This document shows positions 1 through 64,000 of a stretch of DNA of 64,000 bases, one piece after another. The notes under the pieces are model-generated. The model worked only from the letters and a program-made list of their open reading frames with translations, did not search any database and had not been told where the DNA came from. The first letter of the stretch is position 1, and every line of letters begins with the position of its first letter. Origin of the DNA: Flavobacterium cucumis (GTDB lineage Bacteria; Bacteroidota; Bacteroidia; Flavobacteriales; Flavobacteriaceae); NCBI RefSeq assembly GCF_900148835.1, contig NZ_FRYK01000001.1:744001-808000 (forward strand), written 5' to 3'. A program made the translations under genes and the position numbers.

Positions 1-191
1 CATCCATTTCTTTTTGCAGCTTCATAAGCCGTTTTTTTTTCTTCCGTCTCTTTTTTCTCGTAAAGATTCTGTAGCGTTTTCAATTTCCCTAAGTCATAAT
101 CTTTTGTAATTACCTGAACGTCCTCTTTCGTTTGGGCAAATAAAAATCCTGAAAAAGAAAAGAAAATAAAAAGTAGTTTTCTAATTATCAT
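1..191 (-). CDS. 5' end of a secreted protein (possibly an S8 subtilase), truncated by window edge
   Basis: Reading leftwards from an ATG at 191 there is an open frame running off the window edge (63 codons seen). The first ~20 residues (MIIRKLLFIFFSFSGFLFAQ) form a clear Sec signal peptide with a likely cut after FLFAQ. The visible mature part is charged and helical (KEDVQVITKDYDLGKL..., then a Lys/Glu-rich stretch ending KRNGW). This recalls the N-terminal propeptide of flavobacterial secreted subtilases, but no catalytic motif is in the window, so the family is a guess. It is divergent from the gene at 321. Confidence 0.55.
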   Translation of the reverse strand, partial: MIIRKLLFIFFSFSGFLFAQTKEDVQVITKDYDLGKLKTLQNLYEKKETEEKKTAYEAAKRNG

Positions 192-271
192 ATTTTTAAT
201 GTTTTTATTGTAAAAATTTCACAAATATAGAATTATAAATTATGATTTTTTAAAATTTTGTGTTTTTAATG

Positions 272-304
272 TTTGTTTAAATATTTTGAATTATGTTACT
301 TTTA
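272..304 (+). promoter_or_regulatory. Possible Bacteroidota-type promoter for the Gate-domain gene
   Basis: TTTG at 272-275 and TACTTTTA at 297-304, spaced by 21 bases, resemble the TTTG / TAnnTTTG pair of Bacteroidota housekeeping promoters. The last G of the -7 box is replaced by A. The ATG follows at 321. Confidence 0.35.
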
Positions 305-320
305 CAAAAAATAACGCTTT

Positions 321-1760
321 ATGGTTTTAAGTAGATTCTGGTTAGTGATATTTATATCGTCTATCTTTTTTATTGTTTTTGGATTGTTTTCATCCCAATA
401 TTATTCTATTGATTATGTGTTGAATGGTCAACAAGGTGAACCTCTTTTAATTGGTGAAAAATATTTAAATGAACTGCCTCAATTTGTACAAGATAGTGTT
501 CAAAAAAAGGAAGATAAAACATTCGTTTTAAATAAAAATGAAGCCGATGCCGACACTACATACGTCTACAACAAACAAACCGTAAAAATCTACAGCGGAA
601 AACAAAAAGCCGATGGTTTACTTCCTATGACCAAAAGCAGTTTATTCGATTTGATTCTGCCTTTAATTGCTTACTTAGCTTTCTTTTGTGGAATAATGGA
701 ATTGCTTATCATTTCAGGCGCTTCGGAAAGATTGGCTAAGAAATTAAGTCCGTTGTTTGCAAAAGTTTTCCCTTCGATTCCTAAAAACCACGAATCGATT
801 TCCTATATGACACTGAATTTTTCTGCTAACTTTTTAGGATTGGATTCAGCCGCAACGCCTTTTGGTTTGAAAGCGATGCAAAGTTTACAAGAATTAAATC
901 CGGATAAAGATAAAGCGAGTGATGCCCAAATTATGTTTATGTGTTTGCATGCCGCAGGTTTAACACTAATACCAACCTCCATAATTGGTTATCGTGCTGC
1001 GGAAAATGCTGCTAATCCTGCCGATGTGATGTTGCCTTGTATTATTACCTCTTTTATTGGAACGATTGCTGCTTTTATATTAGTTGGGATTAAACAAAAA
1101 ATTAACTTCAAAAGCGCTTCGTTATTAGCGGCTTTAATGGGAGTTATCGGTGCGATTGTGGGATTATTATTCTACGTAAACAGTTTAGATTTAATCGGAA
1201 AAAATTACTTTACTTCTAATCTTTCTGGATTGTTGTTGATCTTGATTATCGGTGGAACTTTGATATTTTCTTTCGTCCAAGAAAAGAAATTTGTAGATCA
1301 AAAAACAACCATTTTCGACACTTTTGTAGCGGGAGCCAATAATGGTTTAAAAACTGGTGTAACTATTTTTCCTTACGTGATGGGAATGTTAGTTGCAATT
1401 TCTTTATTCAGAAATAGCGGCTTGTTTGAAATTATCGCCAACGGAATTTCCTTTTTATTCGCACATCTTGGAGTAGCTAAAGAAATCACTGATTCACTTC
1501 CTGTTGCGATGTTACGCCCTTTTAGTTCAGGTGGTTCGCGTGGTTTTATGATTGATGCAATGAAACAATTTGGTCCTGATTCCTTAACCGGAAGATTAAG
1601 TTGTATTTTCCAATGTAGTGCCGAAACGACTTTCTATGTAATTGCGGTTTATTTTGGAAGTATCAACGTAAAAAACACACGTTATACCTTAGGAATGATG
1701 CTTTTAGTTGATTTAATCTGTGTGATTACGGCGATTTTTGTAGCGAGTTGGTTTTTTTAA
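321..1760 (+). CDS. Nucleoside recognition (Gate) domain membrane protein, SpmA/SpmB-like fusion
   Basis: A 479-residue polytopic inner-membrane protein. Residues 8-28 form a first membrane segment, followed by a periplasmic Lys/Asp-rich stretch to about residue 105, then two hydrophobic Gate-type halves. The first half carries the conserved LNFSANFLGLDSAATPFGLKAM and the second carries PVAMLRPFSSGGSRG; both are hallmarks of the nucleoside-recognition/spore-maturation family in which SpmA and SpmB are fused. In non-sporulating Bacteroidota the substrate is unknown; transport or sensing of nucleoside-like molecules is only a family-level inference. A small membrane gene follows after 3 bases, so the two are probably cotranscribed. 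Confidence 0.85.
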   Translation: MVLSRFWLVIFISSIFFIVFGLFSSQYYSIDYVLNGQQGEPLLIGEKYLNELPQFVQDSVQKKEDKTFVLNKNEADADTTYVYNKQTVKIYSGKQKADGLLPMTKSSLFDLILPLIAYLAFFCGIMELLIISGASERLAKKLSPLFAKVFPSIPKNHESISYMTLNFSANFLGLDSAATPFGLKAMQSLQELNPDKDKASDAQIMFMCLHAAGLTLIPTSIIGYRAAENAANPADVMLPCIITSFIGTIAAFILVGIKQKINFKSASLLAALMGVIGAIVGLLFYVNSLDLIGKNYFTSNLSGLLLILIIGGTLIFSFVQEKKFVDQKTTIFDTFVAGANNGLKTGVTIFPYVMGMLVAISLFRNSGLFEIIANGISFLFAHLGVAKEITDSLPVAMLRPFSSGGSRGFMIDAMKQFGPDSLTGRLSCIFQCSAETTFYVIAVYFGSINVKNTRYTLGMMLLVDLICVITAIFVASWFF

Positions 1761-1763
1761 GGG

Positions 1764-2138
1764 ATGGATAAAATGCTTAAATATGCTTCAATATTAATTA
1801 TTCTAATCAGTTTTGTTTCATTTTACAAAACATTTCAGGAATACAAAATATTAAATTCTGGAAACAAAATTACTGTTAGTGTTTTCTCAGTACCTATTTC
1901 GTGTAGCGAATCTTCTAAAATTTCTAAAGCTTATTTTACTTTTTACTTTAACGAAAAGAAACAAAGTAAAAGGTTAGAAGATCTTTGCTCAATAAATGTT
2001 GGAGATCAAATCAAACTAATAACAAATGATACACAAGATATTTTCCTCTTTGAAGATAAAGATGTTTCTTTTCAATTTTTAGCTGGTTTATTAATTTTTG
2101 TTACTGGAATTTATTGTTATTTCAAAGCAAGCAAATAA
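1764..2138 (+). CDS. Small two-TM hypothetical membrane protein (DUF3592-like layout)
   Basis: A 124-residue protein with membrane helices at about 5-21 and 103-121, enclosing a ~80-residue extracytoplasmic domain with two cysteines (in SCSESS and LCSINVG) that could form a disulfide. Layout and the 'FYFNEKKQSKR...VGDQIKLI' pattern resemble DUF3592 proteins, a family of unknown function, but I do not recognise it firmly. It starts 3 bases after the Gate-domain gene, so it is likely in that operon. An in-frame ATG three codons later is an alternative start. Confidence 0.6.
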   Translation: MDKMLKYASILIILISFVSFYKTFQEYKILNSGNKITVSVFSVPISCSESSKISKAYFTFYFNEKKQSKRLEDLCSINVGDQIKLITNDTQDIFLFEDKDVSFQFLAGLLIFVTGIYCYFKASK

Positions 2139-2154
2139 TTTTTTAAATTCGACT

Positions 2155-2181
2155 CCTGCAAGGTTTCCAAAACCTTGTAGG
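2155..2181. repeat. REP-like palindrome, copy 1 (upstream of the RAYT gene)
   Basis: Arms CCTGCAAGGTTT (2155-2166) and AAACCTTGTAGG (2170-2181) pair with a 3-base loop and one G/T mismatch. The core AAGGTTT / AAACCTT recurs in the other copies at 2769, 2828, 4514 and 6234. It lies 18 bases before the transposase start codon. Confidence 0.75.
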
Positions 2182-2198
2182 TGTTTAAAAAGTAAATT

Positions 2199-2747
2199 AT
2201 GAAACTAGAAGTTTTAGAAAAAGACAAAGTATATCACATTTACAACCGAGACATAAATAGTGAAACTATTTTTAATTCAGACGAAAACAAACAGTATTTT
2301 TTAAAACTCTATTCAAAATATTTGGAAAACAAAGCCGATACTTTTGCTTATTGTTTAATGGATAATCACTTTCATTTTATTATTCGAATTGTAAATGAAA
2401 AAGAAATTACTCAAGCTCTTTCAAATTTTTTCAATGCATATGCAAAAGCTTTTAACAAACAAAACAATAGAACTGGAAGTTTGTTTGAAAAACATTTTAA
2501 AAGAATACAAATTATAAATGAAACTTATTTATTAAATTTGATTCAATATGTTCATTTAAATCCTAAACATCATTTAGATATTAACTACAAAAACTTTCCG
2601 TTCTCTTCTTATCAATCAATAATTTCAGATAAACCAACGAAATTACTTAGGAACGAAGTAATTCAATTATTCGATTCTAAAGATAACTTTATTTATTGCC
2701 ATGACTTTAAAAATGAAATTTTATCTGAAAAACATATGCTTGAATAA
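2199..2747 (+). CDS. REP-associated tyrosine transposase (RAYT, Y1/IS200-like)
   Basis: A 182-residue single-domain Y1 transposase. The HUH metal-binding motif is visible as DNHFHFII (His57, His59), and the catalytic tyrosine is probably Tyr117 in IQYVHLNPKH. The stand-alone length and the lack of an IS200 partner gene or transposon ends fit RAYT proteins, domesticated enzymes linked to short palindromic REP elements. Palindromic repeats sharing one core flank it on both sides (2155-2181 and 2769-2800), which supports the assignment. The family is known to cut and join single-stranded REP DNA; a role in spreading the local repeats is inferred. The ORF appears intact. Confidence 0.88.
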   Translation: MKLEVLEKDKVYHIYNRDINSETIFNSDENKQYFLKLYSKYLENKADTFAYCLMDNHFHFIIRIVNEKEITQALSNFFNAYAKAFNKQNNRTGSLFEKHFKRIQIINETYLLNLIQYVHLNPKHHLDINYKNFPFSSYQSIISDKPTKLLRNEVIQLFDSKDNFIYCHDFKNEILSEKHMLE

Positions 2748-2768
2748 AAACAGATAATCTTTCAAACA

Positions 2769-2800
2769 AACCTACAAGGTCAAAAAAGACCTTGCAGGTT
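2769..2800. repeat. REP-like palindrome, copy 2 (downstream of the RAYT gene)
   Basis: Arms AACCTACAAGGTC (2769-2781) and GACCTTGCAGGTT (2788-2800) around an A-rich 6-base loop, with one mismatched pair. It shares the CTACAAGG/CCTTGCAGG core with copy 1. A further half copy (GGAAACCTTATAGGTT) is at 2831-2846. Confidence 0.75.
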
Positions 2801-2827
2801 AGTAGACTCAAAACTTTCAAGATTGCT

Positions 2828-2859
2828 TTTGGAAACCTTATAGGTTATCCGTAACTTTA
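2828..2859 (+). promoter_or_regulatory. Promoter of the fumarase gene, built partly from a REP half-copy
   Basis: TTTG (2828-2831), 20 bases, TAACTTTA (2852-2859). The spacer contains AAACCTTATAGGTT, a half copy of the neighbouring REP-like repeat. The start codon is at 2879, giving a leader of roughly 13 bases. Confidence 0.45.
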
Positions 2860-2878
2860 CCTTTCAAAACATACACAA

Positions 2879-4480
2879 ATGGACTTTTTATATCAAGACC
2901 CGTATCCAATTTTAAAAGACGATACTCAATACAAAAAATTAACTTCTGATTACGTAAAAGTGGAGCAACTTGGCGATAGAGATATCTTAGTGGTTGATCC
3001 AAAGGGATTAGAATTATTAGCACAAGAAGCTATGGACGACGTTTCGTTTATGTTACGTTCGGCACATTTACAAAAATTAAGAAACATTATCGAAGACCCA
3101 GAAGCGACAGACAACGATCGTTTTGTGGCTTATAATTTATTGCAAAACGCTGCTGTAGCTGTGGAAGGTCAATTGCCTTCTTGCCAAGATACCGGAACTG
3201 CGATTGTAGTTGCCAAAAAAGGTGAAAACGTATACACAGGTGTTGATGATGGCGAATGGTTGTCAAAAGGAATTTACAATACCTACCAAAATAAAAACCT
3301 TCGTTACTCGCAAATTGTTCCGATTACAATGTTTGAAGAGAAAAACTCGGGTTCAAACTTACCAGCACAAATTGATATTTATGCGAAAAAAGGAAATTCG
3401 TATGAGTTCTTATTTTTAACAAAAGGTGGTGGTTCGGCAAACAAAACGTTTTTATATCAAAAGACAAAATCGTTGTTGAATGAAAAATCGTTAGACGAAT
3501 TTGTTCGTGAGCGCATTATGGATTTAGGAACAGCAGCTTGTCCTCCGTATCACTTGGCCATCGTTATTGGTGGAACTTCAGCAGAAGCAAACTTAGCAGC
3601 CGTGAAAAAAGCATCAGCAGGTTATTACGACAATCTTCCAACTTCTGGAAACATGGCAGGTCAAGCGTTTCGAGATTTGGAATGGGAAAAAAGAATTCAA
3701 ATCATTTGCCAAGAAAGTCATATTGGAGCACAATTTGGCGGAAAATATTTAACGCATGATGTTCGTGTGATTCGTTTACCACGTCACGCGGCTTCTTGTC
3801 CGGTGGGAATGGGCGTTTCTTGTTCGGCTGATAGAAATATCAAAGGAAAAATCACGAAAGAGGGTATTTTCTTAGAACAATTGGAAACCAATCCAGCGCA
3901 GTTTTTACCTGAAACAGCGCCTCATTTAGAGCCAGCAGTAGAAATTGATTTGAACAAACCAATGGCTGAAATTTTAGCAGAATTATCAAAATACCCAATC
4001 AAAACACGATTGAAATTAAACGGAACTTTGATTGTAGCTCGTGATATTGCGCATGCTAAAATCAAAGAATTATTAGATGCTGGAAAACCAATGCCAGAGT
4101 ATTTCAAAAATCACCCAGTATATTACGCTGGACCAGCAAAAACTCCAGACGGAATGCCATCAGGAAGTTTTGGACCAACAACCGCAGGAAGAATGGACGT
4201 TTATGTAGACGAATTCCAAGCGGCTGGCGGAAGCATGATTATGTTAGCCAAAGGAAACCGAAGCAAAGACGTAATGAACGCTTGTAAAAAACACGGCGGA
4301 TTCTATTTAGGTTCGATTGGTGGTCCTGCTGCCATTTTAGCCAAAGAAAACATCTTATCGGTTGAAGTAGTAGATTTCCCAGAATTAGGAATGGAAGCGG
4401 TAAGAAAAATTGAAGTAAAAGATTTCCCTGCGTTTATTATTACGGATGATAAAGGAAATGATTTTTTTATGAATCTGTAA
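2879..4480 (+). CDS. fumA: Fumarate hydratase, class I (iron-sulfur, oxygen-sensitive type)
   Basis: Interconverts fumarate and L-malate in the TCA cycle; cytoplasmic. The 533 residues match the single-chain class I family: an N-terminal fumarase alpha region with [10 protein letters not shown] (Cys102), [11 protein letters not shown] (Cys221) and [12 protein letters not shown] (Cys315), and a C-terminal beta region with [14 protein letters not shown]. The three cysteines are offset by three from those that hold the [4Fe-4S] cluster in E. coli FumA, which supports cluster binding. The gene stands alone between REP-like repeats; a REP-like hairpin with a T tract follows and probably terminates it. 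The symbol is by family and not by orthology to one E. coli isozyme. Confidence 0.95.
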
Positions 4481-4513
4481 AAGTATTAAGATAAAAGAAT
4501 TAAGTATTAAGAC

Positions 4514-4547
4514 AAACCTGTGAGTTGAAAAACTTGCAGGTTTTTTT
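4514..4547 (+). terminator. Rho-independent terminator of fumarase made from a REP-like repeat (copy 4)
   Basis: AAACCTGTGAGTT (4514-4526), loop GAAA, AACTTGCAGGTTT (4531-4543), followed by a T run to 4547. The hairpin has two mismatches and carries the same CCTG/TGCAGG core as the REP-like repeats around the RAYT gene 2 kb upstream. Confidence 0.7.
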
Positions 4548-4551
4548 ATTT

Positions 4552-4944
4552 TCAAAATCTCTTTATGATTTGAAAAGAGAACAATTCTATAAAAATGAGG
4601 ACACTATAAAAAAGAATATTTGTTCTAAATTCAAGATTATTAAAACTTATATAAAGCTCATAATCTGAACCATACACTTTTTCAATTATTCCTTCAACCA
4701 ATGAAATTCCTAATATAAATGCTAATAATGAAATCGTGAATACAAACAATAGTTTCTTAAAAAAACTGATTTTATAAAAATTATAAATTAATATTGTTCC
4801 AACTATTAAAACAAATAGAAAGTTTAAATAATGAAAATCTACATCCATTCCACCTTTAATAAACATTGAAGGAAAACTATAAGAAATAATTAAAATTAAA
4901 ACTATAATAATGGATGCTTTCTGAAAATTTGAAATTGATTTCAT
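4552..4944 (-). CDS. Hypothetical four-helix membrane protein
   Basis: A 130-residue hydrophobic protein with four predicted membrane helices (about 9-29, 38-55, 62-84 and 108-127). It has no conserved motif that I recognise. Base composition is very AT-rich, like many small accessory flavobacterial genes. It is an isolated gene facing fumarase tail to tail, and it stops a few bases from the REP-like terminator. Function unknown. Confidence 0.55.
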   Translation of the reverse strand: MKSISNFQKASIIIVLILIISYSFPSMFIKGGMDVDFHYLNFLFVLIVGTILIYNFYKISFFKKLLFVFTISLLAFILGISLVEGIIEKVYGSDYELYISFNNLEFRTNILFYSVLIFIELFSFQIIKRF

Positions 4945-4981
4945 GTGAGATTTAGACCTTGTTAAGTTTAATAATTAAATA

Positions 4982-5008
4982 AATGAGATTCCTTCGGAAT
5001 GACAAACT
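4982..5008. repeat. Dispersed intergenic repeat (GAGATTCCTTCGGAATGAC type)
   Basis: Contains GAGATTCCTTCGGAATGACA, with the palindrome ATTCC-TTC-GGAAT. It is a sequence type I know from many Bacteroidota intergenic regions and resembles the head of the TGTCATTCTGAA repeats at 24160 and 58287. It is followed by a CTGAACACT-type tract also seen at 6983-7012. Confidence 0.45.
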
Positions 5009-5057
5009 ATTCGGGAAATACTGAACACTTCAAACTGACCACTGACCACTTTAAAAA

Positions 5058-6221
5058 CTACTCCACAAACAACACCAATCCTTTCAAATAATGTCCTTCT
5101 GGATGGTAAATATTCGTTGGATGATCGGGTCCTTGTTCTAATTTGTGTAACACTCGGATATTTCTTCCGGTTTCTATGGCTGCTGCGGCTACAGTGTTGT
5201 AAAATAAAACATCGTCAATTACTTGCGAGCAAGAGAAGGTGAATAAAATTCCGTTTGGTGCTAAGGCTTTTAATCCTGCAATGTTTAAACGTTTATAGGC
5301 TTGAGTTGCGGTGTGTTTGCTTTTGATGCTTTTCGCGAAAGCGGGTGGATCTAAAACAATAACATCGTATTGTTGCGTGTGTTCTTTCATGAAGTTGAAC
5401 ACATCATCAGCTACAGCTTTATGATTGGCATTTGGAAAATTTAATTCCATATTACTCGCCGCTAAATCTACAGCTTTTTGAGAAATATCTACCGAAGTTA
5501 CTAATTCAGCTCCTGCACTCATGGCGTAAATTGAAAATCCGCCTGTGTAACAAAACGTGTTTAATACTTTTTTACCTTTTGAGAATTCGCCTAGTAATTT
5601 TCGGTTTTCGCGTTGGTCTAAGAAGAAACCTGTTTTTTGTCCTTCTACCCAATTTACAGAAAACAAAATGTTGTTCTCTTTCGCAACTGCTTCAACTTTG
5701 TTTCCGAATAAGAAATAATCAGTTCCTGTATTCGGTAAAGTTCCTGAACTTTTGCAATAAATCGTTTCGCAATAGTCTGGAAAATTCGATTTTATGGCTT
5801 CAGCGATTTGCTCCATTTGAAGAAAAACGCCAGTAGAATGTGCTTGAATTACCCAATTTTTATCATAATAATCAATAATCAATCCCGAAATTCCATCGCC
5901 TTCTCCGTGAATCACACGAAAAGCATTTGTAACTTCAAAATCCAATAGTTGCGTACGTAAATACCAAGCCGATTGTAATTTGTCCTTCCAAAAGTTTTCA
6001 GAAAAAGTCTCTTCGCCGAATGCCAAAATACGAACTACAATACTTCCTTTATCACTGAAATATCCCGTTCCTAAATGTTGGTTTTTCGAATCTACCACAT
6101 CAACCATTTCGCCATCGTTTATGTCACGACTCACACCGTAAACCGCACCACTGAAAATCCAAGGATGACGACGTTGAATTGATTTTTCTTTACCTGATTT
6201 TAAAATTACTTTTGCTCTCAT
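5058..6221 (-). CDS. rlmI: 23S rRNA (cytosine1962-C5)-methyltransferase RlmI family
   Basis: A class I SAM-dependent methyltransferase of 387 residues that methylates 23S rRNA in the cytoplasm. The N-terminal ~75 residues are a PUA RNA-binding domain (ILKSGKEKSIQRRHPWIFSGAV). A connecting region carries the family-typical EGQKTGFFLDQRENR around residue 200, and the Rossmann domain carries the SAM-binding LNTFCYTGGFSIYA and the catalytic-region VLDPPAFAKS. Length and motifs match RlmI/YccW. A perfect 15-bp REP-like inverted repeat lies just upstream of its start. No operon partner is evident. Confidence 0.9.
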   Translation of the reverse strand: MRAKVILKSGKEKSIQRRHPWIFSGAVYGVSRDINDGEMVDVVDSKNQHLGTGYFSDKGSIVVRILAFGEETFSENFWKDKLQSAWYLRTQLLDFEVTNAFRVIHGEGDGISGLIIDYYDKNWVIQAHSTGVFLQMEQIAEAIKSNFPDYCETIYCKSSGTLPNTGTDYFLFGNKVEAVAKENNILFSVNWVEGQKTGFFLDQRENRKLLGEFSKGKKVLNTFCYTGGFSIYAMSAGAELVTSVDISQKAVDLAASNMELNFPNANHKAVADDVFNFMKEHTQQYDVIVLDPPAFAKSIKSKHTATQAYKRLNIAGLKALAPNGILFTFSCSQVIDDVLFYNTVAAAAIETGRNIRVLHKLEQGPDHPTNIYHPEGHYLKGLVLFVE

Positions 6222-6233
6222 TTTATTTCGAAA

Positions 6234-6266
6234 AGACCTGACAGGTTTTTGAAACCTGTCAGGTCT
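6234..6266. repeat. REP-like perfect inverted repeat, copy 5
   Basis: Arms AGACCTGACAGGTTT (6234-6248) and AAACCTGTCAGGTCT (6252-6266) are perfectly complementary over 15 bp with a 3-base loop. This is the best-preserved member of the ACCTG...CAGGT repeats in the first 6.3 kb and lies 13 bases upstream of the rlmI start codon. Confidence 0.8.
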
Positions 6267-6312
6267 AAATATTAAAATTATTTGTTGGTTTATTGCACAA
6301 TTGCCTCATTGG

Positions 6313-6969
6313 CTAATTAATACTCATTTCTGGAATTTCTCCCTCAATGATTAAATCGGCTTCTGTTGCTTTTATGATATCTTCAACTGAGACACCTGGC
6401 GCACGTTCTAACAATTTAAATCCTTTTGGTGTGATTTCTAAAACCGCTAATTCCGTAACGACTTTTTTTACACAACCAACACCGGTTAATGGAAGTGTAC
6501 ATTTTTTCAAGATTTTCGATTCTCCCGCTTTATTTACGTGCATCATGGCTACGATAATATTTTCTGCAGAAGCTACTAAATCCATAGCACCACCCATTCC
6601 TTTTACCATTTTTCCTGGAATTTTCCAGTTGGCAATATCTCCATTTTCAGAAACTTCCATTGCTCCTAAAATCGTTAAATCTACTTTTTGAGCGCGAATC
6701 ATTCCGAAACTAAAAGCCGAATCAAAGAAACTAGCTCCTGGTAAAGTCGTAATCGTTTGTTTTCCTGCGTTGATGATATCCGCATCTTCTTCACCTTCAA
6801 AAGGGAAAGGTCCCATACCTAAAACTCCATTTTCCGATTGAAATTCAACTGAAATATCCGTACGAACATAATTGGCAACTAAAGTGGGAATTCCGATTCC
6901 TAAGTTTACATAGTAACCGTCTTTCACTTCTTGTGCTATTCTTTTTGCTATATCTTCTTTTGATAACAT
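6313..6969 (-). CDS. scoB: 3-oxoacid CoA-transferase subunit B
   Basis: The beta subunit (218 residues) of succinyl-CoA:3-ketoacid CoA-transferase, which moves CoA from succinyl-CoA to acetoacetate in ketone-body and branched-chain/lysine breakdown. The motif SENGVLGMGPFP contains the glutamate that forms the covalent CoA-thioester intermediate in this family, and GLGIPTLV-type and GAMDLVASA segments are typical. The subunit A gene is upstream in the same direction, 40 bases away. That short spacer holds a CTGAACACT repeat tract, which is odd for an operon junction but does not interrupt either frame. Confidence 0.93.
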   Translation of the reverse strand: MLSKEDIAKRIAQEVKDGYYVNLGIGIPTLVANYVRTDISVEFQSENGVLGMGPFPFEGEEDADIINAGKQTITTLPGASFFDSAFSFGMIRAQKVDLTILGAMEVSENGDIANWKIPGKMVKGMGGAMDLVASAENIIVAMMHVNKAGESKILKKCTLPLTGVGCVKKVVTELAVLEITPKGFKLLERAPGVSVEDIIKATEADLIIEGEIPEMSIN

Positions 6970-7009
6970 AATTATTTCTTTTTACTGAACACTAAAAACT
7001 GAACACTGA

Positions 7010-7708
7010 TTACTTTTGACGAACTGTTCTTTGCTCAATTCTTTTTTCAAATTTCTCTCCTTGGAAAATACGGTTGACCATAATTCCTGGGATGTGAATT
7101 TCATTTGGATTCAAAGTTCCTGCTGGCACTAATTCTTCTACCTCAGCGATAGTGATTTTAGCAGCTCCAGCCATGGGTGCATTAAAGTTACGAGCGGTTC
7201 CTTTGAAAATTAAGTTACCTGCTTCATCACCTTTCCATGCTTTTACGATTGAGAAATCGGCTTTATAGGCATGTTCTAAAACGTGCATTTTTCCATTGAA
7301 TTCACGAACTTCTTTCCCTTCCGCTACTTCGGTTCCGTAACCTGCTGGGGTAAAGAATGCTGGAATTCCGGCTTGAGCAGCACGACATTTTTCAGCTAAA
7401 GTTCCTTGTGGTGTTAGTTCTACTTCCAATTCCCCTGAAAGCATTTGACGTTCGAACTCTGCATTTTCTCCTACATAAGAAGAAATCATTTTTTTGATTT
7501 GACGTTTTTGTAATAGTAAGCCCAATCCGAAATCATCCACACCTGCATTGTTTGAAATACAAGTTAAATTGGTTACATTTTTACGAACTAATTCGGCAAT
7601 ACTGTTTTCAGGAATACCGCAAAGACCAAAACCGCCTAACATTACAGTCATTCCGTCTTGAATTCCTTCTAAAGCTTCTTTAACGTTATTTACTTTTCTA
7701 GAAATCAT
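7010..7708 (-). CDS. scoA: 3-oxoacid CoA-transferase subunit A
   Basis: The alpha subunit (232 residues) of the same heterodimeric CoA-transferase. It has the N-terminal [11 protein letters not shown] glycine-rich motif, and '[15 protein letters not shown]', '[16 protein letters not shown]' and '[22 protein letters not shown]', all characteristic of subunit A. The gene ends 40 bases before scoB and begins 17 bases after the PBP1A stop, so all three may share a transcript with gldH and ricT upstream. Subunit order A-B matches most bacteria. Confidence 0.93.
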
Positions 7709-7725
7709 ATTTAGTTTGTTGTTGT

Positions 7726-10017
7726 TTATAATCCGAATTCATCCATATTAGGTTCGTCTGTTGGAACAGCAGTCGTATCTACTACTTTTTTAGGCACCCA
7801 ACAGTCTACTTTTATTTTTAAGTCATCAGGACGTTCAAAAGGTTCTTTTGATACATCTAAATCACTATCTGCATAACATTTTTTCATAAAAAGACCCCAT
7901 ATTGGAAGTGCCATTGTAGCACCTTGACCTCTTCTGGTATCTCTAAAATGCGCTGCTCTATCTTCATTTCCAACCCAAATTCCAGTAGCTAAATTGGGTA
8001 CCATTCCGATAAACCAACCGTCGGAATTGTTCTGAGAAGTTCCTGTTTTACCAGCAATAGGATTTCCAAAACTGTAATCGTATTGCATGATGCCACCGCC
8101 ACCCCATTTCAAACGGGCACCAGTCCCTGAAGTAGTAACACCCTCCATTAATTTAACAACGGCATAAGCAACATCTTTGTTTACAACATCTTTTGTAACA
8201 GGTATTGGTTGATCTATTACTACCCCGTTTTTGTCCTCAATTTTAATGATAAATGTTGGTTTTACGTAAACCCCTTGATTGGCAAATGTACTCATAGCAC
8301 CAACCATTTGCTCCACTGTAATGTCTACAGCTCCTAACGCAATAGAAGGCTGAACCGGAATAGTAGAAGTAACGCCTAATTCTTTTGCCATATCTACCAC
8401 AGCTTGTGGTCCCACTCTATCAATCAATTTTGCTGAAACCGTGTTAACAGAATTTGCTAAAGCCTTTTGCAATGTTATGGTTCCTCTGTAATTTCCATCC
8501 GAATTTCTTGGTGACCAATCGGCATCTATTCCCCATTTTCCTTTTGGCATCGTAAAATAACTATCAATAATAGAGTCACATGGTGAAATATTTAATTGTT
8601 CAATTGCAGTTGCATACAAAAAGGGTTTAAAAGTTGATCCAACTTGTCTGGCACCTTGTCCCACGTGATCGTACTGAAAATATTTATAATTTACTCCACC
8701 TACCCAAGCTTTGATATGACCACTTCTAGGTTCCATAGCCATCATACCGGTTTGCAACATATGCTTGTAGTACAAAATGGAATCTATTGGTTTCATAAGG
8801 GTGTCTTTCTCGCCTTCATAAGTAAAAATCTTCATTTTCGTAGGAACATCAAAAGATTTTAAAATCTCTTCTTCTGATTTCCCATTCAAATCCATTTTTC
8901 TCCATCGCTCCGAATTTTTCTTTGCTTGCATCATGATTTGCTTCGTTTGCTCAGGCGTGATATCTACAAATGGCGCATTTTCTTTTCCTTTGGTAGCAGA
9001 AAAAAATTCTTTTTGCAAATTTTTTAAATGCTCAATAACTGCTTCTTCAGCATATTGTTGCATTTTTGAATCAATGGTAGTATAAATCTTTAATCCATCG
9101 CGATACAAATCATATTCTGTTCCATCTTCTTTTAAATGGTCTTTGACCCATTTTTTCATATAATCTCTTAGATACTCTCTAAAATAAGTCGCACTTCCCT
9201 CTGAATGGCTTTCAGGTCTAAAATCTAATTTTATGGGAAGTTTTTTTAACGCCTCCTTTTTTGCTTCAGAAATTACACCGTTTTTTTCCATTTGTCCCAA
9301 AACTGTATTTCTTCTATCCAAAACCAATTGGGCTCTTTTTTTACGATTTGGATTGTATAATGATGGGTTTTTTAACATCCCTACAAACAAAGCCGATTCT
9401 TCAATTGTCAAATCTTTTGGTTCTTTGTTCATGTATATTTTAGCTGCCGAACGAATTCCTACTGCTCCATTTACAAAATCTACTTGATTTAGGTACAAAG
9501 CAATAATTTCTTGCTTCGTATACTGACGCTCTAAACGTATAGCAATAATCCATTCTTTTACTTTTTGGATAACTCTAAACAAAATAAACTTTGAACCTTC
9601 TCCATGAAATAAATTTTTAGCTAACTGTTGCGTGATTGTACTTGCTCCTCCATCTCTTCCTAAACGAATAACTGCTCTCAATGTACCCTTAGCGTCAATA
9701 CCAGAATGTTCATAAAAACGCTCGTCTTCGGTAGCCACCAAAGCTTTCACTAGATGCTGTGGCAATTCTTCATATTTAACAGGTGTTCTGTTCTCTTTAT
9801 AAAATTTACCAATAACAACACCATCTGAAGAAATGATTTCTGTAGCCACATTTGAGTCTGGATTTTCTAAATCATCAAATGAAGGCATTTTTCCAAAAAA
9901 TCCCCAAGATGCAAACAAGAATAACAATATCACTCCTAAAAATCCATAGGCGAATAATTGCCAAAACTTTCTTTTATACAATGAAAAATCGCTTGTATTT
10001 GCTTTTTTGGTGGCCAT
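7726..10017 (-). CDS. Penicillin-binding protein 1A, bifunctional transglycosylase/transpeptidase
   Basis: Class A PBP (763 residues) that polymerises and cross-links peptidoglycan at the outer face of the inner membrane. A single N-terminal helix (about 18-42) anchors it. The GT51 transglycosylase domain shows [12 protein letters not shown] and [12 protein letters not shown]. The transpeptidase domain shows GSTFKPF (active serine), a SVN triad in [11 protein letters not shown], and AGKTGTSQN. An acidic proline-containing tail ends the protein. The start codon lies 1 base after the gldH stop, so translation is probably coupled. Flavobacteria often carry this gene next to gldH; a functional link between wall synthesis and gliding is not shown by the sequence. 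Confidence 0.93.
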
Positions 10018-10018
10018 A

Positions 10019-10516
10019 CTATTTTATTTTTTCAATTCTTAATCCTAATTCTGTTATTCCTTTTAGCTCAGACACCCCATCAACTTTACCCGTTTCTCTA
10101 ACGGCCTGAACTACCTCAACCTGATATTTTCCAGTTCTTTTAAATTTAAAATTTTCCAAATACCACAATTTACTTTCCTTTACATCTGAAAAACCTTTTC
10201 CTAGTAAAGTACCATCTGGATTAGCCATTTGATATTCCAAAGTGTCAACTTTTACGCTTGGCGCGTTTCCAGGTTCTTTCATGGTAACAATCAAATACAA
10301 GTTGTTAAAAGGATAGTCATTATTATTTCTTACATTTAAAAACAAATGATACGGGTTTATTGTATCCGTTTGTTGAAATTCAAAACGTAAGGTGTCTGAC
10401 TTTTTCCAAGTTCCATCTAATTCACTGTATTCGCTGAAAAACTGCTTTTCGTCACAAGAGAGAAAAAGCAAAGCAAAGAGTACTAACCCAATAAATTTAG
10501 TCTTTTTTAGGAGCAT
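10019..10516 (-). CDS. gldH: Gliding motility lipoprotein GldH
   Basis: I place the start at the ATG at 10516 (MLLKKTKFIG...), which gives 165 residues and a lipoprotein signal peptide with lipobox LFLSC; the frame is open further upstream but that part would not be a signal peptide. The mature part contains SEYSELDGTWKKSDTLRFEFQQTDT, typical of GldH. In Flavobacterium, GldH is required for gliding and type IX secretion. The start overlaps the 3' end of ricT by 20 bases, and PBP1A follows after 1 base, so this is a translationally coupled cluster. Confidence 0.9.
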   Translation of the reverse strand: MLLKKTKFIGLVLFALLFLSCDEKQFFSEYSELDGTWKKSDTLRFEFQQTDTINPYHLFLNVRNNNDYPFNNLYLIVTMKEPGNAPSVKVDTLEYQMANPDGTLLGKGFSDVKESKLWYLENFKFKRTGKYQVEVVQAVRETGKVDGVSELKGITELGLRIEKIK

Positions 10517-11660
10517 TTTTAAAATTTGATGGTTTACGTTTTTTGTTTTTATTGTTATTCTTTTTCTTGGGTTGATCAAAACGAGTTAAACTATCTTGTC
10601 CTACCACATTTTCAAATTTTTTCTCTACTTCTTGAATGTTTTCAATCACAAAATCTTCCAAGGCGGCTACTCGCTCCTTTTTCTTATTAACTGCCACAAT
10701 CTCTTTTACTTTTGAAACTGGTAAAACTAACCATTGTGCCGGAGCATTGGCATAAGAAAACCACATGATTTCTTTGAAAATATCAATTTTCTGACAATAA
10801 GCATCACCCTTTTCAGTATATAATTTCGTATCCATATCGGGCATGTCTTTCAATGCATCTAAATACGTATCTAATTCATAATTTAAACAACATTTTAGTT
10901 TACCGCATTGACCCGCTAATTTTTGAGGATTTAACGATAATTGTTGGTAACGTGCTGCCGAAGTGTTTACACTTCTAAAATCAGTCAACCAAGTAGAACA
11001 GCATAATTCTCTTCCGCAAGAACCAATTCCTCCTAAACGAGCGGCTTCTTGGCGGAAACCTACTTGTTTCATCTCGATTCTTATCTTGAACTCTTGTGCA
11101 AATTCTTTGATTAATTGACGGAAATCTACACGATCATTTGCTGTATAATAAAACGTAGCTTTAGAGCCATCGCCCTGGTACTCTACATCCGAAATTTTCA
11201 TTTCTAATTTCAAATTGATAGCAATTTCACGAGCACGCATACGAACCGCTTCTTCTTTATTTCGAGCTTCTGTCCAAATGTCAATATCGCGTTGAGAAGC
11301 TTTTCTGTAAATTTTAGCTAATTCTTTATTGGGATTTTCGCCTTTCTTTTTCATTTGAATTTTAACCAATTCTCCTGTCAAAGTCACAATTCCGATATCG
11401 TGCCCCGGTGAAGCCTCAGTAGCAACAATATCTCCAATAGCTAAAGTTAGCTTTTCGGTATTTCTAAAAAACTCTTTTCTTCCATTTTTAAAACGGATTT
11501 CAGCCGCATCAAATGGTTCTTGACCACCTGGTAACGTCATATTTGACAACCAATCGAAAACCGAAAGTTTGTTGCAGCTATCGGTGCCGCAAGTCCCGTT
11601 ATTGTTACATCCTTTTGGTGTGCCGTCTTTAGCACCCGTGGAACAGTTTGTACATGCCAT
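10497..11660 (-). CDS. ricT: PSP1-domain protein RicT (YaaT), with Cys-rich N-terminus
   Basis: A PSP1/RicT family protein. In B. subtilis RicT works with RicA and RicF in an Fe-S complex that modulates RNase Y and mRNA maturation. From the ATG at 11660 it is 387 residues. The PSP1 core has FRQEAARLGGIGSCGRELCCSTW and LAGQCGKLKCCLNYE, the conserved cysteines. The first ~30 residues add six cysteines (MACTNC..., KGCNNNGTCGTDSC). The C-terminal ~25 residues are Lys/Asn-rich. The frame is open 31 codons further upstream, but MACTN is the natural start. It probably heads the ricT-gldH-PBP1A-sco transcript. Confidence 0.88.
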   Translation of the reverse strand: MACTNCSTGAKDGTPKGCNNNGTCGTDSCNKLSVFDWLSNMTLPGGQEPFDAAEIRFKNGRKEFFRNTEKLTLAIGDIVATEASPGHDIGIVTLTGELVKIQMKKKGENPNKELAKIYRKASQRDIDIWTEARNKEEAVRMRAREIAINLKLEMKISDVEYQGDGSKATFYYTANDRVDFRQLIKEFAQEFKIRIEMKQVGFRQEAARLGGIGSCGRELCCSTWLTDFRSVNTSAARYQQLSLNPQKLAGQCGKLKCCLNYELDTYLDALKDMPDMDTKLYTEKGDAYCQKIDIFKEIMWFSYANAPAQWLVLPVSKVKEIVAVNKKKERVAALEDFVIENIQEVEKKFENVVGQDSLTRFDQPKKKNNNKNKKRKPSNFKNAPKKD

Positions 11661-11721
11661 AATTTTGAATATATGTTGATTGTCCGTTTGTTGGACTACG
11701 TTTCTAAAATGTTTTTGAGCG

Positions 11722-11754
11722 TAAAGATATTGATTTTTTATGGAAACTTTCAAA
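11722..11754 (-). promoter_or_regulatory. Possible promoter for ricT-gldH
   Basis: On the minus strand TTTG (11754-11751), a 21-base spacer and TATCTTTA (11729-11722) resemble the TTTG/TAnnTTTG consensus except for the final base. The ricT ATG is about 60 bases downstream. Confidence 0.4.
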
Positions 11755-11776
11755 AATCAATCTCGAAGTTCACCAA

Positions 11777-11816
11777 AAAGAAAAAACCTATCTCATAGTT
11801 AAACGAAATAGGTTTT
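11777..11816 (-). terminator. Terminator of the trhO-trhP-ferredoxin operon
   Basis: AAAACCTAT (11783-11791) and ATAGGTTTT (11808-11816) pair across a 16-base loop. On the minus strand the hairpin is followed by a T-rich tract. It begins 25 bases downstream of the ferredoxin stop codon. Confidence 0.6.
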
Positions 11817-11840
11817 CATATAGTATTGTAAAACAAAAAA

Positions 11841-12071
11841 TTAAGTTTCTTTTACGGTAATAATATGCACAGGGCAAGCTTTTGCCGCTAACTCACAATT
11901 TTCAACAATCATATGGTCGGGTGATTTTAAGGTATAAAAACCTTTAGCGTCAACCGATTTTATTAATACTGATTTTCCGTCTTTTTTTGACATTTGAAAC
12001 TGTGCGGGTGCCATTTCAACACAGTAATTACAGCCAATACATTTGTCTCTTTGAAGCGTAACAACAACCAT
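11841..12071 (-). CDS. Small single-cluster ferredoxin
   Basis: A 76-residue ferredoxin, cytoplasmic. It has CIGCNYC (Cys11, 14, 17) followed much later by Cys59 and KACP (Cys66). With CxxCxxC plus a distal CP this fits a single [4Fe-4S] or [3Fe-4S] ferredoxin, not a two-cluster one. Its ATG overlaps the trhP stop (TAATG), so it is translationally coupled to the U32 enzyme. The context suggests it delivers electrons to, or serves, the tRNA hydroxylation system; that is inference from adjacency only. Confidence 0.88.
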   Translation of the reverse strand: MVVVTLQRDKCIGCNYCVEMAPAQFQMSKKDGKSVLIKSVDAKGFYTLKSPDHMIVENCELAAKACPVHIITVKET

Positions 12072-13312
12072 TAGTTTTCTACAATTTTATACATTTTATC
12101 CGATAAACGAATGCGGAACGGTACTTTTAAAGTACAACTATCACCTTTACTTGCTTTATCTGAAGTTGCATCATTTACGAAGAAATCTTCTAAAATTAAT
12201 TCTTGCGCTCCTGTTGACGGACCCGTAATTAAAATTTTATCACCTTTTTTGATATCGTAAGCTTCAATTTTGAATTCGGCTATACTTGATTTTGGAAAAT
12301 AATGCATTCCTTTCCCAACATATACTTTTTTCTGAGTCGCATTAGAACCAGGATTATCTGACCATTCGCCTAATTTTTGTCCCAAATAATAACCGCTCCA
12401 AAAACCACGATTGTAAACGGTTGCCAAAGCTTCCATCCAACTGTTGATTTTTTCTTTGGTAAACGTTCCCTCATAATACGAATCGATAGCTTCACGATAG
12501 GTTTTAATAACGGTTGCTACATAATCTGCAGCACGTCCACGACCTTCAATTTTTAAAACCTTGATGCCGGAATCAATGACTTGGTCGAGAAAGTCTAATG
12601 TACATAAGTCTTTTGGCGACATCATGTATTCGTTATCCAATTCGATTTCAAAACCTGATTCTTGATCGATAACCGTGTATTTTTTACGACAATTTTGTTT
12701 ACAAGCCCCACGATTTGCTGAAGAATTATGCGAATGTAAACTTAAATAACATTTGCCTGAAACCGCCATACACAAAGCACCGTGACCAAAGATTTCAATT
12801 TCTACCAAATTGCCACTTGGTCCTTTTATTTGCTCTTTTTTGATATCATCTGTGATTTTCTTCACTTGGCGTAAACTCAACTCACGAGACAATACAATCG
12901 TATCGGCAAACATTGCGTAGAATTTTACAGTTTCGATATTAGTAACATTCAATTGAGTGGAAATATGCACTTCCATTCCCATCGTGCGAGCCGTCATAAT
13001 AACTGCTTGGTCAGATGCAATTACAGCTGTAATTCCGGCTTCTTTAGCTTTAGTTAAAAGCGTTTTTACAATCGATAAATCGTGATCGTAAATGATGGTA
13101 TTTAGCGTTAGATACGTTCTAACATTTTTTTCGTTGCAACGACGCGCAATTTCAGGTAAATCGTCTAAAACGAAATTCACGGTTGCACGAGCGCGCATAT
13201 TTAATTGTTCGACGCCAAAATAAATGGAATCACAACCATTATCCAAGGCCGCTTGCATGGATTCGAAATTTCCTGCAGGAGCCATCAATTCTATTCTTCC
13301 AGAAGTTGTCAT
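12071..13312 (-). CDS. trhP: U32 family tRNA uridine-34 hydroxylation protein TrhP (YegQ family)
   Basis: A 413-residue peptidase-U32-like protein. Family members of this type (TrhP/YegQ) act in the prephenate-dependent, O2-independent formation of 5-hydroxyuridine at tRNA position 34. The N-terminal TIM-barrel part starts at MAPAGNFES. Conserved cysteines lie in GALCMAVSGKCYLS (181, 188) and RGACKQNC (204, 208), and KIEGRGR lies at 254-260. Residues ~327-413 form a separate C-terminal beta domain that closely resembles the last ~86 residues of the neighbouring TrhO. The start overlaps the trhO stop (TAATG), and the ferredoxin start overlaps its own stop. A protease role is unlikely. Confidence 0.85.
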   Translation of the reverse strand: MTTSGRIELMAPAGNFESMQAALDNGCDSIYFGVEQLNMRARATVNFVLDDLPEIARRCNEKNVRTYLTLNTIIYDHDLSIVKTLLTKAKEAGITAVIASDQAVIMTARTMGMEVHISTQLNVTNIETVKFYAMFADTIVLSRELSLRQVKKITDDIKKEQIKGPSGNLVEIEIFGHGALCMAVSGKCYLSLHSHNSSANRGACKQNCRKKYTVIDQESGFEIELDNEYMMSPKDLCTLDFLDQVIDSGIKVLKIEGRGRAADYVATVIKTYREAIDSYYEGTFTKEKINSWMEALATVYNRGFWSGYYLGQKLGEWSDNPGSNATQKKVYVGKGMHYFPKSSIAEFKIEAYDIKKGDKILITGPSTGAQELILEDFFVNDATSDKASKGDSCTLKVPFRIRLSDKMYKIVEN

Positions 13313-14670
13313 TAGCTGATAATTTTAAATAATTTATCCGATAATCTTACTCTAAAAGGCACTTCGAAAGTTACTTTGTCGCCAACTTTAGCCACTGCAT
13401 TTTCAGTTCCGTTCACGAACATTTTTTCTAAAACCAATTCTTGGTTTCCAGTTGTTGGTCCCGAAATTAGAATGCTGTCACCAACTTTAAGCTCTTGGTT
13501 TTCTATAACGAAAAGTCCCACTTGTGCTTTCACATAATAATGTTCGGCTTTACCAAGCAATACTTTTTTTACTTTTATTTTCTGACGAATGTCTTTTGTT
13601 TTTTCGGCTACAGCCAAAGGTTTATCTGACAATTCACCTGAATGTTTGAATTTCAAATTCTCCGATTTTCCTTTTCGGAAGACTTTATTTCCTACTTGTT
13701 TTCCTCTACGAAGTTTAACTTGTTCGGCCAATGGCAAATGTGTGATTTCTAAACATTCAGTAGAACAACAATTTTCCATGGCTGCTTTACATTCGTCACA
13801 TTGGATGAATAATAAATGACAACCGTCGTTCAAACAATTCGTGTGATTATCACAAGGTTTTCCACATTGGTGGCATTGCGAAACAATATCATCGGTAATT
13901 CTTTCTCCTAATCTGCGATCGAAAACGAAGTTTTTTCCGATGAATTTACTTTCCAAACCTTCTTCTTTGATTTGTTTCGCGTAATTGATGATTCCGCCTT
14001 CAAGTTGAAACACATTTTTAAACCCTTGATGTTTGAAATACGCCGACGCTTTCTCACAACGAATTCCTCCGGTGCAATACATCACCAAGTTTTTATCTTC
14101 TTTGAAATCTTTTAATTGTTCGTTGATAATTGGTAACGATTCACGAAAAGTTTCTACATCAGGAGTTATTGCTCCTTTAAAATGACCGATTTCACTTTCG
14201 TAATGGTTTCTAAAATCAACTACAATCGTGTTTGGGTCTTCTAATATTTGGTTGAATTCCTTAGCTTTCAAATGTACTCCGATATTGGTTACATCAAACG
14301 TTTCATCGTTTAAACCATCGGCTACAATTTTATCTCGAACTTTTACGGTTAGTTTTAAGAAAGAATGGTCATCGTGTTCTACGGCAACATTCAATCGAAT
14401 GCCACGCATAAAATCGTAAGCTTCTAAAGTTTCTCTAAAAGCTTCGAAATTTTCGGCTGGAACCGACATTTGAGCATTGATACCTTCTTTGGCTACATAC
14501 GTTCGACCAAGAGCATCGAGTTTGTTCCATTCGATAAATAAAGCGTCGCGAAATTTTTTAGGGTCTTCAATTTTGGCATACGCATAGAAAGATAATGTAA
14601 GACGTTGTTTTCCGGCTTCATCAATTAATTGAGCTCTTTCTTCTGCGCTTAAGGTGTTGTACAGTTGCAT
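13312..14670 (-). CDS. trhO: O2-dependent tRNA uridine-34 hydroxylase TrhO (YceA/rhodanese family) with fused U32-type C-terminal domain
   Basis: TrhO hydroxylates U34 of certain tRNAs using O2. The 452 residues comprise an N-terminal UPF0176 domain (1-~125), a rhodanese domain (~140-235) with the catalytic loop MYCTGGIRCEKAS (Cys199, with Cys205 nearby), and a Cys-rich segment (266-305, CHQCGKPC..., CDECKAAMENCC) likely to bind zinc. A basic linker follows. Residues 366-452 form an extra domain, absent from the ~350-residue classical enzyme, that is about half identical by eye to the C-terminus of the adjacent TrhP. It is first in the operon and downstream of a good promoter. Confidence 0.87.
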   Translation of the reverse strand: MQLYNTLSAEERAQLIDEAGKQRLTLSFYAYAKIEDPKKFRDALFIEWNKLDALGRTYVAKEGINAQMSVPAENFEAFRETLEAYDFMRGIRLNVAVEHDDHSFLKLTVKVRDKIVADGLNDETFDVTNIGVHLKAKEFNQILEDPNTIVVDFRNHYESEIGHFKGAITPDVETFRESLPIINEQLKDFKEDKNLVMYCTGGIRCEKASAYFKHQGFKNVFQLEGGIINYAKQIKEEGLESKFIGKNFVFDRRLGERITDDIVSQCHQCGKPCDNHTNCLNDGCHLLFIQCDECKAAMENCCSTECLEITHLPLAEQVKLRRGKQVGNKVFRKGKSENLKFKHSGELSDKPLAVAEKTKDIRQKIKVKKVLLGKAEHYYVKAQVGLFVIENQELKVGDSILISGPTTGNQELVLEKMFVNGTENAVAKVGDKVTFEVPFRVRLSDKLFKIIS

Positions 14671-14691
14671 GCTATAAACGTTTTAAGTTAG

Positions 14692-14711
14692 AGACGCGAT
14701 TTATCGCGTCT
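14692..14711. repeat. Perfect 9-bp palindrome in the trhO leader
   Basis: AGACGCGAT (14692-14700), TT, ATCGCGTCT (14703-14711), lying between the promoter and the trhO start codon. It is GC-rich in an AT-rich genome. The same kind of GACGCGAT-ATCGCGTC element occurs as a dispersed repeat in several bacterial groups, so it may be a mobile palindrome and not a leader structure. Confidence 0.6.
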
Positions 14712-14754
14712 GTACAGAATTATGTGGTGAATTCTAAATGGAAGAATTCGGATG

Positions 14755-14784
14755 CAAAGGTAATAAAATTGATTAAAAATCAAA
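14755..14784 (-). promoter_or_regulatory. Promoter of the trhO-trhP-ferredoxin operon
   Basis: Minus-strand TTTG (14784-14781), 18 bases, TACCTTTG (14762-14755): an exact match to the Bacteroidota TTTG/TAnnTTTG consensus. The predicted leader is about 80 bases and contains the palindrome at 14692-14711. Confidence 0.7.
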
Positions 14785-14817
14785 TCTTTAAATAGGTTTG
14801 AAAACATATTAACATTT

Positions 14818-14848
14818 TTTGGAGCAATTGAAAAAAGCTGTATTTTTA
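14818..14848 (+). promoter_or_regulatory. Promoter of recA
   Basis: TTTG (14818-14821), 19 bases, TATTTTTA (14841-14848), close to the TTTG/TAnnTTTG consensus. The ATG is at 14886. It is divergent from the trhO promoter. I see no clear LexA-type operator. Confidence 0.55.
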
Positions 14849-14885
14849 CCAAAAAAGAATTGTTATCAATTTAAAGCCAAATATT

Positions 14886-15890
14886 ATGAGTTCAGACAAA
14901 GAAGCAAAATTAAAAGCCTTACAACTAACACTAGACAAACTTGACAAAACCTACGGAAAAGGTACCGTAATGAAGCTAGGTGATAGCGCAGTTGAAGAAG
15001 TGGAAGCTATTCCTACAGGTTCGTTAGGTGTTGATTTAGCACTTGGTGTAAATGGATACCCAAGAGGAAGAATCATCGAAATTTACGGTCCAGAATCATC
15101 AGGTAAAACTACGTTAACTTTACACGCCATTGCTGAAGCTCAAAAAGCAGGTGGAATTGCAGCATTTATTGATGCCGAACATGCTTTTGATCGTTTTTAT
15201 GCTGAAAAATTAGGAATTGATATTGATAACTTAATTATTTCACAACCTGATAATGGTGAACAAGCATTAGAAATTGCAGAAAGTTTAATCCGATCAGGTG
15301 CTGTTGATATTGTAGTTATTGACTCTGTTGCTGCATTAACGCCAAAAAGTGAAATTGAAGGCGATATGGGAGACTCTAAAATGGGATTACACGCTCGTTT
15401 GATGTCGCAAGCACTTAGAAAATTAACAGGAACGATTCATAAAACCAATTGTACAGTTTTCTTCATTAACCAATTACGTGATAAAATTGGAGTAATGTTT
15501 GGAAGTCCAGAAACTACTACTGGTGGAAATGCATTGAAATTTTATGCTTCCGTACGTATCGATATTCGTAAATCTACCCAGATTAAAGATGGTGAAAACG
15601 TTATTGGTAACAGAACCAAAGTTAAAATTGTAAAAAATAAAGTAGCACCACCTTTTAGAACGGCTGAATTTGACATTATGTATGGTGAAGGCATTTCTAA
15701 AGTAGGTGAGGTTTTAGATCTTGCTGTAGAATTCGAAATCATTAAAAAAAGTGGTTCGTGGTTTAGTTATGGTGAAACCAAATTAGGTCAAGGTAGAGAC
15801 GCTGTGAAGGCATTAATTAAAGACAATCCAGAATTAATGGATGAATTGGAGCAAAAAATTAAAGAACTTATCAAAGAAAACAATGCTTAA
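14886..15890 (+). CDS. recA: Recombinase RecA
   Basis: The DNA-dependent ATPase for homologous recombination and repair, 334 residues. The Walker A motif is GPESSGKTT (66-74 region), and [28 protein letters not shown] (Walker B and L1) and [32 protein letters not shown] (L2) are all present. The N-terminal helix and C-terminal acidic region (KELIKENNA) are of normal length, with a slightly short acidic tail. It is monocistronic, with a promoter upstream and a strong terminator 8 bases after the stop. Confidence 0.98.
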
Positions 15891-15898
15891 AAAAATTA

Positions 15899-15925
15899 AA
15901 TCACGCCTGGAGCGTGATTTTTTTT
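15899..15925 (+). terminator. Rho-independent terminator of recA
   Basis: AATCACGC (15899-15906), loop CTGGA, GCGTGATT (15912-15919), followed by a run of T to 15925. The stem is perfect. Confidence 0.9.
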
Positions 15926-15984
15926 ATTACTTAACGCAACCTTTTCACAACTACATAATCTTATAGAAAAACAAATTTATTAAA

Positions 15985-16386
15985 ATGAAAAAATTAGTTT
16001 TATTAATAAGTATGCTATTCTTATTTAATTCTTGTGAATTAGATGATCCTAGTTTTACTGTTGATGTATTACCTGTAGCGTCCGTTGAAATGCCAACTGA
16101 ATTTGTTTTAGGAGAAACCTATCAAATCACTATGAAATATTTCAAACCTACTAATTGTCATACATCTTATGGTATTTATTATGAGAAAGATTTAAATACA
16201 AGAGTTTGTGCTATTAAAAATTTAGTTGAAAATAGAAGTAATTGTGCACCGATTGTAAATGTGTTAGTTGAGGAAACCTTTAATTTTCATGTTACAAATA
16301 CTGGAAACTATATTTTTAAATTTTGGACAGGCACTGACGATGAAGGTAATGACACATTTATTATCCACGACATTCCAGTTAATTAA
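15985..16386 (+). CDS. Hypothetical lipoprotein upstream of an ECF sigma factor
   Basis: A 133-residue protein with a lipoprotein signal (lipobox FNSC, Cys17) followed by ELDD. An acidic stretch just after the cysteine is the kind of signal that sends lipoproteins to the cell surface in Bacteroidota. The mature part looks like a small all-beta domain with three further cysteines (NCHTS, VCAIK, NCAPI). It ends 11 bases before the sigma factor start and is probably in the same operon, so it may belong to the envelope-sensing unit. I do not recognise the family. Confidence 0.6.
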   Translation: MKKLVLLISMLFLFNSCELDDPSFTVDVLPVASVEMPTEFVLGETYQITMKYFKPTNCHTSYGIYYEKDLNTRVCAIKNLVENRSNCAPIVNVLVEETFNFHVTNTGNYIFKFWTGTDDEGNDTFIIHDIPVN

Positions 16387-16397
16387 CACGTAATAAA

Positions 16398-16940
16398 TTG
16401 ATCTTAGAGCAACTTATACATGAATGCAAAGTCAATAATACTAAAGCACAAGAACAACTTTATCGCTTGTTAGCACCAAAGTTGTTCTCTGTGTGCTTAA
16501 AGTATTCTCGCAATTATGAAGAGGCTCAAGACAATTTACAGGAAAGTTTTTTAGTGATATTTGAAAAAATTAATCAATACAAAAATACAGGTTCATTTGA
16601 AGGGTGGGCCAAGCGAATTACGATAAATTACGTTTTACAACAATATAGGAAACATAACGTTTTTGAAATAATTTCAGAAAAAATTGCTGAGGAAGAAGAA
16701 GTTGAAATTGATGATGATAACATTAGTCTGGAATTTTTAACTAAGATTATTCAAGAATTACCCGACAGATATCGATTGGTTTTTAATTTATATGTTTTGG
16801 ACGGATATTCTCATAAAGAGATTGCTGAGATGTTAGAAATTAACATCGGAACGTCTAAATCAAATTTAGCTAGAGCAAAAGCTATTCTGAAAAGCAAGAT
16901 AGAGTCAAATAATAGTTTTGAGGTAAAAAAAAGTAAATGA
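16398..16940 (+). CDS. ECF-family RNA polymerase sigma factor (TTG start)
   Basis: A 180-residue sigma-70 factor of the extracytoplasmic-function type. Region 2 lies at ~10-75 (LFSVCLKYSRNYEEAQDNLQES, then GSFEGWAKRITINYVLQQYRK). Region 4 lies at ~110-165 (LPDRYRLVFNLYVLDGYSHKEIAEML). The only usable start is TTG at 16398, since an in-frame TAA lies 15 bases upstream and there is no ATG at the N-terminus. The stop overlaps the ATG of the next gene (ATGA), so sigma factor and membrane partner are coupled, as in cognate sigma/anti-sigma pairs. Confidence 0.92.
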   Translation: MILEQLIHECKVNNTKAQEQLYRLLAPKLFSVCLKYSRNYEEAQDNLQESFLVIFEKINQYKNTGSFEGWAKRITINYVLQQYRKHNVFEIISEKIAEEEEVEIDDDNISLEFLTKIIQELPDRYRLVFNLYVLDGYSHKEIAEMLEINIGTSKSNLARAKAILKSKIESNNSFEVKKSK

Positions 16941-18553
16941 AAGACAACAAAAACATAGAACGATTATTTCAAGAAAAATTCAAAGATTTTGAAGCTTTAC
17001 CGCCACAAGACTCTTGGGATTTGATTGCTAGTCGTTTAAATGAGAAAAAGAAGAAAAAAAGAATTGTGCCTGTTTGGTTTCAAATTTCGGGAATTGCAGC
17101 TTCATTATTCTTAATAGCTGGTTTAATTTGGAATTTCTCTGACGAAAATCAAATAGAGATACCCGACTCTAATTCTACTATTGTAAACACGAAAGATGCC
17201 AAAAAAGACGCAACTGATTCTAAATTTAACACACCAAACAATACTGAAATCATTACTGATACGCAATCAAATAAAAATACGACTGAAAAACCTATAGATA
17301 ATTTAGTACATCAAAATAATGACGGCATTAATTCGAGTTTCAATCATAACAGTAAAAATAATGTCGTTTCAAATAATGTAATAAAAGACAATGTTAAATC
17401 TTCTTTAACTCAAACAGCATCTTCAAACGAAAAAGAGGAGCCTTTACATAAGCAAAATAACAGGGTTAACATCTTTGTTAATTCCGAAAAAAACAAAGCT
17501 AATAATGGGTTAAATCCTAAATTAAATAAAAACAATAATGGTTTTGAAAACCTTGTTGAGAATAATTTCGTAGATAAAAATAATAGTGATAGTAATACCG
17601 CTATTGACAAAGAAAAACAAGATGTTTCTTTTTTTAACAAAACATCAAACACGATTGTTAACAATGGCATAAATTTCACAAAAAGTAAGGTAATAAGCCC
17701 TACCGCTACTCTAAATGAAATCTTGTCTAAAGATAGTACTCTAATTGTTGAAATTCCAAAAGAATTAAATCCATTAGAGGAATTGCTTAAAGAAAAAGAG
17801 GCTGGGAAAAATGAAGATGAAAAAGAAGAAAAAAGAAGTAAATGGGCGATTAGCACAAATGCGTCGCCTGTTTATTTTAATTCTTTAGCGCAAGGATCTT
17901 CTATTGATGAGCAATTCGATTCAAACAGCAAAAATTATGCAACTACTTTAAGTTTTGGAATAGCTGGAAGTTATACAATAAATAATAAATTAAGTTTAAG
18001 AACAGGTATAAACAATATTAATTTGAGCTACAACACAAATGATGTAGTTTTTGATGCAAGACTTAGAGCGGTTGAAAGTAATATTCCTTCTATATCAAGA
18101 AATGCCGATGCTACAAATATGATTTTTACCTCTAAAAATAATACTACAGAAGCTTTTTTGGGTGATGTAGAAAATGTAATTCTTGAAAACAACGTGGGAG
18201 CGTTACAACAAAACATAGGTTACATTGAAGTGCCTTTAGAGTTAAGTTACAAAGTATTAGATAAAAAATTTGGTGTCGAAGTAATTGGTGGAATGAGTAC
18301 CTTATTTTTAAATCAAAACAACATTTCGTTAGTGGCAAATGGCATCGAAATGGAAGTAGGAAAAGCAAATAATTTAAACAGCATACATTTTAGTAGTAAT
18401 GTCGGTTTGGGTTTTAAATACTCGTTCTGGAAAAGTTTTAATGCTAATTTCCAACCTATGTTTAAATACCAGATCAATACGTTTAGTGAAAATTCCGGTA
18501 ACTTCAAGCCTTATTTTATAGGCTTGTATACCGGAATTAGTTTTAGTTTTTAA
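16937..18553 (+). CDS. Probable dual-membrane-spanning anti-sigma protein (cytoplasmic segment, inner-membrane helix, long linker, outer-membrane barrel)
   Basis: A 538-residue protein with unusual topology. Residues 1-42 are a charged segment (RLFQEKFKDFEALPPQDSWD, then a Lys run) that would stay in the cytoplasm. About 45-66 form one membrane helix. About 70-300 form an Asn/Lys/Ser-rich, low-complexity linker. Residues 302-538 are a porin-like beta-barrel (alternating strands, ending SFSF with a terminal Phe, as in outer-membrane beta-signals). It would span inner membrane, periplasm and outer membrane in one chain. This matches the Dma class of anti-sigma factors reported in Bacteroides thetaiotaomicron. 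It overlaps the ECF sigma gene by 4 bases. The signal it senses is unknown. Confidence 0.75.
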   Translation: MKDNKNIERLFQEKFKDFEALPPQDSWDLIASRLNEKKKKKRIVPVWFQISGIAASLFLIAGLIWNFSDENQIEIPDSNSTIVNTKDAKKDATDSKFNTPNNTEIITDTQSNKNTTEKPIDNLVHQNNDGINSSFNHNSKNNVVSNNVIKDNVKSSLTQTASSNEKEEPLHKQNNRVNIFVNSEKNKANNGLNPKLNKNNNGFENLVENNFVDKNNSDSNTAIDKEKQDVSFFNKTSNTIVNNGINFTKSKVISPTATLNEILSKDSTLIVEIPKELNPLEELLKEKEAGKNEDEKEEKRSKWAISTNASPVYFNSLAQGSSIDEQFDSNSKNYATTLSFGIAGSYTINNKLSLRTGINNINLSYNTNDVVFDARLRAVESNIPSISRNADATNMIFTSKNNTTEAFLGDVENVILENNVGALQQNIGYIEVPLELSYKVLDKKFGVEVIGGMSTLFLNQNNISLVANGIEMEVGKANNLNSIHFSSNVGLGFKYSFWKSFNANFQPMFKYQINTFSENSGNFKPYFIGLYTGISFSF

Positions 18554-18615
18554 GCTTTGTTGGTTAAGCTTAAATTTATAGTTAAGTTGTTTCATTTCTA
18601 GTTAAAATGAAACTG

Positions 18616-18644
18616 AAAAAGTCCAAATGCGTTTGGACTTTTTT
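18616..18644. terminator. Bidirectional terminator between the anti-sigma gene and plsC
   Basis: AAAAAGTCCAAA (18616-18627), loop TGCG, TTTGGACTTTTT: a strong stem with A and T tracts on both sides, serving the two convergent genes. Confidence 0.85.
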
Positions 18645-19383
18645 ATTTTAAATCCTCCAATAAAGGTTGTAAAATAACTTCCCTTACTTGTTTTTTCAAT
18701 GCATTTCTATCTTCTAATGTTTTTCCTTTCGTTTCAATTATTGGATAAATTTTAGCACGCATTTTTCCTGGATTTCCGCTGAAAAAAGTATACGAAAAAC
18801 GCTTTTTGTTATCAAAAAACACCATTGGTACAATTGGTAAACCGTGTTCAATTGCAATTCTGAAAGCGCCATCTTTAAATTCATCTAATACTATATGTTC
18901 TTCGGGAACACCACCTTCAGGAAAAATACAAATACTTAATCCTTGATGAATTCGTTTTTGAGCGCGTTCAAAAACCGCATAGCGACTTTTGCTACTACTT
19001 CTATCAACCAAAATACAAACACGTTTATAGATAAATCCAAAAATCGGAATCTTAGCCAATTCTTTTTTTCCTACAAATACAAAAGGATGATTTTTCACTG
19101 CAATCAGCATTAACATAATATCCGTCATCGAAGTATGATTAGCTACTAGCATATAACTTTTCCCATCTTCAAAAACTTCATCGCCTTCTATTTTGTAATG
19201 AAATCCCATTCCAATTAAAATAAACTTTGCCCAAATACGCGCAATTCTAAAAAATAACGGATAGGTTTTTTCACTTAAAATTGTAACTAGAATAAATGGA
19301 AATAACACAATAATTGGCACTAAAACCAAAATGTAAAACCAAATACGATATAAAAGGGTGAGCGGATATTTCAAAAATTTCAT
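18643..19383 (-). CDS. plsC: 1-acyl-sn-glycerol-3-phosphate acyltransferase
   Basis: Membrane enzyme (246 residues from the ATG at 19383) that acylates lysophosphatidic acid to phosphatidic acid in phospholipid synthesis. The N-terminal hydrophobic hairpin covers ~10-45. The catalytic NHTSMTD (HX4D) and the substrate-binding FPEGG with the preceding SICI are present. An upstream in-frame ATG eight codons earlier was not used because MKFLKYPL matches the usual N-terminus and sits just after the promoter. It is divergent from trpS. Confidence 0.9.
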   Translation of the reverse strand: MKFLKYPLTLLYRIWFYILVLVPIIVLFPFILVTILSEKTYPLFFRIARIWAKFILIGMGFHYKIEGDEVFEDGKSYMLVANHTSMTDIMLMLIAVKNHPFVFVGKKELAKIPIFGFIYKRVCILVDRSSSKSRYAVFERAQKRIHQGLSICIFPEGGVPEEHIVLDEFKDGAFRIAIEHGLPIVPMVFFDNKKRFSYTFFSGNPGKMRAKIYPIIETKGKTLEDRNALKKQVREVILQPLLEDLK

Positions 19384-19404
19384 TAAGCAAGATGATTTGA
19401 TTTC

Positions 19405-19412
19405 CAAAAGTA
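19405..19412 (-). promoter_or_regulatory. -7 element of the plsC promoter
   Basis: TACTTTTG on the minus strand (19412-19405) matches TAnnTTTG exactly. It lies 21 bases before the chosen plsC ATG, which supports that start. No clear -33 TTG is seen. Confidence 0.5.
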
Positions 19413-19458
19413 ATCATTTTAATAAAACCTATCTCTTTTTACTTTTCTGTTTTTACTT

Positions 19459-19466
19459 TACCTTTG
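19459..19466 (+). promoter_or_regulatory. -7 element of the trpS promoter
   Basis: TACCTTTG (19459-19466) matches the TAnnTTTG consensus, 47 bases before the chosen ATG. It lies inside the extended open frame, which argues against the longer start at 19358. Confidence 0.55.
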
Positions 19467-19513
19467 CATTTCTAAATAACAACTTAGCAACGCTTAGCGT
19501 TAAAACAAAAAAA

Positions 19514-20482
19514 ATGGCAAAAATTTTAACTGGAGTTCAAAGTACAGGAACGCCTCACTTAGGTAATTTATTAGGAGCAATTATACCTGCTATTCAAATG
19601 GCAAACAATCCTGATAACGAGTCTTTTCTTTTCATTGCCGATTTGCATTCGATTACGCAAATTAAAAATGGAGCAGAATTAAGACAAAATACGTATAGTG
19701 TTGCGGCGGCTTGGCTGGCGTGTGGTTTAGATACAAATCGTGTGGTTTTTTACCGCCAATCTGATGTACCTCAAACTACAGAGCTTTCTTGGTATTTGAG
19801 TTGCTTTTTTCCGTTCCAACGTTTAACATTAGCGCATTCCTTCAAAGATAAAGCCGATAGATTAGATGATGTAAATGCGGGATTATTTTCATATCCGATG
19901 TTAATGGCTGCCGATATATTATTGTATGATGCTAACTTTGTTCCTGTTGGAAAAGATCAATTGCAACATTTAGAAATAACGCGCGATGTGGCTTCGCGTT
20001 TTAATCACCAAATGGGTGAAACGTTTGTATTACCTGAAGCGAAAATTGATGAGCAAATCATGATTATTCCGGGAACAGACGGACAAAAAATGAGTAAATC
20101 GAGAAATAATTTCATTAATATTTTTGTGGATGACAAAGCGCTTCGCAAACAAATTATGGGAATTCAAACTGATAGTACGCCATTAGAAGATCCAAAAAAC
20201 CCAGATACTTGTAATTGTTTTGCTATGTACAAATTGTTAGCAACACCAGAACAAACAGCAGTAATGAAAGCCAACTATTTAGGTGGAAATTACGGCTACG
20301 GTCACGCGAAACAAGCCTTATTTGAATTGATAGAAGAGAAATTCAAAACCGAAAGAGAAAAATACAATTACTACAGCAACAACTTAGAAGAAGTAGATAA
20401 ATTATTATTGGAAGGTGCCGCAAAAGCAAGTGCAGTGGCAAATGGCGTTTTGAAAAGAGTTAGAGAGAAGTTGGGATATTAA
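19514..20482 (+). CDS. trpS: Tryptophanyl-tRNA synthetase
   Basis: Class I aminoacyl-tRNA synthetase charging tRNA-Trp, 322 residues from the ATG at 19514. The HIGH-like motif is in GTPHLGNLLGA near the N-terminus and the KMSKS loop is in DGQKMSKSRNNF. SLFHSLT- and LQHLEI-type elements (VGKDQLQHLEITRDVA) are present. The frame is open 52 codons upstream, but that extension overlaps the promoter and has no family similarity. A T-tailed hairpin follows. Confidence 0.96.
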   Translation: MAKILTGVQSTGTPHLGNLLGAIIPAIQMANNPDNESFLFIADLHSITQIKNGAELRQNTYSVAAAWLACGLDTNRVVFYRQSDVPQTTELSWYLSCFFPFQRLTLAHSFKDKADRLDDVNAGLFSYPMLMAADILLYDANFVPVGKDQLQHLEITRDVASRFNHQMGETFVLPEAKIDEQIMIIPGTDGQKMSKSRNNFINIFVDDKALRKQIMGIQTDSTPLEDPKNPDTCNCFAMYKLLATPEQTAVMKANYLGGNYGYGHAKQALFELIEEKFKTEREKYNYYSNNLEEVDKLLLEGAAKASAVANGVLKRVREKLGY

Positions 20483-20504
20483 TAAAATTCAAATTTCTAT
20501 ATAT

Positions 20505-20547
20505 AAAAACCTCAAAGTTTAGAAGTCTAAATTTTGAGGTTTTTTAT
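20505..20547. terminator. Terminator between trpS and the convergent lipoprotein gene
   Basis: AAAAACCTCAAA (20505-20516) pairs with TTTGAGGTTTTTT (20533 on), followed by T residues. It serves trpS, and its A tract could serve the opposite gene too. Confidence 0.75.
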
Positions 20548-21167
20548 TGTTCTATAATTTCTTTTACAACCCATCTGTTGTTTTCTTTTTTGGAAATAAT
20601 CACAATTTTAGAAGGCATATATCCAAAAGGAAATAATTCAAAAAATGATTCATTCTTTGATGAATTAAACAATACTCTTGATATTGAAATTAATGACGAA
20701 ACACCTTCATCATTAATAAATTCTCCTTTTAATCTTATTGAATCAGGTTCAAAGTATTTAAACTTTAAATTTGATTTTTCTAACTCATTAATTTTAAACT
20801 TTCTTTGAACTTGAGAATCTATGAAAAACTTTTTCTTTATATCTAACTCTTTTCCATTTATTTCAAATAAATTATAATTAATTCCAATAATTAACTTATG
20901 CTTTTCTTTAGCCAATAACTTAATTGAATCTTTCTGAATTTCTCTTAGTTTTTTAAAATCTTCAATTGAAAGAGGCTTATAATTGTACTTATCATAATCT
21001 TCTTCAGGTGGTGGAGGCGGAGGAAGTTTTGTTGTAATAAATTCATGAGCCAATTGTGGCAACACATCACACAAAACTTCTGCTTCTAATTCTTCATAGG
21101 TTTTCTCTTTCTCGGTGCAAGAAATTATAAAGAAAGAAAAAAATGTAAGTAGAATTAGTTTTTGCAT
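20544..21167 (-). CDS. Hypothetical lipoprotein with a proline run
   Basis: A 207-residue protein with signal peptide and lipobox IISC (Cys17), followed by Glu/Lys-rich sequence and a run of six prolines at 49-54 before an acidic stretch. The remainder is soluble, with alternating charged and hydrophobic residues, ending 'IVIISKKENNRWVVKEIIEQ', the sort of end seen in small periplasmic NTF2-like or uncharacterised Bacteroidota lipoproteins. I do not recognise the family. It lies 31 bases downstream of ppc, but no functional tie is evident. Confidence 0.55.
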   Translation of the reverse strand: MQKLILLTFFSFFIISCTEKEKTYEELEAEVLCDVLPQLAHEFITTKLPPPPPPEEDYDKYNYKPLSIEDFKKLREIQKDSIKLLAKEKHKLIIGINYNLFEINGKELDIKKKFFIDSQVQRKFKINELEKSNLKFKYFEPDSIRLKGEFINDEGVSSLISISRVLFNSSKNESFFELFPFGYMPSKIVIISKKENNRWVVKEIIEQ

Positions 21168-21198
21168 AAACCTGAATTTATAAAATCAACAACAAAAA

Positions 21199-23772
21199 CT
21201 AAGCCGAATTTCTACTTGCGTTAATATTACCAAACAACGAGCGCGTTACTATTTTTTCATAAACTGCAATTAACTTTTCGTCTGGTGTTGGGCTTTCTCG
21301 TAACGCTTTAATTTTTAACAAGGCGTATTGCTGAATCGTTAATAAAGGCACCACCATTTTTTCACGCATTTCTATGGAAGCTTTTCCGTCGGGATAGTTT
21401 TCCATTAATTCTTTGAAACCAGAAATTTTCAATAACAAGCGTTTAGTTTCTAAATATTCATCGTGAATTATCGTCCAAAAAGCGCCAAATTCAGGATCAT
21501 TTTTCATATAAGCTGTCAACGGGAAAAACGATTTACATAACGCCATCATACTGTTTTCCAACAACGTTCTGAAAAACAACGAATTTTGGTACAAGTGACT
21601 TACTTCGTCCCAACGGTTTTGGTCTTCAAAATGTTTTAATGCCGTTCCAAGTCCAAAAAATCCAGGCACATTTTGCTTCAATTGACTCCAAGAACCCACA
21701 AAAGGAATCGCTCTTAAATCATCTAAATTTAATTTCGCTTCTGATTTTCTTTTGGATGGTCGGCTACCGATATTGGTTTTAGCGTAATAATTCAACGTGC
21801 TCATTTTTTCCAAATAAGGCACAAACAACGGATGATTTTTAAAATCAATATATTTCTTAAAACTAATTTCAGCTAATTGTTCTAAAATGGCATTTTCAGA
21901 AAGCGTCAATTCATTTTGATTGGTGTTGAAAACCTGATTTTTCGCACCCGCACTCACCAAATTCTCTAAATTATAACGACACGAATCTAACGTTCCAAAA
22001 TTAGAACTAATGGTTTGTCCTTGCACCGTTAATTGCAATTGCTGACTTTCAATTTTTGGACCTAACGAAGCATAAAACTGATGCGTTTTTCCACCACCAC
22101 GCGCTGGAGGTCCACCACGACCGTCAAAGAAAATAACTTTGATATTGTATTTTCTGGAAATTTCGGTCAAGGCTTCTTTTGCTTTATAAATTGCCCAATT
22201 TGCCATTAGATAACCACCATCTTTTGTGCCATCAGAGAAACCTAACATGATGGTTTGCTGATTACCCCGATTTTTCAAATGATTCGCATAAACCGAATTC
22301 GTGTACAATTGTTCCATAACCAAATCGGCTTTATGCAAATCTTCCACCGATTCAAAAAGTGGCACCACATCAACCGAAGGGTTATTCCAATCGCACAACT
22401 GAAACATCGCCAAGGTTTCCATGACGTTCAAAGCGCTTTCGTTGTTACTAATAATGTAACGGTTACAGCCTAATTCGCCATTATTTTCTTGAATCGTACG
22501 AATCGCTTCTATGGAACTGATGGTTTCTTTCGTAATTTCATTATCAAAATCAGAAGCTTTTAGTTGGGCAGAAGCTTTGGATAAAATATCAATTTTTGCT
22601 GGTTCCGATAAGCTAAAATAATCTGCTGGAAACAAACTTTTCTCTTTTTGATCAATATCCTGAAAAACCGTTTTGTGAATTTTGCTGTTCTGACGAATGT
22701 CTAAAGTGGCAAAATGAAAGCCAAACAAATTGACTTTATTCAACAACAAATCTACCTCATCCACATAAAGCGATTGATGTTTTTCAATAATGATATTTTT
22801 AATATTTTGTAATTGCGATTTGAATTCCTCCAAAGAAATAAAAATTTCTCCTTGCGAATAAAAAACCGAGCGGTATAACTTGTTTTCCAATTCGGAAATA
22901 ATCACGTCAACACCTGTGAAGGTTAACTTTCGTTTTAATTTTCGAATATCGGTGTAATAACATTTTAAAATAGAAGTACGTAAACGCTCAGCTACTTTCA
23001 ATGTGATTTCAGTAGTTACAAACGGATTTCCATCTCTATCGCCACCTGGCCAAAAACCTAAATTGAGTACATCATTTTTGAGTTCATTCCCTTTGAAAAT
23101 ATTCTTTTGAAGGTAATGCACCATTTCGCTTGCCGTTGGATAAAAGACGTTTTCCAAGTACCAAATTAAACTCACAGCTTCATCATAAGGAGTTGGTTTT
23201 TCTTTTTTGAAAAATGGCGTTTTACCCAATTGCGCTAACAAATCTTTAATTACAATATGATTATTTGATTTCAAAGCTTCTGTTAAATCGGTAATAATTC
23301 CTAAAACCGAACCTGGATAAAACTGTGTTGGATGCGCAGTTAAAACCGTTCTAACTTTGAAATTTTCTAGAAATTCTCTCAGTTCTTTGGTTTTTCCTTC
23401 CGATTCTGCGTTTTCTTTAATGGCACGAAGTGAACTTTTGCCTTCCATATTGTTTACAATTGGAAAAGCGGCATCTTCAATCGCATCAAAAAGCACCACT
23501 TGGCGCTCCACATATTGAATAAATCGAAACAATAAACTGATTTTTTCTGTTTCAGAAGGATTGTCTAAATATTTCATTACGAAGGTTTCAAAAATCTCCG
23601 CCGGACTTTGTTCGTTTTTATAACCATTTTCACAAACTTCAGAAAACAAAGGCAACAAAACACCCGTATTATTAATCTCATCAAAAGGCAATGTGATAAA
23701 AACACTATTATAAATGGTATATTTTGAAGCAACATTTTGCTGGAATCGTTCAATTTTTGGAAGTGTGTACAT
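21199..23772 (-). CDS. ppc: Phosphoenolpyruvate carboxylase
   Basis: Carboxylates PEP to oxaloacetate, refilling the TCA cycle; cytoplasmic tetramer. About 857 residues from the ATG at 23772; a GTG six codons further upstream is possible but less likely. Catalytic-region motifs are present: LTAHPTQFYPGS (catalytic His), GGDRDGNPFVT, FFDGRGGPPARGGGKTH (the glycine loop, usually FHGRGGSIGRGGG) and SWSQLKQNVPGFFGLG. The C-terminus is RNSA instead of the common RNTG. The chain is slightly shorter than the ~880-residue proteobacterial enzyme. A lipoprotein gene follows closely. Confidence 0.95.
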   Translation of the reverse strand: MYTLPKIERFQQNVASKYTIYNSVFITLPFDEINNTGVLLPLFSEVCENGYKNEQSPAEIFETFVMKYLDNPSETEKISLLFRFIQYVERQVVLFDAIEDAAFPIVNNMEGKSSLRAIKENAESEGKTKELREFLENFKVRTVLTAHPTQFYPGSVLGIITDLTEALKSNNHIVIKDLLAQLGKTPFFKKEKPTPYDEAVSLIWYLENVFYPTASEMVHYLQKNIFKGNELKNDVLNLGFWPGGDRDGNPFVTTEITLKVAERLRTSILKCYYTDIRKLKRKLTFTGVDVIISELENKLYRSVFYSQGEIFISLEEFKSQLQNIKNIIIEKHQSLYVDEVDLLLNKVNLFGFHFATLDIRQNSKIHKTVFQDIDQKEKSLFPADYFSLSEPAKIDILSKASAQLKASDFDNEITKETISSIEAIRTIQENNGELGCNRYIISNNESALNVMETLAMFQLCDWNNPSVDVVPLFESVEDLHKADLVMEQLYTNSVYANHLKNRGNQQTIMLGFSDGTKDGGYLMANWAIYKAKEALTEISRKYNIKVIFFDGRGGPPARGGGKTHQFYASLGPKIESQQLQLTVQGQTISSNFGTLDSCRYNLENLVSAGAKNQVFNTNQNELTLSENAILEQLAEISFKKYIDFKNHPLFVPYLEKMSTLNYYAKTNIGSRPSKRKSEAKLNLDDLRAIPFVGSWSQLKQNVPGFFGLGTALKHFEDQNRWDEVSHLYQNSLFFRTLLENSMMALCKSFFPLTAYMKNDPEFGAFWTIIHDEYLETKRLLLKISGFKELMENYPDGKASIEMREKMVVPLLTIQQYALLKIKALRESPTPDEKLIAVYEKIVTRSLFGNINASRNSA

Positions 23773-23823
23773 GGTTTTTAATTTTGACACTAATTTACGA
23801 GTTTAAAATTAAAATGTTATACT

Positions 23824-23850
23824 TGTCATCATGAACTTGTTTCAGGATCT
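23824..23850. repeat. Dispersed repeat, head copy (TGTCATNNTGAACTTG type)
   Basis: Begins TGTCATCATGAACTTG and continues TTTCAGGATCT. It is the same element as at 24160, 24254, 48824 and 58287. It provides the last codons (DPETSS) of the GIY-YIG pseudogene. Confidence 0.65.
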
Positions 23851-24145
23851 AAAGGATTCCAAAGATTCTCCCAATTAGGATTTGATTCTTCAATTAGATT
23901 AATTTTCCATTGTCGATGCCAATTCTTTAGTTGTTTTTCTCTTGCAATTGCGTCATTTACAAACTGAAATTCTTCGAAATAAACTAATACTTTTAAATTA
24001 TACTTTGAGGTAAATTTACTTCCTTCTTGATTTACATGTCGTTCCATTCTGTCATCTAATCCACCTGTTACACCTATTAAAGTGTTCCTTTTGGTTTATT
24101 AGTGAGAATATAAACCCAATAATTATGATATGTTCTATATGCCAT
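23829..24145 (-). pseudogene. GIY-YIG nuclease-like gene broken by a one-base frameshift
   Basis: Reading from the ATG at 24145 gives MAYRTYHNYWVYILTNKPKG, the GIY (here WVY) part of a small GIY-YIG protein, and then TL and a stop. One base later in frame the sequence continues IGVTGGLDDRMERH and on to ...WNPLDPETSS at 23829. Restoring one base near 24080 recreates YIG and gives a ~105-residue UPF0213/GIY-YIG protein. The downstream remnant (72 codons) has its own ATG but lacks the GIY strand and so is unlikely to be active. The end of the gene is supplied by a dispersed repeat. A sequencing or assembly error is the alternative. Confidence 0.8.
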
Positions 24146-24159
24146 TTTGTTATTGTTTT

Positions 24160-24230
24160 GTCATTCTGAACTCGTTTCAGAATCTAATTATTTTAAAATT
24201 CGGAGAAGCTAAAATGAGTTCAGCTTGACA
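24160..24230. repeat. MITE-like repeat with imperfect terminal inverted repeats, unit 1 of a tandem pair
   Basis: Starts GTCATTCTGAACTCG and ends GAGTTCAGCTTGACA. The outer ~14 bases (TTTGTCATTCTGAA versus the complement of TTCAGCTTGACAAA) match at 12 positions. An internal palindrome ATTCTGAA...TTCAGAAT makes the head; AAGCT...AGCTT makes the tail. The element is about 71 bp with no coding capacity. Confidence 0.65.
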
Positions 24231-24253
24231 AAAAATATCTCTAGACGTATTCT

Positions 24254-24319
24254 GTTATTCCGAACTTGTTTCGGAATCTCCATACATAAACGAGAAGCTG
24301 AAACAAGTTTAGCTTGACA
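24254..24319. repeat. MITE-like repeat, unit 2 of the tandem pair
   Basis: Starts GTTATTCCGAACTTG, with ATTCCGAA...TTCGGAAT compensating both arms of the head palindrome relative to unit 1, and ends AAGTTTAGCTTGACA. The compensatory C/G changes suggest that the hairpin is under selection or copied as such. It lies just before the dprA stop. Confidence 0.65.
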
Positions 24320-24328
24320 AGAAGATGT

Positions 24329-25432
24329 TTAAACCACTTCAAACATCTTACCCGGTAAAGGTCTAATCACTCCTTTTAGTTCCATATTTAACAAAATCGA
24401 GGAAATACGATAAATCGGAAAATCGCATGCTAAGGCGATGATGTCCATCATTTCTTTGCCTGTTTTTTGAAGGTAATCGTAGATGATTTGCTCTTCATCG
24501 GTTAAGGCCACAAACAATTGTTTCTGTACCCCTTTTTTAGTTCCGCGTTGCAATTCCCAATTCAAAATATAAACCAAATCAGCTGCTGATGTTAACAAAT
24601 GTGCTCGTTGTGTTTTAATCAGATTATTGCAGCCTTGGCTGTATTTATCTGTTGTTCTTCCTGGAACAGCGAAAACCTCTCTGTTATAATCGTTAGCAAT
24701 GTTTGCTGTTACCAACGAACCTCCTCTTTCGGCACTTTCGATGACGATGGTCGCTTCACTAATTCCCGCAACGATGCGATTTCTTTTAATAAAATTCTCT
24801 TTATCTGGATTGCTCGTACTCCAAAATTCGGTCAAAAACCCTCCGTTTTGTTCCATTTTTGCCATGTATTTTTTATGAACTTTAGGATAAATTTGATTTA
24901 AGCCATGTGCTAAAACACCTATCGTTTGCAAACCACATTCCATTGCCATTTGATGGGCATATATATCAACACCGTAAGCAAAACCACTAACAATTAGTGG
25001 GTTTAAAATTGAAATTTCTTCAATCAATTTCTTAGTAAATTCCATTCCATAGGTTGTGATTTGACGTGTACCAACAATACTGATAATTCTTTGGTTTTGC
25101 AAATCGATATTCCCTGCTTGGAATAAAATTACGGGACTGTCATAGCAGTTTTTTAATTGTTCGGGATAGTTTTTTTCTTGAAAATAAATAGTGGAAATAT
25201 TTTCTTTTGCGATGAATTGGAGTTCGGCTTCCGCTTTTGCAAATACCGATTTGTCTTGTAAATTTTTAATTACAACCGAACCAATGCCGTCAATTCTTTG
25301 AAGATGAGATTTTTTTGAAGCGAAGACTTCTGTGGCGTTTCCGCAATGTTGGATGAGTTTTTTAGCGATTACATCTCCTACTCCTTCCACTTGCAGGAGT
25401 GCAAGCGTGTGGTATAATTCTGACTGTGTCAT
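24329..25432 (-). CDS. dprA: DNA processing protein DprA
   Basis: Loads RecA on incoming single-stranded DNA during natural transformation; cytoplasmic. From the ATG at 25432 it is 367 residues: an N-terminal SAM/HhH region (EGVGDVIAKKLIQHCG..., RIDGIGSVVIKNL), the Rossmann-like core with SIVGTRQITTYG, SGFAYGVDIYAHQMA and GGSLVTA, and a C-terminal winged-helix DML1 domain. The frame is open 30 codons upstream, but those codons run through the promoter. No other competence gene is adjacent. Confidence 0.94.
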   Translation of the reverse strand: MTQSELYHTLALLQVEGVGDVIAKKLIQHCGNATEVFASKKSHLQRIDGIGSVVIKNLQDKSVFAKAEAELQFIAKENISTIYFQEKNYPEQLKNCYDSPVILFQAGNIDLQNQRIISIVGTRQITTYGMEFTKKLIEEISILNPLIVSGFAYGVDIYAHQMAMECGLQTIGVLAHGLNQIYPKVHKKYMAKMEQNGGFLTEFWSTSNPDKENFIKRNRIVAGISEATIVIESAERGGSLVTANIANDYNREVFAVPGRTTDKYSQGCNNLIKTQRAHLLTSAADLVYILNWELQRGTKKGVQKQLFVALTDEEQIIYDYLQKTGKEMMDIIALACDFPIYRISSILLNMELKGVIRPLPGKMFEVV

Positions 25433-25469
25433 GGCGTGTATAAAATTTATTTGGCGTATAATTGAAGAA

Positions 25470-25500
25470 CAAAAGTAATGGTTTTTAGGAATAATCCAAA
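25470..25500 (-). promoter_or_regulatory. Promoter of dprA
   Basis: Minus-strand TTTG (25500-25497), 19 bases, TACTTTTG (25477-25470): an exact match to the Bacteroidota consensus, about 38 bases upstream of the ATG at 25432. Confidence 0.7.
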
Positions 25501-25723
25501 GGTTTTTACCACATAGAAACATAGAAAATTATCTTAACCGCACAAGACATTCCATTTTACATAGAAAACAAAGACCAAGAAAGAAAATGAAAACCTTACC
25601 TGATGGGAGCGGCACCGTGTAAAGCGGACAGCAGCCCTTTGACAAGCTCAGGATGGCGAATAAACTCACTTTCAATTATTTACAGTAAAAACCGCAATTG
25701 TTAATAATTTTTGTTGATAAAAT

Positions 25724-25753
25724 TTTGATATTGCTATTGATTATCTAACTTTG
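25724..25753 (+). promoter_or_regulatory. Promoter of the HU/SPOR gene, placing transcription start at or next to the ATG
   Basis: TTTG (25724-25727), 18 bases, TAACTTTG (25746-25753), an exact consensus match. The start codon is at 25759, only 5 bases after the -7 box, so the mRNA may be leaderless or nearly so. Confidence 0.65.
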
Positions 25754-25758
25754 TTGTT

Positions 25759-26700
25759 ATGCAGATAGAAAAACATATATCCGACTTATTATATCGTTAT
25801 CAGTGTGTTACTGTACCTGGTTTTGGTGCTTTTTTAACCGAAACTGTGTCCGCTCACGTTACTGGAAATACAAATTCGTTTTTTCCACCAAAAAAAGTGG
25901 TTTCGTTTAATGCTAATGTAAAAAACAATGATGGTTTATTGGCTAATCATGTGGCATTACAAGAAAAAATGTCGTACGAACTAGCGGTAATCAAAATTGG
26001 TGATATAGTAAACGAATGGACCTATTTGTTACAAAATCGCAATCGTATAGTATTAAAAAACATTGGCGAAATCTCAGTGAACTCCGAAATGAACTGGGTT
26101 TTTGAACCTGCTAATACGGTAAATTATTTAACCGATTCATTTGGTTTGAGTAGCTTTGTTTCTCCTGAAATTACAAGAGAAGTTTTAAAGCAAGAAGTAG
26201 AAGCTTTAGAAGAAAAAGCACCAATCATTTTCACTCCTGAAAGAAAAAGAGATTATTCTTATTTGAAATATGCTGCGGCATTTGCTGTTATGTTAGGAGT
26301 GGGTGCTTATGCTTATCTAGATTTCCAAAACAAACTTGTTGCATCCAAAACTTTAGCAGTTAGAAAAAATGTACAAGAAAAAGTACAACAACAAATTCAA
26401 CAAGCTACTTTTTTAATTAGTGTACCTGAACAAACTGTAGTACTCAATATGACTACGACTACTGAAGAAGAAACACCCTATCATTTAGTTGCTAGCGCCT
26501 ACAGAAGTGAAGCCAATGCACAAAAAGCAATTGCAGAATTAAAAGTTGCTGGTTTTGAAAATGCTAAAATGCTTCCTATGAATGCCTCTAAATTGTATCC
26601 TGTGGTGTATGCTAGTTTTAAAACATTAAGCGAAGCTCAAGTTGAAAGAAAGAACATACAAAAAACGCATAACACTGAAGCTTGGTTGTTAATCGAATAA
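25759..26700 (+). CDS. HU-CCDC81-type and SPOR-domain membrane protein
   Basis: A 313-residue protein with two HU-like domains of the CCDC81 bacterial type at the N-terminus (about 1-60, VPGFGAFLTET..., and 65-145, IVLKNIGEISVN...). A single membrane helix follows at about 172-188 (AAAFAVMLGVGAYAYL), then a Gln-rich stalk and a C-terminal SPOR domain (about 238-313, YHLVASAYRSEANAQKAIAEL). SPOR domains bind denuded peptidoglycan at the septum; the HU-like part would be cytoplasmic. It may link septal wall to a cytoplasmic partner, which is inference. A terminator follows. Confidence 0.88.
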   Translation: MQIEKHISDLLYRYQCVTVPGFGAFLTETVSAHVTGNTNSFFPPKKVVSFNANVKNNDGLLANHVALQEKMSYELAVIKIGDIVNEWTYLLQNRNRIVLKNIGEISVNSEMNWVFEPANTVNYLTDSFGLSSFVSPEITREVLKQEVEALEEKAPIIFTPERKRDYSYLKYAAAFAVMLGVGAYAYLDFQNKLVASKTLAVRKNVQEKVQQQIQQATFLISVPEQTVVLNMTTTTEEETPYHLVASAYRSEANAQKAIAELKVAGFENAKMLPMNASKLYPVVYASFKTLSEAQVERKNIQKTHNTEAWLLIE

Positions 26701-26728
26701 ATTTTTAACACTTCGTTTAAATAGTATT

Positions 26729-26753
26729 GAAATCCCAGTTTTGGGGTTTTTTT
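26729..26753 (+). terminator. Terminator of the HU/SPOR gene
   Basis: AAATCCCA (26730-26737), loop GTTT, TGGGGTTT, followed by a T run; one G-T pair in the stem. Confidence 0.65.
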
Positions 26754-26779
26754 ATACGTTTTATTTTCAAATTCCTCAT

Positions 26780-26787
26780 TATATTTG
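26780..26787 (+). promoter_or_regulatory. -7 element for the thioesterase gene
   Basis: TATATTTG (26780-26787) matches TAnnTTTG, 11 bases before the chosen ATG at 26799. This favours that ATG over the longer open frame starting at 26727. Confidence 0.5.
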
Positions 26788-26798
26788 CAAAAAAAACA

Positions 26799-27311
26799 AT
26801 GCAAGCAAAATTTCCTTCAGAATCATTAACCACTTTAACTGATGTGGTATTGCCTGGTGAAACCAATCCTCTTAACAACTTGTTTGGTGGTGAATTATTA
26901 GCACGTATGGACAGAGCTGCAAGTATTTCAGCACGTAGACATTCTAGACGGGTTTGTGTGACGGCATCTGTAAACAATGTGGTTTTTACTCGTGCTATTC
27001 CTTTGGGAAGTGTCGTTACTGTGGAATCAAAAGTATCACGAACTTTTAATACTTCTATGGAAATCTTTATTGATGTTTGGATTGAAGACCGGGAATCGGG
27101 CATTAAAAATAAAGCAAACGAAGCAATCTATACATTTGTAGCTGTTGACGAAACAGGGAGACCGGTACCGGTACCACCCATTGAACCGCAAACCGAATTA
27201 GAGAAACAACGATACGATGCCGCTTTAAGAAGAAAACAATTAAGTTTAGTTTTGGCAGGAAAAATGAAGCCTAACGAAGCAACGGAATTAAAAGCGTTAT
27301 TTGTAGAATAA
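26799..27311 (+). CDS. Acyl-CoA thioesterase, hotdog fold (YciA/ACOT type)
   Basis: Hydrolyses acyl-CoA to free acid and CoA in the cytoplasm. From the ATG at 26799 the protein has 170 residues with one hotdog domain: LPGETNPLNNLFGGELLARMDRAASISARRHSRR contains the family-typical N..G.....D pattern, and VVTVESKVSRTFNTSMEIFIDVWIED forms the core strands. The C-terminal ~40 residues are a charged helix. The 24-codon upstream extension covers the promoter and terminator and is rejected. Confidence 0.9.
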   Translation: MQAKFPSESLTTLTDVVLPGETNPLNNLFGGELLARMDRAASISARRHSRRVCVTASVNNVVFTRAIPLGSVVTVESKVSRTFNTSMEIFIDVWIEDRESGIKNKANEAIYTFVAVDETGRPVPVPPIEPQTELEKQRYDAALRRKQLSLVLAGKMKPNEATELKALFVE

Positions 27312-27320
27312 CAAACGAAA

Positions 27321-27348
27321 GCCTACTTTTTAACGAGTAGGTTTTTTG
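27321..27348. terminator. Terminator between thioesterase and the PadR-linked operon
   Basis: CCTACT (27322-27327) pairs with AGTAGG (27336-27341), followed by a T run. It lies between two convergent genes. Confidence 0.7.
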
Positions 27349-27349
27349 T

Positions 27350-28048
27350 TTAATTCACGTTTTCTAAAGCATATTCGGGATAAGTTTCTTTTAAGTAGTC
27401 TTCTGCTTTGGATGGGATTTCAAACACAATTATGAAGAGACATAAATAAAAGATGACGGTAAAAAAAACCATAAAGCCAATTATTCCATCCGAATTAAAA
27501 TCTAGACGCAACAAACTATTTCCTAATTGAAAAGGTAAATAACCAAAAAATAACATGAAACTATAATTTTTAATCATTTCTTCTAAATACCAAACTTTGC
27601 CTTTCTCTTTCTTGTATTTTTGATACTTCGAATTGATTCGAAAAGCAAAAATAAATCCAATAAAAGCTATTAATAAATGAAAGGCACTTAATAAATCTTT
27701 TGAAAAGAGAAGATGAAAAAGATAATAAAACAAAAGGGTTAAAAGTAGTGTAAAAATAATTTTGGGTATCGTAAAAAACTGAACTAATTCATTCCAAACA
27801 AACTTTTTATATTTTTTCCCTAATGCTATTTGTTTTTCTTTAATAACCTCCATAAACCCAAATATGCCAAACTTTTTAAACTCCACTTGCAAGGCATCTT
27901 CAAACGAAATTTTCGGATTTTCTTGCCATTGTTGTTCAATTGCATTGGCCAAATGATCTACTAATTCGGTTTGTAAATCGTACCATTCCACGTAATGTTG
28001 TCGCGTGAACTGGTAAAGGCGATCTATTTGTTCTGGAGTTAGTTTCAT
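27350..28048 (-). CDS. PadR-linked membrane protein, paralogue 3
   Basis: A 232-residue protein: an N-terminal ~75-residue cytoplasmic helical domain with YDLQTELVDHLANAIEQ, then four membrane helices (about 94-114, 119-135, 158-176, 188-210). The N-terminal motif and overall plan repeat in the two upstream genes, so these are paralogues. It starts inside the stop of the preceding gene (ATGA). The prefix recalls the HAAS-type signalling domains that accompany PadR regulators, but the sequence is not the canonical HAAS pattern. Function unknown. Confidence 0.7.
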   Translation of the reverse strand: MKLTPEQIDRLYQFTRQHYVEWYDLQTELVDHLANAIEQQWQENPKISFEDALQVEFKKFGIFGFMEVIKEKQIALGKKYKKFVWNELVQFFTIPKIIFTLLLTLLFYYLFHLLFSKDLLSAFHLLIAFIGFIFAFRINSKYQKYKKEKGKVWYLEEMIKNYSFMLFFGYLPFQLGNSLLRLDFNSDGIIGFMVFFTVIFYLCLFIIVFEIPSKAEDYLKETYPEYALENVN

Positions 28049-28665
28049 TGGAATAAAAATTGATTTTTTTGTTTAAAAGATTTCATTTCTAAATAATAAA
28101 ATCGGAGAAAAGCAAAAAAGACAAATAATATGCTGGAATTAAAAACAACAAAAGTTACTAAATTTTCATTAGCATTTCTATGCAGTGGATTTGCGATTTG
28201 AAAAAGTAGAAAAATGATTGAAAAATTTCTATCAATGTAATAGAATTTCTTTCTTTTAGTTAGTAAAAAATGTGAAATGCCAAATATCAAATAAGTTATA
28301 ATTATGAATAGATATAGATAGTTTGAATATACATTTAACCCATATATATTAGAAAAAAAATAAACTATAGAAAAAATCCCTATCGCTAAAAGTATCTGAA
28401 ATGGTTGAATTGCAAACAAGCCAAACTTTTTCAAGGGTTCTTTAAAATATAATCCTTCCTCTTTATTCCCTTTCAAAATTTCCTTTTTATTCACCACCAT
28501 ATAACTTTTGAAAGCATCATAAAAATCTAAATTTTCAGCTTGCATTTTTTGCTCTACAGCGGTTGCAACATGGTCAAGCATTTCCATTCGAATGTCGTAA
28601 TAGATGACTTCACTATTTTTAAGATAGTTGTCTATGAATTGAATGTTTTCAGAAGAAAGACTCAT
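28045..28665 (-). CDS. PadR-linked membrane protein, paralogue 2
   Basis: A 206-residue protein with the same plan: a cytoplasmic helical prefix containing YDIRMEMLDHVATAVEQ, followed by four membrane helices (about 77-98, 108-128, 139-155, 165-190). It overlaps both neighbours by the ATGA stop/start arrangement, so the three proteins are translated in a coupled way. It is the most hydrophobic of the three and very AT-rich. Function unknown; possibly a partner subunit of its paralogues. Confidence 0.7.
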   Translation of the reverse strand: MSLSSENIQFIDNYLKNSEVIYYDIRMEMLDHVATAVEQKMQAENLDFYDAFKSYMVVNKKEILKGNKEEGLYFKEPLKKFGLFAIQPFQILLAIGIFSIVYFFSNIYGLNVYSNYLYLFIIITYLIFGISHFLLTKRKKFYYIDRNFSIIFLLFQIANPLHRNANENLVTFVVFNSSILFVFFAFLRFYYLEMKSFKQKNQFLFQ

Positions 28666-29294
28666 GCTAAATGATATTTTTTAATACATTTTATGTGGTT
28701 ATCAAAATTAATACACATAAAAACAAATTGCACAAAAACCAAAGCCAAGAAATATACTTTTAATGAATTCATTTCAGCATCAAATGCATATATAAAAAGT
28801 AATAAAAGTAAAACCGGAGAAGATTGGTTTACCAAAAATCTATACGTTGTTGGTTTTGTTTTAAAATTTATACGAATCAAAATTGATACAACAGCAATAC
28901 CTATTGCAATACTAATAAAATTTACAACAGAATTTGTAATTTCATTTATTGAAAACTCCAACTTTAAAGCAAAAGTTAAAAGTGTCCATAATATGAATGA
29001 TATAGCTAGATAGATGTAAGTTTTCTTAATTCTTGCTTCTATTTTCTTCATTACAATCTTTGGAAAAGTGTAAAATAGCCCAATATGAAAACTTTTTTCC
29101 TTTATAAATAATGGATACCAATTTGCCATTACTTCTCTTAATGCTTGCTCAAAAGAAATATCATCCATAACTATTGCTTCTTCAGTTTGAGAAGCAATGT
29201 GATCTACTAACTCTAGTTTAATATCTATCTCCTTTATTCCACAATAATCTATATAATCTGAAATTATTGCTATTTGTTCAGTAGTCAACTTCAT
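28662..29294 (-). CDS. PadR-linked membrane protein, paralogue 1
   Basis: A 210-residue protein, first of the three after padR. The cytoplasmic prefix contains EIDIKLELVDHIASQTEE, matching the E-[LM]-[VL]-DH-[LVI]-A motif of the other two, followed by four membrane helices (about 91-110, 121-142, 156-169, 176-194). It starts 1 base after the padR stop. The association with a PadR regulator and repetition of the gene suggest a small membrane complex whose abundance is set by PadR. That is inference. Confidence 0.7.
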   Translation of the reverse strand: MKLTTEQIAIISDYIDYCGIKEIDIKLELVDHIASQTEEAIVMDDISFEQALREVMANWYPLFIKEKSFHIGLFYTFPKIVMKKIEARIKKTYIYLAISFILWTLLTFALKLEFSINEITNSVVNFISIAIGIAVVSILIRINFKTKPTTYRFLVNQSSPVLLLLLFIYAFDAEMNSLKVYFLALVFVQFVFMCINFDNHIKCIKKYHLA

Positions 29295-29295
29295 C

Positions 29296-29631
29296 TTAAT
29301 AACTCAATTTAGGATTTACAATCGTTTGCATGTTTTTGATGAATTCTTCTAATTCAGCTAAACGATTCACGGTTTCTGTGGTGCCTTTTTCGGTGAGTTT
29401 GTAGTATTTTCTTAAGCGATTATCTACTTTTTCTACTTCAACATCTAATAAACCTTCGGCTTCTAATTTGTGTAAAGCGGGATACAAAGCGCCTTCGGTA
29501 ATGTTCAATTCGCCTTTGGTGATTTCTTTTACTTTTTGTGTGATTTCGTAGCCATACATTCTGCCTTGCTCTTCTAAAAGCTTCATAATGATGGTATTTA
29601 AACTACCTTTATATAATTGTGAATTTTTCAT
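29296..29631 (-). CDS. PadR-family transcriptional regulator
   Basis: A 111-residue winged-helix regulator starting at the ATG at 29631 (MKNSQLYKGSLNTIIMKLL). Typical PadR features are MYGYEITQKV, LNITEGALYPALHKLEAEGLL and the wing 'RLRKYYKLTEKG', followed by a dimerisation helix. The longer open frame to 29730 runs over its own promoter and operator and is rejected. It leads an operon with three paralogous membrane proteins. A perfect 9-bp inverted repeat overlapping its promoter is the likely autoregulatory operator. Confidence 0.92.
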   Translation of the reverse strand: MKNSQLYKGSLNTIIMKLLEEQGRMYGYEITQKVKEITKGELNITEGALYPALHKLEAEGLLDVEVEKVDNRLRKYYKLTEKGTTETVNRLAELEEFIKNMQTIVNPKLSY

Positions 29632-29648
29632 AAGCCTAAATTGAATAA

Positions 29649-29656
29649 CAAATATA
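29649..29656 (-). promoter_or_regulatory. -7 element of the padR operon
   Basis: TATATTTG on the minus strand (29656-29649), an exact TAnnTTTG match, 18 bases upstream of the padR ATG. It abuts the inverted repeat at 29655-29677. Confidence 0.6.
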
Positions 29657-29677
29657 TGCATAATTTTCTTATGCATA
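29655..29677. promoter_or_regulatory. Predicted PadR operator: perfect 9-bp inverted repeat
   Basis: TATGCATAA (29655-29663), spacer TTTTC, TTATGCATA (29669-29677). It lies between the -7 element and the expected -33 position of the padR promoter, where bound repressor would block RNA polymerase. PadR proteins are dimers that bind inverted repeats in their own promoters, so autoregulation is the simplest reading. Confidence 0.65.
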
Positions 29678-30104
29678 ACATTCTTAAGTATTTTTTTAAG
29701 TTCAAGAACAAATTCAAAAATCAAGGACAATTGTTTTCGCTTCGCTCAAATATTAGCCTACTTCATAGGAGATTCCTAGCAAGCTCGGAAAGACAAAATC
29801 AAGTGCAAGTTCAAGTCCAAAAATCAAGTTCAAAATAAAATTCAAAGTCAGTAAATTAAAACATAAAAGTCATATAAGAATATAAAAAGTGAAACTTAGT
29901 TTTACTTTAATAAGTTCATAAAAGATTATAACTATTTCAATAATTTTATCAATCTGTGTTCCAAAAAACATGAAAATCCAAAATCTTAGTGAACTTAGTG
30001 CCTTCTTTGTGTTCCTTGTGGTTAAAATAATATCCGGAAATCTATTTTCTAAATTCTATCTTCTATTTTCTTGATAAATAGTATTTTTGTAAAAAATAAA
30101 TCAC

Positions 30105-31157
30105 ATGTCATCATTTTATAAATTAAGCATTAAAGAAATCATCAAAGAAACGGCCGATGCGGTTTCGATTCTTTTTAATGTACCCGACGAATTAAAATCG
30201 TATTACCAATTCGTGGCTGGACAATACGTAAACTTAAAAATCACGCTTGACGGACAAGAAATTAGAAGAGCGTATTCAATTTGTTCTGCTCCAAAAAGTG
30301 GTGAATTACGAATTGCCGTTAAAGCCATCCAAAATGGATTCTTCTCTAAGTTTGCCAATGAAAAATTAGTGGTTGGAAACGTAATCGAAGTAGGAACTCC
30401 AGAAGGAAAATTCACTTTCGAACCTAAAGCAGAACGTCAAAAAAATTACGCTGCTTTTGTAGCTGGAAGTGGAATTACTCCTGTTTACTCGATTTTAAAA
30501 TCGGTTTTAGAAGAAGAGCCAAATAGTACTTTTGTTTTAGTTTATGGGAATAAATCGGAAAAAGATACCATTTTCCACAATCAATTACACGAGTTACAAT
30601 TGCAATATGTGGGGCGTTTGTTCGTGCAATATGTGTACAGTCAATCTACTGCTGACAATGCTTTGTTTGGCCGAATTGAAAAATCAACCGTAAACTTCAT
30701 CTTGAAAAACAAACATGCCGAAATGGAATTCTCAAAATTCTATTTGTGCGGACCGGAAGAGATGATTAATTTGGTTTCGGATACTTTAAAAGAAAACAAT
30801 ATTTCAGATTCAGATATTAAATTCGAATTGTTCTCGACATCATCAAGCGAAGGAGAAACCGTTGCGAACGCTGATGGTCACACTAAAATTTCTATTTTAG
30901 TTGACGATGAAGAAACGACTTTTGAAATGAGTCAAAAACAAACTTTATTAGAAGCGGCTTTGAAACAAGGTTTAGATGTTCCGTATTCTTGTCAAGGTGG
31001 GATTTGCAGCAGTTGTATTTGTAGAATTACCGAAGGTGAAGCAATCTTAAAAAAGAACCAAATTTTATCTGATGCTGAAATTGCTGAAGGATTAACATTA
31101 GCATGTCAAGCACATCCAACAACAGCCACAATTAAGATTGATTTTGATGATGTATAA
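30105..31157 (+). CDS. FAD/2Fe-2S oxidoreductase of the PaaE type
   Basis: A 350-residue flavodoxin-reductase-like electron transfer protein. It has an FAD-binding barrel (RRAYSICSAP near residue 54), an NAD(P)-binding domain (FVAGSGITPVYSILKSVL and YLCGPEEMI), and a C-terminal plant-type 2Fe-2S ferredoxin domain (PYSCQGGICSSCICRITEG..., LACQAHP). This order is that of PaaE, the reductase of phenylacetyl-CoA epoxidase. No paaABCD genes are nearby, so it may serve other oxygenases or desaturases in this organism; the substrate system is not visible here. Confidence 0.87.
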   Translation: MSSFYKLSIKEIIKETADAVSILFNVPDELKSYYQFVAGQYVNLKITLDGQEIRRAYSICSAPKSGELRIAVKAIQNGFFSKFANEKLVVGNVIEVGTPEGKFTFEPKAERQKNYAAFVAGSGITPVYSILKSVLEEEPNSTFVLVYGNKSEKDTIFHNQLHELQLQYVGRLFVQYVYSQSTADNALFGRIEKSTVNFILKNKHAEMEFSKFYLCGPEEMINLVSDTLKENNISDSDIKFELFSTSSSEGETVANADGHTKISILVDDEETTFEMSQKQTLLEAALKQGLDVPYSCQGGICSSCICRITEGEAILKKNQILSDAEIAEGLTLACQAHPTTATIKIDFDDV

Positions 31158-31184
31158 TCATTGAAATCCCAAATAATAAATTCT

Positions 31185-31218
31185 AAATTCCAATTTTACC
31201 TAGATAAAATTGGAATTT
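31185..31218. terminator. Bidirectional terminator between the PaaE-like gene and the GT9 gene
   Basis: AAATTCCAATTTTA (31185-31198), loop CCTAGA, TAAAATTGGAATTT (31205-31218), a perfect 14-bp stem with T residues beyond. The stop codon of the opposite GT9 gene (31200-31202) sits inside the loop. Confidence 0.8.
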
Positions 31219-32240
31219 ATTTTTTCAATAACTTGAGTTGGTAAAATCGTTCGCATCACATCATCATAACCTTCCACTTTTTTGTTTCCATAAATAGAAG
31301 TTGGTAATAATGGATATTGCGTTCTATCTGAAGTCAAACAAAAATCATCGGGTTGATTGAAAGGTTTGAAACCTGCATAAGGATGCGTGGCTCCCCACAG
31401 CGTAATAACTTTCACGCCCAACATCGAAGCAATATGCGCATTTCCTGAATCCATTGAAAGCATAACGTCTAAATTGGAAATCACTTCCAATTCTTGTTTG
31501 AATTTTAATTTTCCAGCTAAAACGATTACGTTATTATGTTGGTTTTGCAATTGATTCAGTAATTGAATTTCTTTTTCTCCTCCACCAAATAGAAAGATTT
31601 TTTGGTCTTTATTTTCGGCTAAACCATCAATTACTTCTTGCATCAAATCCAACGGATAGACTTTACTTTCATATTGCGCAAAAGGTGCAATTCCAATCCA
31701 ATTTTGATTTTTAGTTCCCGTAATTGAGATGATTTCTTCCGATAGATTAGCCTTTTCTGGAAATTGCGGATTTGATAAATCAATTGAAAATCCAAGTTGT
31801 TTGAGCGTTTTCACATGTCTTTCAACCATTGGCGTTACTGGAGCAAAAACTTTGTTGGTTAAACTCGTTAAGGCTTTTTTTTCAACTCTTCCTTTATCGG
31901 TTGCAGCAACTTTTTTTCCGCTTAATGCGAATAACGTTCGGACAACTTTAGAACGAAGCACATTGTGTAAATCGGCTACCACATCAATATTCAATTTTCG
32001 TAAATCGGAAAATAATCGAAGTAATCCGATAAAACCTTTATGTCGCTCTTTCAAATCCACACCGAAGAAATTCACATTCGGAATTCCGTCAAAAAAAGGT
32101 TGGAAAAAAGGTCGGGAAACTACGGTAATTTTTACTTTCGGATATTGTAAAACTAAGGCTCTCAACACAGGAACTGTCATTGCGACATCACCCATGGCAG
32201 AGAGCCTTATTACCAATATGTGTTTGGATTTAGACATCAA
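31200..32240 (-). CDS. Glycosyltransferase family 9 (heptosyltransferase-like)
   Basis: A 346-residue GT-B enzyme of the ADP-heptose:LPS heptosyltransferase family, inner-membrane associated on the cytoplasmic side. The N-terminal HILVIRLSAMGDVAMTVPVLRAL is the acceptor-side signature. The C-terminal LFGGGEKEIQLL and MLSMDSGNAHIASMLGVKVITLWGATHP form the nucleotide-sugar site. It probably acts in LPS core synthesis; the exact sugar is uncertain in Bacteroidota. It begins 7 bases after the DUF4254 gene stop, so the two form an operon, as commonly seen in flavobacteria. Confidence 0.9.
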   Translation of the reverse strand: MMSKSKHILVIRLSAMGDVAMTVPVLRALVLQYPKVKITVVSRPFFQPFFDGIPNVNFFGVDLKERHKGFIGLLRLFSDLRKLNIDVVADLHNVLRSKVVRTLFALSGKKVAATDKGRVEKKALTSLTNKVFAPVTPMVERHVKTLKQLGFSIDLSNPQFPEKANLSEEIISITGTKNQNWIGIAPFAQYESKVYPLDLMQEVIDGLAENKDQKIFLFGGGEKEIQLLNQLQNQHNNVIVLAGKLKFKQELEVISNLDVMLSMDSGNAHIASMLGVKVITLWGATHPYAGFKPFNQPDDFCLTSDRTQYPLLPTSIYGNKKVEGYDDVMRTILPTQVIEKINSNFI

Positions 32241-32247
32241 ATGATGA

Positions 32248-32862
32248 CTATTTTTTATTTTGATACAACACCGGATTTAACTCCTCGTCGTTGTACATTT
32301 TCATTTGTTTATACACTTTCATGTATTTGTCACCTGCTTCAATGTCTTCGATTAATTGGCTAATTGAAGTAAACATATCGTTTTTTTGATCTAACAATAC
32401 ATTTAATTTTTCTTGACATTTAGCTCTGTGTTCCGCTGTAGCTTCTGCACGAGTTGCCTCTTCGTTCATGTGGTAAATTTTCAAAGCTAAAATCGACAAA
32501 CGATCAATTGCCCAAGCTGGACTTTCCGTATTTATTTTTGCATTTGGTTTTACCTGAACATCTTTATATTTATTTAAGAAATAACTGTCGATGTATTCCA
32601 CCATATCGGTACGAACTTGATTCGAAGCATCAATTTTACGTTTTAAATCTAAGGCTGCAACTGGATCAATATTGGGATCACGAACGATATCTTCATAATG
32701 CCATTGCACGGTATCTACCCAGTTTTTTGCAAACAACAAATATTCAATTGTTCCCTTTTCATAAGGATTTAAAACAGGTTGATACACATCGTCAATAATG
32801 TGATATGTTTTGATACTTTGTTCAAAAATGGGAAATGCAAATTCAGCAAACATAATATTCAT
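32248..32862 (-). CDS. DUF4254 family protein
   Basis: A ~204-residue soluble, mostly helical protein matching the DUF4254 family (FAEFAFPIFEQSIKTYH..., NWVDTVQWHYEDIVRDPNIDP, ALDLKRKIDASNQVRTDMVEYID). The start is placed at the ATG at 32862; the ATG three codons later (32853) is equally possible. The open frame further upstream overlaps the promoter of the divergent upp gene. Function unknown; constant pairing with a GT9 glycosyltransferase suggests a role in LPS synthesis, which is inference. Confidence 0.85.
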   Translation of the reverse strand: MNIMFAEFAFPIFEQSIKTYHIIDDVYQPVLNPYEKGTIEYLLFAKNWVDTVQWHYEDIVRDPNIDPVAALDLKRKIDASNQVRTDMVEYIDSYFLNKYKDVQVKPNAKINTESPAWAIDRLSILALKIYHMNEEATRAEATAEHRAKCQEKLNVLLDQKNDMFTSISQLIEDIEAGDKYMKVYKQMKMYNDEELNPVLYQNKK

Positions 32863-32875
32863 ATTTAAGTGACTA

Positions 32876-32883
32876 CAAAAATA
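32876..32883 (-). promoter_or_regulatory. -7 element of the DUF4254-GT9 operon
   Basis: TATTTTTG on the minus strand (32883-32876) matches TAnnTTTG, 14 bases upstream of the ATG at 32862. A weaker TACTTTTA for the divergent upp gene lies at 32895-32902, so the two promoters are only about 11 bases apart. Confidence 0.5.
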
Positions 32884-32927
32884 AGGTTTTTTTGTACTTT
32901 TATCCTGAAATACAAAAAATAAAATCA

Positions 32928-33581
32928 ATGCACATTCATTATATCTCTGAACAAAACAGTATTCTCAATCATTTTTTGGCGCAAATTCGTGATGTGAACA
33001 TCCAAAAAGACAGTATGCGTTTTAGAAAAAACATTGAGCGTATTGGGGAAATAATGGCCTACGAATTAAGTAAAACACTTGATTATAAAAAAATTGATGT
33101 GCAAACACCGCTAGGTATTAAACATACTACCACCATTGCCGAACCTGTAGTTTTATGTTCAATACTTCGTGCAGGATTGGCTTTACATCAAGGTTTTATG
33201 AATTTTTTTGACAATGCAGAAAACGGATTTGTTTCGGCTTATCGTCATCATTACAACAATGATGATAAATTTGAAATTTTAGTAGAATATCAAGCGGCGC
33301 CTTCTTTCGAGGGAAAAAACTTGATTTTAATTGACCCAATGCTAGCTACTGGACAATCATTGGTAGCCGTTTTACATAAATTGCATTTAGAACAAAAACC
33401 AAAAGAAATTCATATTGCAGTTGTGATTGCTACCCCCGAAGGAATTCAATATTTGGAAGAAAATGTTCCTGAAAACTGTCATTTGTGGGTAGCCGCTTTA
33501 GATGATAAATTGAACGAACACAATTATATCGTTCCTGGTTTAGGTGATGCTGGAGATTTAGCTTATGGAATTAAATTATAG
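32928..33581 (+). CDS. upp: Uracil phosphoribosyltransferase
   Basis: Pyrimidine salvage: uracil plus PRPP to UMP, cytoplasmic. 217 residues from the ATG at 32928 (MHIHYISEQNSILNHFLAQIRD); the 12-codon extension to 32892 covers the promoter. The PRPP loop is IDPMLATGQSL, and PSFEGKNLI and the C-terminal PGLGDAGDLAYG uracil-binding motif are intact. Its stop overlaps by 6 bases the stop of the convergent DUF6427 gene. Confidence 0.95.
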   Translation: MHIHYISEQNSILNHFLAQIRDVNIQKDSMRFRKNIERIGEIMAYELSKTLDYKKIDVQTPLGIKHTTTIAEPVVLCSILRAGLALHQGFMNFFDNAENGFVSAYRHHYNNDDKFEILVEYQAAPSFEGKNLILIDPMLATGQSLVAVLHKLHLEQKPKEIHIAVVIATPEGIQYLEENVPENCHLWVAALDDKLNEHNYIVPGLGDAGDLAYGIKL

Positions 33582-34505
33582 TTGCATTACAAAAAAGAAA
33601 AGCCCACAAATCAACAAAGAATACAACACTATTTCTCTTACCCAATTATTTTCGATTTTTTCTATAAAATTAGCTCCTATTATTGCTAAAGGAGCAAAAC
33701 AAAATGCAAGACATCCATTGTTTTTATTAGCTGAAAGTATGTAAATCCCCAAACCTAAAAGAAAGGAAAATAATATCGTTTTGTGAGAAGATTGTAAATT
33801 CAACGCTTTTTTAGGAATATCAAAAAGATGCGAAATAAAAGCAAACAAACTAATAGAGGAAAAAAGAGCTAATGCAATTCTTTGGTAAATATTATCAAAA
33901 TAATAGAAATCAAAACTAACGTACGTTTGGCTCAATATTTCACTCATTAAACTATTGTTCATAATACTGTTCGCAAGAAAAAACAAAACCGTTACTGCAA
34001 ACAATGATATAAAAGGAATAATCCAATTTCGATAATCTTTAGAAACGTGGAGTATAATAGCTATGAATACTAAAACTATGTAAAATATGCTCCAAAAATG
34101 AAATAATGCCGCCAAGAAAATCCAAAAAGAAGCATCAAAGATTTTCTCTTTAGTAGCTGAGAAAGATTTTAATGAAATCAACTTTCTTAAAGCTAATAAT
34201 AACATAAAATTAGATACTATTATCTCTTTGTTTTGAAAAAAAGAAGAAAAAAAAAGTAAAAAAATAAAAAACAACAATAAAGCGTAATTATTACCTTTTA
34301 TCAAGTCGTTCTTCAAAGCGATAAAATCCGTTAAAAATAAAGAAAAGAAAATTAAAATGCCATAACCAAAACCTTCAACGTAATAGAACCAATCTGCACT
34401 TGGTGAAGCTGTGGAAATAGTCTTCAACACAATAAAAAATAATGATAAAATGCCTATCATTAAATAATTAAATGGTCTTGTTTTACTAAAAACGCTTGCT
34501 ATCAT
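33576..34505 (-). CDS. DUF6427-type polytopic membrane protein
   Basis: A 309-residue protein with 8-9 membrane helices (MIASVFSKTRPFNYLMIGILSLFFIVLKTI at the start, several pairs following). It looks like the flavobacterial family DUF6427, which is commonly found beside upp, DUF6341 and purD, exactly as here. Conserved polar residues such as the N-terminal RPFN may be functional, but the role is unknown. Old annotations calling such proteins carotene oxygenases have no support in the sequence. Confidence 0.75.
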   Translation of the reverse strand: MIASVFSKTRPFNYLMIGILSLFFIVLKTISTASPSADWFYYVEGFGYGILIFFSLFLTDFIALKNDLIKGNNYALLLFFIFLLFFSSFFQNKEIIVSNFMLLLALRKLISLKSFSATKEKIFDASFWIFLAALFHFWSIFYIVLVFIAIILHVSKDYRNWIIPFISLFAVTVLFFLANSIMNNSLMSEILSQTYVSFDFYYFDNIYQRIALALFSSISLFAFISHLFDIPKKALNLQSSHKTILFSFLLGLGIYILSANKNNGCLAFCFAPLAIIGANFIEKIENNWVREIVLYSLLICGLFFFVMQL

Positions 34506-34517
34506 CCGAATATTTTA

Positions 34518-34525
34518 TATTTTTG
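34518..34525 (+). promoter_or_regulatory. -7 element of the DUF6341 gene
   Basis: TATTTTTG (34518-34525) matches TAnnTTTG. The ATG is at 34552. Confidence 0.5.
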
Positions 34526-34551
34526 TGGTGTAAATATAATACTTTATCAAA

Positions 34552-34782
34552 ATGAAATCATTTTTTGAAGGAATACAATCACTTTTCGTAGATTTTTTAT
34601 TCTTACCTATGGATTGGTTAAGAGAACTAGAATTAACTGATTGGTGGACTGCAAATATCTTAAACTGGATTTTTATTATTATTTGTTGTGCGGCTATGAC
34701 CTATTGGATTAAACAATTGAACATCTTTAAGGCCAACAATGAAGATGACCAAGATACAACAGCACACTCATTTTTAAAATAA
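34552..34782 (+). CDS. DUF6341-type small membrane protein
   Basis: A 76-residue protein: amphipathic N-terminal region (SFFEGIQSLFVDFLFLPMDWLRELELTDWWTAN), one strong membrane helix (about 39-59), and a short acidic cytoplasmic tail (KANNEDDQDTTAHSFLK). It fits the small flavobacterial family DUF6341 and the conserved neighbourhood DUF6427-DUF6341-purD. Function unknown. Confidence 0.75.
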   Translation: MKSFFEGIQSLFVDFLFLPMDWLRELELTDWWTANILNWIFIIICCAAMTYWIKQLNIFKANNEDDQDTTAHSFLK

Positions 34783-34802
34783 TTTTAAGATACTAGCAAG
34801 GA

Positions 34803-36074
34803 TTATAAATCCCTACCAATATCTGTTCTAAAATACATCTTATCAAATTGTAGCTTAGCTATACTTTGATAAGATTTTTTTATGGCTTCTTGAAAATCTT
34901 TCCCGTAAGAAGTTACAGCTATCACGCGACCTCCATTGGTCACAACTTTACCATTCTGTAATTTTGTTCCTGCATGAAATGGAATAGAATCTATTATATT
35001 TTCCAATCCGAAAATCTCTTTCCCTTTTTCGTAATCCTCTGGATAACCACCTGAAACGACCATAATAGTTGTTGCTGCCCTTTCATCAATTTCCAAAGTA
35101 ATTTTATCTAATTGCTGATTCGAGATGGCCTGAAAAATTTCAACTAAATCACTTTTTAATCTTGGCATTACTACTTCTGTTTCTGGATCACCCATACGAA
35201 CATTGTATTCGATTACCATTGGTTCGCCTTTCACATTGATTAATCCTATGAAAACAAATCCTTTGTATTCAATTCCGTCTTTCTGTAAACCTGCAATGGT
35301 TGGTTTTACAATTCGAGTTTCAATTTTTTCTAATAAAACTGCATCCGCAAATGGAACTGGAGATACCGCACCCATTCCGCCGGTATTTAATCCTGTATCA
35401 CCTTCTCCGATTCGCTTGTAATCTTTTGCTGTTGGTAATACTTTATATGATGTTCCGTCGGTTAAAACGAAACAACTTAATTCGATTCCGTCTAAAAACT
35501 CTTCGATGACTACTTTTGAACTCGCTTGTCCAAATTTAGCTCCCACCAACATATTTCTCAACTCCGTTTTCGCTTCCTCTAAATCGGATAAAATTAAAAC
35601 ACCTTTTCCTGCTGCTAATCCGTCTGCTTTTAAAACATATGGTGCTTCTAAAGTTTCTAAAAATGCACAACCTTGTTCTACAGTTTCTTTTGTAAAACTT
35701 TCGTAACGAGCCGTTGGAATGTTGTGTTTTACTAAAAATTCTTTGGCAAATTCTTTACTTCCTTCCAATTGTGCTCCCACTTTTGATGGACCGATTACTG
35801 GAATGTGATTGATTTGAATGTCATTTTTAAAGAAATCATAAATTCCTAAAACCAATGGATCTTCAGGTCCAACCACAACCATTTCCACTTTCTCCTGTAA
35901 AACAAAAGCTTTGACAGCATCAAAATCGTTCGGATTCAAATCCACATTTTTTGCGATGGATGCTGTTCCTGCGTTTCCAGGTGCAACAAAAAGAGAAGTA
36001 CATTTTGAAGATTGAAGCATTTTCCAAGCTAGTGCGTGTTCTCGACCGCCAGAACCAAGTAGTAAAATAGTCAT
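34803..36074 (-). CDS. purD: Phosphoribosylamine-glycine ligase
   Basis: ATP-grasp enzyme of de novo purine synthesis (phosphoribosylamine + glycine to GAR). 423 residues from the ATG at 36074, with [19 protein letters not shown] as the classical N-terminus. [23 protein letters not shown] (ATP loop) and [11 protein letters not shown] are present, with [17 protein letters not shown] in the metal/ATP site. The open frame extends 55 codons upstream into the divergent higB, which is rejected. A -7 element TATTTTTG lies at 36106-36099. Confidence 0.95.
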
Positions 36075-36098
36075 TTTGTGTGTTGTTATGTTGTTTGG

Positions 36099-36106
36099 CA
36101 AAAATA
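36099..36106 (-). promoter_or_regulatory. -7 element of purD
   Basis: TATTTTTG on the minus strand (36106-36099), 24 bases upstream of the purD ATG, matching TAnnTTTG. Confidence 0.5.
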
Positions 36107-36140
36107 CTTCGTTTTGAACACAAATAATAATTTTTTTTCC

Positions 36141-36148
36141 TACCTTTG
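36141..36148 (+). promoter_or_regulatory. -7 element of the higBA operon
   Basis: TACCTTTG (36141-36148) matches TAnnTTTG. The higB ATG follows at 36169. GTTAGTAAC just downstream (36151-36159) is a small palindrome that could serve autoregulation by HigA, which is speculative. Confidence 0.5.
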
Positions 36149-36168
36149 ACGTTAGTAACGCGAAAAGT

Positions 36169-36450
36169 ATGATAATTTCTTTTGGAGATAAAAACACCGA
36201 AAAAATTTGGAATGGTATAGCCGTAAAAAAGCCATCCATTGAAATTCAAGAAATTGGAAGACGAAAACTGAGAATGTTACACAATTCAATGGATATCAAT
36301 GATTTAAGAATTCCGCCATCGAACCGACTGGAGAAATTAAAAGGAAACTTAAAAGATTTTTATAGTATCCGAATTAACAATCAATGGCGCATTGTTTTTA
36401 AGTGGGAAAACAATAATGCTTTTGACGTTGAAATTATAGATTATCATTAA
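36169..36450 (+). CDS. higB: HigB/RelE-superfamily toxin of a type II toxin-antitoxin system
   Basis: A 93-residue ribosome-dependent mRNA interferase-type toxin (family function). Typical HigB features are an N-terminal [13 protein letters not shown], '[29 protein letters not shown]' and '[15 protein letters not shown]', with the conserved R..R....F core. The antitoxin gene follows after 2 bases, toxin first, as in HigBA systems. The reading frame is intact. It lies at the edge of the polysaccharide locus, a common place for acquired modules. Confidence 0.92.
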
Positions 36451-36452
36451 TT

Positions 36453-36755
36453 ATGAGTAGATTAAAAAACATACATCCAGGTGAAATTTTATTGGAAGAA
36501 TTCATGATTCCATTAGAAATAACAGCTTATAAATTAGCTAAAGATATTGATGTTCCTCAAACTAGAATATCGGAAATCATCAAAGAAAAAAGAAGAATTA
36601 CGGCTGATACTGCGATTAGACTGAGTAATTATTTTGGAAATTCTGCCAAATTTTGGTTGGGCCTACAAGACGATTATGATATTGAATTTGAAAAAACACA
36701 GAAAGAATTAGAATTTAAAAACATCATTCCTTTTGATGATAAAAAAGTAGCCTAA
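36453..36755 (+). CDS. higA: HigA antitoxin, XRE-type helix-turn-helix
   Basis: A 100-residue antitoxin of the HigA/VapI type: IHPGEILLEEFMIPLEITAYKLAKDIDVPQTRISEIIKEKRRITADTAIRLSNYFGNSAKFWLGLQ is the classical HTH-and-capping pattern. It should neutralise HigB and repress its own promoter. Its stop overlaps the start of the next gene, a CapK-like ligase (TAATG), so the surface polysaccharide gene may be read from the toxin-antitoxin promoter. Confidence 0.93.
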   Translation: MSRLKNIHPGEILLEEFMIPLEITAYKLAKDIDVPQTRISEIIKEKRRITADTAIRLSNYFGNSAKFWLGLQDDYDIEFEKTQKELEFKNIIPFDDKKVA

Positions 36756-38065
36756 TGTTCAACTTGTTTCATCTTTCTTTAAAATTAAGCGGTTTTCCGA
36801 TTGCGAATGCTCAGGCTGATTTTGAAAAAATTCTAGCGATTTCCGAAGCAGATTATCCTGATTATCTCGAAACTAAAAAGCGAGAAATTGTAGAATTTCA
36901 TTTGAAAAACAATCCTTTTTATCATAATTTAGTTGGGAAAGAAACTTTCGACAATTGGAACGAATTACCCGTTCTAACCAAAAAAGATTTACAAAAACCT
37001 TTAAAAGATCGACTTTCAAAAGGCTATTCCGAAAAAACTGTTTTTGTAAATAAAACTTCAGGTTCAAGTGGTGATCCATTTGTTTTTGCTAAAGATAAAG
37101 AAGCGCATGCCTTTACTTGGGCTTCGATTATGTATCGTTTTGGTTGGTATGGTGTTGATTTTAATTCGTCGTATCAAGCGCGATTTTATGGCATTCCCAT
37201 GGATTTTATTGGGTACAGAAAAGAGCGTTTGAAAGACTTTTTAAGCAAAAGATATCGTTTCCCGATTTTTGATTTATCGGATACAATTTTAGATGGTGTT
37301 TTGGAACATTTTAAAACCGAAAAGTTTAATTACATCAATGGTTATACAAGCTCGATTGTCCTTTTTGGAAAATATTTACAAGCGCGAAATATCATTTTAA
37401 CCGATGTTTGCCCAACGTTGAAAGTTTGTATGGTAACATCTGAAATGTTGTTTGAAGAAGACAAAATCTTGCTTGAAAAATATTTAGGAATTCCCGTTGT
37501 CAATGAATATGGTGCTTCGGAATTAGACTTGATTGCATTTCAGCATCCAAATGACGAATGGCAAGTGAATTCGGAAACCTTGTTTTTAGAGATTTTGGAT
37601 GAAAATAACCAACCTGTTCCTTATGGAAAAAAAGGAAAAATAGTGATTACTTCCTTGTACAACAAAGCGCATCCGTTTATTCGTTATGAAATTGGCGATA
37701 TTGGAATTCTGGATGAAAAAAGCACGTTGAAAAAACCCATACTAAAAAAATTAATTGGAAGAACCAGCGATGTTGCACTTTTACCAAGTGGAAAAAAATC
37801 GCCAGGATTAACCTTTTACTACGTAACCAAAAGCATCATTGAAGATGATGGGAACGTAAAAGAATTCATTGTGCGCCAAACCAAAATAGATAGTTTTGAG
37901 ATTGATTATGTGAGTTCTGTAGAATTGACTTTGGAACAAACTCAAGAAATTGAAAAAGCAATTGCTAAATATTTAGAACCTGGATTGCATTTTACTTACA
38001 ACCGAAAAAAAGTTTTGGAACGCACAAAAAGAGGGAAATTGAAGCAATTTCAATCAAATTTATAA
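36755..38065 (+). CDS. CapK/PaaK-like adenylate-forming enzyme
   Basis: A 436-residue member of the phenylacetate-CoA ligase/CapK branch of acyl-adenylating enzymes. The phosphate-binding loop is KTSGSSGDPFVF, followed by EYGASELDLIAF and YEIGDIGIL. CapK-type proteins lie in capsule and LPS loci, where they probably activate an acyl or amino-acyl group that decorates a sugar. No CoA or acyl substrate can be read from the sequence. Its start is embedded in the higA stop, while the rest of the sugar cluster runs in the opposite direction. Confidence 0.85.
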   Translation: MFNLFHLSLKLSGFPIANAQADFEKILAISEADYPDYLETKKREIVEFHLKNNPFYHNLVGKETFDNWNELPVLTKKDLQKPLKDRLSKGYSEKTVFVNKTSGSSGDPFVFAKDKEAHAFTWASIMYRFGWYGVDFNSSYQARFYGIPMDFIGYRKERLKDFLSKRYRFPIFDLSDTILDGVLEHFKTEKFNYINGYTSSIVLFGKYLQARNIILTDVCPTLKVCMVTSEMLFEEDKILLEKYLGIPVVNEYGASELDLIAFQHPNDEWQVNSETLFLEILDENNQPVPYGKKGKIVITSLYNKAHPFIRYEIGDIGILDEKSTLKKPILKKLIGRTSDVALLPSGKKSPGLTFYYVTKSIIEDDGNVKEFIVRQTKIDSFEIDYVSSVELTLEQTQEIEKAIAKYLEPGLHFTYNRKKVLERTKRGKLKQFQSNL

Positions 38066-38095
38066 TTGATTTGTAAGTTTGAGCAAAGTCGAAAA

Positions 38096-38848
38096 CTAAT
38101 TTCTATACTTCATAAAACCGCGATACATCCAATGCAACATATAATAAGTAGATTGAACAATATTAAGTCTCCCAACTTCTCTATAAAATTGCCATTGGTA
38201 TCGAATCAAATTCGATTTTCTTCTGGAAAGTGAGTTTTCTCTGATTCTGTAAATTGCTTGTGTTTCTTGTATTCCGTATGCGAAAGGAATGACTTTTAAA
38301 TAATTCAACCACAATCCCATGTCTTGACGTTTTCGGATTAATGGCATGTACTTTTTGCCTAACTTTTTAATGTCTAAAAAAGCTGTCAAACAACTTACAG
38401 AATTCGATTTTAGAATATCTGTATAGGAAACTTTATGCGGAACAATAAAATCCGAAAAAATAAACTCTAATTTTTCATTAGCTCTTTTATAGGACGAAAA
38501 CACGAATGGAATACCAATTTCTTTAATGGTTTTGATGTTGTTTTCGATAAAGGTTGGGAACCAAATATCATCGGCGTCGATAAATGTCAAATAATCACCA
38601 TACGCTTTTTCAATACCGGTATTTCGAGCTACTGCTGGACCAAAATTTTGGCCTAATTTATGAAATTGTATTCGATCGTCATTTTGAATTATGGATAAAA
38701 CTACACTTTCGGTTTCATCCGAAGAACCATCATCTACAATTATCATTTCCCAATTTGAATAGGTTTGGTTTTGTACCGATTGTATTGTTTCAGCAATGAA
38801 TTTTGCAGAATTATATGAGGGGGTTATTATTGATACTAAAGCATTCAT
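38096..38848 (-). CDS. Glycosyltransferase family 2
   Basis: A 250-residue GT-A inverting glycosyltransferase. N-terminal VSIITPSYNSAKFIAETIQSVQNQTYSNWEMIIVDDGSSDET binds the nucleotide sugar, and LTFIDADDIWFPTF has the metal-binding DxD. The C-terminal part resembles WfgS/WfeV-type capsule enzymes. It is the last gene of the long minus-strand polysaccharide operon; its ATG overlaps the stop of the WcaJ-like gene (TAATG). Confidence 0.88.
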   Translation of the reverse strand: MNALVSIITPSYNSAKFIAETIQSVQNQTYSNWEMIIVDDGSSDETESVVLSIIQNDDRIQFHKLGQNFGPAVARNTGIEKAYGDYLTFIDADDIWFPTFIENNIKTIKEIGIPFVFSSYKRANEKLEFIFSDFIVPHKVSYTDILKSNSVSCLTAFLDIKKLGKKYMPLIRKRQDMGLWLNYLKVIPFAYGIQETQAIYRIRENSLSRRKSNLIRYQWQFYREVGRLNIVQSTYYMLHWMYRGFMKYRN

Positions 38849-40200
38849 TAGTAGGCTTTTTTTTCTCCTTTAATGGTATTGATTATTGTTGCAAAAATAA
38901 TCTTAATATCAAGAAGTAATGACCAATTTTCAAGGTAGAAAATGTCATATTTTACACGATTAATTATATCCTTCTCTGTCTCAACTTCTCCTCTAAAACC
39001 ATTTGTTTGAGCCAAACCTGTAATCCCTGGCTTTATAAAATGTCTTACCATAAATTTATCAACGCTTTTCGCATACATTTCAGTATGGCTTACCATATGA
39101 GGTCTAGGTCCAACAACTGACATATCTCCTAACAATACATTAAAAAACTGAGGCAATTCATCAATACTAGTTTTTCGTATAAACTTTCCTACTTTGGTAA
39201 TTCTGGGATCATTCTTTTGAACTTGTTCTAAATCGGCTATAGGGTTTAAATACATTGAGCGGAATTTATAACAAAAAAATTCTTCATAGTTCAAACCATT
39301 TCTTTTTTGCTTAAAAAAAATGGGACCTCTAGATTCCAATCTAATAATCAACGCTAAAATTGGAGTCAACCAAGACAACAAGAAAACAATTATCGCTGTT
39401 GAGAATACGATATCAAAAAAACGTTTCAATCGCTTATTGACTTCTTTATCTAAAGGAATCGTTCGTAAAGAAATTATTGGGATATAACCATAATATTCGA
39501 CCGCTAGATTTCTCAAAAAAGTATTCTTACTATCTGGCAAGAACTTTACAGTTTTTAAATTATTATCCGCAAAATGTATAAAACTATTAATTTCTCTATG
39601 TGTTAAAGTATTTATAGATAAATAAATTTCGTCAATTTTGTTATCGATTACAAAGTTTTTACTTTCAAGTATTTCTTTTTTCTTTATCTTCTTTAAATCA
39701 AATATCTGGGAAAGATTATAACCATAGTCGGGATTTGTTGTAAAGAATGCTTTTAACTCGTCAACACTTTTACCGTTTCCAACAATAACAACATTTCGTT
39801 GATTTCCACCATACAGAATACGGTATTTTTTAAGGAGAAAGAAAATAGAAAATTTAACGAATCCCACTAATAAGAAACAGCATAAGATATAATACCCTAC
39901 TTCATCTACTGTTACGTACTTATATTTAAAACCAACATAAGCAAAAGTGATTAAACTTGTTAAAAAAAATTGCTTTAATAATTTGGCAAAAATCTCAATT
40001 TCTTTACTATACCTGTAAACCTCATAATACCCGGAATAATAAGACACAATCAACCAAAAAAAGGATAACAAGACATGATATCCAATATTACTCATAGCAG
40101 TTCTCATACAAACTATAACTAGAAAATTAATAATAACTAAATCTAGAATAATTTGTATTGGTCTAATATAAACGGAGTATCTGCCTGTTTTGTTTTTCAA
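38848..40200 (-). CDS. WcaJ-type polyprenyl glycosylphosphotransferase (initiating transferase, TTG start)
   Basis: A 450-residue inner-membrane enzyme that transfers a sugar-1-phosphate (glucose, galactose or similar) to undecaprenyl phosphate and so starts the repeat unit. Four N-terminal helices and a Rossmann-like middle domain (NVVIVGNGKSVDELKAF) precede the catalytic domain: KRFFDIVFSTAIIVFLLSWLTPILALIIRLESRGPIFFKQKRNG, YKFRSM, and SIDELPQFFNVLLGDMSVVGPRP. The start is TTG at 40200, directly after the TAA of the upstream gene with no gap. The first in-frame ATG would delete the first membrane helix. Confidence 0.9.
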   Translation of the reverse strand: MKNKTGRYSVYIRPIQIILDLVIINFLVIVCMRTAMSNIGYHVLLSFFWLIVSYYSGYYEVYRYSKEIEIFAKLLKQFFLTSLITFAYVGFKYKYVTVDEVGYYILCCFLLVGFVKFSIFFLLKKYRILYGGNQRNVVIVGNGKSVDELKAFFTTNPDYGYNLSQIFDLKKIKKKEILESKNFVIDNKIDEIYLSINTLTHREINSFIHFADNNLKTVKFLPDSKNTFLRNLAVEYYGYIPIISLRTIPLDKEVNKRLKRFFDIVFSTAIIVFLLSWLTPILALIIRLESRGPIFFKQKRNGLNYEEFFCYKFRSMYLNPIADLEQVQKNDPRITKVGKFIRKTSIDELPQFFNVLLGDMSVVGPRPHMVSHTEMYAKSVDKFMVRHFIKPGITGLAQTNGFRGEVETEKDIINRVKYDIFYLENWSLLLDIKIIFATIINTIKGEKKAY

Positions 40201-41184
40201 TTAATGAATGTATTTTGTAAAATCTTTATGTTCTTCTTTAGCCAATTCTTCTGGAGAAAGTGATTTAAAATACGCATAGGTTAATTTCATTCCGTCTTCA
40301 CGTGATACTTTTGCTTCCCAACCTAATATTTCTCTTGCTTTAGTAATATCGGGTTGACGTTGCATGGGATCATTTATTGGAAGCGGATGATAAACAACTT
40401 TTTGATCGGTTCCAGTTAATTTAATGATTTCTTCTGCAAAATCTTTAATCGTAATTTCATCTGGGTTTCCAATGTTTACTGGTAAATGATAATTTGAATG
40501 CAATAATCTAAAAATTCCTTCTACTTGATCATCAACATAACAGAAAGAACGGGTTTGACTTCCGTCTCCAAAAATAGTTAAATCTTCACCGCGAAGTGCT
40601 TGTCCAATAAATGCTGGAATAACACGGCCATCGTTCAATCGCATCCTTGGTCCATATGTGTTAAAAATTCGTACAATTCTAGTTTCAACACCATGAAAAG
40701 TATGATACGCCATAGTTATAGATTCTTGAAAACGTTTGGCTTCGTCATAAACACCTCTAGGTCCTATAGTGTTTACGTTTCCATAATATTCTTCTGTTTG
40801 TGGATGTACTAAAGGATCCCCATAAACTTCTGATGTTGAAGCAATAAGGATTCTAGCCTTTTTAACACGTGCTAAACCTAGTAAATTATGTGTGCCCAGC
40901 GAACCTACTTTTAAAGTTTGAATTGGAATTTTTAGATAATCTATTGGACTTGCTGGGGATGCAAAATGTAAAATATAGTCTAATTTGCCGGGTACATGAA
41001 CAAATTTTGTAATGTCATGATGGTAAAATTCGAAATTTTGAAGCTTAAAAAGATGTTCAATATTTTTTAAATCACCCGTAATTAGGTTATCCATTCCGAT
41101 AACAAAATAACCTTCTTTAATAAATCTATCGCAAAGATGAGAGCCTAAAAAACCTGCTGCACCTGTAATTAATATTCTTTTCAT
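40201..41184 (-). CDS. UDP-glucuronate decarboxylase (UDP-xylose synthase family)
   Basis: An NAD-dependent short-chain dehydrogenase-type enzyme of 327 residues that converts UDP-glucuronate to UDP-xylose. It has [15 protein letters not shown] (NAD loop), the serine in [15 protein letters not shown], catalytic YDEAK, and '[14 protein letters not shown]', with [10 protein letters not shown] and [10 protein letters not shown]; these are diagnostic of the UXS family versus dTDP-glucose dehydratases. It supplies UDP-xylose to the locus. No UDP-glucose dehydrogenase is in the window, so UDP-glucuronate must be made elsewhere. Confidence 0.9.
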
Positions 41185-41386
41185 AATAATTTATTGTCTT
41201 TTTTATTGTTTGTCAAATCCAAACAATTCTGATTTGTTTAACAAATGACATGGTCAAAAATAAGCTTATCATCAATGATGTCAAAACATAATATATAAAA
41301 TGTTTGGATTTAATTTTAGTCTTAAATAAATTTAAAGCATTAAAAAAAGTAAAACTCAAATTATATTGATCACCAAAACAAGTTTC

Positions 41387-42109
41387 TCACTTCTTATTTA
41401 ATATAAAAACGTTATTAAAATAAGATCCTTGGTCTTTTGGTAAAATTAATCCTAAAATTAATCCTAAAGAATTTAAAAAAAATGAGAAAGGAATAAGTAA
41501 GATTTGACGAAATAACCTACTCTCAGGGAAAATGTTTTTTAGATAATTTAAACAAAATTGGAAAATAACATAAATTGTATTACCTAGTTTTATATTACTA
41601 ATGATTTCAAAACCATTTTTTTGATACAGATGACTTAGTGCTGGCCCAGTATATCTTGCGAAATCGTGAGGCATCTCATGTTCTTCCCACATAAAGGGAG
41701 TTGTTATTAAAGCTTTACCTCCTGGCTTTAAAATTCTTTTAAATTCTGCGAGTATTTCCTCTATATTAAAAACATGTTCTAGTACTTCTGTACATAAAAT
41801 AGCATCAAACGAATTATCTTCAAAGGGTATACTTTTACCATCATAGAAAAAATCGATTTTGTCTAAATTTTCTATTCTTCCCTCAATTTGATAATCTACT
41901 CCGATGTATTGCTCTGCTTTAGTAAATAGATGCTCATATGGTTTTGAACCACAGCCAAAATCTAAAACTTTACCAGAAAGTAATTGAGAATTAGATTTTA
42001 AACATCTATAAAGCAATCTCCTAATATTAAAATTATGATTTATAAAAAGCCCCAATAAAGTAGGGTTAAATTTTTCTCTTCTAATTATTTTATTTAAAAA
42101 ACTTTTCAT
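41387..42109 (-). CDS. Class I SAM-dependent methyltransferase
   Basis: From the ATG at 42109 (MKSFLNKIIRREKFN) it is 240 residues. The SAM-binding motif is KVLDFGCGSKPYEHLF; FDAILCTEVLEHV and LKPGGKALITTPF follow, all of the Methyltransf_11 type. The C-terminal ~50 residues are hydrophobic and may attach it to the membrane. An ATG nine codons upstream would overlap the GT4 gene. The target is probably a sugar or lipid-linked glycan, inferred from position only. A 200-bp spacer separates it from the UXS gene. Confidence 0.85.
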   Translation of the reverse strand: MKSFLNKIIRREKFNPTLLGLFINHNFNIRRLLYRCLKSNSQLLSGKVLDFGCGSKPYEHLFTKAEQYIGVDYQIEGRIENLDKIDFFYDGKSIPFEDNSFDAILCTEVLEHVFNIEEILAEFKRILKPGGKALITTPFMWEEHEMPHDFARYTGPALSHLYQKNGFEIISNIKLGNTIYVIFQFCLNYLKNIFPESRLFRQILLIPFSFFLNSLGLILGLILPKDQGSYFNNVFILNKK

Positions 42110-42119
42110 TGAAATTAAA

Positions 42120-43250
42120 TTAATTTTTAATTGCATATTTAGAGTAAATCTCTTGAAGTTTTAAAATATTTTTCTCAATATTATAATCCTCATCAAAACT
42201 TTTTTTGGCGTTTTCAGATAGTTTTTTTGATAGTACTTCGTCGTTAAATACTAGTTTTATCTTCTCACTAAATTCTTCAATATTTTCATCTTTAATTACA
42301 AAACCATTATATCCGTTAGTAATTAAATCTCTATTCCCATCACAATCTGAAACAATACATGGCTTCCCTAAAGCTAGTGATTCTATTACTGAATAAGGTA
42401 AACCTTCGTATCGAGATGTAGAAATATATAATTTAGAATTACTTATAATATTAAATATATTTTCTCTTTCTGTCCAGTCTATTAATGTGACTGCATCCGA
42501 TAAACCATACTCTTGAATTAATTTTTGTACATTAGACAATCTGTCTGAATGATGACCCACACCCATAATTACTAAGTGTATGTTTTGCTCTTTTCTTACT
42601 TCATTTACCACCCTAATCATTAACTCAATATTTTTTTGATAGGATGGTCTTCCAACTGTACATATGTATTTATTTGGCCATGTTTTGTCAATTGATAACT
42701 GTTTTATTGAAAGTACTTCCTGAATAGAATTGTTAAATAAGATTACATTATTTTTCTTATAACCAACTTCGTTAATAGCTCTCAATCTCTCAGAATTTGA
42801 AGAAGCTAAAAGATAATTAGATTTAGTGATTAAAAATTTTTCAATTTGTAAAAAAAGAAATTTTTTAAATTTTATTTCAGAAGATAAATAAGAAAAAGCT
42901 TGAGGAGTGTATAAGACATTAATTCCTAAAATAAAACCTAAAAATCTCCCTATCACCCCTCCTTTTGCACTATGAGCATGAATTATTTGAGGTTTTTCAC
43001 TCTTTAAAATTTTATAAGTCTGAAAAACTGATGTGATATCTTTAAAAAAAGAAATATTCCTTTCTATAGGAACTTTATATGAAACAAGTTTTTTGTTTTT
43101 TTTATTGAAGAAATTATGATTTGTATCATGATAACCATGTATGATTATATTTTCAAATTTATCATCATCAATGTTTTTCAATATAAACCTTAAAGAAACA
43201 TCAACACCCCCTACAGAATGTAATATATGTGCTATTTTAATTTGAGACAT
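42120..43250 (-). CDS. Glycosyltransferase family 4
   Basis: A 376-residue GT-B retaining glycosyltransferase. The N-terminal acceptor domain starts IAHILHSVGGVDVSLRFIL, with HAHSAKGGVIGR in the middle. The C-terminal GT4 domain has VGRPSYQKNIELMI (nucleotide-sugar loop) and the E-x7-E motif in STSRYEGLPYSVIESLALGKP. It overlaps the start of the Wzy-like gene by 14 bases and so is tightly coupled to it. Confidence 0.9.
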   Translation of the reverse strand: MSQIKIAHILHSVGGVDVSLRFILKNIDDDKFENIIIHGYHDTNHNFFNKKNKKLVSYKVPIERNISFFKDITSVFQTYKILKSEKPQIIHAHSAKGGVIGRFLGFILGINVLYTPQAFSYLSSEIKFKKFLFLQIEKFLITKSNYLLASSNSERLRAINEVGYKKNNVILFNNSIQEVLSIKQLSIDKTWPNKYICTVGRPSYQKNIELMIRVVNEVRKEQNIHLVIMGVGHHSDRLSNVQKLIQEYGLSDAVTLIDWTERENIFNIISNSKLYISTSRYEGLPYSVIESLALGKPCIVSDCDGNRDLITNGYNGFVIKDENIEEFSEKIKLVFNDEVLSKKLSENAKKSFDEDYNIEKNILKLQEIYSKYAIKN

Positions 43251-44445
43251 CTTTAATTGTTTTTTTAGTAAAGTATAAAGAAGTAAAAATACTAAAAATT
43301 AAACAACCAAATTGTCTATGAAAAATGTTTTCAATTAATAATACCATTGTGAAAGTAATAAAAATTGCTACTGAAAAAAAACTTTTATGATTGTTAATAA
43401 TACTAATTGTTAGGAAGATAATAAAAATTAAAAAAGCTATTAAACCACCTATTAAATATAAATCAATAAACTGGTTGTGAGTATTAAACTTATTTACCAA
43501 AAACCAATTTCTTCTGGAATTATCCGTAATACTATCTGAATAACAATTTATCAAACTATTTTTAATGTCAGAGTAAGAATTTGTTCCAAAAAAAACAGAA
43601 AAATCTTTTTGTTCGGTTATTAGATCTGCACATCTCCAAATTACAATTCTGGGTTCAAACTCTATTATAGTTTGGACTATATCTGAAATGTTTTTATCAA
43701 TGAAAAATCTTTTTGCAATGTTCTTATTTAAGAAGGTAATTGACGTTAATGAGATCATAAGAAATATTGATAAAAAAATCTTCTTTTTTGAAGTCATTTT
43801 CATGTAAAAAAACACATAAGTTAAAACAATAACAAATAGGGTAATTAAAGAAATTCTAATGGAAATAAAAAAAAGAAAGAAAAATGATAATGCGAAACTA
43901 AAAATAAAAAAAAACTTACTTTTTGTTCTTGTTATTATTTGCTCACATGACAAAATCAAGCATATAACACTAAATAGTCCAGCGTAAGGCCTCTCAAGGT
44001 ATAAAACTGTATTAGTAGCCCAACCATCAGCCAGTGGTAAATAATTAAAATAATAATAAAATTTAAATATTTTGAAAATTGAAATAAATATTGTGATGTT
44101 AATTACTATTATTGAAAAAAGCTTTAAAAGTTGTGTATTCTTTATTTCTAAGAATAAAACTGGAATAATAATCAGATAAAGGTATTTTTTATAAAATCCA
44201 AAATCTTGGAAAAAACTACCATTAATAATGGCTTGAAAATAAAGATATAAAACTAGAATGGCTAATATAAAAAAAGGTGACTTAAAGTAATTACTATTTT
44301 TTTTCTTTTCAAATCTAACTATGAATAAAAAAGCAGAAAAAGCTATAATGATATTTGTTAAAGCCTTTGAAAAAGGTAAAACTAAAATCAAAAAAACAAA
44401 CAGGAAATCAAAAATATTATCTTTAAAAAAAATATTCTTACTCAT
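43237..44445 (-). CDS. O-antigen polymerase/ligase-like membrane protein (Wzy candidate 1)
   Basis: A 402-residue protein with about 10-11 membrane helices and one long periplasmic loop (roughly 250-330, EPRIVIWRCADLITEQKDFSVFFGTNSYSD...NTHNQFIDLYLIGG). The 'N-x-HNQF-D' motif in that loop is typical of the Wzy_C/WaaL superfamily. It is likely to join O-units or ligate the polymer to lipid A core. The ATGA overlap with the GT2 gene upstream places it in the operon. Its base composition is especially AT-rich, as is common for Wzy genes. Confidence 0.82.
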   Translation of the reverse strand: MSKNIFFKDNIFDFLFVFLILVLPFSKALTNIIIAFSAFLFIVRFEKKKNSNYFKSPFFILAILVLYLYFQAIINGSFFQDFGFYKKYLYLIIIPVLFLEIKNTQLLKLFSIIVINITIFISIFKIFKFYYYFNYLPLADGWATNTVLYLERPYAGLFSVICLILSCEQIITRTKSKFFFIFSFALSFFFLFFISIRISLITLFVIVLTYVFFYMKMTSKKKIFLSIFLMISLTSITFLNKNIAKRFFIDKNISDIVQTIIEFEPRIVIWRCADLITEQKDFSVFFGTNSYSDIKNSLINCYSDSITDNSRRNWFLVNKFNTHNQFIDLYLIGGLIAFLIFIIFLTISIINNHKSFFSVAIFITFTMVLLIENIFHRQFGCLIFSIFTSLYFTKKTIKDVSN

Positions 44446-45242
44446 TTCATTACTCTTTTAATGAATATTAGAATCTTGTTAGGGACAATTAACAAAATAA
44501 AATTTCTGATTAAACCAAAAATAGGATAATAACCAAAATAAAAATTATCTAAAATAACTTTAAGACGATTATAAGCTTGCAATTTTCTTTTTTGAACAGA
44601 AATACTGTTAGGACTTAATTCTTTCTCTAATAAGAACTCATTTATATTTGAAAAATCATATTTTTTTAAAATCTTGAAATAAAATGCATAATCTTCAGCA
44701 GCTTTATAATTTATTGGATAAAACCCAACTTCCTTAATAATTTCTTTATCAAACATAATCGTTGGATGAATAATTGTTGATGTAATATACATTCTGTTTT
44801 TTATCAGCAAACTATCTGTTGGTAGTATAATTTTATATAATAAATTACCTTTTGTATCATTTACTATAACATTTGAACCAACGAGTTTTATTTTTGGATT
44901 ATTTTTCAAATATTTACTTTGAATATTAAACCTTTTGCTTAAACATTTATCCCCAGAATCCAATCTAGCAACGAATCTGTAATCGCATTTTAAAATATAT
45001 TCAAGACCCAAATTAAGCGCATGTTCAATTCCTTTATTTTTTTCTTGATATAAAAAAATCATTTTTCCATTGGCTTTGAAATGATCCTTTAATTCTTCTT
45101 CATCTATTTTATTGTAACAACTACCATCATCAACAACTAAAACGTCAACATTTTCTGAAGCGTCTATAGATTGTAATGAAATTATTAATCCGCTAGTATC
45201 ATTATAATGAGGTACTAAAACAACTACTTCATTTTTATTCAT
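44442..45242 (-). CDS. Glycosyltransferase family 2
   Basis: A 266-residue GT-A transferase: VVVLVPHYNDTSGLIISLQSI, VLVVDDGS, and FVARLDSGDKCL in place of the usual DADD. Asp in RLDSGD probably serves the metal. A C-terminal hydrophobic stretch (LIRNFILLIVPNKILIFI) suggests membrane association. It overlaps both neighbours by 4 bases. Confidence 0.87.
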   Translation of the reverse strand: MNKNEVVVLVPHYNDTSGLIISLQSIDASENVDVLVVDDGSCYNKIDEEELKDHFKANGKMIFLYQEKNKGIEHALNLGLEYILKCDYRFVARLDSGDKCLSKRFNIQSKYLKNNPKIKLVGSNVIVNDTKGNLLYKIILPTDSLLIKNRMYITSTIIHPTIMFDKEIIKEVGFYPINYKAAEDYAFYFKILKKYDFSNINEFLLEKELSPNSISVQKRKLQAYNRLKVILDNFYFGYYPIFGLIRNFILLIVPNKILIFIKRVMK

Positions 45243-46615
45243 GCTTTCTCCTTATTAATTAAAAACATAATTGCCAAACAAAACCAAAAACCATATACTC
45301 TAAAAGTATCTATTTGTAGCCAATTTAATGTAAATCCAACAAATGAAACAATTAAAACTGTAATTAAAACTTTATCATTCGAAGTGAAATTTTCTAAACC
45401 TTTTTTTAATTGTTTATAAATTATAAAAAAAACAGAAAGAAACAATCCTAAGCCTACAATTCCTGTCTCAGCTAACAACCTAACATATAAGTTATAGCCA
45501 GGAGCAAACGTAGGGTTTTTCTTATTCAAATAAATCTGTTTAAACTCATAATTGTCTTTTTTAGCCCAAGCTGGATAATGATTAATGGCGTGGTAACCTT
45601 GTTGTCCAAAACCAACACCAATAATTGGATTTTCTGAAAACACGACTAAATTAGCATATTGGATTCCGAAACGAGATTGATTAGAAATATTACTCTTTAA
45701 ATTTCCTTTAAAATCAAGTGATTCTATCTTTTTTTCAATATTTCTAATCACTTTATTTCCATCAGACAAAAATACAAAACCGAAAAAAAGAACAGAAATG
45801 ACAGATAAGTAAAACAAAGTTTTCATTTTTTGCTTTCTATTTAAAACAATAAACAAAAACACAATAAGTTGAATTAATATCACCACTAAAGCTGTCCTAG
45901 AACCAGAATAATACGTAAGTAACAAAATCATCATTGAAGGTACATACTTTAATATTCCTTTATGTGTTAATACATAGCTAAACATCCAACCTGAAATTGT
46001 AATAAGATATGTAGCAAGAGCTGGAGGCTCCCAACAAACGGAAGAAATTCTACCATTAATATCCGAATCATATTCAGTAAACGGAAAATAATCAAAGAAC
46101 CTTAAGATTAAATAAGCTGGATGAAACCCAAAAACTGAATACAATATTTCAAGAAAACCATAAAGAAAAACGATAAAGAATGATATTAAAAAAACTTTTC
46201 TAATTGAGAATAAAACCTGTTCTAGTGTCATTTTTGCTATTGAATAAGTGTAAACAAAACAAAACAAAACAGAAGAAAGTATTAATGCAAAATACTGCCT
46301 TAAAAATCGCGTGGCACCAGAAGTCTGTTTAAAATAAGCTGTAAAAACTGATGGAAAATTCAAAATTGTGGCTATTAAACACCATATCAAAAAGAATAAA
46401 ACTAGTCTGAAAAGATAGTTTTTATATGGAATCAATATTTTATTATTACACAAAATTTCTACTACCAATATTAAAAAACCAATCAACAGAAAAATAGCTG
46501 AAGATTCTCTTTTGAATTCACCAAATTCTTTGATTCCTTCCCAAGAATTGAAAGGAAGAAAAAAAAGACTTGTAAAAAATAAAAAAGTATAAATTTTATT
46601 CAAGGTGATCTTCAT
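45239..46615 (-). CDS. O-antigen ligase/polymerase family membrane protein (Wzy/WaaL candidate 2)
   Basis: A 458-residue protein with about 11 membrane helices and a periplasmic loop containing NPIIGVGFGQQGYHAINHYPAWAK and LNKKNPTFAPGYNLYVRLLAETGIVGLGLF. This is the classical Wzy_C pattern (GxG in the loop, then 'N-x5-ETG--G'). Two such proteins in one locus suggest that one polymerises and one ligates, but sequence alone cannot assign which. It overlaps the GT2 gene by 4 bases and is 3 bases after the Wzx gene. Confidence 0.85.
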   Translation of the reverse strand: MKITLNKIYTFLFFTSLFFLPFNSWEGIKEFGEFKRESSAIFLLIGFLILVVEILCNNKILIPYKNYLFRLVLFFLIWCLIATILNFPSVFTAYFKQTSGATRFLRQYFALILSSVLFCFVYTYSIAKMTLEQVLFSIRKVFLISFFIVFLYGFLEILYSVFGFHPAYLILRFFDYFPFTEYDSDINGRISSVCWEPPALATYLITISGWMFSYVLTHKGILKYVPSMMILLLTYYSGSRTALVVILIQLIVFLFIVLNRKQKMKTLFYLSVISVLFFGFVFLSDGNKVIRNIEKKIESLDFKGNLKSNISNQSRFGIQYANLVVFSENPIIGVGFGQQGYHAINHYPAWAKKDNYEFKQIYLNKKNPTFAPGYNLYVRLLAETGIVGLGLFLSVFFIIYKQLKKGLENFTSNDKVLITVLIVSFVGFTLNWLQIDTFRVYGFWFCLAIMFLINKEKA

Positions 46616-46618
46616 TGT

Positions 46619-47827
46619 TTAAATATTTAGCTGTTTTTTTAATAAATACAAATGAGTCAATGACCGGAAAAACCAAATTACGACAAAACAAAGTAAAACT
46701 GTTATGATAGAAAAACAAAAAATATTAGCAATTGATAAAGAAATAAATGTTATTGTAATAATATACATATTCGCCTTTTTAAGTGATTCAACATTTGCTA
46801 ACGCTTCAAATGCAGATAAAATTGAGGATGAAAAAAGTCGTAATACTCCAATTAATAAAATAATTAAAATATCATAAAAATAACTTTCAAATTTAAATGT
46901 ACTTAATCCTAATTTAGTTAATGCTGTTGAAAAAAAATACAGAACAAACGATAAAAATATTCCTAATATAAAATTCTTTAGATTTATTAATTTAAATTCA
47001 GGAAATGAAAAATTGTGTTTAAAATAAATTAATTGCTTGAATCCTATATAATTCTGAATGATTGAAAAAGGTGCTAAAAAAAAATTGGTTAGATAAAAAT
47101 AATTTCCAAATTCTTCTACCGAAAATTTTTTTTCAATAATAAAACGATCTGCAAAAATTAAAATTGTAAATAAAGTAATTGATATAAAAAAATGAAGCGC
47201 TGATGTATAAAGAGTTTTATCATTTATATCATTGACATATTTAATCTGTATTTTTTTCTTAAAAAGAATTAAAGAAAAAACAAAAATTACAAGGATGCTT
47301 GACGAAATAAGTAATATCAATTTTTCAAAACTTTTAATTTTAAAAATGAAAAAAACTATAGATATTAGAAACAAAACTATTTTCCAAAAATTTGAAATTA
47401 GTTGAGAGTAGACAAAATTTAAATTCACTCTAAATAAATTGGACAAAAAAAGTTTATTAATCATAGAATAAGTTATAATTAATAAAAGAGCGTAAAATAT
47501 TTTTATTTCAGGATAAAAAAATAAAAAAAATAACGACCCTACTAAAGTGCTTAAAATACTAACTAAAAAAATCACTCTTATTTGAGTGATTTGGGTCTCA
47601 ATAGTATTATTTTTTTTTGATGAAAATCTTAATAAATTTTGTTCTAATCCCAATATTCCAAACAAATATATAACAGATAAATATGTAATAAAAATAGAGT
47701 AATAACCATACTCTTTAGCGGAAAATATTTCTTTATTGAGTATATTAGATAAAAAAAAACTAAAAGCCCCAGCTATTATTACTAATAGTGAGGCATGTTT
47801 TTCTATATATTTCTTAAAAAATTTCAT
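46619..47827 (-). CDS. Polysaccharide flippase (Wzx-like)
   Basis: A 402-residue protein with about 12 hydrophobic helices and basic loops, ending KKQLNI. Features typical of the MATE/MOP Wzx group are an N-terminal 'LLVIIAGAFSFFLSNILNKEIFSAKEYGYYSIF' and a paired helix pattern. It should flip the undecaprenyl-linked unit to the periplasm. Sequence is among the most AT-rich in the window. It is 44 bases downstream of the lipoprotein gene. Confidence 0.8.
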   Translation of the reverse strand: MKFFKKYIEKHASLLVIIAGAFSFFLSNILNKEIFSAKEYGYYSIFITYLSVIYLFGILGLEQNLLRFSSKKNNTIETQITQIRVIFLVSILSTLVGSLFFLFFYPEIKIFYALLLIITYSMINKLFLSNLFRVNLNFVYSQLISNFWKIVLFLISIVFFIFKIKSFEKLILLISSSILVIFVFSLILFKKKIQIKYVNDINDKTLYTSALHFFISITLFTILIFADRFIIEKKFSVEEFGNYFYLTNFFLAPFSIIQNYIGFKQLIYFKHNFSFPEFKLINLKNFILGIFLSFVLYFFSTALTKLGLSTFKFESYFYDILIILLIGVLRLFSSSILSAFEALANVESLKKANMYIITITFISLSIANIFCFSIITVLLCFVVIWFFRSLTHLYLLKKQLNI

Positions 47828-47871
47828 TTTTTTTAGCTCAGTAAAAATAATTAATCTCCAGAAAATGAAAA

Positions 47872-48441
47872 TTAATTATTTAAAACAATATTAGTTAACT
47901 GAGAATACATTTGAGGTGTTACTTCAAAGAAAGGATCATAATTTCCATCTACTTCATTAAATGAAAATTCTTTTGTTTCTTCATTATATTTTATGAACTG
48001 ATTCGGTTTAAAAAAATTATTAAACATTTCCTCAGTAACGACAAAATTTTTATCTATATAGCTTAAAGTAACACTTCTTATTTCTATAGGCTCTTGTCCT
48101 TTAAATTCATTTCTGCCAATATCAAATCTGAAATCATTTGGAAGAACACCTTCAGGCAATTTAAAAACTACTTTCTGAAAATCATTACTCCCTTTTACTG
48201 TATTCCAAACAGATTTATCTTCAACAATCCACTCATTAGTTCCGTCTTTATAATAAATAATTAAATCGTCGTCTTTCTTTATTTTTAAATCAACAATTAT
48301 ATCAAAAGTAATTGGCTTTTCTTCAATAACAGTTTCATTAATAACGTTTTTATCTTCCGTTTCATTTTTACATGAAATTATAAAAAACGATAAAATAACG
48401 GAAATTCCAACTAAATAAAGAGTTGTAAAATGCTTTTTCAT
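47872..48441 (-). CDS. Hypothetical lipoprotein within the polysaccharide locus
   Basis: A 189-residue protein with lipobox IISC (Cys24) and Asn/Glu-rich mature start. The rest contains 'DIIVDLKIKKDDDLIIYYKDG' and 'VFKLPEGVLPNDFRFDIGRNEFKGQEPIEIRSVTLSY', a jelly-roll-like beta pattern reminiscent of modules attached to glycosyltransferases or sulfatases in Bacteroidota. I do not recognise a named family. Position between rfbD and Wzx suggests a role in handling the periplasmic glycan, which is inference. Confidence 0.55.
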   Translation of the reverse strand: MKKHFTTLYLVGISVILSFFIISCKNETEDKNVINETVIEEKPITFDIIVDLKIKKDDDLIIYYKDGTNEWIVEDKSVWNTVKGSNDFQKVVFKLPEGVLPNDFRFDIGRNEFKGQEPIEIRSVTLSYIDKNFVVTEEMFNNFFKPNQFIKYNEETKEFSFNEVDGNYDPFFEVTPQMYSQLTNIVLNN

Positions 48442-48583
48442 AAAAAATAGTGTTAATGATTTTAGTATTTGTTTTTTGCAAAATTAGTTTTTTTAAGTAA
48501 TAAACCATTTAAATCGATTATATAAAATTTAAAAAATGATTTAAAGTTTAAAAAATAATTATAATTTTTTTGACTCTTAAAAT

Positions 48584-49450
48584 CTAAAATTCAAATAAAC
48601 ACTCTTTCAAACTTACTTTCCAATCCTTACCACTAATGTTAAAAACCTTTCTAATCTTTAATTTACTTAAAACACTATAAGAAGGTCGTTTTGCTGGAGT
48701 AGGATATGCTGTGGTTGGAATTGGTATTAAATCAATTGATATTCCTTTTTGATGAAAAATTTCTTTGGCAAAATCATACCAAGAACATTGCCCTTCGTTT
48801 GAGAAATTATAGATTCCATAATTAGATGCTGAAACAAGTTCTGCATAACAAGATTCTATTATTTTTATCAAAACCTCAGCTAAATCAACTGCGTTTGTTG
48901 GTGTTCCAATTTGGTCTGCAACAACAGAAAGACTATCGCGTTCTGATGCTAATCGTAGCATGGTTTTCATAAAATTATTTCCAAATTGAGAATATACCCA
49001 AGATGTTCTAATAATAAAATGTTTATTCCAAATTTTTTGAACTGCCTGTTCTCCATCTAACTTAGTTTGTCCGTAAACACTTTGTGGGTTTGGAATATTT
49101 GTCTCTAAATAGGGTTGTGTCAAAGTACCATCAAAAATAAAATCCGTTGAAATGTGGAGTAAAATGGTATCGTGTTCTCTGCAAGCTTTTGCCAAATTTT
49201 CTGGCCCAATAACATTAATTAAATGAGCCTTCTCAAATTCACTTTCTGCTTTATCAACTGCAGTATAAGCAGCAGTATTGATACAAAAATGAGGTTTATA
49301 GGTTGAAAAAACTGCTTGACAATTTTCAAAATTCGTAATATCTAATTCAGATGAAGAACAAAACACAAAATCTATTTCGGGATAGTTTCCTGAAATAGAT
49401 TGAATAGATTGCCCTAACTGACCATTAGCACCCGTGACTAATACTACCAT
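48584..49450 (-). CDS. rfbD: dTDP-4-dehydrorhamnose reductase with an in-frame repeat insertion
   Basis: Last step of dTDP-L-rhamnose synthesis (NADPH reduction), cytoplasmic, 288 residues. GANGQLGQSI binds the cofactor, STDFIFDG and YGQTK (Tyr126, Lys130) form the catalytic part, and YNFSNEGQCSWYDFA and RPSYSVL are family-typical. Residues about 200-210 (SCYAELVSASN) are encoded by a copy of a dispersed palindromic repeat (48824-48850) and are not part of the usual fold. The insertion falls in a loop between helix and strand, so activity is probably kept. The start overlaps the rfbC end by 7 bases. Confidence 0.93.
   Translation of the reverse strand: MVVLVTGANGQLGQSIQSISGNYPEIDFVFCSSSELDITNFENCQAVFSTYKPHFCINTAAYTAVDKAESEFEKAHLINVIGPENLAKACREHDTILLHISTDFIFDGTLTQPYLETNIPNPQSVYGQTKLDGEQAVQKIWNKHFIIRTSWVYSQFGNNFMKTMLRLASERDSLSVVADQIGTPTNAVDLAEVLIKIIESCYAELVSASNYGIYNFSNEGQCSWYDFAKEIFHQKGISIDLIPIPTTAYPTPAKRPSYSVLSKLKIRKVFNISGKDWKVSLKECLFEF
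48824..48850. repeat. Dispersed palindromic repeat inserted in frame in rfbD
   Basis: AGATGCTGAAACAAGTTCT and GCATAAC, with ATGC...GCAT outer pairing; the complement corresponds to the TCATTCTGAACTTGTTTCAG heads elsewhere in the window. It is translated as YAELVSAS. Confidence 0.7.
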
Positions 49451-49995
49451 ACTTTTTTAGCATTTTCAAGATTTGGTAAAACTTGGTCTTTTTCGGATAT
49501 AAGCAATTCATTTGTTGGAAAATTCCAATTGATATTAACAGTTTCATCATTAAAAATCAAACCACCTTCACTTTCTTTGTTGTAAAAATTATCGCATTTG
49601 TAGAAGAAAGTTGCTGTTTCCGATAATACTAAAAATCCATGAGCAAAACCTCTAGGAACAAAAAATTGCTTTTGGTTTTCTGCCGAAAGTAAAACGGCTT
49701 CATATTCACCATACGTTTCCGAATTTGGACGTAAATCAACCGCTACATCTAAAACTTCTCCTTGTAAAACTCGAACTAGTTTTGCCTGAGCGTGCTCACC
49801 ACATTGGTAATGCAATCCTCTCAAAACACCGCGAGTTGAAAAAGATTGATTATCTTGAACAAAAGTTACCTTTTGCCCAATTCCTTCCTGAAAAGTCTTT
49901 TCGTTAAAACTCTCCATGAAATAACCACGTTCGTCTTTAATTATTTTGGGTTCCAGGATAAAACATCCTTTTAGCTTGGTTTCTGTAAATGTCAT
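49444..49995 (-). CDS. rfbC: dTDP-4-dehydrorhamnose 3,5-epimerase
   Basis: Cupin-fold epimerase, 183 residues from the ATG at 49995 (MTFTETKLKGCFILEPKII); the 14-codon upstream extension lies in a repeat-like spacer. DERGYFMESFNEKTF, RGVLRGLHYQ (catalytic His), VDLRPNSETYGEYEAV, and 'FVPRGFAHGFLVLSETATFFYKCDNFYNKESEGGL' are all intact. Third step of dTDP-L-rhamnose synthesis. Confidence 0.95.
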   Translation of the reverse strand: MTFTETKLKGCFILEPKIIKDERGYFMESFNEKTFQEGIGQKVTFVQDNQSFSTRGVLRGLHYQCGEHAQAKLVRVLQGEVLDVAVDLRPNSETYGEYEAVLLSAENQKQFFVPRGFAHGFLVLSETATFFYKCDNFYNKESEGGLIFNDETVNINWNFPTNELLISEKDQVLPNLENAKKVW

Positions 49996-50077
49996 AAAAA
50001 AATAATGTATCAATTGGACGATATGTCTATTAGCCAATTAACTTCATTGGCACATTGATTATTGGCATATCGGCAAA

Positions 50078-50935
50078 TTAAATTAAGCTCATCAAATGTT
50101 TTCCGTAACCACTTTTTAGCAAAGGTTCCGCTAATGTTTTTAATTGATTCGCATCTATGAATCCCATTTTATAAGCTGCCTCTTCTATAGCTCCAATTTT
50201 TAAACCTTGGCGTTCTTCAATAACTTCAACAAATTGTCCCGCTTGCATTAACGATTGGAAAGTTCCTGTATCTAACCAAGCAGTTCCCCTGTCTAAAATA
50301 CTGACTTGCAATTTACCACGATTCAAATATTCTTTATTCACATCTGTAATTTCTAACTCACCTCGGTGACTTGGCTTAATATTTCCTGCGATATCCAATA
50401 CCTCATTATCGTAAAAATAAATTCCCGGAACCGCATAATTGGATTTAGGTTGAGCTGGTTTTTCTTCAATTGACAATACTTTACCGTCTTTATCAAAATC
50501 AACAACTCCATATCGCTCAGGATCGTGTACATGATACGCATAAATAATACCTCCGTCTGGATTATTATTTGCCTGTAGCAATTCTGCTAAACCTGTTCCA
50601 TAGAAAATATTATCCCCCAAAATAAGTGCTACTTTATCGTTTCCAACAAAATCTTTTCCAATGATAAAAGCTTCGGCTAAACCATTTGGATGTTCTTGAA
50701 CTGCATATTCAAAGCGACATCCTAATTTAGTTCCATCGCCTAATAATTGGCGAAATAAAGGTAAATCATGAGGTGTTGAGATAATTAAAATTTCACGAAT
50801 TCCTGCCCACATCAAAGTTGATAATGGGTAATAAATCATCGGTTTGTCGTAAATAGGCATTAACTGCTTACTTACCGCCAATGTTAAAGGATGCAAACGT
50901 GTTCCTGAGCCTCCTGCTAATATAATTCCTTTCAT
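50078..50935 (-). CDS. rfbA: Glucose-1-phosphate thymidylyltransferase
   Basis: First step of dTDP-L-rhamnose synthesis: glucose-1-phosphate + dTTP to dTDP-glucose. 285 residues. [18 protein letters not shown] is the nucleotide-binding signature, followed by [30 protein letters not shown] (metal Asp), EEKP and [31 protein letters not shown] repeat tract fills the spacers on both sides, unlike the tight overlaps elsewhere in the locus. Confidence 0.96.
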
Positions 50936-51016
50936 AACTTCAATTTGTCAATTAGACAACATTCCATGAGTCAATAATAATCAATGTTCTAAGAAGTCAA
51001 TAAATCGACTAATTGA

Positions 51017-52030
51017 TTAATTGGCATATTTTCTTAAGTACCATTCGACCGTTTTTAAAATTCCACTTTCGAAATTTTCATCAGCTTTCCAACCTAGTTC
51101 AATTTCTATTTTGGTAGCATCAATAGCATAACGTAAATCGTGACCAGGCCTATCTTTTACAAAGGTGATTTGATCTTTGTAACTTCCTGATGCTTTTGGC
51201 TTCATTTCGTCTAAAATAGCACACACCTTATCTACAATATATAAATTGTTGCGTTCATTTCTTCCACCTATATTGTAAGTTTCTCCTGCTTTTCCCTTTT
51301 TAAAAGCCAATTCAATTCCTTTGCAGTGATCTAATACATACAACCAATCACGAACATTTTTTCCGTCTCCATAAATTGGGATACTATCTCCTTGAATCGC
51401 TTTACGAATAATCGTCGGAATCAACTTTTCATCATGTTGTTTCGGACCATAATTGTTAGAACAATTAGTGGTTACCACATTCATTCCATAGGTGTGAAAA
51501 TAACTTCTCACAATCATATCAGAACCCGCTTTTGAAGCAGAATATGGACTATTTGGTGCATAAGGAGTGGTTTCTTCAAATAAACCCGTTTCGCCTAATG
51601 TTCCATACACCTCATCTGTAGAAACATGGTGAAAACGAGAATTTTCAAATCCAATATGGTATTGATTAGGAGCCGACATCCATAGTTTTCTTGCAGTGTC
51701 CAAAAGGTTAAATGTTCCCAAAACATTAGTTTTAATAAAAGCTTCCGGGCCTGAAATTGAGTTGTCTACATGGCTTTCTGCTGCGAAATGAATTACATCG
51801 TGAAATTGAAATTTTTGAAATAATGTTGCTATGAAATTGCTATCACAAATATCACCTTGAACAAATGTATATCTGGAATGCTTTTCTACTTCTTTTACAT
51901 TGTCAAGATTTCCAGCATAAGTTAGTAAATCCAAGTTTACTAGATGATATTCTGGATTATTATCAATAAAATATGGTACAAAGTTAGCACCTATAAATCC
52001 GGCACCTCCTGTTATTAAAATGTTTTTCAT
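51017..52030 (-). CDS. rfbB: dTDP-glucose 4,6-dehydratase
   Basis: Second step of dTDP-L-rhamnose synthesis. 337 residues of the extended SDR type: ILITGGAGFIGANFVPYF, STDEVYG, the YSASKAG catalytic segment (Tyr-x3-Lys), NCSNNYGP, and YGDGKNVRDWLYV. Its ATG overlaps the stop of the Wzz-like gene (TAATG). rfbB-A-C-D order is conserved along the transcript. Confidence 0.96.
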   Translation of the reverse strand: MKNILITGGAGFIGANFVPYFIDNNPEYHLVNLDLLTYAGNLDNVKEVEKHSRYTFVQGDICDSNFIATLFQKFQFHDVIHFAAESHVDNSISGPEAFIKTNVLGTFNLLDTARKLWMSAPNQYHIGFENSRFHHVSTDEVYGTLGETGLFEETTPYAPNSPYSASKAGSDMIVRSYFHTYGMNVVTTNCSNNYGPKQHDEKLIPTIIRKAIQGDSIPIYGDGKNVRDWLYVLDHCKGIELAFKKGKAGETYNIGGRNERNNLYIVDKVCAILDEMKPKASGSYKDQITFVKDRPGHDLRYAIDATKIEIELGWKADENFESGILKTVEWYLRKYAN

Positions 52031-52983
52031 TATTTCTTAATTCTTTCCGATTGTTTCTTATATGTAGCCAACAAAAAATAGGATAACAAATAAATCAATA
52101 TTAAGATTAAAGGAAATAAAACCTTGTTATTCAATAATAGAGGTTTATATTCTCTAATATTTAAGATACTACTTTCTTCCTTAATAATTTGATTATTGAT
52201 AATTTCATAATTCAATAATTTTTGCTTTTCGATAATTAATTTGTCTTTCTTTTCAATCAACTCAGGAATACTATTTTTTTCAGAAATTGAAATAGACCCA
52301 GGAGAACTATTAGTGGATAAAAGCAAAATCAAATTATCGATTTGGTTGATTAAGGAGTCATTAAGACTAATTTTTTCTTTTAAATTTTTTTGATAAACCT
52401 GTTTCTGTGTTTCAAAAAAAGGATTAGAATTTAAATAATTTAAAATTGGCGTTATAAACTCTTCTTTATTAAAAACCCCATTTGTTTGAATTGCTATTTT
52501 ATGATGATAATAGTTTTTACTAGTAATCTCATCTTTCATAATTTTTTCGATATTCCCATCCTCTGCCATTAATTTAATAAAGTCAAAATTATTTTCTTGA
52601 TCTTTATTATTAACAAATGAATAAATAGCGGGATAAGCATCGATTTCTATTTCTTTAATCTTATCGTATCTTTTTATTCCAAGCTGCTTAAAAAAAAGGG
52701 AATCGTTTTCTTTTAATTTGGCATTAATTTGTTCAATTTTTTTATATAAATATTCATTACTACCAAAATTTGGAATTACAGAAACTTCATGTTTATAAAC
52801 TTTAAAATCAATAAGAAAAGCTAAAACTACTCCAGTAATAAATAATACTATTATTACAAGAATTTTCTTTTTTAGAAAGAAAATAAAGTCAAAAAATCGT
52901 TCAATTAATTTGGTGAAAAAACCACCAATCTTAGAAAAAACTTGTCCTAAATCGATTTCTTGATCTTGAGAATTTGTGCTCAT
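52030..52983 (-). CDS. Wzz-like chain-length determinant protein
   Basis: A 317-residue inner-membrane protein with helices at about 41-60 and 287-307 bracketing a long periplasmic domain rich in coiled-coil stretches (LNDSLINQIDNLILLL..., ELIEKKDKLIIEKQKLL). This is the topology of Wzz/polysaccharide co-polymerases, without a fused tyrosine kinase domain. It probably sets polymer length together with one of the Wzy candidates. It opens the rfb-containing transcript, 7 bases after the DUF6909 stop. Confidence 0.8.
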   Translation of the reverse strand: MSTNSQDQEIDLGQVFSKIGGFFTKLIERFFDFIFFLKKKILVIIVLFITGVVLAFLIDFKVYKHEVSVIPNFGSNEYLYKKIEQINAKLKENDSLFFKQLGIKRYDKIKEIEIDAYPAIYSFVNNKDQENNFDFIKLMAEDGNIEKIMKDEITSKNYYHHKIAIQTNGVFNKEEFITPILNYLNSNPFFETQKQVYQKNLKEKISLNDSLINQIDNLILLLSTNSSPGSISISEKNSIPELIEKKDKLIIEKQKLLNYEIINNQIIKEESSILNIREYKPLLLNNKVLFPLILILIYLLSYFLLATYKKQSERIKK

Positions 52984-52989
52984 TAATGC

Positions 52990-54681
52990 TTATTTTACGT
53001 TAAAAATTTGTTCTAATATTTTGATCGTAATTAAATACGTCGGTTTTACACCTGTCGTACCCAATCCTCCAGAAGCTAAAGTACTTCCTGTTTCCAATGG
53101 ATTATCAGAAGCGTAGTAAGCATACCTAACTTTTACATCTGGATTGATACTTTTTCTAATCTTAGATGCCGATTGAATGGCTTTTTGATAATAAGCACCT
53201 TCCATTTCTAGACCAATAGCTTCCCATGTAGATTCATGAAAAAACTTCAACAAATCTCGGTTTTGAAGAGAGGTTCCTAAAACCGTAATCATCGGTCCAG
53301 CATAAACCGGAATTCCGTTACCTTCAAACATTTCCTTTGTCAACTCATTATTAAAAGGATAGTTATCTGCCGTTCCTTCGTTTACGTGTGCACATGGAAT
53401 CATGATGTCTCCTTTTCCTCCTTCTAAAATACCTGCTTTACCCATAATGGAAACCGATTCAACATTTAAGAAAATTTTATTTTTCTTTTCTACTTTATAA
53501 GGCTTCAATAATTCATCAATAGTTTCGAAGGCCTGTTCCCCAAATGCGTAATCCATTACAATGATAACCGGCTTTTCTTTAGCTAATTTAGCTTCTGCGA
53601 AAATGGTTTTCTTGAAATCAATTTTAGCTGTATCAAAAATTTGAACATCAATATTGGTACCCGAGGTATCTGGTAAAGAAATCATTCCCTGGGTTAATGC
53701 AAATTCTTCTACTTTTTTTCGTAACTCTTTGTTAGACGAACTACTTAAATCTTCAAAAATCTGAAATTCTGGAGTGTTTTTGTATTTTTTTCCTAAAACC
53801 GGTTCCGCAAATAGGGAATTCATCACACTATGCATATTTGCACTTATAACATGAATGGGTCTATCTATTAAATTGTTTTTAAGTAAGACGTCTTTAATAG
53901 TAGTAGCCCAAATATCACCATAAATATGATGTCCTAATCGTTCTCTCAAAATTGGACTAAACGTAATCGTTCTTTTATTATTATCGACTACTTCTTCAAT
54001 TGCTAATTTACCTAACCAATACACTACGTGTAAAAAGCGATCTGGAGCTTCAATTGTTGCAAAATCATCGTAAATATCTTGCACCTCAGCAAAAGTTCTT
54101 CCTAAAACGTTAGCCGCATGTGAAATGGCTTTTTCACGATCAATTAAACTTAGTTTTTTAGTTTGTTTTACTGCTAATTCTAATTTTTGCCAATCGCGAG
54201 AAACCGCGCCTTCATCATCAATTAAAACACGATCTTTGATTTTGTGCGATTCAATAAAGATGAACGTTAAATGCGTCAAAATATCATAAATATCCGAACG
54301 ACCGCGTGTAATTTCCACATTCATTTGTTCGTCATCAATACGATAACAATTTCTTCTTCTCTTTGGCGGAACAATCGCTTTAAAATGCGAGTTTGAGTAG
54401 CCTTCATCTGAAGTTAAGTTGATGTAGCGGCATTCTTCAATTCCAATAGGTAAACGCTCAATTACATATAAAAGTCCGTTTAACTCAACTTTTTCTTCAG
54501 CAATAGAGCCATAAATTTCTGGTCGAAGCGATAATAAAGCTTCTCTCAATGTTTCTCCTGAAACACCCATTGGTTTATAAAAACCTCTGTTAAATAAATG
54601 TCTCATGGTAATGTACAGTCGTTCAATAGCTGCTGACGACTCTTGCGCTCTTGAGCGCGAAATGTTCTTAATGTCCTTCAT
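52990..54681 (-). CDS. DUF6909-type protein with a nucleoside-phosphorylase-like C-terminal region
   Basis: A 563-residue soluble protein which I assign to the flavobacterial family DUF6909. The first ~330 residues are helical (SSAAIERLYITMRHLFNRGFYKPMG...). The last ~230 contain IIVMDYAFGEQAFETI, GKGDIMIPCAHVNEGTADNYPFNNELT and WEAIGLEMEGAYYQKA. The final motif resembles the ME[MG]E-type sugar-binding motif of the purine nucleoside phosphorylase/MTAN superfamily. No enzyme activity is established. It sits next to the Wzz-like gene but is probably not part of polysaccharide synthesis. Confidence 0.7.
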   Translation of the reverse strand: MKDIKNISRSRAQESSAAIERLYITMRHLFNRGFYKPMGVSGETLREALLSLRPEIYGSIAEEKVELNGLLYVIERLPIGIEECRYINLTSDEGYSNSHFKAIVPPKRRRNCYRIDDEQMNVEITRGRSDIYDILTHLTFIFIESHKIKDRVLIDDEGAVSRDWQKLELAVKQTKKLSLIDREKAISHAANVLGRTFAEVQDIYDDFATIEAPDRFLHVVYWLGKLAIEEVVDNNKRTITFSPILRERLGHHIYGDIWATTIKDVLLKNNLIDRPIHVISANMHSVMNSLFAEPVLGKKYKNTPEFQIFEDLSSSSNKELRKKVEEFALTQGMISLPDTSGTNIDVQIFDTAKIDFKKTIFAEAKLAKEKPVIIVMDYAFGEQAFETIDELLKPYKVEKKNKIFLNVESVSIMGKAGILEGGKGDIMIPCAHVNEGTADNYPFNNELTKEMFEGNGIPVYAGPMITVLGTSLQNRDLLKFFHESTWEAIGLEMEGAYYQKAIQSASKIRKSINPDVKVRYAYYASDNPLETGSTLASGGLGTTGVKPTYLITIKILEQIFNVK

Positions 54682-54723
54682 TAATTTTATATTTTCTAAC
54701 CTACAAATGTAATGCTTTTTATT

Positions 54724-55548
54724 TTAGTTCGATAAAATCAGGTTAATTGAGGGTTCATAAACACTGATTTTTCCTGAATTATTACTCGATTGTTTGCTCC
54801 ATTTTCCATATGCATAAGTGTAAAAGAATTCCCTATCTATATAATTATACAATACATAAGGTTGGTATTTTGTGCCCGTTTTATTACTCTCAATTAATAA
54901 TTTTTCATAAGCCACAAACATTCCTTTTTCAGGAAAAACCAAATCGAATTGGGATATATTAAAACGATGTTTGATTATGCCTTTTTTAAGGGTAACAACG
55001 TAATCTTTGGTTAACAATTCTTCGCCTGGAAATCCATTTTCATCAACGCTGTAAAAGTGAATTTTTATAGTGGCGTTGTCTATTCTGCTGTCGGTAAAAA
55101 TGGTAACTTCTTTTATAAACTTTGTTTTGCTATAAGAAGGTTGATAAGGAAAAAACTTCGCTTCTATTTTAGGTCCGCTATCAAACGATTGAAAAATAGC
55201 GTTTTCAATATTACCGATTTCAACTTTTTTAGTTTGCTTTTTATTAAGGACTACCACTTCTCTTAAATCATAAGTAGTAGGTTTTAAAAAAACTTCCGAA
55301 ATTTCAGTTCCTTTCAACGTTTTTCTTTCGTAACCTAAAACCGAAATCACAATGTTTTTCTCTTTTGAAGCTTGTAAAAAAAACGTCCCATCCGCTTCCG
55401 AAGTAGTTCCAACCGTTTCATTCTCCACCCAAATATTCACAAACGGAATTGGTTCGCCTGAAATACTGTCTTTGACGACGCCACGGATTTGCGAAAAAGC
55501 AAATTGTGAAACAATCAAAAAAATCCAAATCACTCTATTTTCTTTCAT
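54724..55548 (-). CDS. Secreted protein with carboxypeptidase-regulatory-like (CarboxypepD_reg) domain
   Basis: A 274-residue protein with signal peptide (about 1-19, ending AFSQ). Residues ~20-100 form the beta-sandwich domain common at the front of TonB-dependent receptors (IRGVVKDSISGEPIPFVNIWVENETVGTTSEADGTFFL, then ISVLGYERK). The rest (VVVLNKKQTKKVEIGNIENA ...) lacks a barrel and plug, so this is a stand-alone protein, perhaps periplasmic or outer-membrane associated. Function unknown. It begins 2 bases after the GH3-like gene stop. Confidence 0.8.
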   Translation of the reverse strand: MKENRVIWIFLIVSQFAFSQIRGVVKDSISGEPIPFVNIWVENETVGTTSEADGTFFLQASKEKNIVISVLGYERKTLKGTEISEVFLKPTTYDLREVVVLNKKQTKKVEIGNIENAIFQSFDSGPKIEAKFFPYQPSYSKTKFIKEVTIFTDSRIDNATIKIHFYSVDENGFPGEELLTKDYVVTLKKGIIKHRFNISQFDLVFPEKGMFVAYEKLLIESNKTGTKYQPYVLYNYIDREFFYTYAYGKWSKQSSNNSGKISVYEPSINLILSN

Positions 55549-55550
55549 CT

Positions 55551-57041
55551 TTATTCTTTTATCTCAAAAAACTGAGCAATTTTTCTATCGTTACTTAATC
55601 TTGGTAATTTATTTTGTCCACCTAATTTGCCTATCGATTTCATATAGTCTTGGAAACCGTTTTTTGGAACACTTGTGATGACTAATGTTCTCAATACATG
55701 CCCAACAATCAAATCGTCATAATACACATTTTGTTTGCGCATAGCAGTGTCTATTTTCAATGCAAAATCTTCTAGATTTTCAGGCTCATTTTCAAATTCA
55801 ATAAACCATTCATGATAAGGTAATCCTTCTTTTGGTGTAATTTGTGGTGCGACTGTGAATTCGTTTACACTAACATCCGTTCCTTCCATGGCTTCTTTTA
55901 ATGCTGATTCCACTTCTTTTCCAATAACATGTTCACCAAAAGCAGAAATATAATGTTTGATTCTTCCCGAAACAATCACACGATATGGTTTTAGGCTCGT
56001 AAACTGAATCGTATCACCAATATTGTAAGCCCAAAGTCCGGCATTAGTGGAAATAATTAAAACATAATTAACACCTAATTCCACTTCGCCAATGGTGTAA
56101 CGCTTTGGATTTTCGGTGAAAAATTCGTCGGCTTTAATGAATTCGTAGAAAATTCCAGAATTCAATAACAACAGCATGCCTTTGTCTTTCTGTGAATCTT
56201 GGTAAGCAAAAAAGCCTTCGGAAGCTGGAAACAATTCAATCGAATCTACTTTTCTACCAATTAAGTTTTCGAATTTCGCTCGATAAGGTTCGTAATTCAC
56301 ACCTCCATAAATGAATAAATTGAAGTTTTTAAAAATTTCGCCAACGGGTTTATTAGTTTTTTCCTTCAACTTCTCAAAATACATTTGTACCCACGATGGA
56401 ATTCCAGAAATCACGGTCATATTTTCCTCTATTGTTTCTTCTACAATCGCATTAACTTTGGTTTCCCAATCTTCAATGCAATTGGTTTCCCAGCTTGGCA
56501 TGCGGTTTTTTTGTAAATATTTTGGGACAAAATGCGCTACAATTCCGGATAATCTTCCGAGTTTGATACCGTTTTTTTCTTCTAAAATGGGACTTCCTTG
56601 CAAGAATATCATTTTTCCTGATACAAAATCGGCTTTTCCCGTTTCTTGAATATAACTCAAGATAGCATTTCGAGCGGCTTGAATATGAAACGGCATTGAT
56701 TCTTTTGTCAAAGGAATATATTTGGCACCAGAAGTAGTTCCGGAAGTTTTGGCAAAATAAAGCGGTTTACCTTTCCAAAGTACATTCTCTTCACCTTTTA
56801 CCACTTTATCCACATAATATTTCAAACCTTCATAGTCGCGAACTGGCACTTTTTGAATAAAATCGGAATGATTTTTAATTGCACCAAAATCGTGATCTTT
56901 TCCAAATTGCGTTTGAGCCGCTTCTTTAATTAACTCTTGAAACACTTTTTGTTGTGTTTCAACTGGATTATTAGCCCATTTTTGGGTTTTGGCATGAATT
57001 CTTTTTGCAAATAATTTTGCTGCAAAAGCTTTTACTGACAT
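55551..57041 (-). CDS. GH3 (auxin-responsive promoter) family acyl-adenylating protein
   Basis: From the ATG at 57041 (MSVKAFAAKLFAKRIHAKTQ) it is 496 residues. It matches GH3-type enzymes: TSGTTSGAKYIPLTKE (ATP loop), YGGVNYEPYR, ELFPASEGFFAYQ, YTIGEVELGVNYVLIISTNAGLWAYNIGDTIQF and GRIKHYISAFGEHV. Plant relatives conjugate amino acids to hormones; bacterial GH3 proteins of Bacteroidota have no firmly known substrate. The start is 1 base after the stop of the M23-like gene, so the two are coupled. The 25-codon longer frame is rejected because it lies in that gene. Confidence 0.88.
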   Translation of the reverse strand: MSVKAFAAKLFAKRIHAKTQKWANNPVETQQKVFQELIKEAAQTQFGKDHDFGAIKNHSDFIQKVPVRDYEGLKYYVDKVVKGEENVLWKGKPLYFAKTSGTTSGAKYIPLTKESMPFHIQAARNAILSYIQETGKADFVSGKMIFLQGSPILEEKNGIKLGRLSGIVAHFVPKYLQKNRMPSWETNCIEDWETKVNAIVEETIEENMTVISGIPSWVQMYFEKLKEKTNKPVGEIFKNFNLFIYGGVNYEPYRAKFENLIGRKVDSIELFPASEGFFAYQDSQKDKGMLLLLNSGIFYEFIKADEFFTENPKRYTIGEVELGVNYVLIISTNAGLWAYNIGDTIQFTSLKPYRVIVSGRIKHYISAFGEHVIGKEVESALKEAMEGTDVSVNEFTVAPQITPKEGLPYHEWFIEFENEPENLEDFALKIDTAMRKQNVYYDDLIVGHVLRTLVITSVPKNGFQDYMKSIGKLGGQNKLPRLSNDRKIAQFFEIKE

Positions 57042-57042
57042 G

Positions 57043-57915
57043 TTAATTGAAATTGATAAACTGCGTTGGATCAATTGGGAAACCATCTTTCCATAATTCA
57101 AAATGTAAGGTTGCACCTGAATTTTGAACTGTATTTGCGTTTCCAGCTAGAGCGATAACTTCTCCTGATTTGACCGTATTACCTTGCGTTTTAGTTACCG
57201 AAGCTGTGTTTTTATACACCGATAAAATATCATCTTTATGACGCACAATCACTACATAACCCGAACTTGGCGTCCAATCGGAAAAAATAATGGTTCCTGC
57301 TGCCACTGCTTTAATTGGTGTATTGTTGGTAAGGGCAATTTTAACCGCTAAATGTTTATTTACAGCATTGTATCTTTGCAAAATACTTCCTTGAGCAGGC
57401 GGAAACAAAACAAAACTTACTTTAGGTTTTGAAGATTCAAAAACGTTGTATTTGTCTTCTTTAATTACCTGTTCTCTTAGTTCATTTTCTTTTTCAGTTG
57501 GAGTGAGTTCCGATAAATCGAGTGCCTCTGCATTTAAAGCTTTTATGGAATCTTTATTCAACTTTACATATTCTAAATCGCCTGTAAGTACTTTTTTTAT
57601 GGAAGCAATATAAGCATTATTGATTTTCACTGATTTTTCAAGAGAATCTGATTTTATTGCCATTTCCAAGGCTTCTTCTTTTAATTTTGAAGAAGCATAA
57701 CCTGGAATATACTCGCGTAAAGGCGTAAAAGCAATGATATAAGTGGTAACAAAAATGATTAAAATAGCACCAACAGTTGCCACTACAAAGACATTCATTA
57801 AATTTAATTTTAACGAAAAAGTTTCTTCAAAAGTATCTTCGTTAAGAATAACTAACCTTCTCTTGTTGAATAATTTTCTTAATAAAAGTTGTCTTTTTAG
57901 CCTTTTATTAGCCAT
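57043..57915 (-). CDS. M23 (LytM)-like membrane protein with a degenerate active site
   Basis: A 290-residue protein with a basic cytoplasmic N-terminus, one membrane helix (about 36-60), a coiled-coil region (~80-150), and a C-terminal LytM fold (about 180-290). The zinc site is largely lost: the HxxxD position reads HLAVK, the YAH position reads YKN, and the HLH position reads TLH. It is therefore more like EnvC/NlpD-type activators than an active endopeptidase. A septal or wall-linked role is inferred. It precedes the GH3 gene and diverges from tatA. Confidence 0.82.
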   Translation of the reverse strand: MANKRLKRQLLLRKLFNKRRLVILNEDTFEETFSLKLNLMNVFVVATVGAILIIFVTTYIIAFTPLREYIPGYASSKLKEEALEMAIKSDSLEKSVKINNAYIASIKKVLTGDLEYVKLNKDSIKALNAEALDLSELTPTEKENELREQVIKEDKYNVFESSKPKVSFVLFPPAQGSILQRYNAVNKHLAVKIALTNNTPIKAVAAGTIIFSDWTPSSGYVVIVRHKDDILSVYKNTASVTKTQGNTVKSGEVIALAGNANTVQNSGATLHFELWKDGFPIDPTQFINFN

Positions 57916-58017
57916 TTTTAAAACATATTAATTACACAAATATACTAAATACAACGGGTTTCTAATTTCGATTTGTATAATTAATCGTTAAAAAATAATC
58001 ATTTGTTAATTTCTTTA

Positions 58018-58025
58018 TATCTTTG
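58018..58025 (+). promoter_or_regulatory. -7 element of tatA
   Basis: TATCTTTG (58018-58025) matches TAnnTTTG, 20 bases before the tatA ATG at 58046. Confidence 0.5.
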
Positions 58026-58045
58026 TACTTTAAATTTTAGAACAA

Positions 58046-58252
58046 ATGAATGCACTAGCTATATTTTTAGGAGTAATTGGTCCTATGCAAGTAATCCTTA
58101 TTATTGCCATTGTGGTTTTACTTTTTGGTGGTAAAAAAATTCCAGAATTAATGAAAGGAATTGGAACTGGTATTAAAGAGTTCAAAAACGCAGCAAAAGA
58201 CGAGCAACCTGCTAATTCAAAAAAAGAAGAAGAAACGAAAGAAAAAGAATAA
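58046..58252 (+). CDS. tatA: Sec-independent protein translocase subunit TatA/TatE
   Basis: A 68-residue TatA-type protein: an N-terminal membrane helix (about 9-27, [21 protein letters not shown]) with the conserved FGGKKIPEL hinge, an amphipathic helix ([15 protein letters not shown]) and a Lys/Glu-rich tail. It forms the pore part of the twin-arginine export system for folded proteins. tatC is not in this window. The downstream terminator hairpin contains a dispersed repeat in its loop. Confidence 0.95.
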
Positions 58253-58270
58253 TTTTCTTTTCAATATTTA

Positions 58271-58334
58271 AAATCCCAAACTTTTTGTCATTCTGAACTT
58301 GTTTCAGAATCTGAAGTTTGGGATTTTTTTTTTG
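58271..58334 (+). terminator. Terminator of tatA with a repeat nested in the loop
   Basis: AAATCCCAAACTT (58271-58283) and AAGTTTGGGATTT (58314-58326) form a perfect 13-bp stem followed by a T tract. The 30-base loop holds a whole copy of the TGTCATTCTGAACTTG...TTTCAGAATCT repeat (58287-58312), itself a hairpin. Confidence 0.8.
58287..58312. repeat. Dispersed palindromic repeat in the tatA terminator loop
   Basis: GTCATTCTGAACTTG then TTTCAGAATCT; arms ATTCTGAA and TTCAGAAT pair. Same element as at 23824, 24160, 24254 and 48824. Confidence 0.75.
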
Positions 58335-58354
58335 ACACCCAGCTCTTTCGGGCA

Positions 58355-58371
58355 CCCCTCTAAAAGAGGGG
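58355..58371. repeat. CCCCTCT/AGAGGGG hairpin at the tex 3' end
   Basis: CCCCTCT (58355-58361), AAA, AGAGGGG (58365-58371). It resembles a repeat often seen after genes in Bacteroidota and could end tex transcription, though without a good T tract. Confidence 0.5.
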
Positions 58372-58374
58372 GAA

Positions 58375-60501
58375 TTATAAAATCATCGTCAACTGAATTC
58401 TCTTTCTAGCTTCATCCACCTCAACAACTTTTACTTGAACGTGTTGGTGCATTTTTACTACTTCGTTTACATCGGAAACATAGCCTTCTTTTAGTTGTGA
58501 AATGTGAACTAGACCACTTTCTTTGATTCCTAAATCAACAAAACAACCAAAAGCAGTAATGTTATTCACAATTCCTGGTAAAATCATACCCGTTTTTAAA
58601 TCGTTAATAGAGCGAACATTCGGGTCGAATTCAAAAATTTTTACTGCTTTTCTTGGGTCTAAACCTGGCTTTTCTAGCTCTTTTAAAATGTCTTTCAACG
58701 TTAAAATTCCGATTTCAGCTGTGATGTAATTCTCTGGTTTTATTTGAGCTATTTTTTCTTTGTTAGCAATTAATTCATTGGTTTTGATCCCTAAATCTTT
58801 AGCCATTTTTTCCACAATTGAATACGCTTCTGGATGCACCGCTGAATTATCTAACGGATTTTTTCCGTCGCGAATTCTAATAAATGCGGCTGCTTGTTGA
58901 TACGCTTTTTCTCCTAATCGTGGTACTTTTTTCAATTGTTTTCTATCTTCAAAAGGTCCGTTTTCTGAACGATAGGCGACAATATTTTCCGCCATTTTTT
59001 CACCAATTCCAGATACGTAACTTAACAACGATTTACTTGCTGTATTAATGTTAATCCCAACGGAATTCACACAACTCATTACCGTACTATCTAAAGCAGA
59101 TTGTAATTTGGTTTGGTCCACATCGTGCTGATATTGTCCAACTCCGATTGATTTTGGATCAATTTTTACTAATTCTGCCAATGGATCAGAAAGTCTTCTT
59201 CCAATCGAAACCGAACCACGAACCGTTACATCATAATTAGGAAATTCTTCACGGGCAATTTTACTCGCAGAATACACCGATGCTCCAGCTTCCGAAACTA
59301 CAAAAACTTGGACCGGTTTATCGAAAGCAATTTTTTTAATAAAAAATTCCGTTTCTCGAGAAGCTGTTCCATTACCAATAGAAATCGCTTCAATGTTGTA
59401 CGCATTCACCATCGAACGAATTTTTTTCATCGCCATAGCGGTGTCGTTTTGTGGTGCGTGTGGATAAATGGTTTCGTTATTTAACAAATCCCCTTTTTCA
59501 TCCAAACACACTACTTTACAACCGGTTCTGTAACCAGGGTCGATAGCTAAAATTCGTTTTTCACCTAAGGGTGGTGCTAACAACAACTGACGTAAATTTT
59601 CAGAGAACACATCAATCGCTTTGATATCGGCTTTGGCTTTTGCCTCTTGCAACGTTTCATTTGAAATAGCGGGTTCTAACAAGCGTTTGTAGCTGTCTTT
59701 TATCGCCAACTCCAAATGTTCGGTTGCATCCGAATTTTTATTTTTGATAATATTTTCTTCGATAAAATCTAATGCTTCTTCTTTTTCAACAGCGACATTT
59801 AACTTTACAAAACCTTCCGCTTCGGCACGCAACATGGCTAATAAACGATGTGATGGTGCTTTGGAAATCGGTTCTGCCCAATCGAAATATTGAGAGAATT
59901 TTTGAGCCGCTTCGTCATCTTTTTTGGTTTTTACAACCTTCGTGGTGATTTCAGCTTTTCGTTGGAACATTCTACGAAGATTTTTACGAATAAAGATGTT
60001 TTCGTTAATCCATTCGGCAATAATATCGCGAGCGCCTTGTAACGCTTCGTCTTCATTTTTTACGTTTGCATTCAAATATTTAGAGGCTAAAAACTCAATA
60101 TCATCATTTTTTTGACTCATGATGATTTTTGCCAATGGCTCTAATCCGTTTTCACGAGCAACATCGGCTTTGGTTTTTTTCTTCTTTTTATAGGGTAAAT
60201 AGAAATCTTCTAATTCTTGTAAATCGAAACTGTTTTCAATTTTTGATTTCAATTCTGGTGAAAGTGCATTTTGCTCTTCAATCGATTTTAAAATACTTTC
60301 TTTTCGCTTGATGATTTCATCATATTGTTTGTTTAATTTCGAAATGGCTTCGATTTGCACCTCATCTAAATTTCCAGTTTGGTCTTTTCGGTAACGCGAA
60401 ATAAATGGAATCGTACAATCTTCCGAAAGTAATTTTATAGTAGCTTCAATGCTTTTTGGAGCAATGTTGGTTTGGTTTTGAATGAATTGAATATTGGTCA
60501 T
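58375..60501 (-). CDS. tex: Tex family RNA-binding transcription accessory protein
   Basis: A 708-residue nucleic-acid binding protein. N-terminal helical region, a YqgF/RNase H-like domain (RILAIDPGYRTGCKVVCLD, about 320-450), helix-hairpin-helix repeats (SYVSGIGEKMAENIVAYR..., KVPRLGEKAYQQAAAF, about 490-560), and a C-terminal S1 domain (GMILPGIVNNITAFGCFVDLGIKESGLVHISQL). Length is slightly below the ~770 of E. coli YhgF. Tex is linked to transcription under stress. Monocistronic, facing tatA. Confidence 0.95.
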   Translation of the reverse strand: MTNIQFIQNQTNIAPKSIEATIKLLSEDCTIPFISRYRKDQTGNLDEVQIEAISKLNKQYDEIIKRKESILKSIEEQNALSPELKSKIENSFDLQELEDFYLPYKKKKKTKADVARENGLEPLAKIIMSQKNDDIEFLASKYLNANVKNEDEALQGARDIIAEWINENIFIRKNLRRMFQRKAEITTKVVKTKKDDEAAQKFSQYFDWAEPISKAPSHRLLAMLRAEAEGFVKLNVAVEKEEALDFIEENIIKNKNSDATEHLELAIKDSYKRLLEPAISNETLQEAKAKADIKAIDVFSENLRQLLLAPPLGEKRILAIDPGYRTGCKVVCLDEKGDLLNNETIYPHAPQNDTAMAMKKIRSMVNAYNIEAISIGNGTASRETEFFIKKIAFDKPVQVFVVSEAGASVYSASKIAREEFPNYDVTVRGSVSIGRRLSDPLAELVKIDPKSIGVGQYQHDVDQTKLQSALDSTVMSCVNSVGININTASKSLLSYVSGIGEKMAENIVAYRSENGPFEDRKQLKKVPRLGEKAYQQAAAFIRIRDGKNPLDNSAVHPEAYSIVEKMAKDLGIKTNELIANKEKIAQIKPENYITAEIGILTLKDILKELEKPGLDPRKAVKIFEFDPNVRSINDLKTGMILPGIVNNITAFGCFVDLGIKESGLVHISQLKEGYVSDVNEVVKMHQHVQVKVVEVDEARKRIQLTMIL

Positions 60502-60529
60502 TGTAAATAAAATTGAATTGCTAAAATAC

Positions 60530-60537
60530 TATCTTTG
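60530..60537 (+). promoter_or_regulatory. -7 element of the DUF1294 gene
   Basis: TATCTTTG (60530-60537) matches TAnnTTTG. It ends 17 bases before the TTG start codon at 60555, supporting that start. Confidence 0.5.
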
Positions 60538-60554
60538 GACAAAATTATTAGCTT

Positions 60555-60827
60555 TTGGAAGCACTATTTATTTATTTAATTGTGATAAATAACCTTTGTT
60601 TTTTAACATTTGGCTACGATAAATGGCAAGCTAAAAAGAATAAAAGACGAATTTCAGAATTCAAATTACTTTTTTTGACTGGCGTTGGTGGAACTATTGG
60701 AGGAATTGTAAGCATGTACCTTTTCAAACACAAAACCAATAAGTTTTCTTTTACATTAGCTTTTTATGCTATTGCAATACTTCAGATTGTTTTATTTTAT
60801 TTCGGAATGCAAATGTTTAAAAGCTAA
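60555..60827 (+). CDS. DUF1294 small membrane protein (TTG start)
   Basis: A 90-residue protein matching DUF1294: NNLCFLTFGYDKWQAKKNKRRISEFKLLFLTGVGGTIGGIVSMYLFKHKTNKFSF is the full family motif, with three membrane helices (about 3-19, 37-58, 66-85). No ATG is available upstream; TTG at 60555 is used, or less likely the GTG eight codons later. Function unknown. Its 3' end overlaps that of the convergent nnrD by 36 bases. Confidence 0.87.
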   Translation: MEALFIYLIVINNLCFLTFGYDKWQAKKNKRRISEFKLLFLTGVGGTIGGIVSMYLFKHKTNKFSFTLAFYAIAILQIVLFYFGMQMFKS

Positions 60828-61625
60828 ACCTATATTTTCAATAACATCGGTTATTAACATACTTTCTTCGCTTTGTGTTTGAAGTGTGATATCAGCTGCT
60901 AATCCGTGAAGATAAACACCTAATTTAGCCGCTTGTAAAATTGTATAACCTTGGGCTAAAAACGAAGTAATCATTCCTGTTAAGGCATCACCCGAACCGC
61001 CTTTTGCTAAACCTGAATTTCCTGTAGTGTTTTCAAAAGTTTGAATTCCGTCAGTGATGAAAGTTTTATGTCCTTTTAAAACAATAACACAATTTAATTC
61101 TTTGGCTTTTTGGATGGCTATACTTCTTCTTTCTGATTCTGAATTGAGTTCGCTAAATAAACGGTCAAACTCTTTTGGATGTGGTGTTAGCACAAATGGA
61201 AAATTAAAATGCTTCCAATCGATTTTATATTTCGCAATTATATTTAAAGCATCAGCATCAAAAACAACGGGAAGTTTATTTTCGTATAATTCGTAAATAT
61301 ATTGCAGGCTGATTTCATCTACTCCAATTCCGGGACCAATTCCGATTGCATTGTAAGGTGATAAATCGTTCATCACACAAGTATTAGCATACATCGCTTC
61401 GGGAATTGAATGGAAAAGAACGTTTTTATTTTCAGAATAAAAAGCAACGGTTAATAAGCCAACACCTGAACGTAAACATGCTTTAGAAGCAATAATAGCA
61501 GCGCCCATTTTATCTAAACTTCCTGCAATTAATAAAGCATGACCATGTAAACCTTTATGAGAGTCACATGGTCGTTTTTTATAACTATTTTTAATACAAT
61601 TCAAATCTAATTTTACGACTTCCAT
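60792..61625 (-). CDS. nnrD: ADP-dependent NAD(P)H-hydrate dehydratase
   Basis: Repairs hydrated NAD(P)H by ATP/ADP-dependent dehydration. A ribokinase-fold protein, 277 residues, the C-terminal domain only (no fused NnrE epimerase). GHALLIAGSLDKMGAAIIASKACLRSGVGLLTV, AIGIGPGIGVDE, VLTPHPKEFDRLF and 'GNSGLAKGGSGDALTGMI' with the catalytic Asp are intact. It follows rpiB after 23 bases, likely as an operon. Confidence 0.92.
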   Translation of the reverse strand: MEVVKLDLNCIKNSYKKRPCDSHKGLHGHALLIAGSLDKMGAAIIASKACLRSGVGLLTVAFYSENKNVLFHSIPEAMYANTCVMNDLSPYNAIGIGPGIGVDEISLQYIYELYENKLPVVFDADALNIIAKYKIDWKHFNFPFVLTPHPKEFDRLFSELNSESERRSIAIQKAKELNCVIVLKGHKTFITDGIQTFENTTGNSGLAKGGSGDALTGMITSFLAQGYTILQAAKLGVYLHGLAADITLQTQSEESMLITDVIENIGLAFKHLHSEIK

Positions 61626-61648
61626 TTGAATTGTTTTTAAGTTTTGGA

Positions 61649-62080
61649 TTATTTACAAGCGATTTTTTTTACGCGATTTCCATGTCTTCCGCCTTCAAAT
61701 GGTGTATTTAAAAAAGTATCTACCATTTCAATAGCTTGCTGAATTGAAGTATAACGAGCTGGAATACTAATAATATTAGCATCATTATGTTGACGTGCTA
61801 AAGCAGCAATTTCTTTAGTCCAACATAAAGCAGCACGAATATCTTGGTGTTTGTTTGCTGTCATGGCAATTCCGTTTCCTGAACCGCAGATTACAATTCC
61901 TAAATCGGCTTTTTTGCTTTCTACATCGTATGCTACAGGATGACCAAAATCTGGGTAATCTACACTTTCAAAAGAATCGGTTCCATGGTTGTAAACGATG
62001 TGTCCTTTTTCTTCTAAATATTCAACAATAGCTTTTTTGTAATCTGGACCAGCATGGTCGTTTCCAATTGAAATTTTCAT
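61649..62080 (-). CDS. rpiB: Ribose-5-phosphate isomerase B
   Basis: Interconverts ribose-5-phosphate and ribulose-5-phosphate in the pentose phosphate pathway. 143 residues. MKISIGNDHAGPDYK is the N-terminal signature; VICGSGNGIAMTANKH carries the catalytic cysteine and phosphate-binding loop; and 'DANIISIPARYTS' and 'FEGGRHGNRVKKI' are family-typical. First gene of the rpiB-nnrD pair, with TATTTTTG (62112-62105) as -7 element 24 bases upstream. Confidence 0.95.
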   Translation of the reverse strand: MKISIGNDHAGPDYKKAIVEYLEEKGHIVYNHGTDSFESVDYPDFGHPVAYDVESKKADLGIVICGSGNGIAMTANKHQDIRAALCWTKEIAALARQHNDANIISIPARYTSIQQAIEMVDTFLNTPFEGGRHGNRVKKIACK

Positions 62081-62703
62081 AAGTTGTTGTGTGTTTTATA
62101 CATGCAAAAATACTAAAGATTAGGAAGGATTAATAATTACTTTACTATTTTGAATATTATTTAATCAATTTGTTTAAAATCAATAAATTATACAATAAAA
62201 TGATCTAAAAAATAGACATTGTTAACTTCTAAATGTAAATCATTGATAATCAGTTAATATTAAATTAACACCAATTGTTAATAACTTTAGATAGAAAATT
62301 AGAAGTTTTTTTAAGACATATAGAAAAAAATTGTAATCCAAAATTGAATTGAAAAAATCAAGAAGAGTTATTCTTTTTTGTTGAAAAATTATCAATAAAA
62401 TTTCTAAGGTTATTAACATAAAGCAAGTTGTAAACTTATTTACATTTTTGCTATAAAAATCATTTTTAACAATTGTTAATAACCATGATTCAAAAACAAA
62501 AAACGCACAGATTTTCAATTTATTAAATGAAAGTATTATTGTTAATTAGTTTGTATAACTTGGAATAACTTTTAAAAAAAAGGTTTATATAAAAACTTAT
62601 TCCACATATTAACACACTATAATAATCATCATAAATTTAAATTTAATTAAAAATATTTTTTATTGTTTTTAATATATGTTGAAAACTTTCAGATTTTGAA
62701 AAA
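62081..62703. other. AT-rich gene-free region with repeated TGTTAATAA sites (speculative origin candidate)
   Basis: About 620 bases without a credible gene, very AT-rich. After the rpiB promoter (62105-62112) it holds TGTTAATAA or its complement at 62276-62284, 62410-62418 and 62474-62482; the first and third share CAATTGTTAATAAC. TTATTCCACA is at 62598-62607, near the DnaA-box consensus TTATCCACA but with one inserted base. Genes to the left run mostly leftwards and rnr runs rightwards. This would suit an origin, but no gene content proves it. Confidence 0.3.
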
Positions 62704-62943
62704 TTAAACAATTTTTAAATGATCGTCTTCGTTTAGTTTTTTTAGAATTTCTAGTACAGTTGCTTCATCGTTTTGATGTACTTTTAATTTTATGCCTCCG
62801 TAAGCTATGCTGGCAAATGGATCTATTCCAATAATAGTTTCATTTTCAAAAAAGAATGTTATACCCTCTTGCTCTAATATATTTTTAATAATTATTGTTT
62901 CGTGTTGGTAGTTAAAAATTGCTACGGTAATAAAATTTTCCAT
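62704..62943 (-). CDS. DUF2007 domain protein, copy 1
   Basis: A 79-residue single-domain protein of the DUF2007 family (putative signal-transducing, ferredoxin-like fold): ITVAIFNYQHETIIIKNILEQEGITFFFENETIIGIDPFASIAYGGIKLKVHQNDEATVLEILKKL. Family function is unknown. It is a paralogue of the next gene upstream, with the same VAIFN...ET...L...I pattern. It lies 44 bases downstream of that gene, beyond a terminator-like hairpin. Confidence 0.85.
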   Translation of the reverse strand: MENFITVAIFNYQHETIIIKNILEQEGITFFFENETIIGIDPFASIAYGGIKLKVHQNDEATVLEILKKLNEDDHLKIV

Positions 62944-62951
62944 AAGATTAA

Positions 62952-62984
62952 ATAAAAAAGGATTTACAATTTGTAAATCCTTAA
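62952..62984 (-). terminator. Terminator or attenuator between the two DUF2007 genes
   Basis: AAGGATTTACAA (62958-62969), one-base loop, TTGTAAATCCTT (62971-62982). On the minus strand the hairpin is followed by a T run (A tract at 62952-62957 on the plus strand). Confidence 0.75.
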
Positions 62985-62987
62985 TTT

Positions 62988-63224
62988 TTATTGAACAATT
63001 AATTTTTCTTTCTTAGAATCGATAAGTATTCTTTTTACTTTATCTACATTTGATTCTTCTACTTTTAAAGTAATATTTCCAAAACCAATACTTTGTAATG
63101 GATCAACTGATACTACTGTTTCATCTTGAATTATGTATGGAATTTTTTTTCTTTCCAATACACTTCTTAATTTCATGGTTTCTTTTTGGTTGTTAAAAAT
63201 AGCAACTACTACAAAATCATTCAT
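62988..63224 (-). CDS. DUF2007 domain protein, copy 2
   Basis: A 78-residue DUF2007 paralogue: VVVAIFNNQKETMKLRSVLERKKIPYIIQDETVVSVDPLQSIGFGNITLKVEESNVDKVKRIL. Both copies keep the VDP/IDP and S-I-[GA]-[FY]-G elements, so both are probably functional. TATATTTG (63257-63250) is a good -7 element 25 bases upstream. The gene is divergent from rnr. Function unknown. Confidence 0.85.
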   Translation of the reverse strand: MNDFVVVAIFNNQKETMKLRSVLERKKIPYIIQDETVVSVDPLQSIGFGNITLKVEESNVDKVKRILIDSKKEKLIVQ

Positions 63225-63249
63225 ATCTTTTACATTTTTCGTTATTTCA

Positions 63250-63257
63250 CAAATATA
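63250..63257 (-). promoter_or_regulatory. -7 element of the DUF2007 gene pair
   Basis: TATATTTG on the minus strand (63257-63250), exact TAnnTTTG match. Confidence 0.5.
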
Positions 63258-63349
63258 CGAAAAGTTATTTTTTCATTAAAACTTGAAGACAAGTTAGTAA
63301 TTACTTATAACAATTTCGTAACTTTCACAATAATTTAGAAAAGATACAA

Positions 63350-64000
63350 TGAGTAAGAAACCAAAAAAATTAGGAAAGAAGCCAAAAGATTTTACTGCAC
63401 AAATATTTAAAATACTTTCAAAAGAACCTTCTAAATCTTTTAATTACAAGCAAATAGCTGCTGTTTTAGAGTTAAGCGATACCAAAAGCCGCAACGAAAT
63501 AATTAGAGATTTAAAAATACTTAAAGCACAAGATAAAATTCACGAAACGGAGGTTGGTAAATATCAAATTATTTCTAAAGCCGAATATTACGAAGGAGTT
63601 ATTGATATGACTTCTCGTAAAACAGGATATTTTGTTTGTGATGAATTAGAAGACGATGTTTTTGTTCCGTTTATTAACTTAAATCATGCTTTAGATGGGG
63701 ATAAAGTGAAAGCTTATATTTACAATAGAAGAAGTTCACGTAAACCAGAAGCAGAAGTTTTAGAAATTTTAGAACGAAAAAAATCAGAATTTGTTGGTGT
63801 AATTGATATTCAAAAAAATTTTGCTTTCGTAACTACTGCCAATGCTAAAATGTATACCGATATTTTTATTCCAAAAAATAAAATTGGTGATGCTGAGCAC
63901 GGAGATGTAGTTTTAGTAACCTTAGAAGATTGGCCTAAAAAAGCCGATTCACCTTTTGGTTCTGTTATTAAAGTATTAGGAAAACCAGGCGAACACAATA
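63350..64000 (+). CDS. rnr: Ribonuclease R, N-terminal part (runs off the window)
   Basis: An open frame from the ATG at 63350 to the window edge (217 codons). It starts SKKPKKLGKKPKDFTAQIFKIL, then has an N-terminal winged-helix (HTH_12-like, about 15-75, FNYKQIAAVLELSDTKSRNEIIRDL), followed by cold-shock/OB domains with GYFVCDELEDDVFVP, LDGDKVKAYIY and 'FAFVTTANAKMYTDIFIPKNKIGDAEHGDVVLVTL'. This is the N-terminus of RNase R, a 3'-5' exonuclease degrading structured RNA. The catalytic RNB domain lies beyond the window. Confidence 0.93.

Follow-up and report, generated by a model that had tools for sequence, protein, structure and literature searches.

A Dma-type long protein and its ECF sigma factor in a probably autoregulated envelope signaling operon of Flavobacterium cucumis

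The window analyzed here, a stretch of 64,000 nucleotides from Flavobacterium cucumis (contig NZ_FRYK01000001.1, positions 744,001 to 808,000), contains a three-gene unit located downstream of recA and bounded by two predicted terminators. Its features, all on the forward strand, are the following.

15898..15920, + strand: intrinsic terminator 3' of recA (9-pair stem followed by a T run; consensus match only)
15934..15961, + strand: predicted ECF promoter, ACGCAACC (-35), N16, ATCT (-10) (pattern match)
15985..16386, + strand: lipoprotein gene, 133 aa, first in the operon (open reading frame)
16398..16940, + strand: ECF sigma factor gene, 180 aa, TTG start (Pfam)
16937..18553, + strand: long protein gene, 538 residues (open reading frame, alignment, AF2 model, Foldseek, DCA)
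16937..17062, + strand: predicted two-helix sigma-binding domain, residues 1-42 (DCA with sigma)
17072..17140, + strand: inner-membrane helix, residues 46-68 (hydropathy and model)
17144..17758, + strand: disordered Asn-rich tether, residues 70-274 (pLDDT, Asn content)
17843..18550, + strand: eight-strand outer-membrane barrel ending in Phe, residues 303-538 (model, Foldseek, Pfam in relatives)
18614..18645, + strand: terminator 3' of the operon (14-pair stem with T tail; consensus match only)

The three open reading frames were found where the original prediction had placed them, and the claimed overlap of 4 bases between the end of the sigma gene and the start of the long gene was confirmed. 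The terminator at 15898..15920 is predicted to set the operon apart from recA. In the best 109 homologous loci the sigma gene adjoined the long gene in 108 cases, a lipoprotein homologue was present in 103 and recA was a neighbor in 107; the two genes overlapped by 4 bases in 42 of these loci and by 1 base in 23. Among 43 wider loci, many of them carrying other C-termini, 40 presented a sigma-like neighbor and no natural fusion between sigma factor and long protein was found. Matches to the long protein, whose layout had been likened to that of the Dma anti-sigma factors of Bacteroides, were obtained at E ≤ 0.001 in 164 of 199 genomes of Flavobacteriaceae, some of the matching rows spanning the barrel half only.

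The long protein displayed a single strong hydrophobic stretch (best 19-residue window beginning at residue 46). The AF2 model, with a full-length pTM of 0.47 and pLDDT of about 59-76 for the first 70 residues, placed helices at residues 4-16 and 24-37 and a transmembrane helix at 46-68, followed by pLDDT values below 50 across residues 70-274 and by eight long strands over residues 303-537. Hydropathy and model thus agreed with the short cytoplasmic segment and the single inner-membrane helix initially proposed; the 45-residue basic segment preceding this helix did not resemble a cleaved signal peptide, as judged by eye and from hydropathy, and residues 1-75 contained neither Cys nor His. The Asn-rich linker, which had been put at about 230 residues, comprised 205 (21.5% Asn, Cys absent), and no 205-residue stretch in the other open reading frames of at least 200 aa in the window exceeded 12.2% Asn. 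As for the proposed outer-membrane barrel, Foldseek retrieved OmpA, OprG, Ail, NspA, and OmpW with the model, all with probability 1.00, and Pfam OMP_b-brl was matched at E ≤ 0.1 (best 2.1e-8) by 44 of 47 members, a group that does not include the window protein. A sequence search of solved structures with the long protein gave a best match of E 0.0019, with matches of linker or transmembrane type only. The C-terminal Phe of the barrel was invariant in 22 and in 47 aligned sequences, and three of the four modelled external loops were about as conserved as the strands (0.66, 0.63, and 0.73 for L1, L3, and L4 vs. 0.65-0.79), L2 being variable. In the alignment of 22 sequences the cytoplasmic domain and the barrel were conserved and the linker was not; this, together with the matches in 164 genomes, indicated that the layout is not a product of chance.

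A linker that is disordered and lacks sequence conservation would be easy to cut. The tether might thus be severed during or after assembly, leaving a separate inner-membrane anti-sigma factor and a separate barrel that signal through a second contact; the split anti-sigma factors of cell-surface signaling are a precedent for separate parts needing such a contact. We consider this rather unlikely, given that the distance from residue 70 to the barrel was held at 158-305 residues in 108 of the 109 relatives measured (median 214.5), that the rows spanning residues 1-538 are uninterrupted reading frames, and that no conserved cut site was visible by eye in the linker of the 22 aligned sequences.

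The sigma factor matched the Pfam models Sigma70_r2 (4.1e-12) and Sigma70_r4_2 (3.3e-16). Mean-field DCA of sigma factor against long protein, performed on 217 distinct pairs, gave the highest score to sigma K161 with Dma E8 (4.64), followed by Q44-P23 (2.66), G136-Q12 (2.09), and V133-F15 (2.01), vs. a maximum of 1.60 in 12 random re-pairings. Expressed as residue classes, the strongest pair joined D/E8 of the long protein with R/K161 of the sigma factor. Dma residues 8, 12, and 15 coupled to sigma region 4 and residues 23 and 33 to region 2, in line with the originally expected interaction of residues 1-42 with the sigma factor. Three of the ten strongest couplings involved transmembrane residues (I50, I60, and F58), another one linked helix 2 (D28) to sigma region 4 (Y137), and one used sigma residue 15, ahead of Pfam region 2. 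W27 was present in 225 of 225 paired sequences, where start codons had been picked partly by the W27 motif. With 103 loci plus the window, the top score was 3.44 for residues 1-42, ≤3.05 for 20 barrel windows and ≤2.32 for 20 lipoprotein windows; the z-scores (9.7 vs. 10.7 and 10.0 for the barrel and lipoprotein controls, respectively) indicated that phylogeny alone gives sizeable couplings, and support for the predicted interface comes from the raw score, compared over the same number of columns, and from the positions of the coupled pairs.

In a gapless alignment with chain 1or7_A, K161 fell on position 181; this residue is the second Arg in the R-A-R-E stretch of E. coli sigma E. According to the available portion of PMC7406223, the contact between RseA D11 and RpoE R178 is a key one, and anti-sigma factors generally bind with helix 1 on sigma4 and the last helix on sigma2. 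The D/E8-R/K161 pair appears to match this RseA contact; this correspondence and the coevolution of the sigma factor with residues 1-42 are new here. Linkage and coevolution show partnership, not its sign, and the long protein might be a positive regulator or a bifunctional partner of the sigma factor, whose loss would shut the regulon off. This is very improbable in our judgment, as the strongest coupled pair corresponds to an inhibitory contact of RseA, and deletion of dma1 or dma2 in Bacteroides thetaiotaomicron led to lost repression via the cognate sigma factor, according to the accessible text of PMC13088901.

The -10 element of the putative promoter lies 23 bases upstream of the ATG of the lipoprotein gene, and a related pattern matched once in the window and never in 100 shuffles. 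Upstream of the operon, GCAACC-N16-ATCY was present in 104 of 108 homologous loci, 95 of which carried the full ACGCAACC-N16-ATCT. The motif was found in 24 of 55 further loci with close sigma factors, where many stretches reach about 450 bases 5' of the sigma gene; since the promoter sits 416-609 bases upstream of that gene, missing motifs in these loci are uninformative. GCAACC-N16-ATCY is newly predicted here as the promoter of the operon. No earlier description of it was found in a literature search at the level of titles and abstract openings. In the excerpts concerned, the letters GCAACC belong to a probe (PMC5607195) and to a primer (PMC2771747), and the ECF motif of F. psychrophilum differs in its -10 box (CGT in the excerpt of PMC9723704 vs. 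ATCT here).

Across 60 genomes ACGCAACC-N16-ATCTW gave 182 matches vs. 5 control matches; none of them occurred in the 10 genomes lacking a Dma match, and a single genome of the 50 with such a match carried no site. Lipoprotein-like products were encoded by 51 of the 81 non-operon genes behind the sites read, as compared to 41 of 518 background genes, a set that includes repeated orthologues, so that no P value is claimed. These data point to a lipoprotein-rich regulon in the relatives, proposed here for the first time, whose genes other than those of the operon differed between genomes when inspected by eye. In F. cucumis itself, the only other site standing out belonged to a SusC/SusD operon. 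Looser scans of this genome did not rise above control (7 sites vs. 8 with ≤2 mismatches; 10 vs. 9 for GCAACC-N14..17-ATCTW), so that the regulon beyond these two promoters is uncertain in this species.

The content of the regulon also bears on the role of the barrel. E. coli DegS recognizes barrel ends such as the one found here, and the invariant terminal Phe, the OmpA-type fold and the location of the barrel in cis with the sigma-binding domain would suit a reporter of outer-membrane protein assembly. A chain inserted by BAM would be stable, and an uninserted end would lead to proteolysis and free the sigma factor; if so, one molecule would combine RseA and its inducing peptide. We hold this to be unlikely: pure assembly reporting would not need the conservation of L1, L3, and L4, and no chaperone or BAM gene was seen by eye among the first-listed regulon genes of relatives.

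The product of the first gene has a lipobox Cys (C17) with acidic residues downstream of it (C-E-L-D-D), and the N-terminus of its family resembles an export signal. C17, C58, C87, and G116 were invariant in 47 sequences. The protein was modelled as an Ig-like beta sandwich (mean pLDDT 93.3), for which Foldseek gave no PDB match at E ≤ 0.001. NCBIfam Riean_0653 weakly matched 24 of the 47 members (best 9.9e-6), the match of the window protein (0.022 over residues 1-33) covering mostly the signal peptide. An identity as NigD-like protein was not supported, the NCBIfam NigD1/NigD2 model matching 5 of 47 members (best E 0.014) and NigD being absent from the 13 Pfam families listed.

With a likelihood somewhat short of even, the lipoprotein could be a mere member of the regulon, first in the operon by happenstance and devoid of any sensing role. 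These promoters are most often followed by lipoprotein genes, and among the six loci of 109 where no homologue was recognized, five keep sigma factor and Dma (the sixth is at a contig edge). Barrel-lipoprotein coevolution, examined with the originally suggested co-sensor role in mind, was weak (top score 1.68 vs. 1.30-1.45 in 4 re-pairings), 7 of the top 50 pairs falling in L1 or L3 and 11 in the variable L2, with L4 contributing none. In contrast to that reading, the lipoprotein stays first in 103 of 109 loci, whereas the other regulon genes vary.

At the opposite end, the operon might sense the delivery of surface lipoproteins in a closed loop, a proposal that we put forward as quite doubtful. 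Exported lipoprotein would occupy the conserved external loops of the barrel, and the chain would then go on holding the sigma factor; failed export would leave the barrel empty and release the sigma factor, which would boost the operon lipoprotein and the surface lipoprotein regulon until the loops were refilled. Were this the case, the supply of surface lipoprotein would be reported straight to RNA polymerase by one polypeptide.

Taken together, the locus is likely an autoregulated three-gene envelope signaling operon in which a Dma-type chain holds an ECF sigma factor. Anatomy, pairing, interface, promoter, and regulon content are supported by sequence, and we infer that the sigma factor is inhibited rather than activated and that a single uncut chain crosses both membranes, as well as what kind of signal acts and how the sigma factor is released. 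According to this model, the long protein would be anchored in the inner membrane by one helix, its first 42 residues holding the sigma factor through contacts of helix 1 with region 4 and of helix 2 chiefly with region 2, and the 205-residue disordered tether would span the periplasm up to the eight-strand barrel. The barrel, together with its conserved external loops, would sense a change in the outer membrane or at the cell surface, and the sigma factor would be freed when the chain is pulled, cleaved, or degraded. Free sigma factor would then transcribe from ACGCAACC-N16-ATCT, raising its own operon (sigma factor, anti-sigma factor, and lipoprotein) as well as a small set of envelope genes, mostly for lipoproteins in relatives.

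On the features that sequence can test, all of which supported the Dma-type layout originally proposed, this is a real flavobacterial member of the Dma kind, for which a promoter and a regulon are newly proposed. Systems of this type would thus extend from gut Bacteroides to most of the sampled Flavobacteriaceae genomes. Direct tests can build on the sharply defined promoter sequence, the lipoprotein-rich regulon and an interface predicted to the level of a single charge pair, and how Bacteroidota sense their outer membrane could be tested by means of a reporter and a handful of point mutations in a tractable laboratory relative.

As described in the available part of PMC13088901, where they were studied in one gut Bacteroides, Dma proteins have an N-terminal sigma-binding part, one transmembrane helix, a long disordered tether, and a C-terminal barrel, and their genes adjoin an ECF sigma gene, dma2 lying in a three-gene operon. 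The flavobacterial system shares all of these features. Dma proteins are further characterized by occurring in both membranes as a single chain and by a rise in vesicle production, mediated by the sigma factor, upon their deletion. In the flavobacterial system the N-terminus is coupled to sigma by computation, and assignment to the Dma type is supported by likeness in described features rather than by comparison of Dma1/Dma2 sequences; for the ECF21 sigma factor of Dma systems, the adjoining gene was assigned to the ECF level only. Unlike the Bacteroides units, the flavobacterial one follows recA, starts with the gene of an Ig-like lipoprotein, and has a defined predicted promoter and, in relatives, a mostly lipoprotein regulon.

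CnrY of Cupriavidus metallidurans (class II), considered here by its description in the available part of PMC7406223, likewise has two helices, the first on sigma4 and the second on sigma2. The binding mode suggested by DCA broadly fits that of CnrY, with Y137-D28 as an exception. To our knowledge CnrY has no barrel or tether. The acidic residue of helix 1, paired with the same Arg/Lys in region 4 of the sigma factor, recalls RseA of E. coli (class I); the long protein differs from RseA in having two predicted cytoplasmic helices rather than four and in carrying its own outer-membrane barrel. Membership in class I (four helices, with an Hx3Cx2C zinc motif in some groups) was rejected on the two helices and the lack of Cys and His in residues 1-75. 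The same N-terminal domain, transmembrane stretch and sigma pairing are found in short Bacteroidota anti-sigma factors of about 226-285 aa beside ECF sigma factors, an example being L280 in the F. cucumis genome. These short proteins have no room for tether and barrel, indicating that the N-terminal domain is modular and can occur both with an outer-membrane end and without one.

The three ORFs of the original prediction were confirmed at the positions listed below. The first encodes a lipoprotein of 133 aa, the second an ECF sigma factor whose Pfam matches to regions 2 and 4 pass the cut-off, and the third a long protein of 538 aa which, as proposed, shares four bases with the sigma stop. Terminator-like hairpins lie on both sides, and the trio therefore looks like a single discrete unit.

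15898-15920, terminator-like hairpin 3' of recA
15934-15961, predicted promoter, match to ACGCAACC-N16-ATCT
15985-16386, lipoprotein gene
16398-16940, ECF sigma gene
16937-18553, long protein gene
18614-18645, terminator-like hairpin 3' of the operon

The long protein had no match above the cut-off in Pfam or NCBIfam, and 44 of its 47 aligned relatives matched Pfam OMP_b-brl at E ≤ 0.1. In the AlphaFold2 model, built on a 47-sequence alignment, residues 4-16 and 24-37 are helical, 46-68 form a transmembrane (TM) helix and 70-274 are disordered. A further helix (279-293) precedes eight long strands between 303 and 537, and short elements occur within the loops. Averaged over ten residues, pLDDT was 79-96 in the barrel, except for 64-66 at 401-420, and 59-76 for residues 1-70 (model pTM 0.47). 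Foldseek against solved structures retrieved OmpA, OprG, Ail, NspA and OmpW, all with probability 1.00; strands and matches together support the predicted outer-membrane barrel. Residues 1-45 contain 12 K/R and 8 D/E and a single hydrophobic stretch stands out in the protein, which fits an N-in anchor. The Asn-rich linker also held up (21.5% Asn; stretches of the same length in the remaining window ORFs of at least 200 aa do not go beyond 12.2%). The stretch between residue 70 and the barrel spanned 158-305 residues (median 214.5) in 108 of the 109 relatives measured, and conserved sequence was absent from the linker in a 22-sequence alignment. Conservation scores, with loops assigned assuming both barrel ends periplasmic, were 0.66, 0.63 and 0.73 for external loops L1, L3 and L4, 0.35 for L2, and 0.65-0.79 for strands. 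Conserved external loops are unusual in small barrels, and L1, L3 and L4 suggest a conserved partner or ligand. The lipoprotein may be that partner, but its coevolution with the barrel was weak (top DCA score 1.68 vs. 1.30-1.45 in four re-pairings).

The 233 candidates, made up of 232 loci and the window, yielded 225 sigma/anti pairs, eight candidates being without sigma; three retained pairs lacked the P-W spacing motif. Mean-field DCA on the 217 distinct pairs ranked sigma K161-Dma E8 first (score 4.64), followed by Q44-P23, G136-Q12, V133-F15, T15-N35, V133-I50, Q48-R33, Y137-D28, N63-I60 and Q44-F58 (sigma residue first), whereas maxima after random re-pairing were 1.10-1.60 (12 trials). 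Residues of opposite charge occupied the first-ranked positions in at least 194 of the 217 pairs (RD 149, KE 29, RE 12, KD 4). Dma residues 8, 12 and 15, which would share one face of helix 1, couple with sigma region 4, and residues 23 and 33, at or in helix 2, with region 2. Off this pattern, TM residues take part in three of the top ten couplings, the helix 2 residue D28 couples with region 4, and sigma T15 precedes Pfam region 2. For 103 loci plus the window, DCA maxima were 3.44 for residues 1-42, at most 3.05 for 20 barrel windows (42 columns) and at most 2.32 for 20 lipoprotein windows, controls that as z equalled the N-terminus (10.7 for barrel, 10.0 for lipoprotein, 9.7 for N-terminus). 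Coevolution thus gives good support, short of proof, for the predicted binding of sigma by residues 1-42. Gapless alignment places K161 at position 181 of 1or7_A, the second Arg in R-A-R-E of E. coli sigma E; this would be R178 if the chain, 194 residues long against a native length of 191, has three additional residues at its N-terminus. In the general anti-sigma mode sigma4 is contacted by helix 1 and sigma2 by the last helix, CnrY being a two-helix version, and the key charged contact joins RseA D11 with RpoE R149 and R178 (PMC7406223, available text).

Of the 199 family genomes sampled, 164 had a match at E ≤ 0.001, some matches covering the barrel half only; phylum-wide, the profile matched 44 of 148 sampled genomes, many via the N-terminal part alone. 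In the 109 best loci, which as best matches are biased toward close relatives (nearest Flavobacterium aquaticum, 67% identity), a sigma gene adjoined in 108, a lipoprotein homologue was present in 103 and recA lay upstream in 107; the sole locus without sigma, L041, has just ~120 bases 5' of the long gene. A sigma-like neighbour was found in 40 of 43 wider loci, the remaining three (L289-L291) being weak, apparently unrelated matches. There, the N-terminal domain is carried by short proteins (~226-285 aa) or is followed by other long C-terminal parts; judged by these sequences, it is therefore a module. In the window's own genome, L280 (C9:304570-305238) pairs a second ECF sigma with a 228-aa anti-sigma sharing this domain and not long enough for a barrel. 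In genomes assigned to the window's genus, the long variants L262/L283 (643 aa) and L282 (587 aa) join it to a different C-terminal part. A class I anti-sigma lies near only 6% of Bacteroidetes ECFs, among which other classes may dominate (PMC7406223, available text); we propose the domain as a candidate for part of this gap.

Between recA and sigma, GCAACC-N13..18-ATCY was found in 106 of 108 loci (spacing 16 in 104), against an average of 0.4 and a maximum of 3 in 20 shuffles; 95 of 108 carried the full ACGCAACC-N16-ATCT. Across 60 family genomes, ACGCAACC-N16-ATCTW gave 182 sites vs. 5 for the backwards-read pattern. At least one site occurred in 49 of 50 genomes with a Dma match and in none of 10 without, the latter including several small genomes (hypergeometric chance 1.5e-10, the operon's own promoter included). 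The same motif lies 5' of more distant ECF/anti-sigma pairs from other families (L264, L265, L275, L281 and L309; 5 of 61 such loci, a set with some double entries and often little sequence upstream).

Upstream of recA (L066-L109), a divergent GCAACC-N16-ATCY-type site facing away from the gene was present in 32 of 74 loci with sufficient upstream sequence; a 33rd match, in L062, does not fit. A conserved ORF of 28-30 residues (consensus MKFFKxTxxxxALGVSVTVxxNSNCKADGG) follows a divergent copy of the promoter on the opposite strand, also upstream of recA, in loci including L157, L163, L181, L191, L201, L207, L214, L245, L066, L087 and L103. Twenty loci matched (some genomes twice), with 17 distinct 30-aa sequences; variation was highest at third codon positions (1613 vs. 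946 and 651), with more synonymous than non-synonymous single changes (848 vs. 652). The pattern had no match in the window, and three sequences searched had none in NCBIfam.

A subset of the motif sites was read, 130 in all (129 ACGCAACC-N16-ATCTW, out of the 182, and one own-genome near-match); 108 preceded an ORF of at least 60 aa starting within 400 bases and 22 did not. After removal of 13 genes matching the operon lipoprotein or sigma and 14 that we took to be trhO or U32 peptidase, 51 of 81 first genes were lipoprotein-like by a simple lipobox pattern, vs. 41 of 518 background genes (flanks of L031-L110, repeated orthologues included). Other first genes, named by eye, resemble SusC-type receptors, small barrels and repeat-type surface proteins. 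Just two operons stood out in the window's own genome, the present one without mismatch to the motif and a SusC/SusD-like one (L250-L251, C9 near 195763) with a single mismatch; the latter also holds a further lipoprotein-like gene. Looser motif scans of this genome gave counts equal to control.

The operon lipoprotein was modelled as an Ig-like sandwich (mean pLDDT 93.3) with no PDB match at E ≤ 0.001. Cys17, Cys58 and Cys87 were invariant in 47 sequences, which makes a Cys58-Cys87 disulfide likely. After the lipid Cys, 100 lipoproteins of the family prefer S-L/I-D-D-D (E-L-D-D in the window), akin to the reported export signals of lipoproteins on the Bacteroidetes cell surface, which are SDDDD for B. 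fragilis and SDDFE for F. johnsoniae (PMC5080379, available text); from this likeness, surface exposure is likely.

In the literature searched, as far as its available text goes and with the founding Dma1 paper outside its scope, a linked lipoprotein, promoter and regulon were not found described. All sequence-testable Dma features, as described in the available text of PMC13088901, were present in the proposed layout. By sequence, the long protein is a further member of the Dma kind, to which it adds a linked lipoprotein, a predicted promoter and a candidate regulon.
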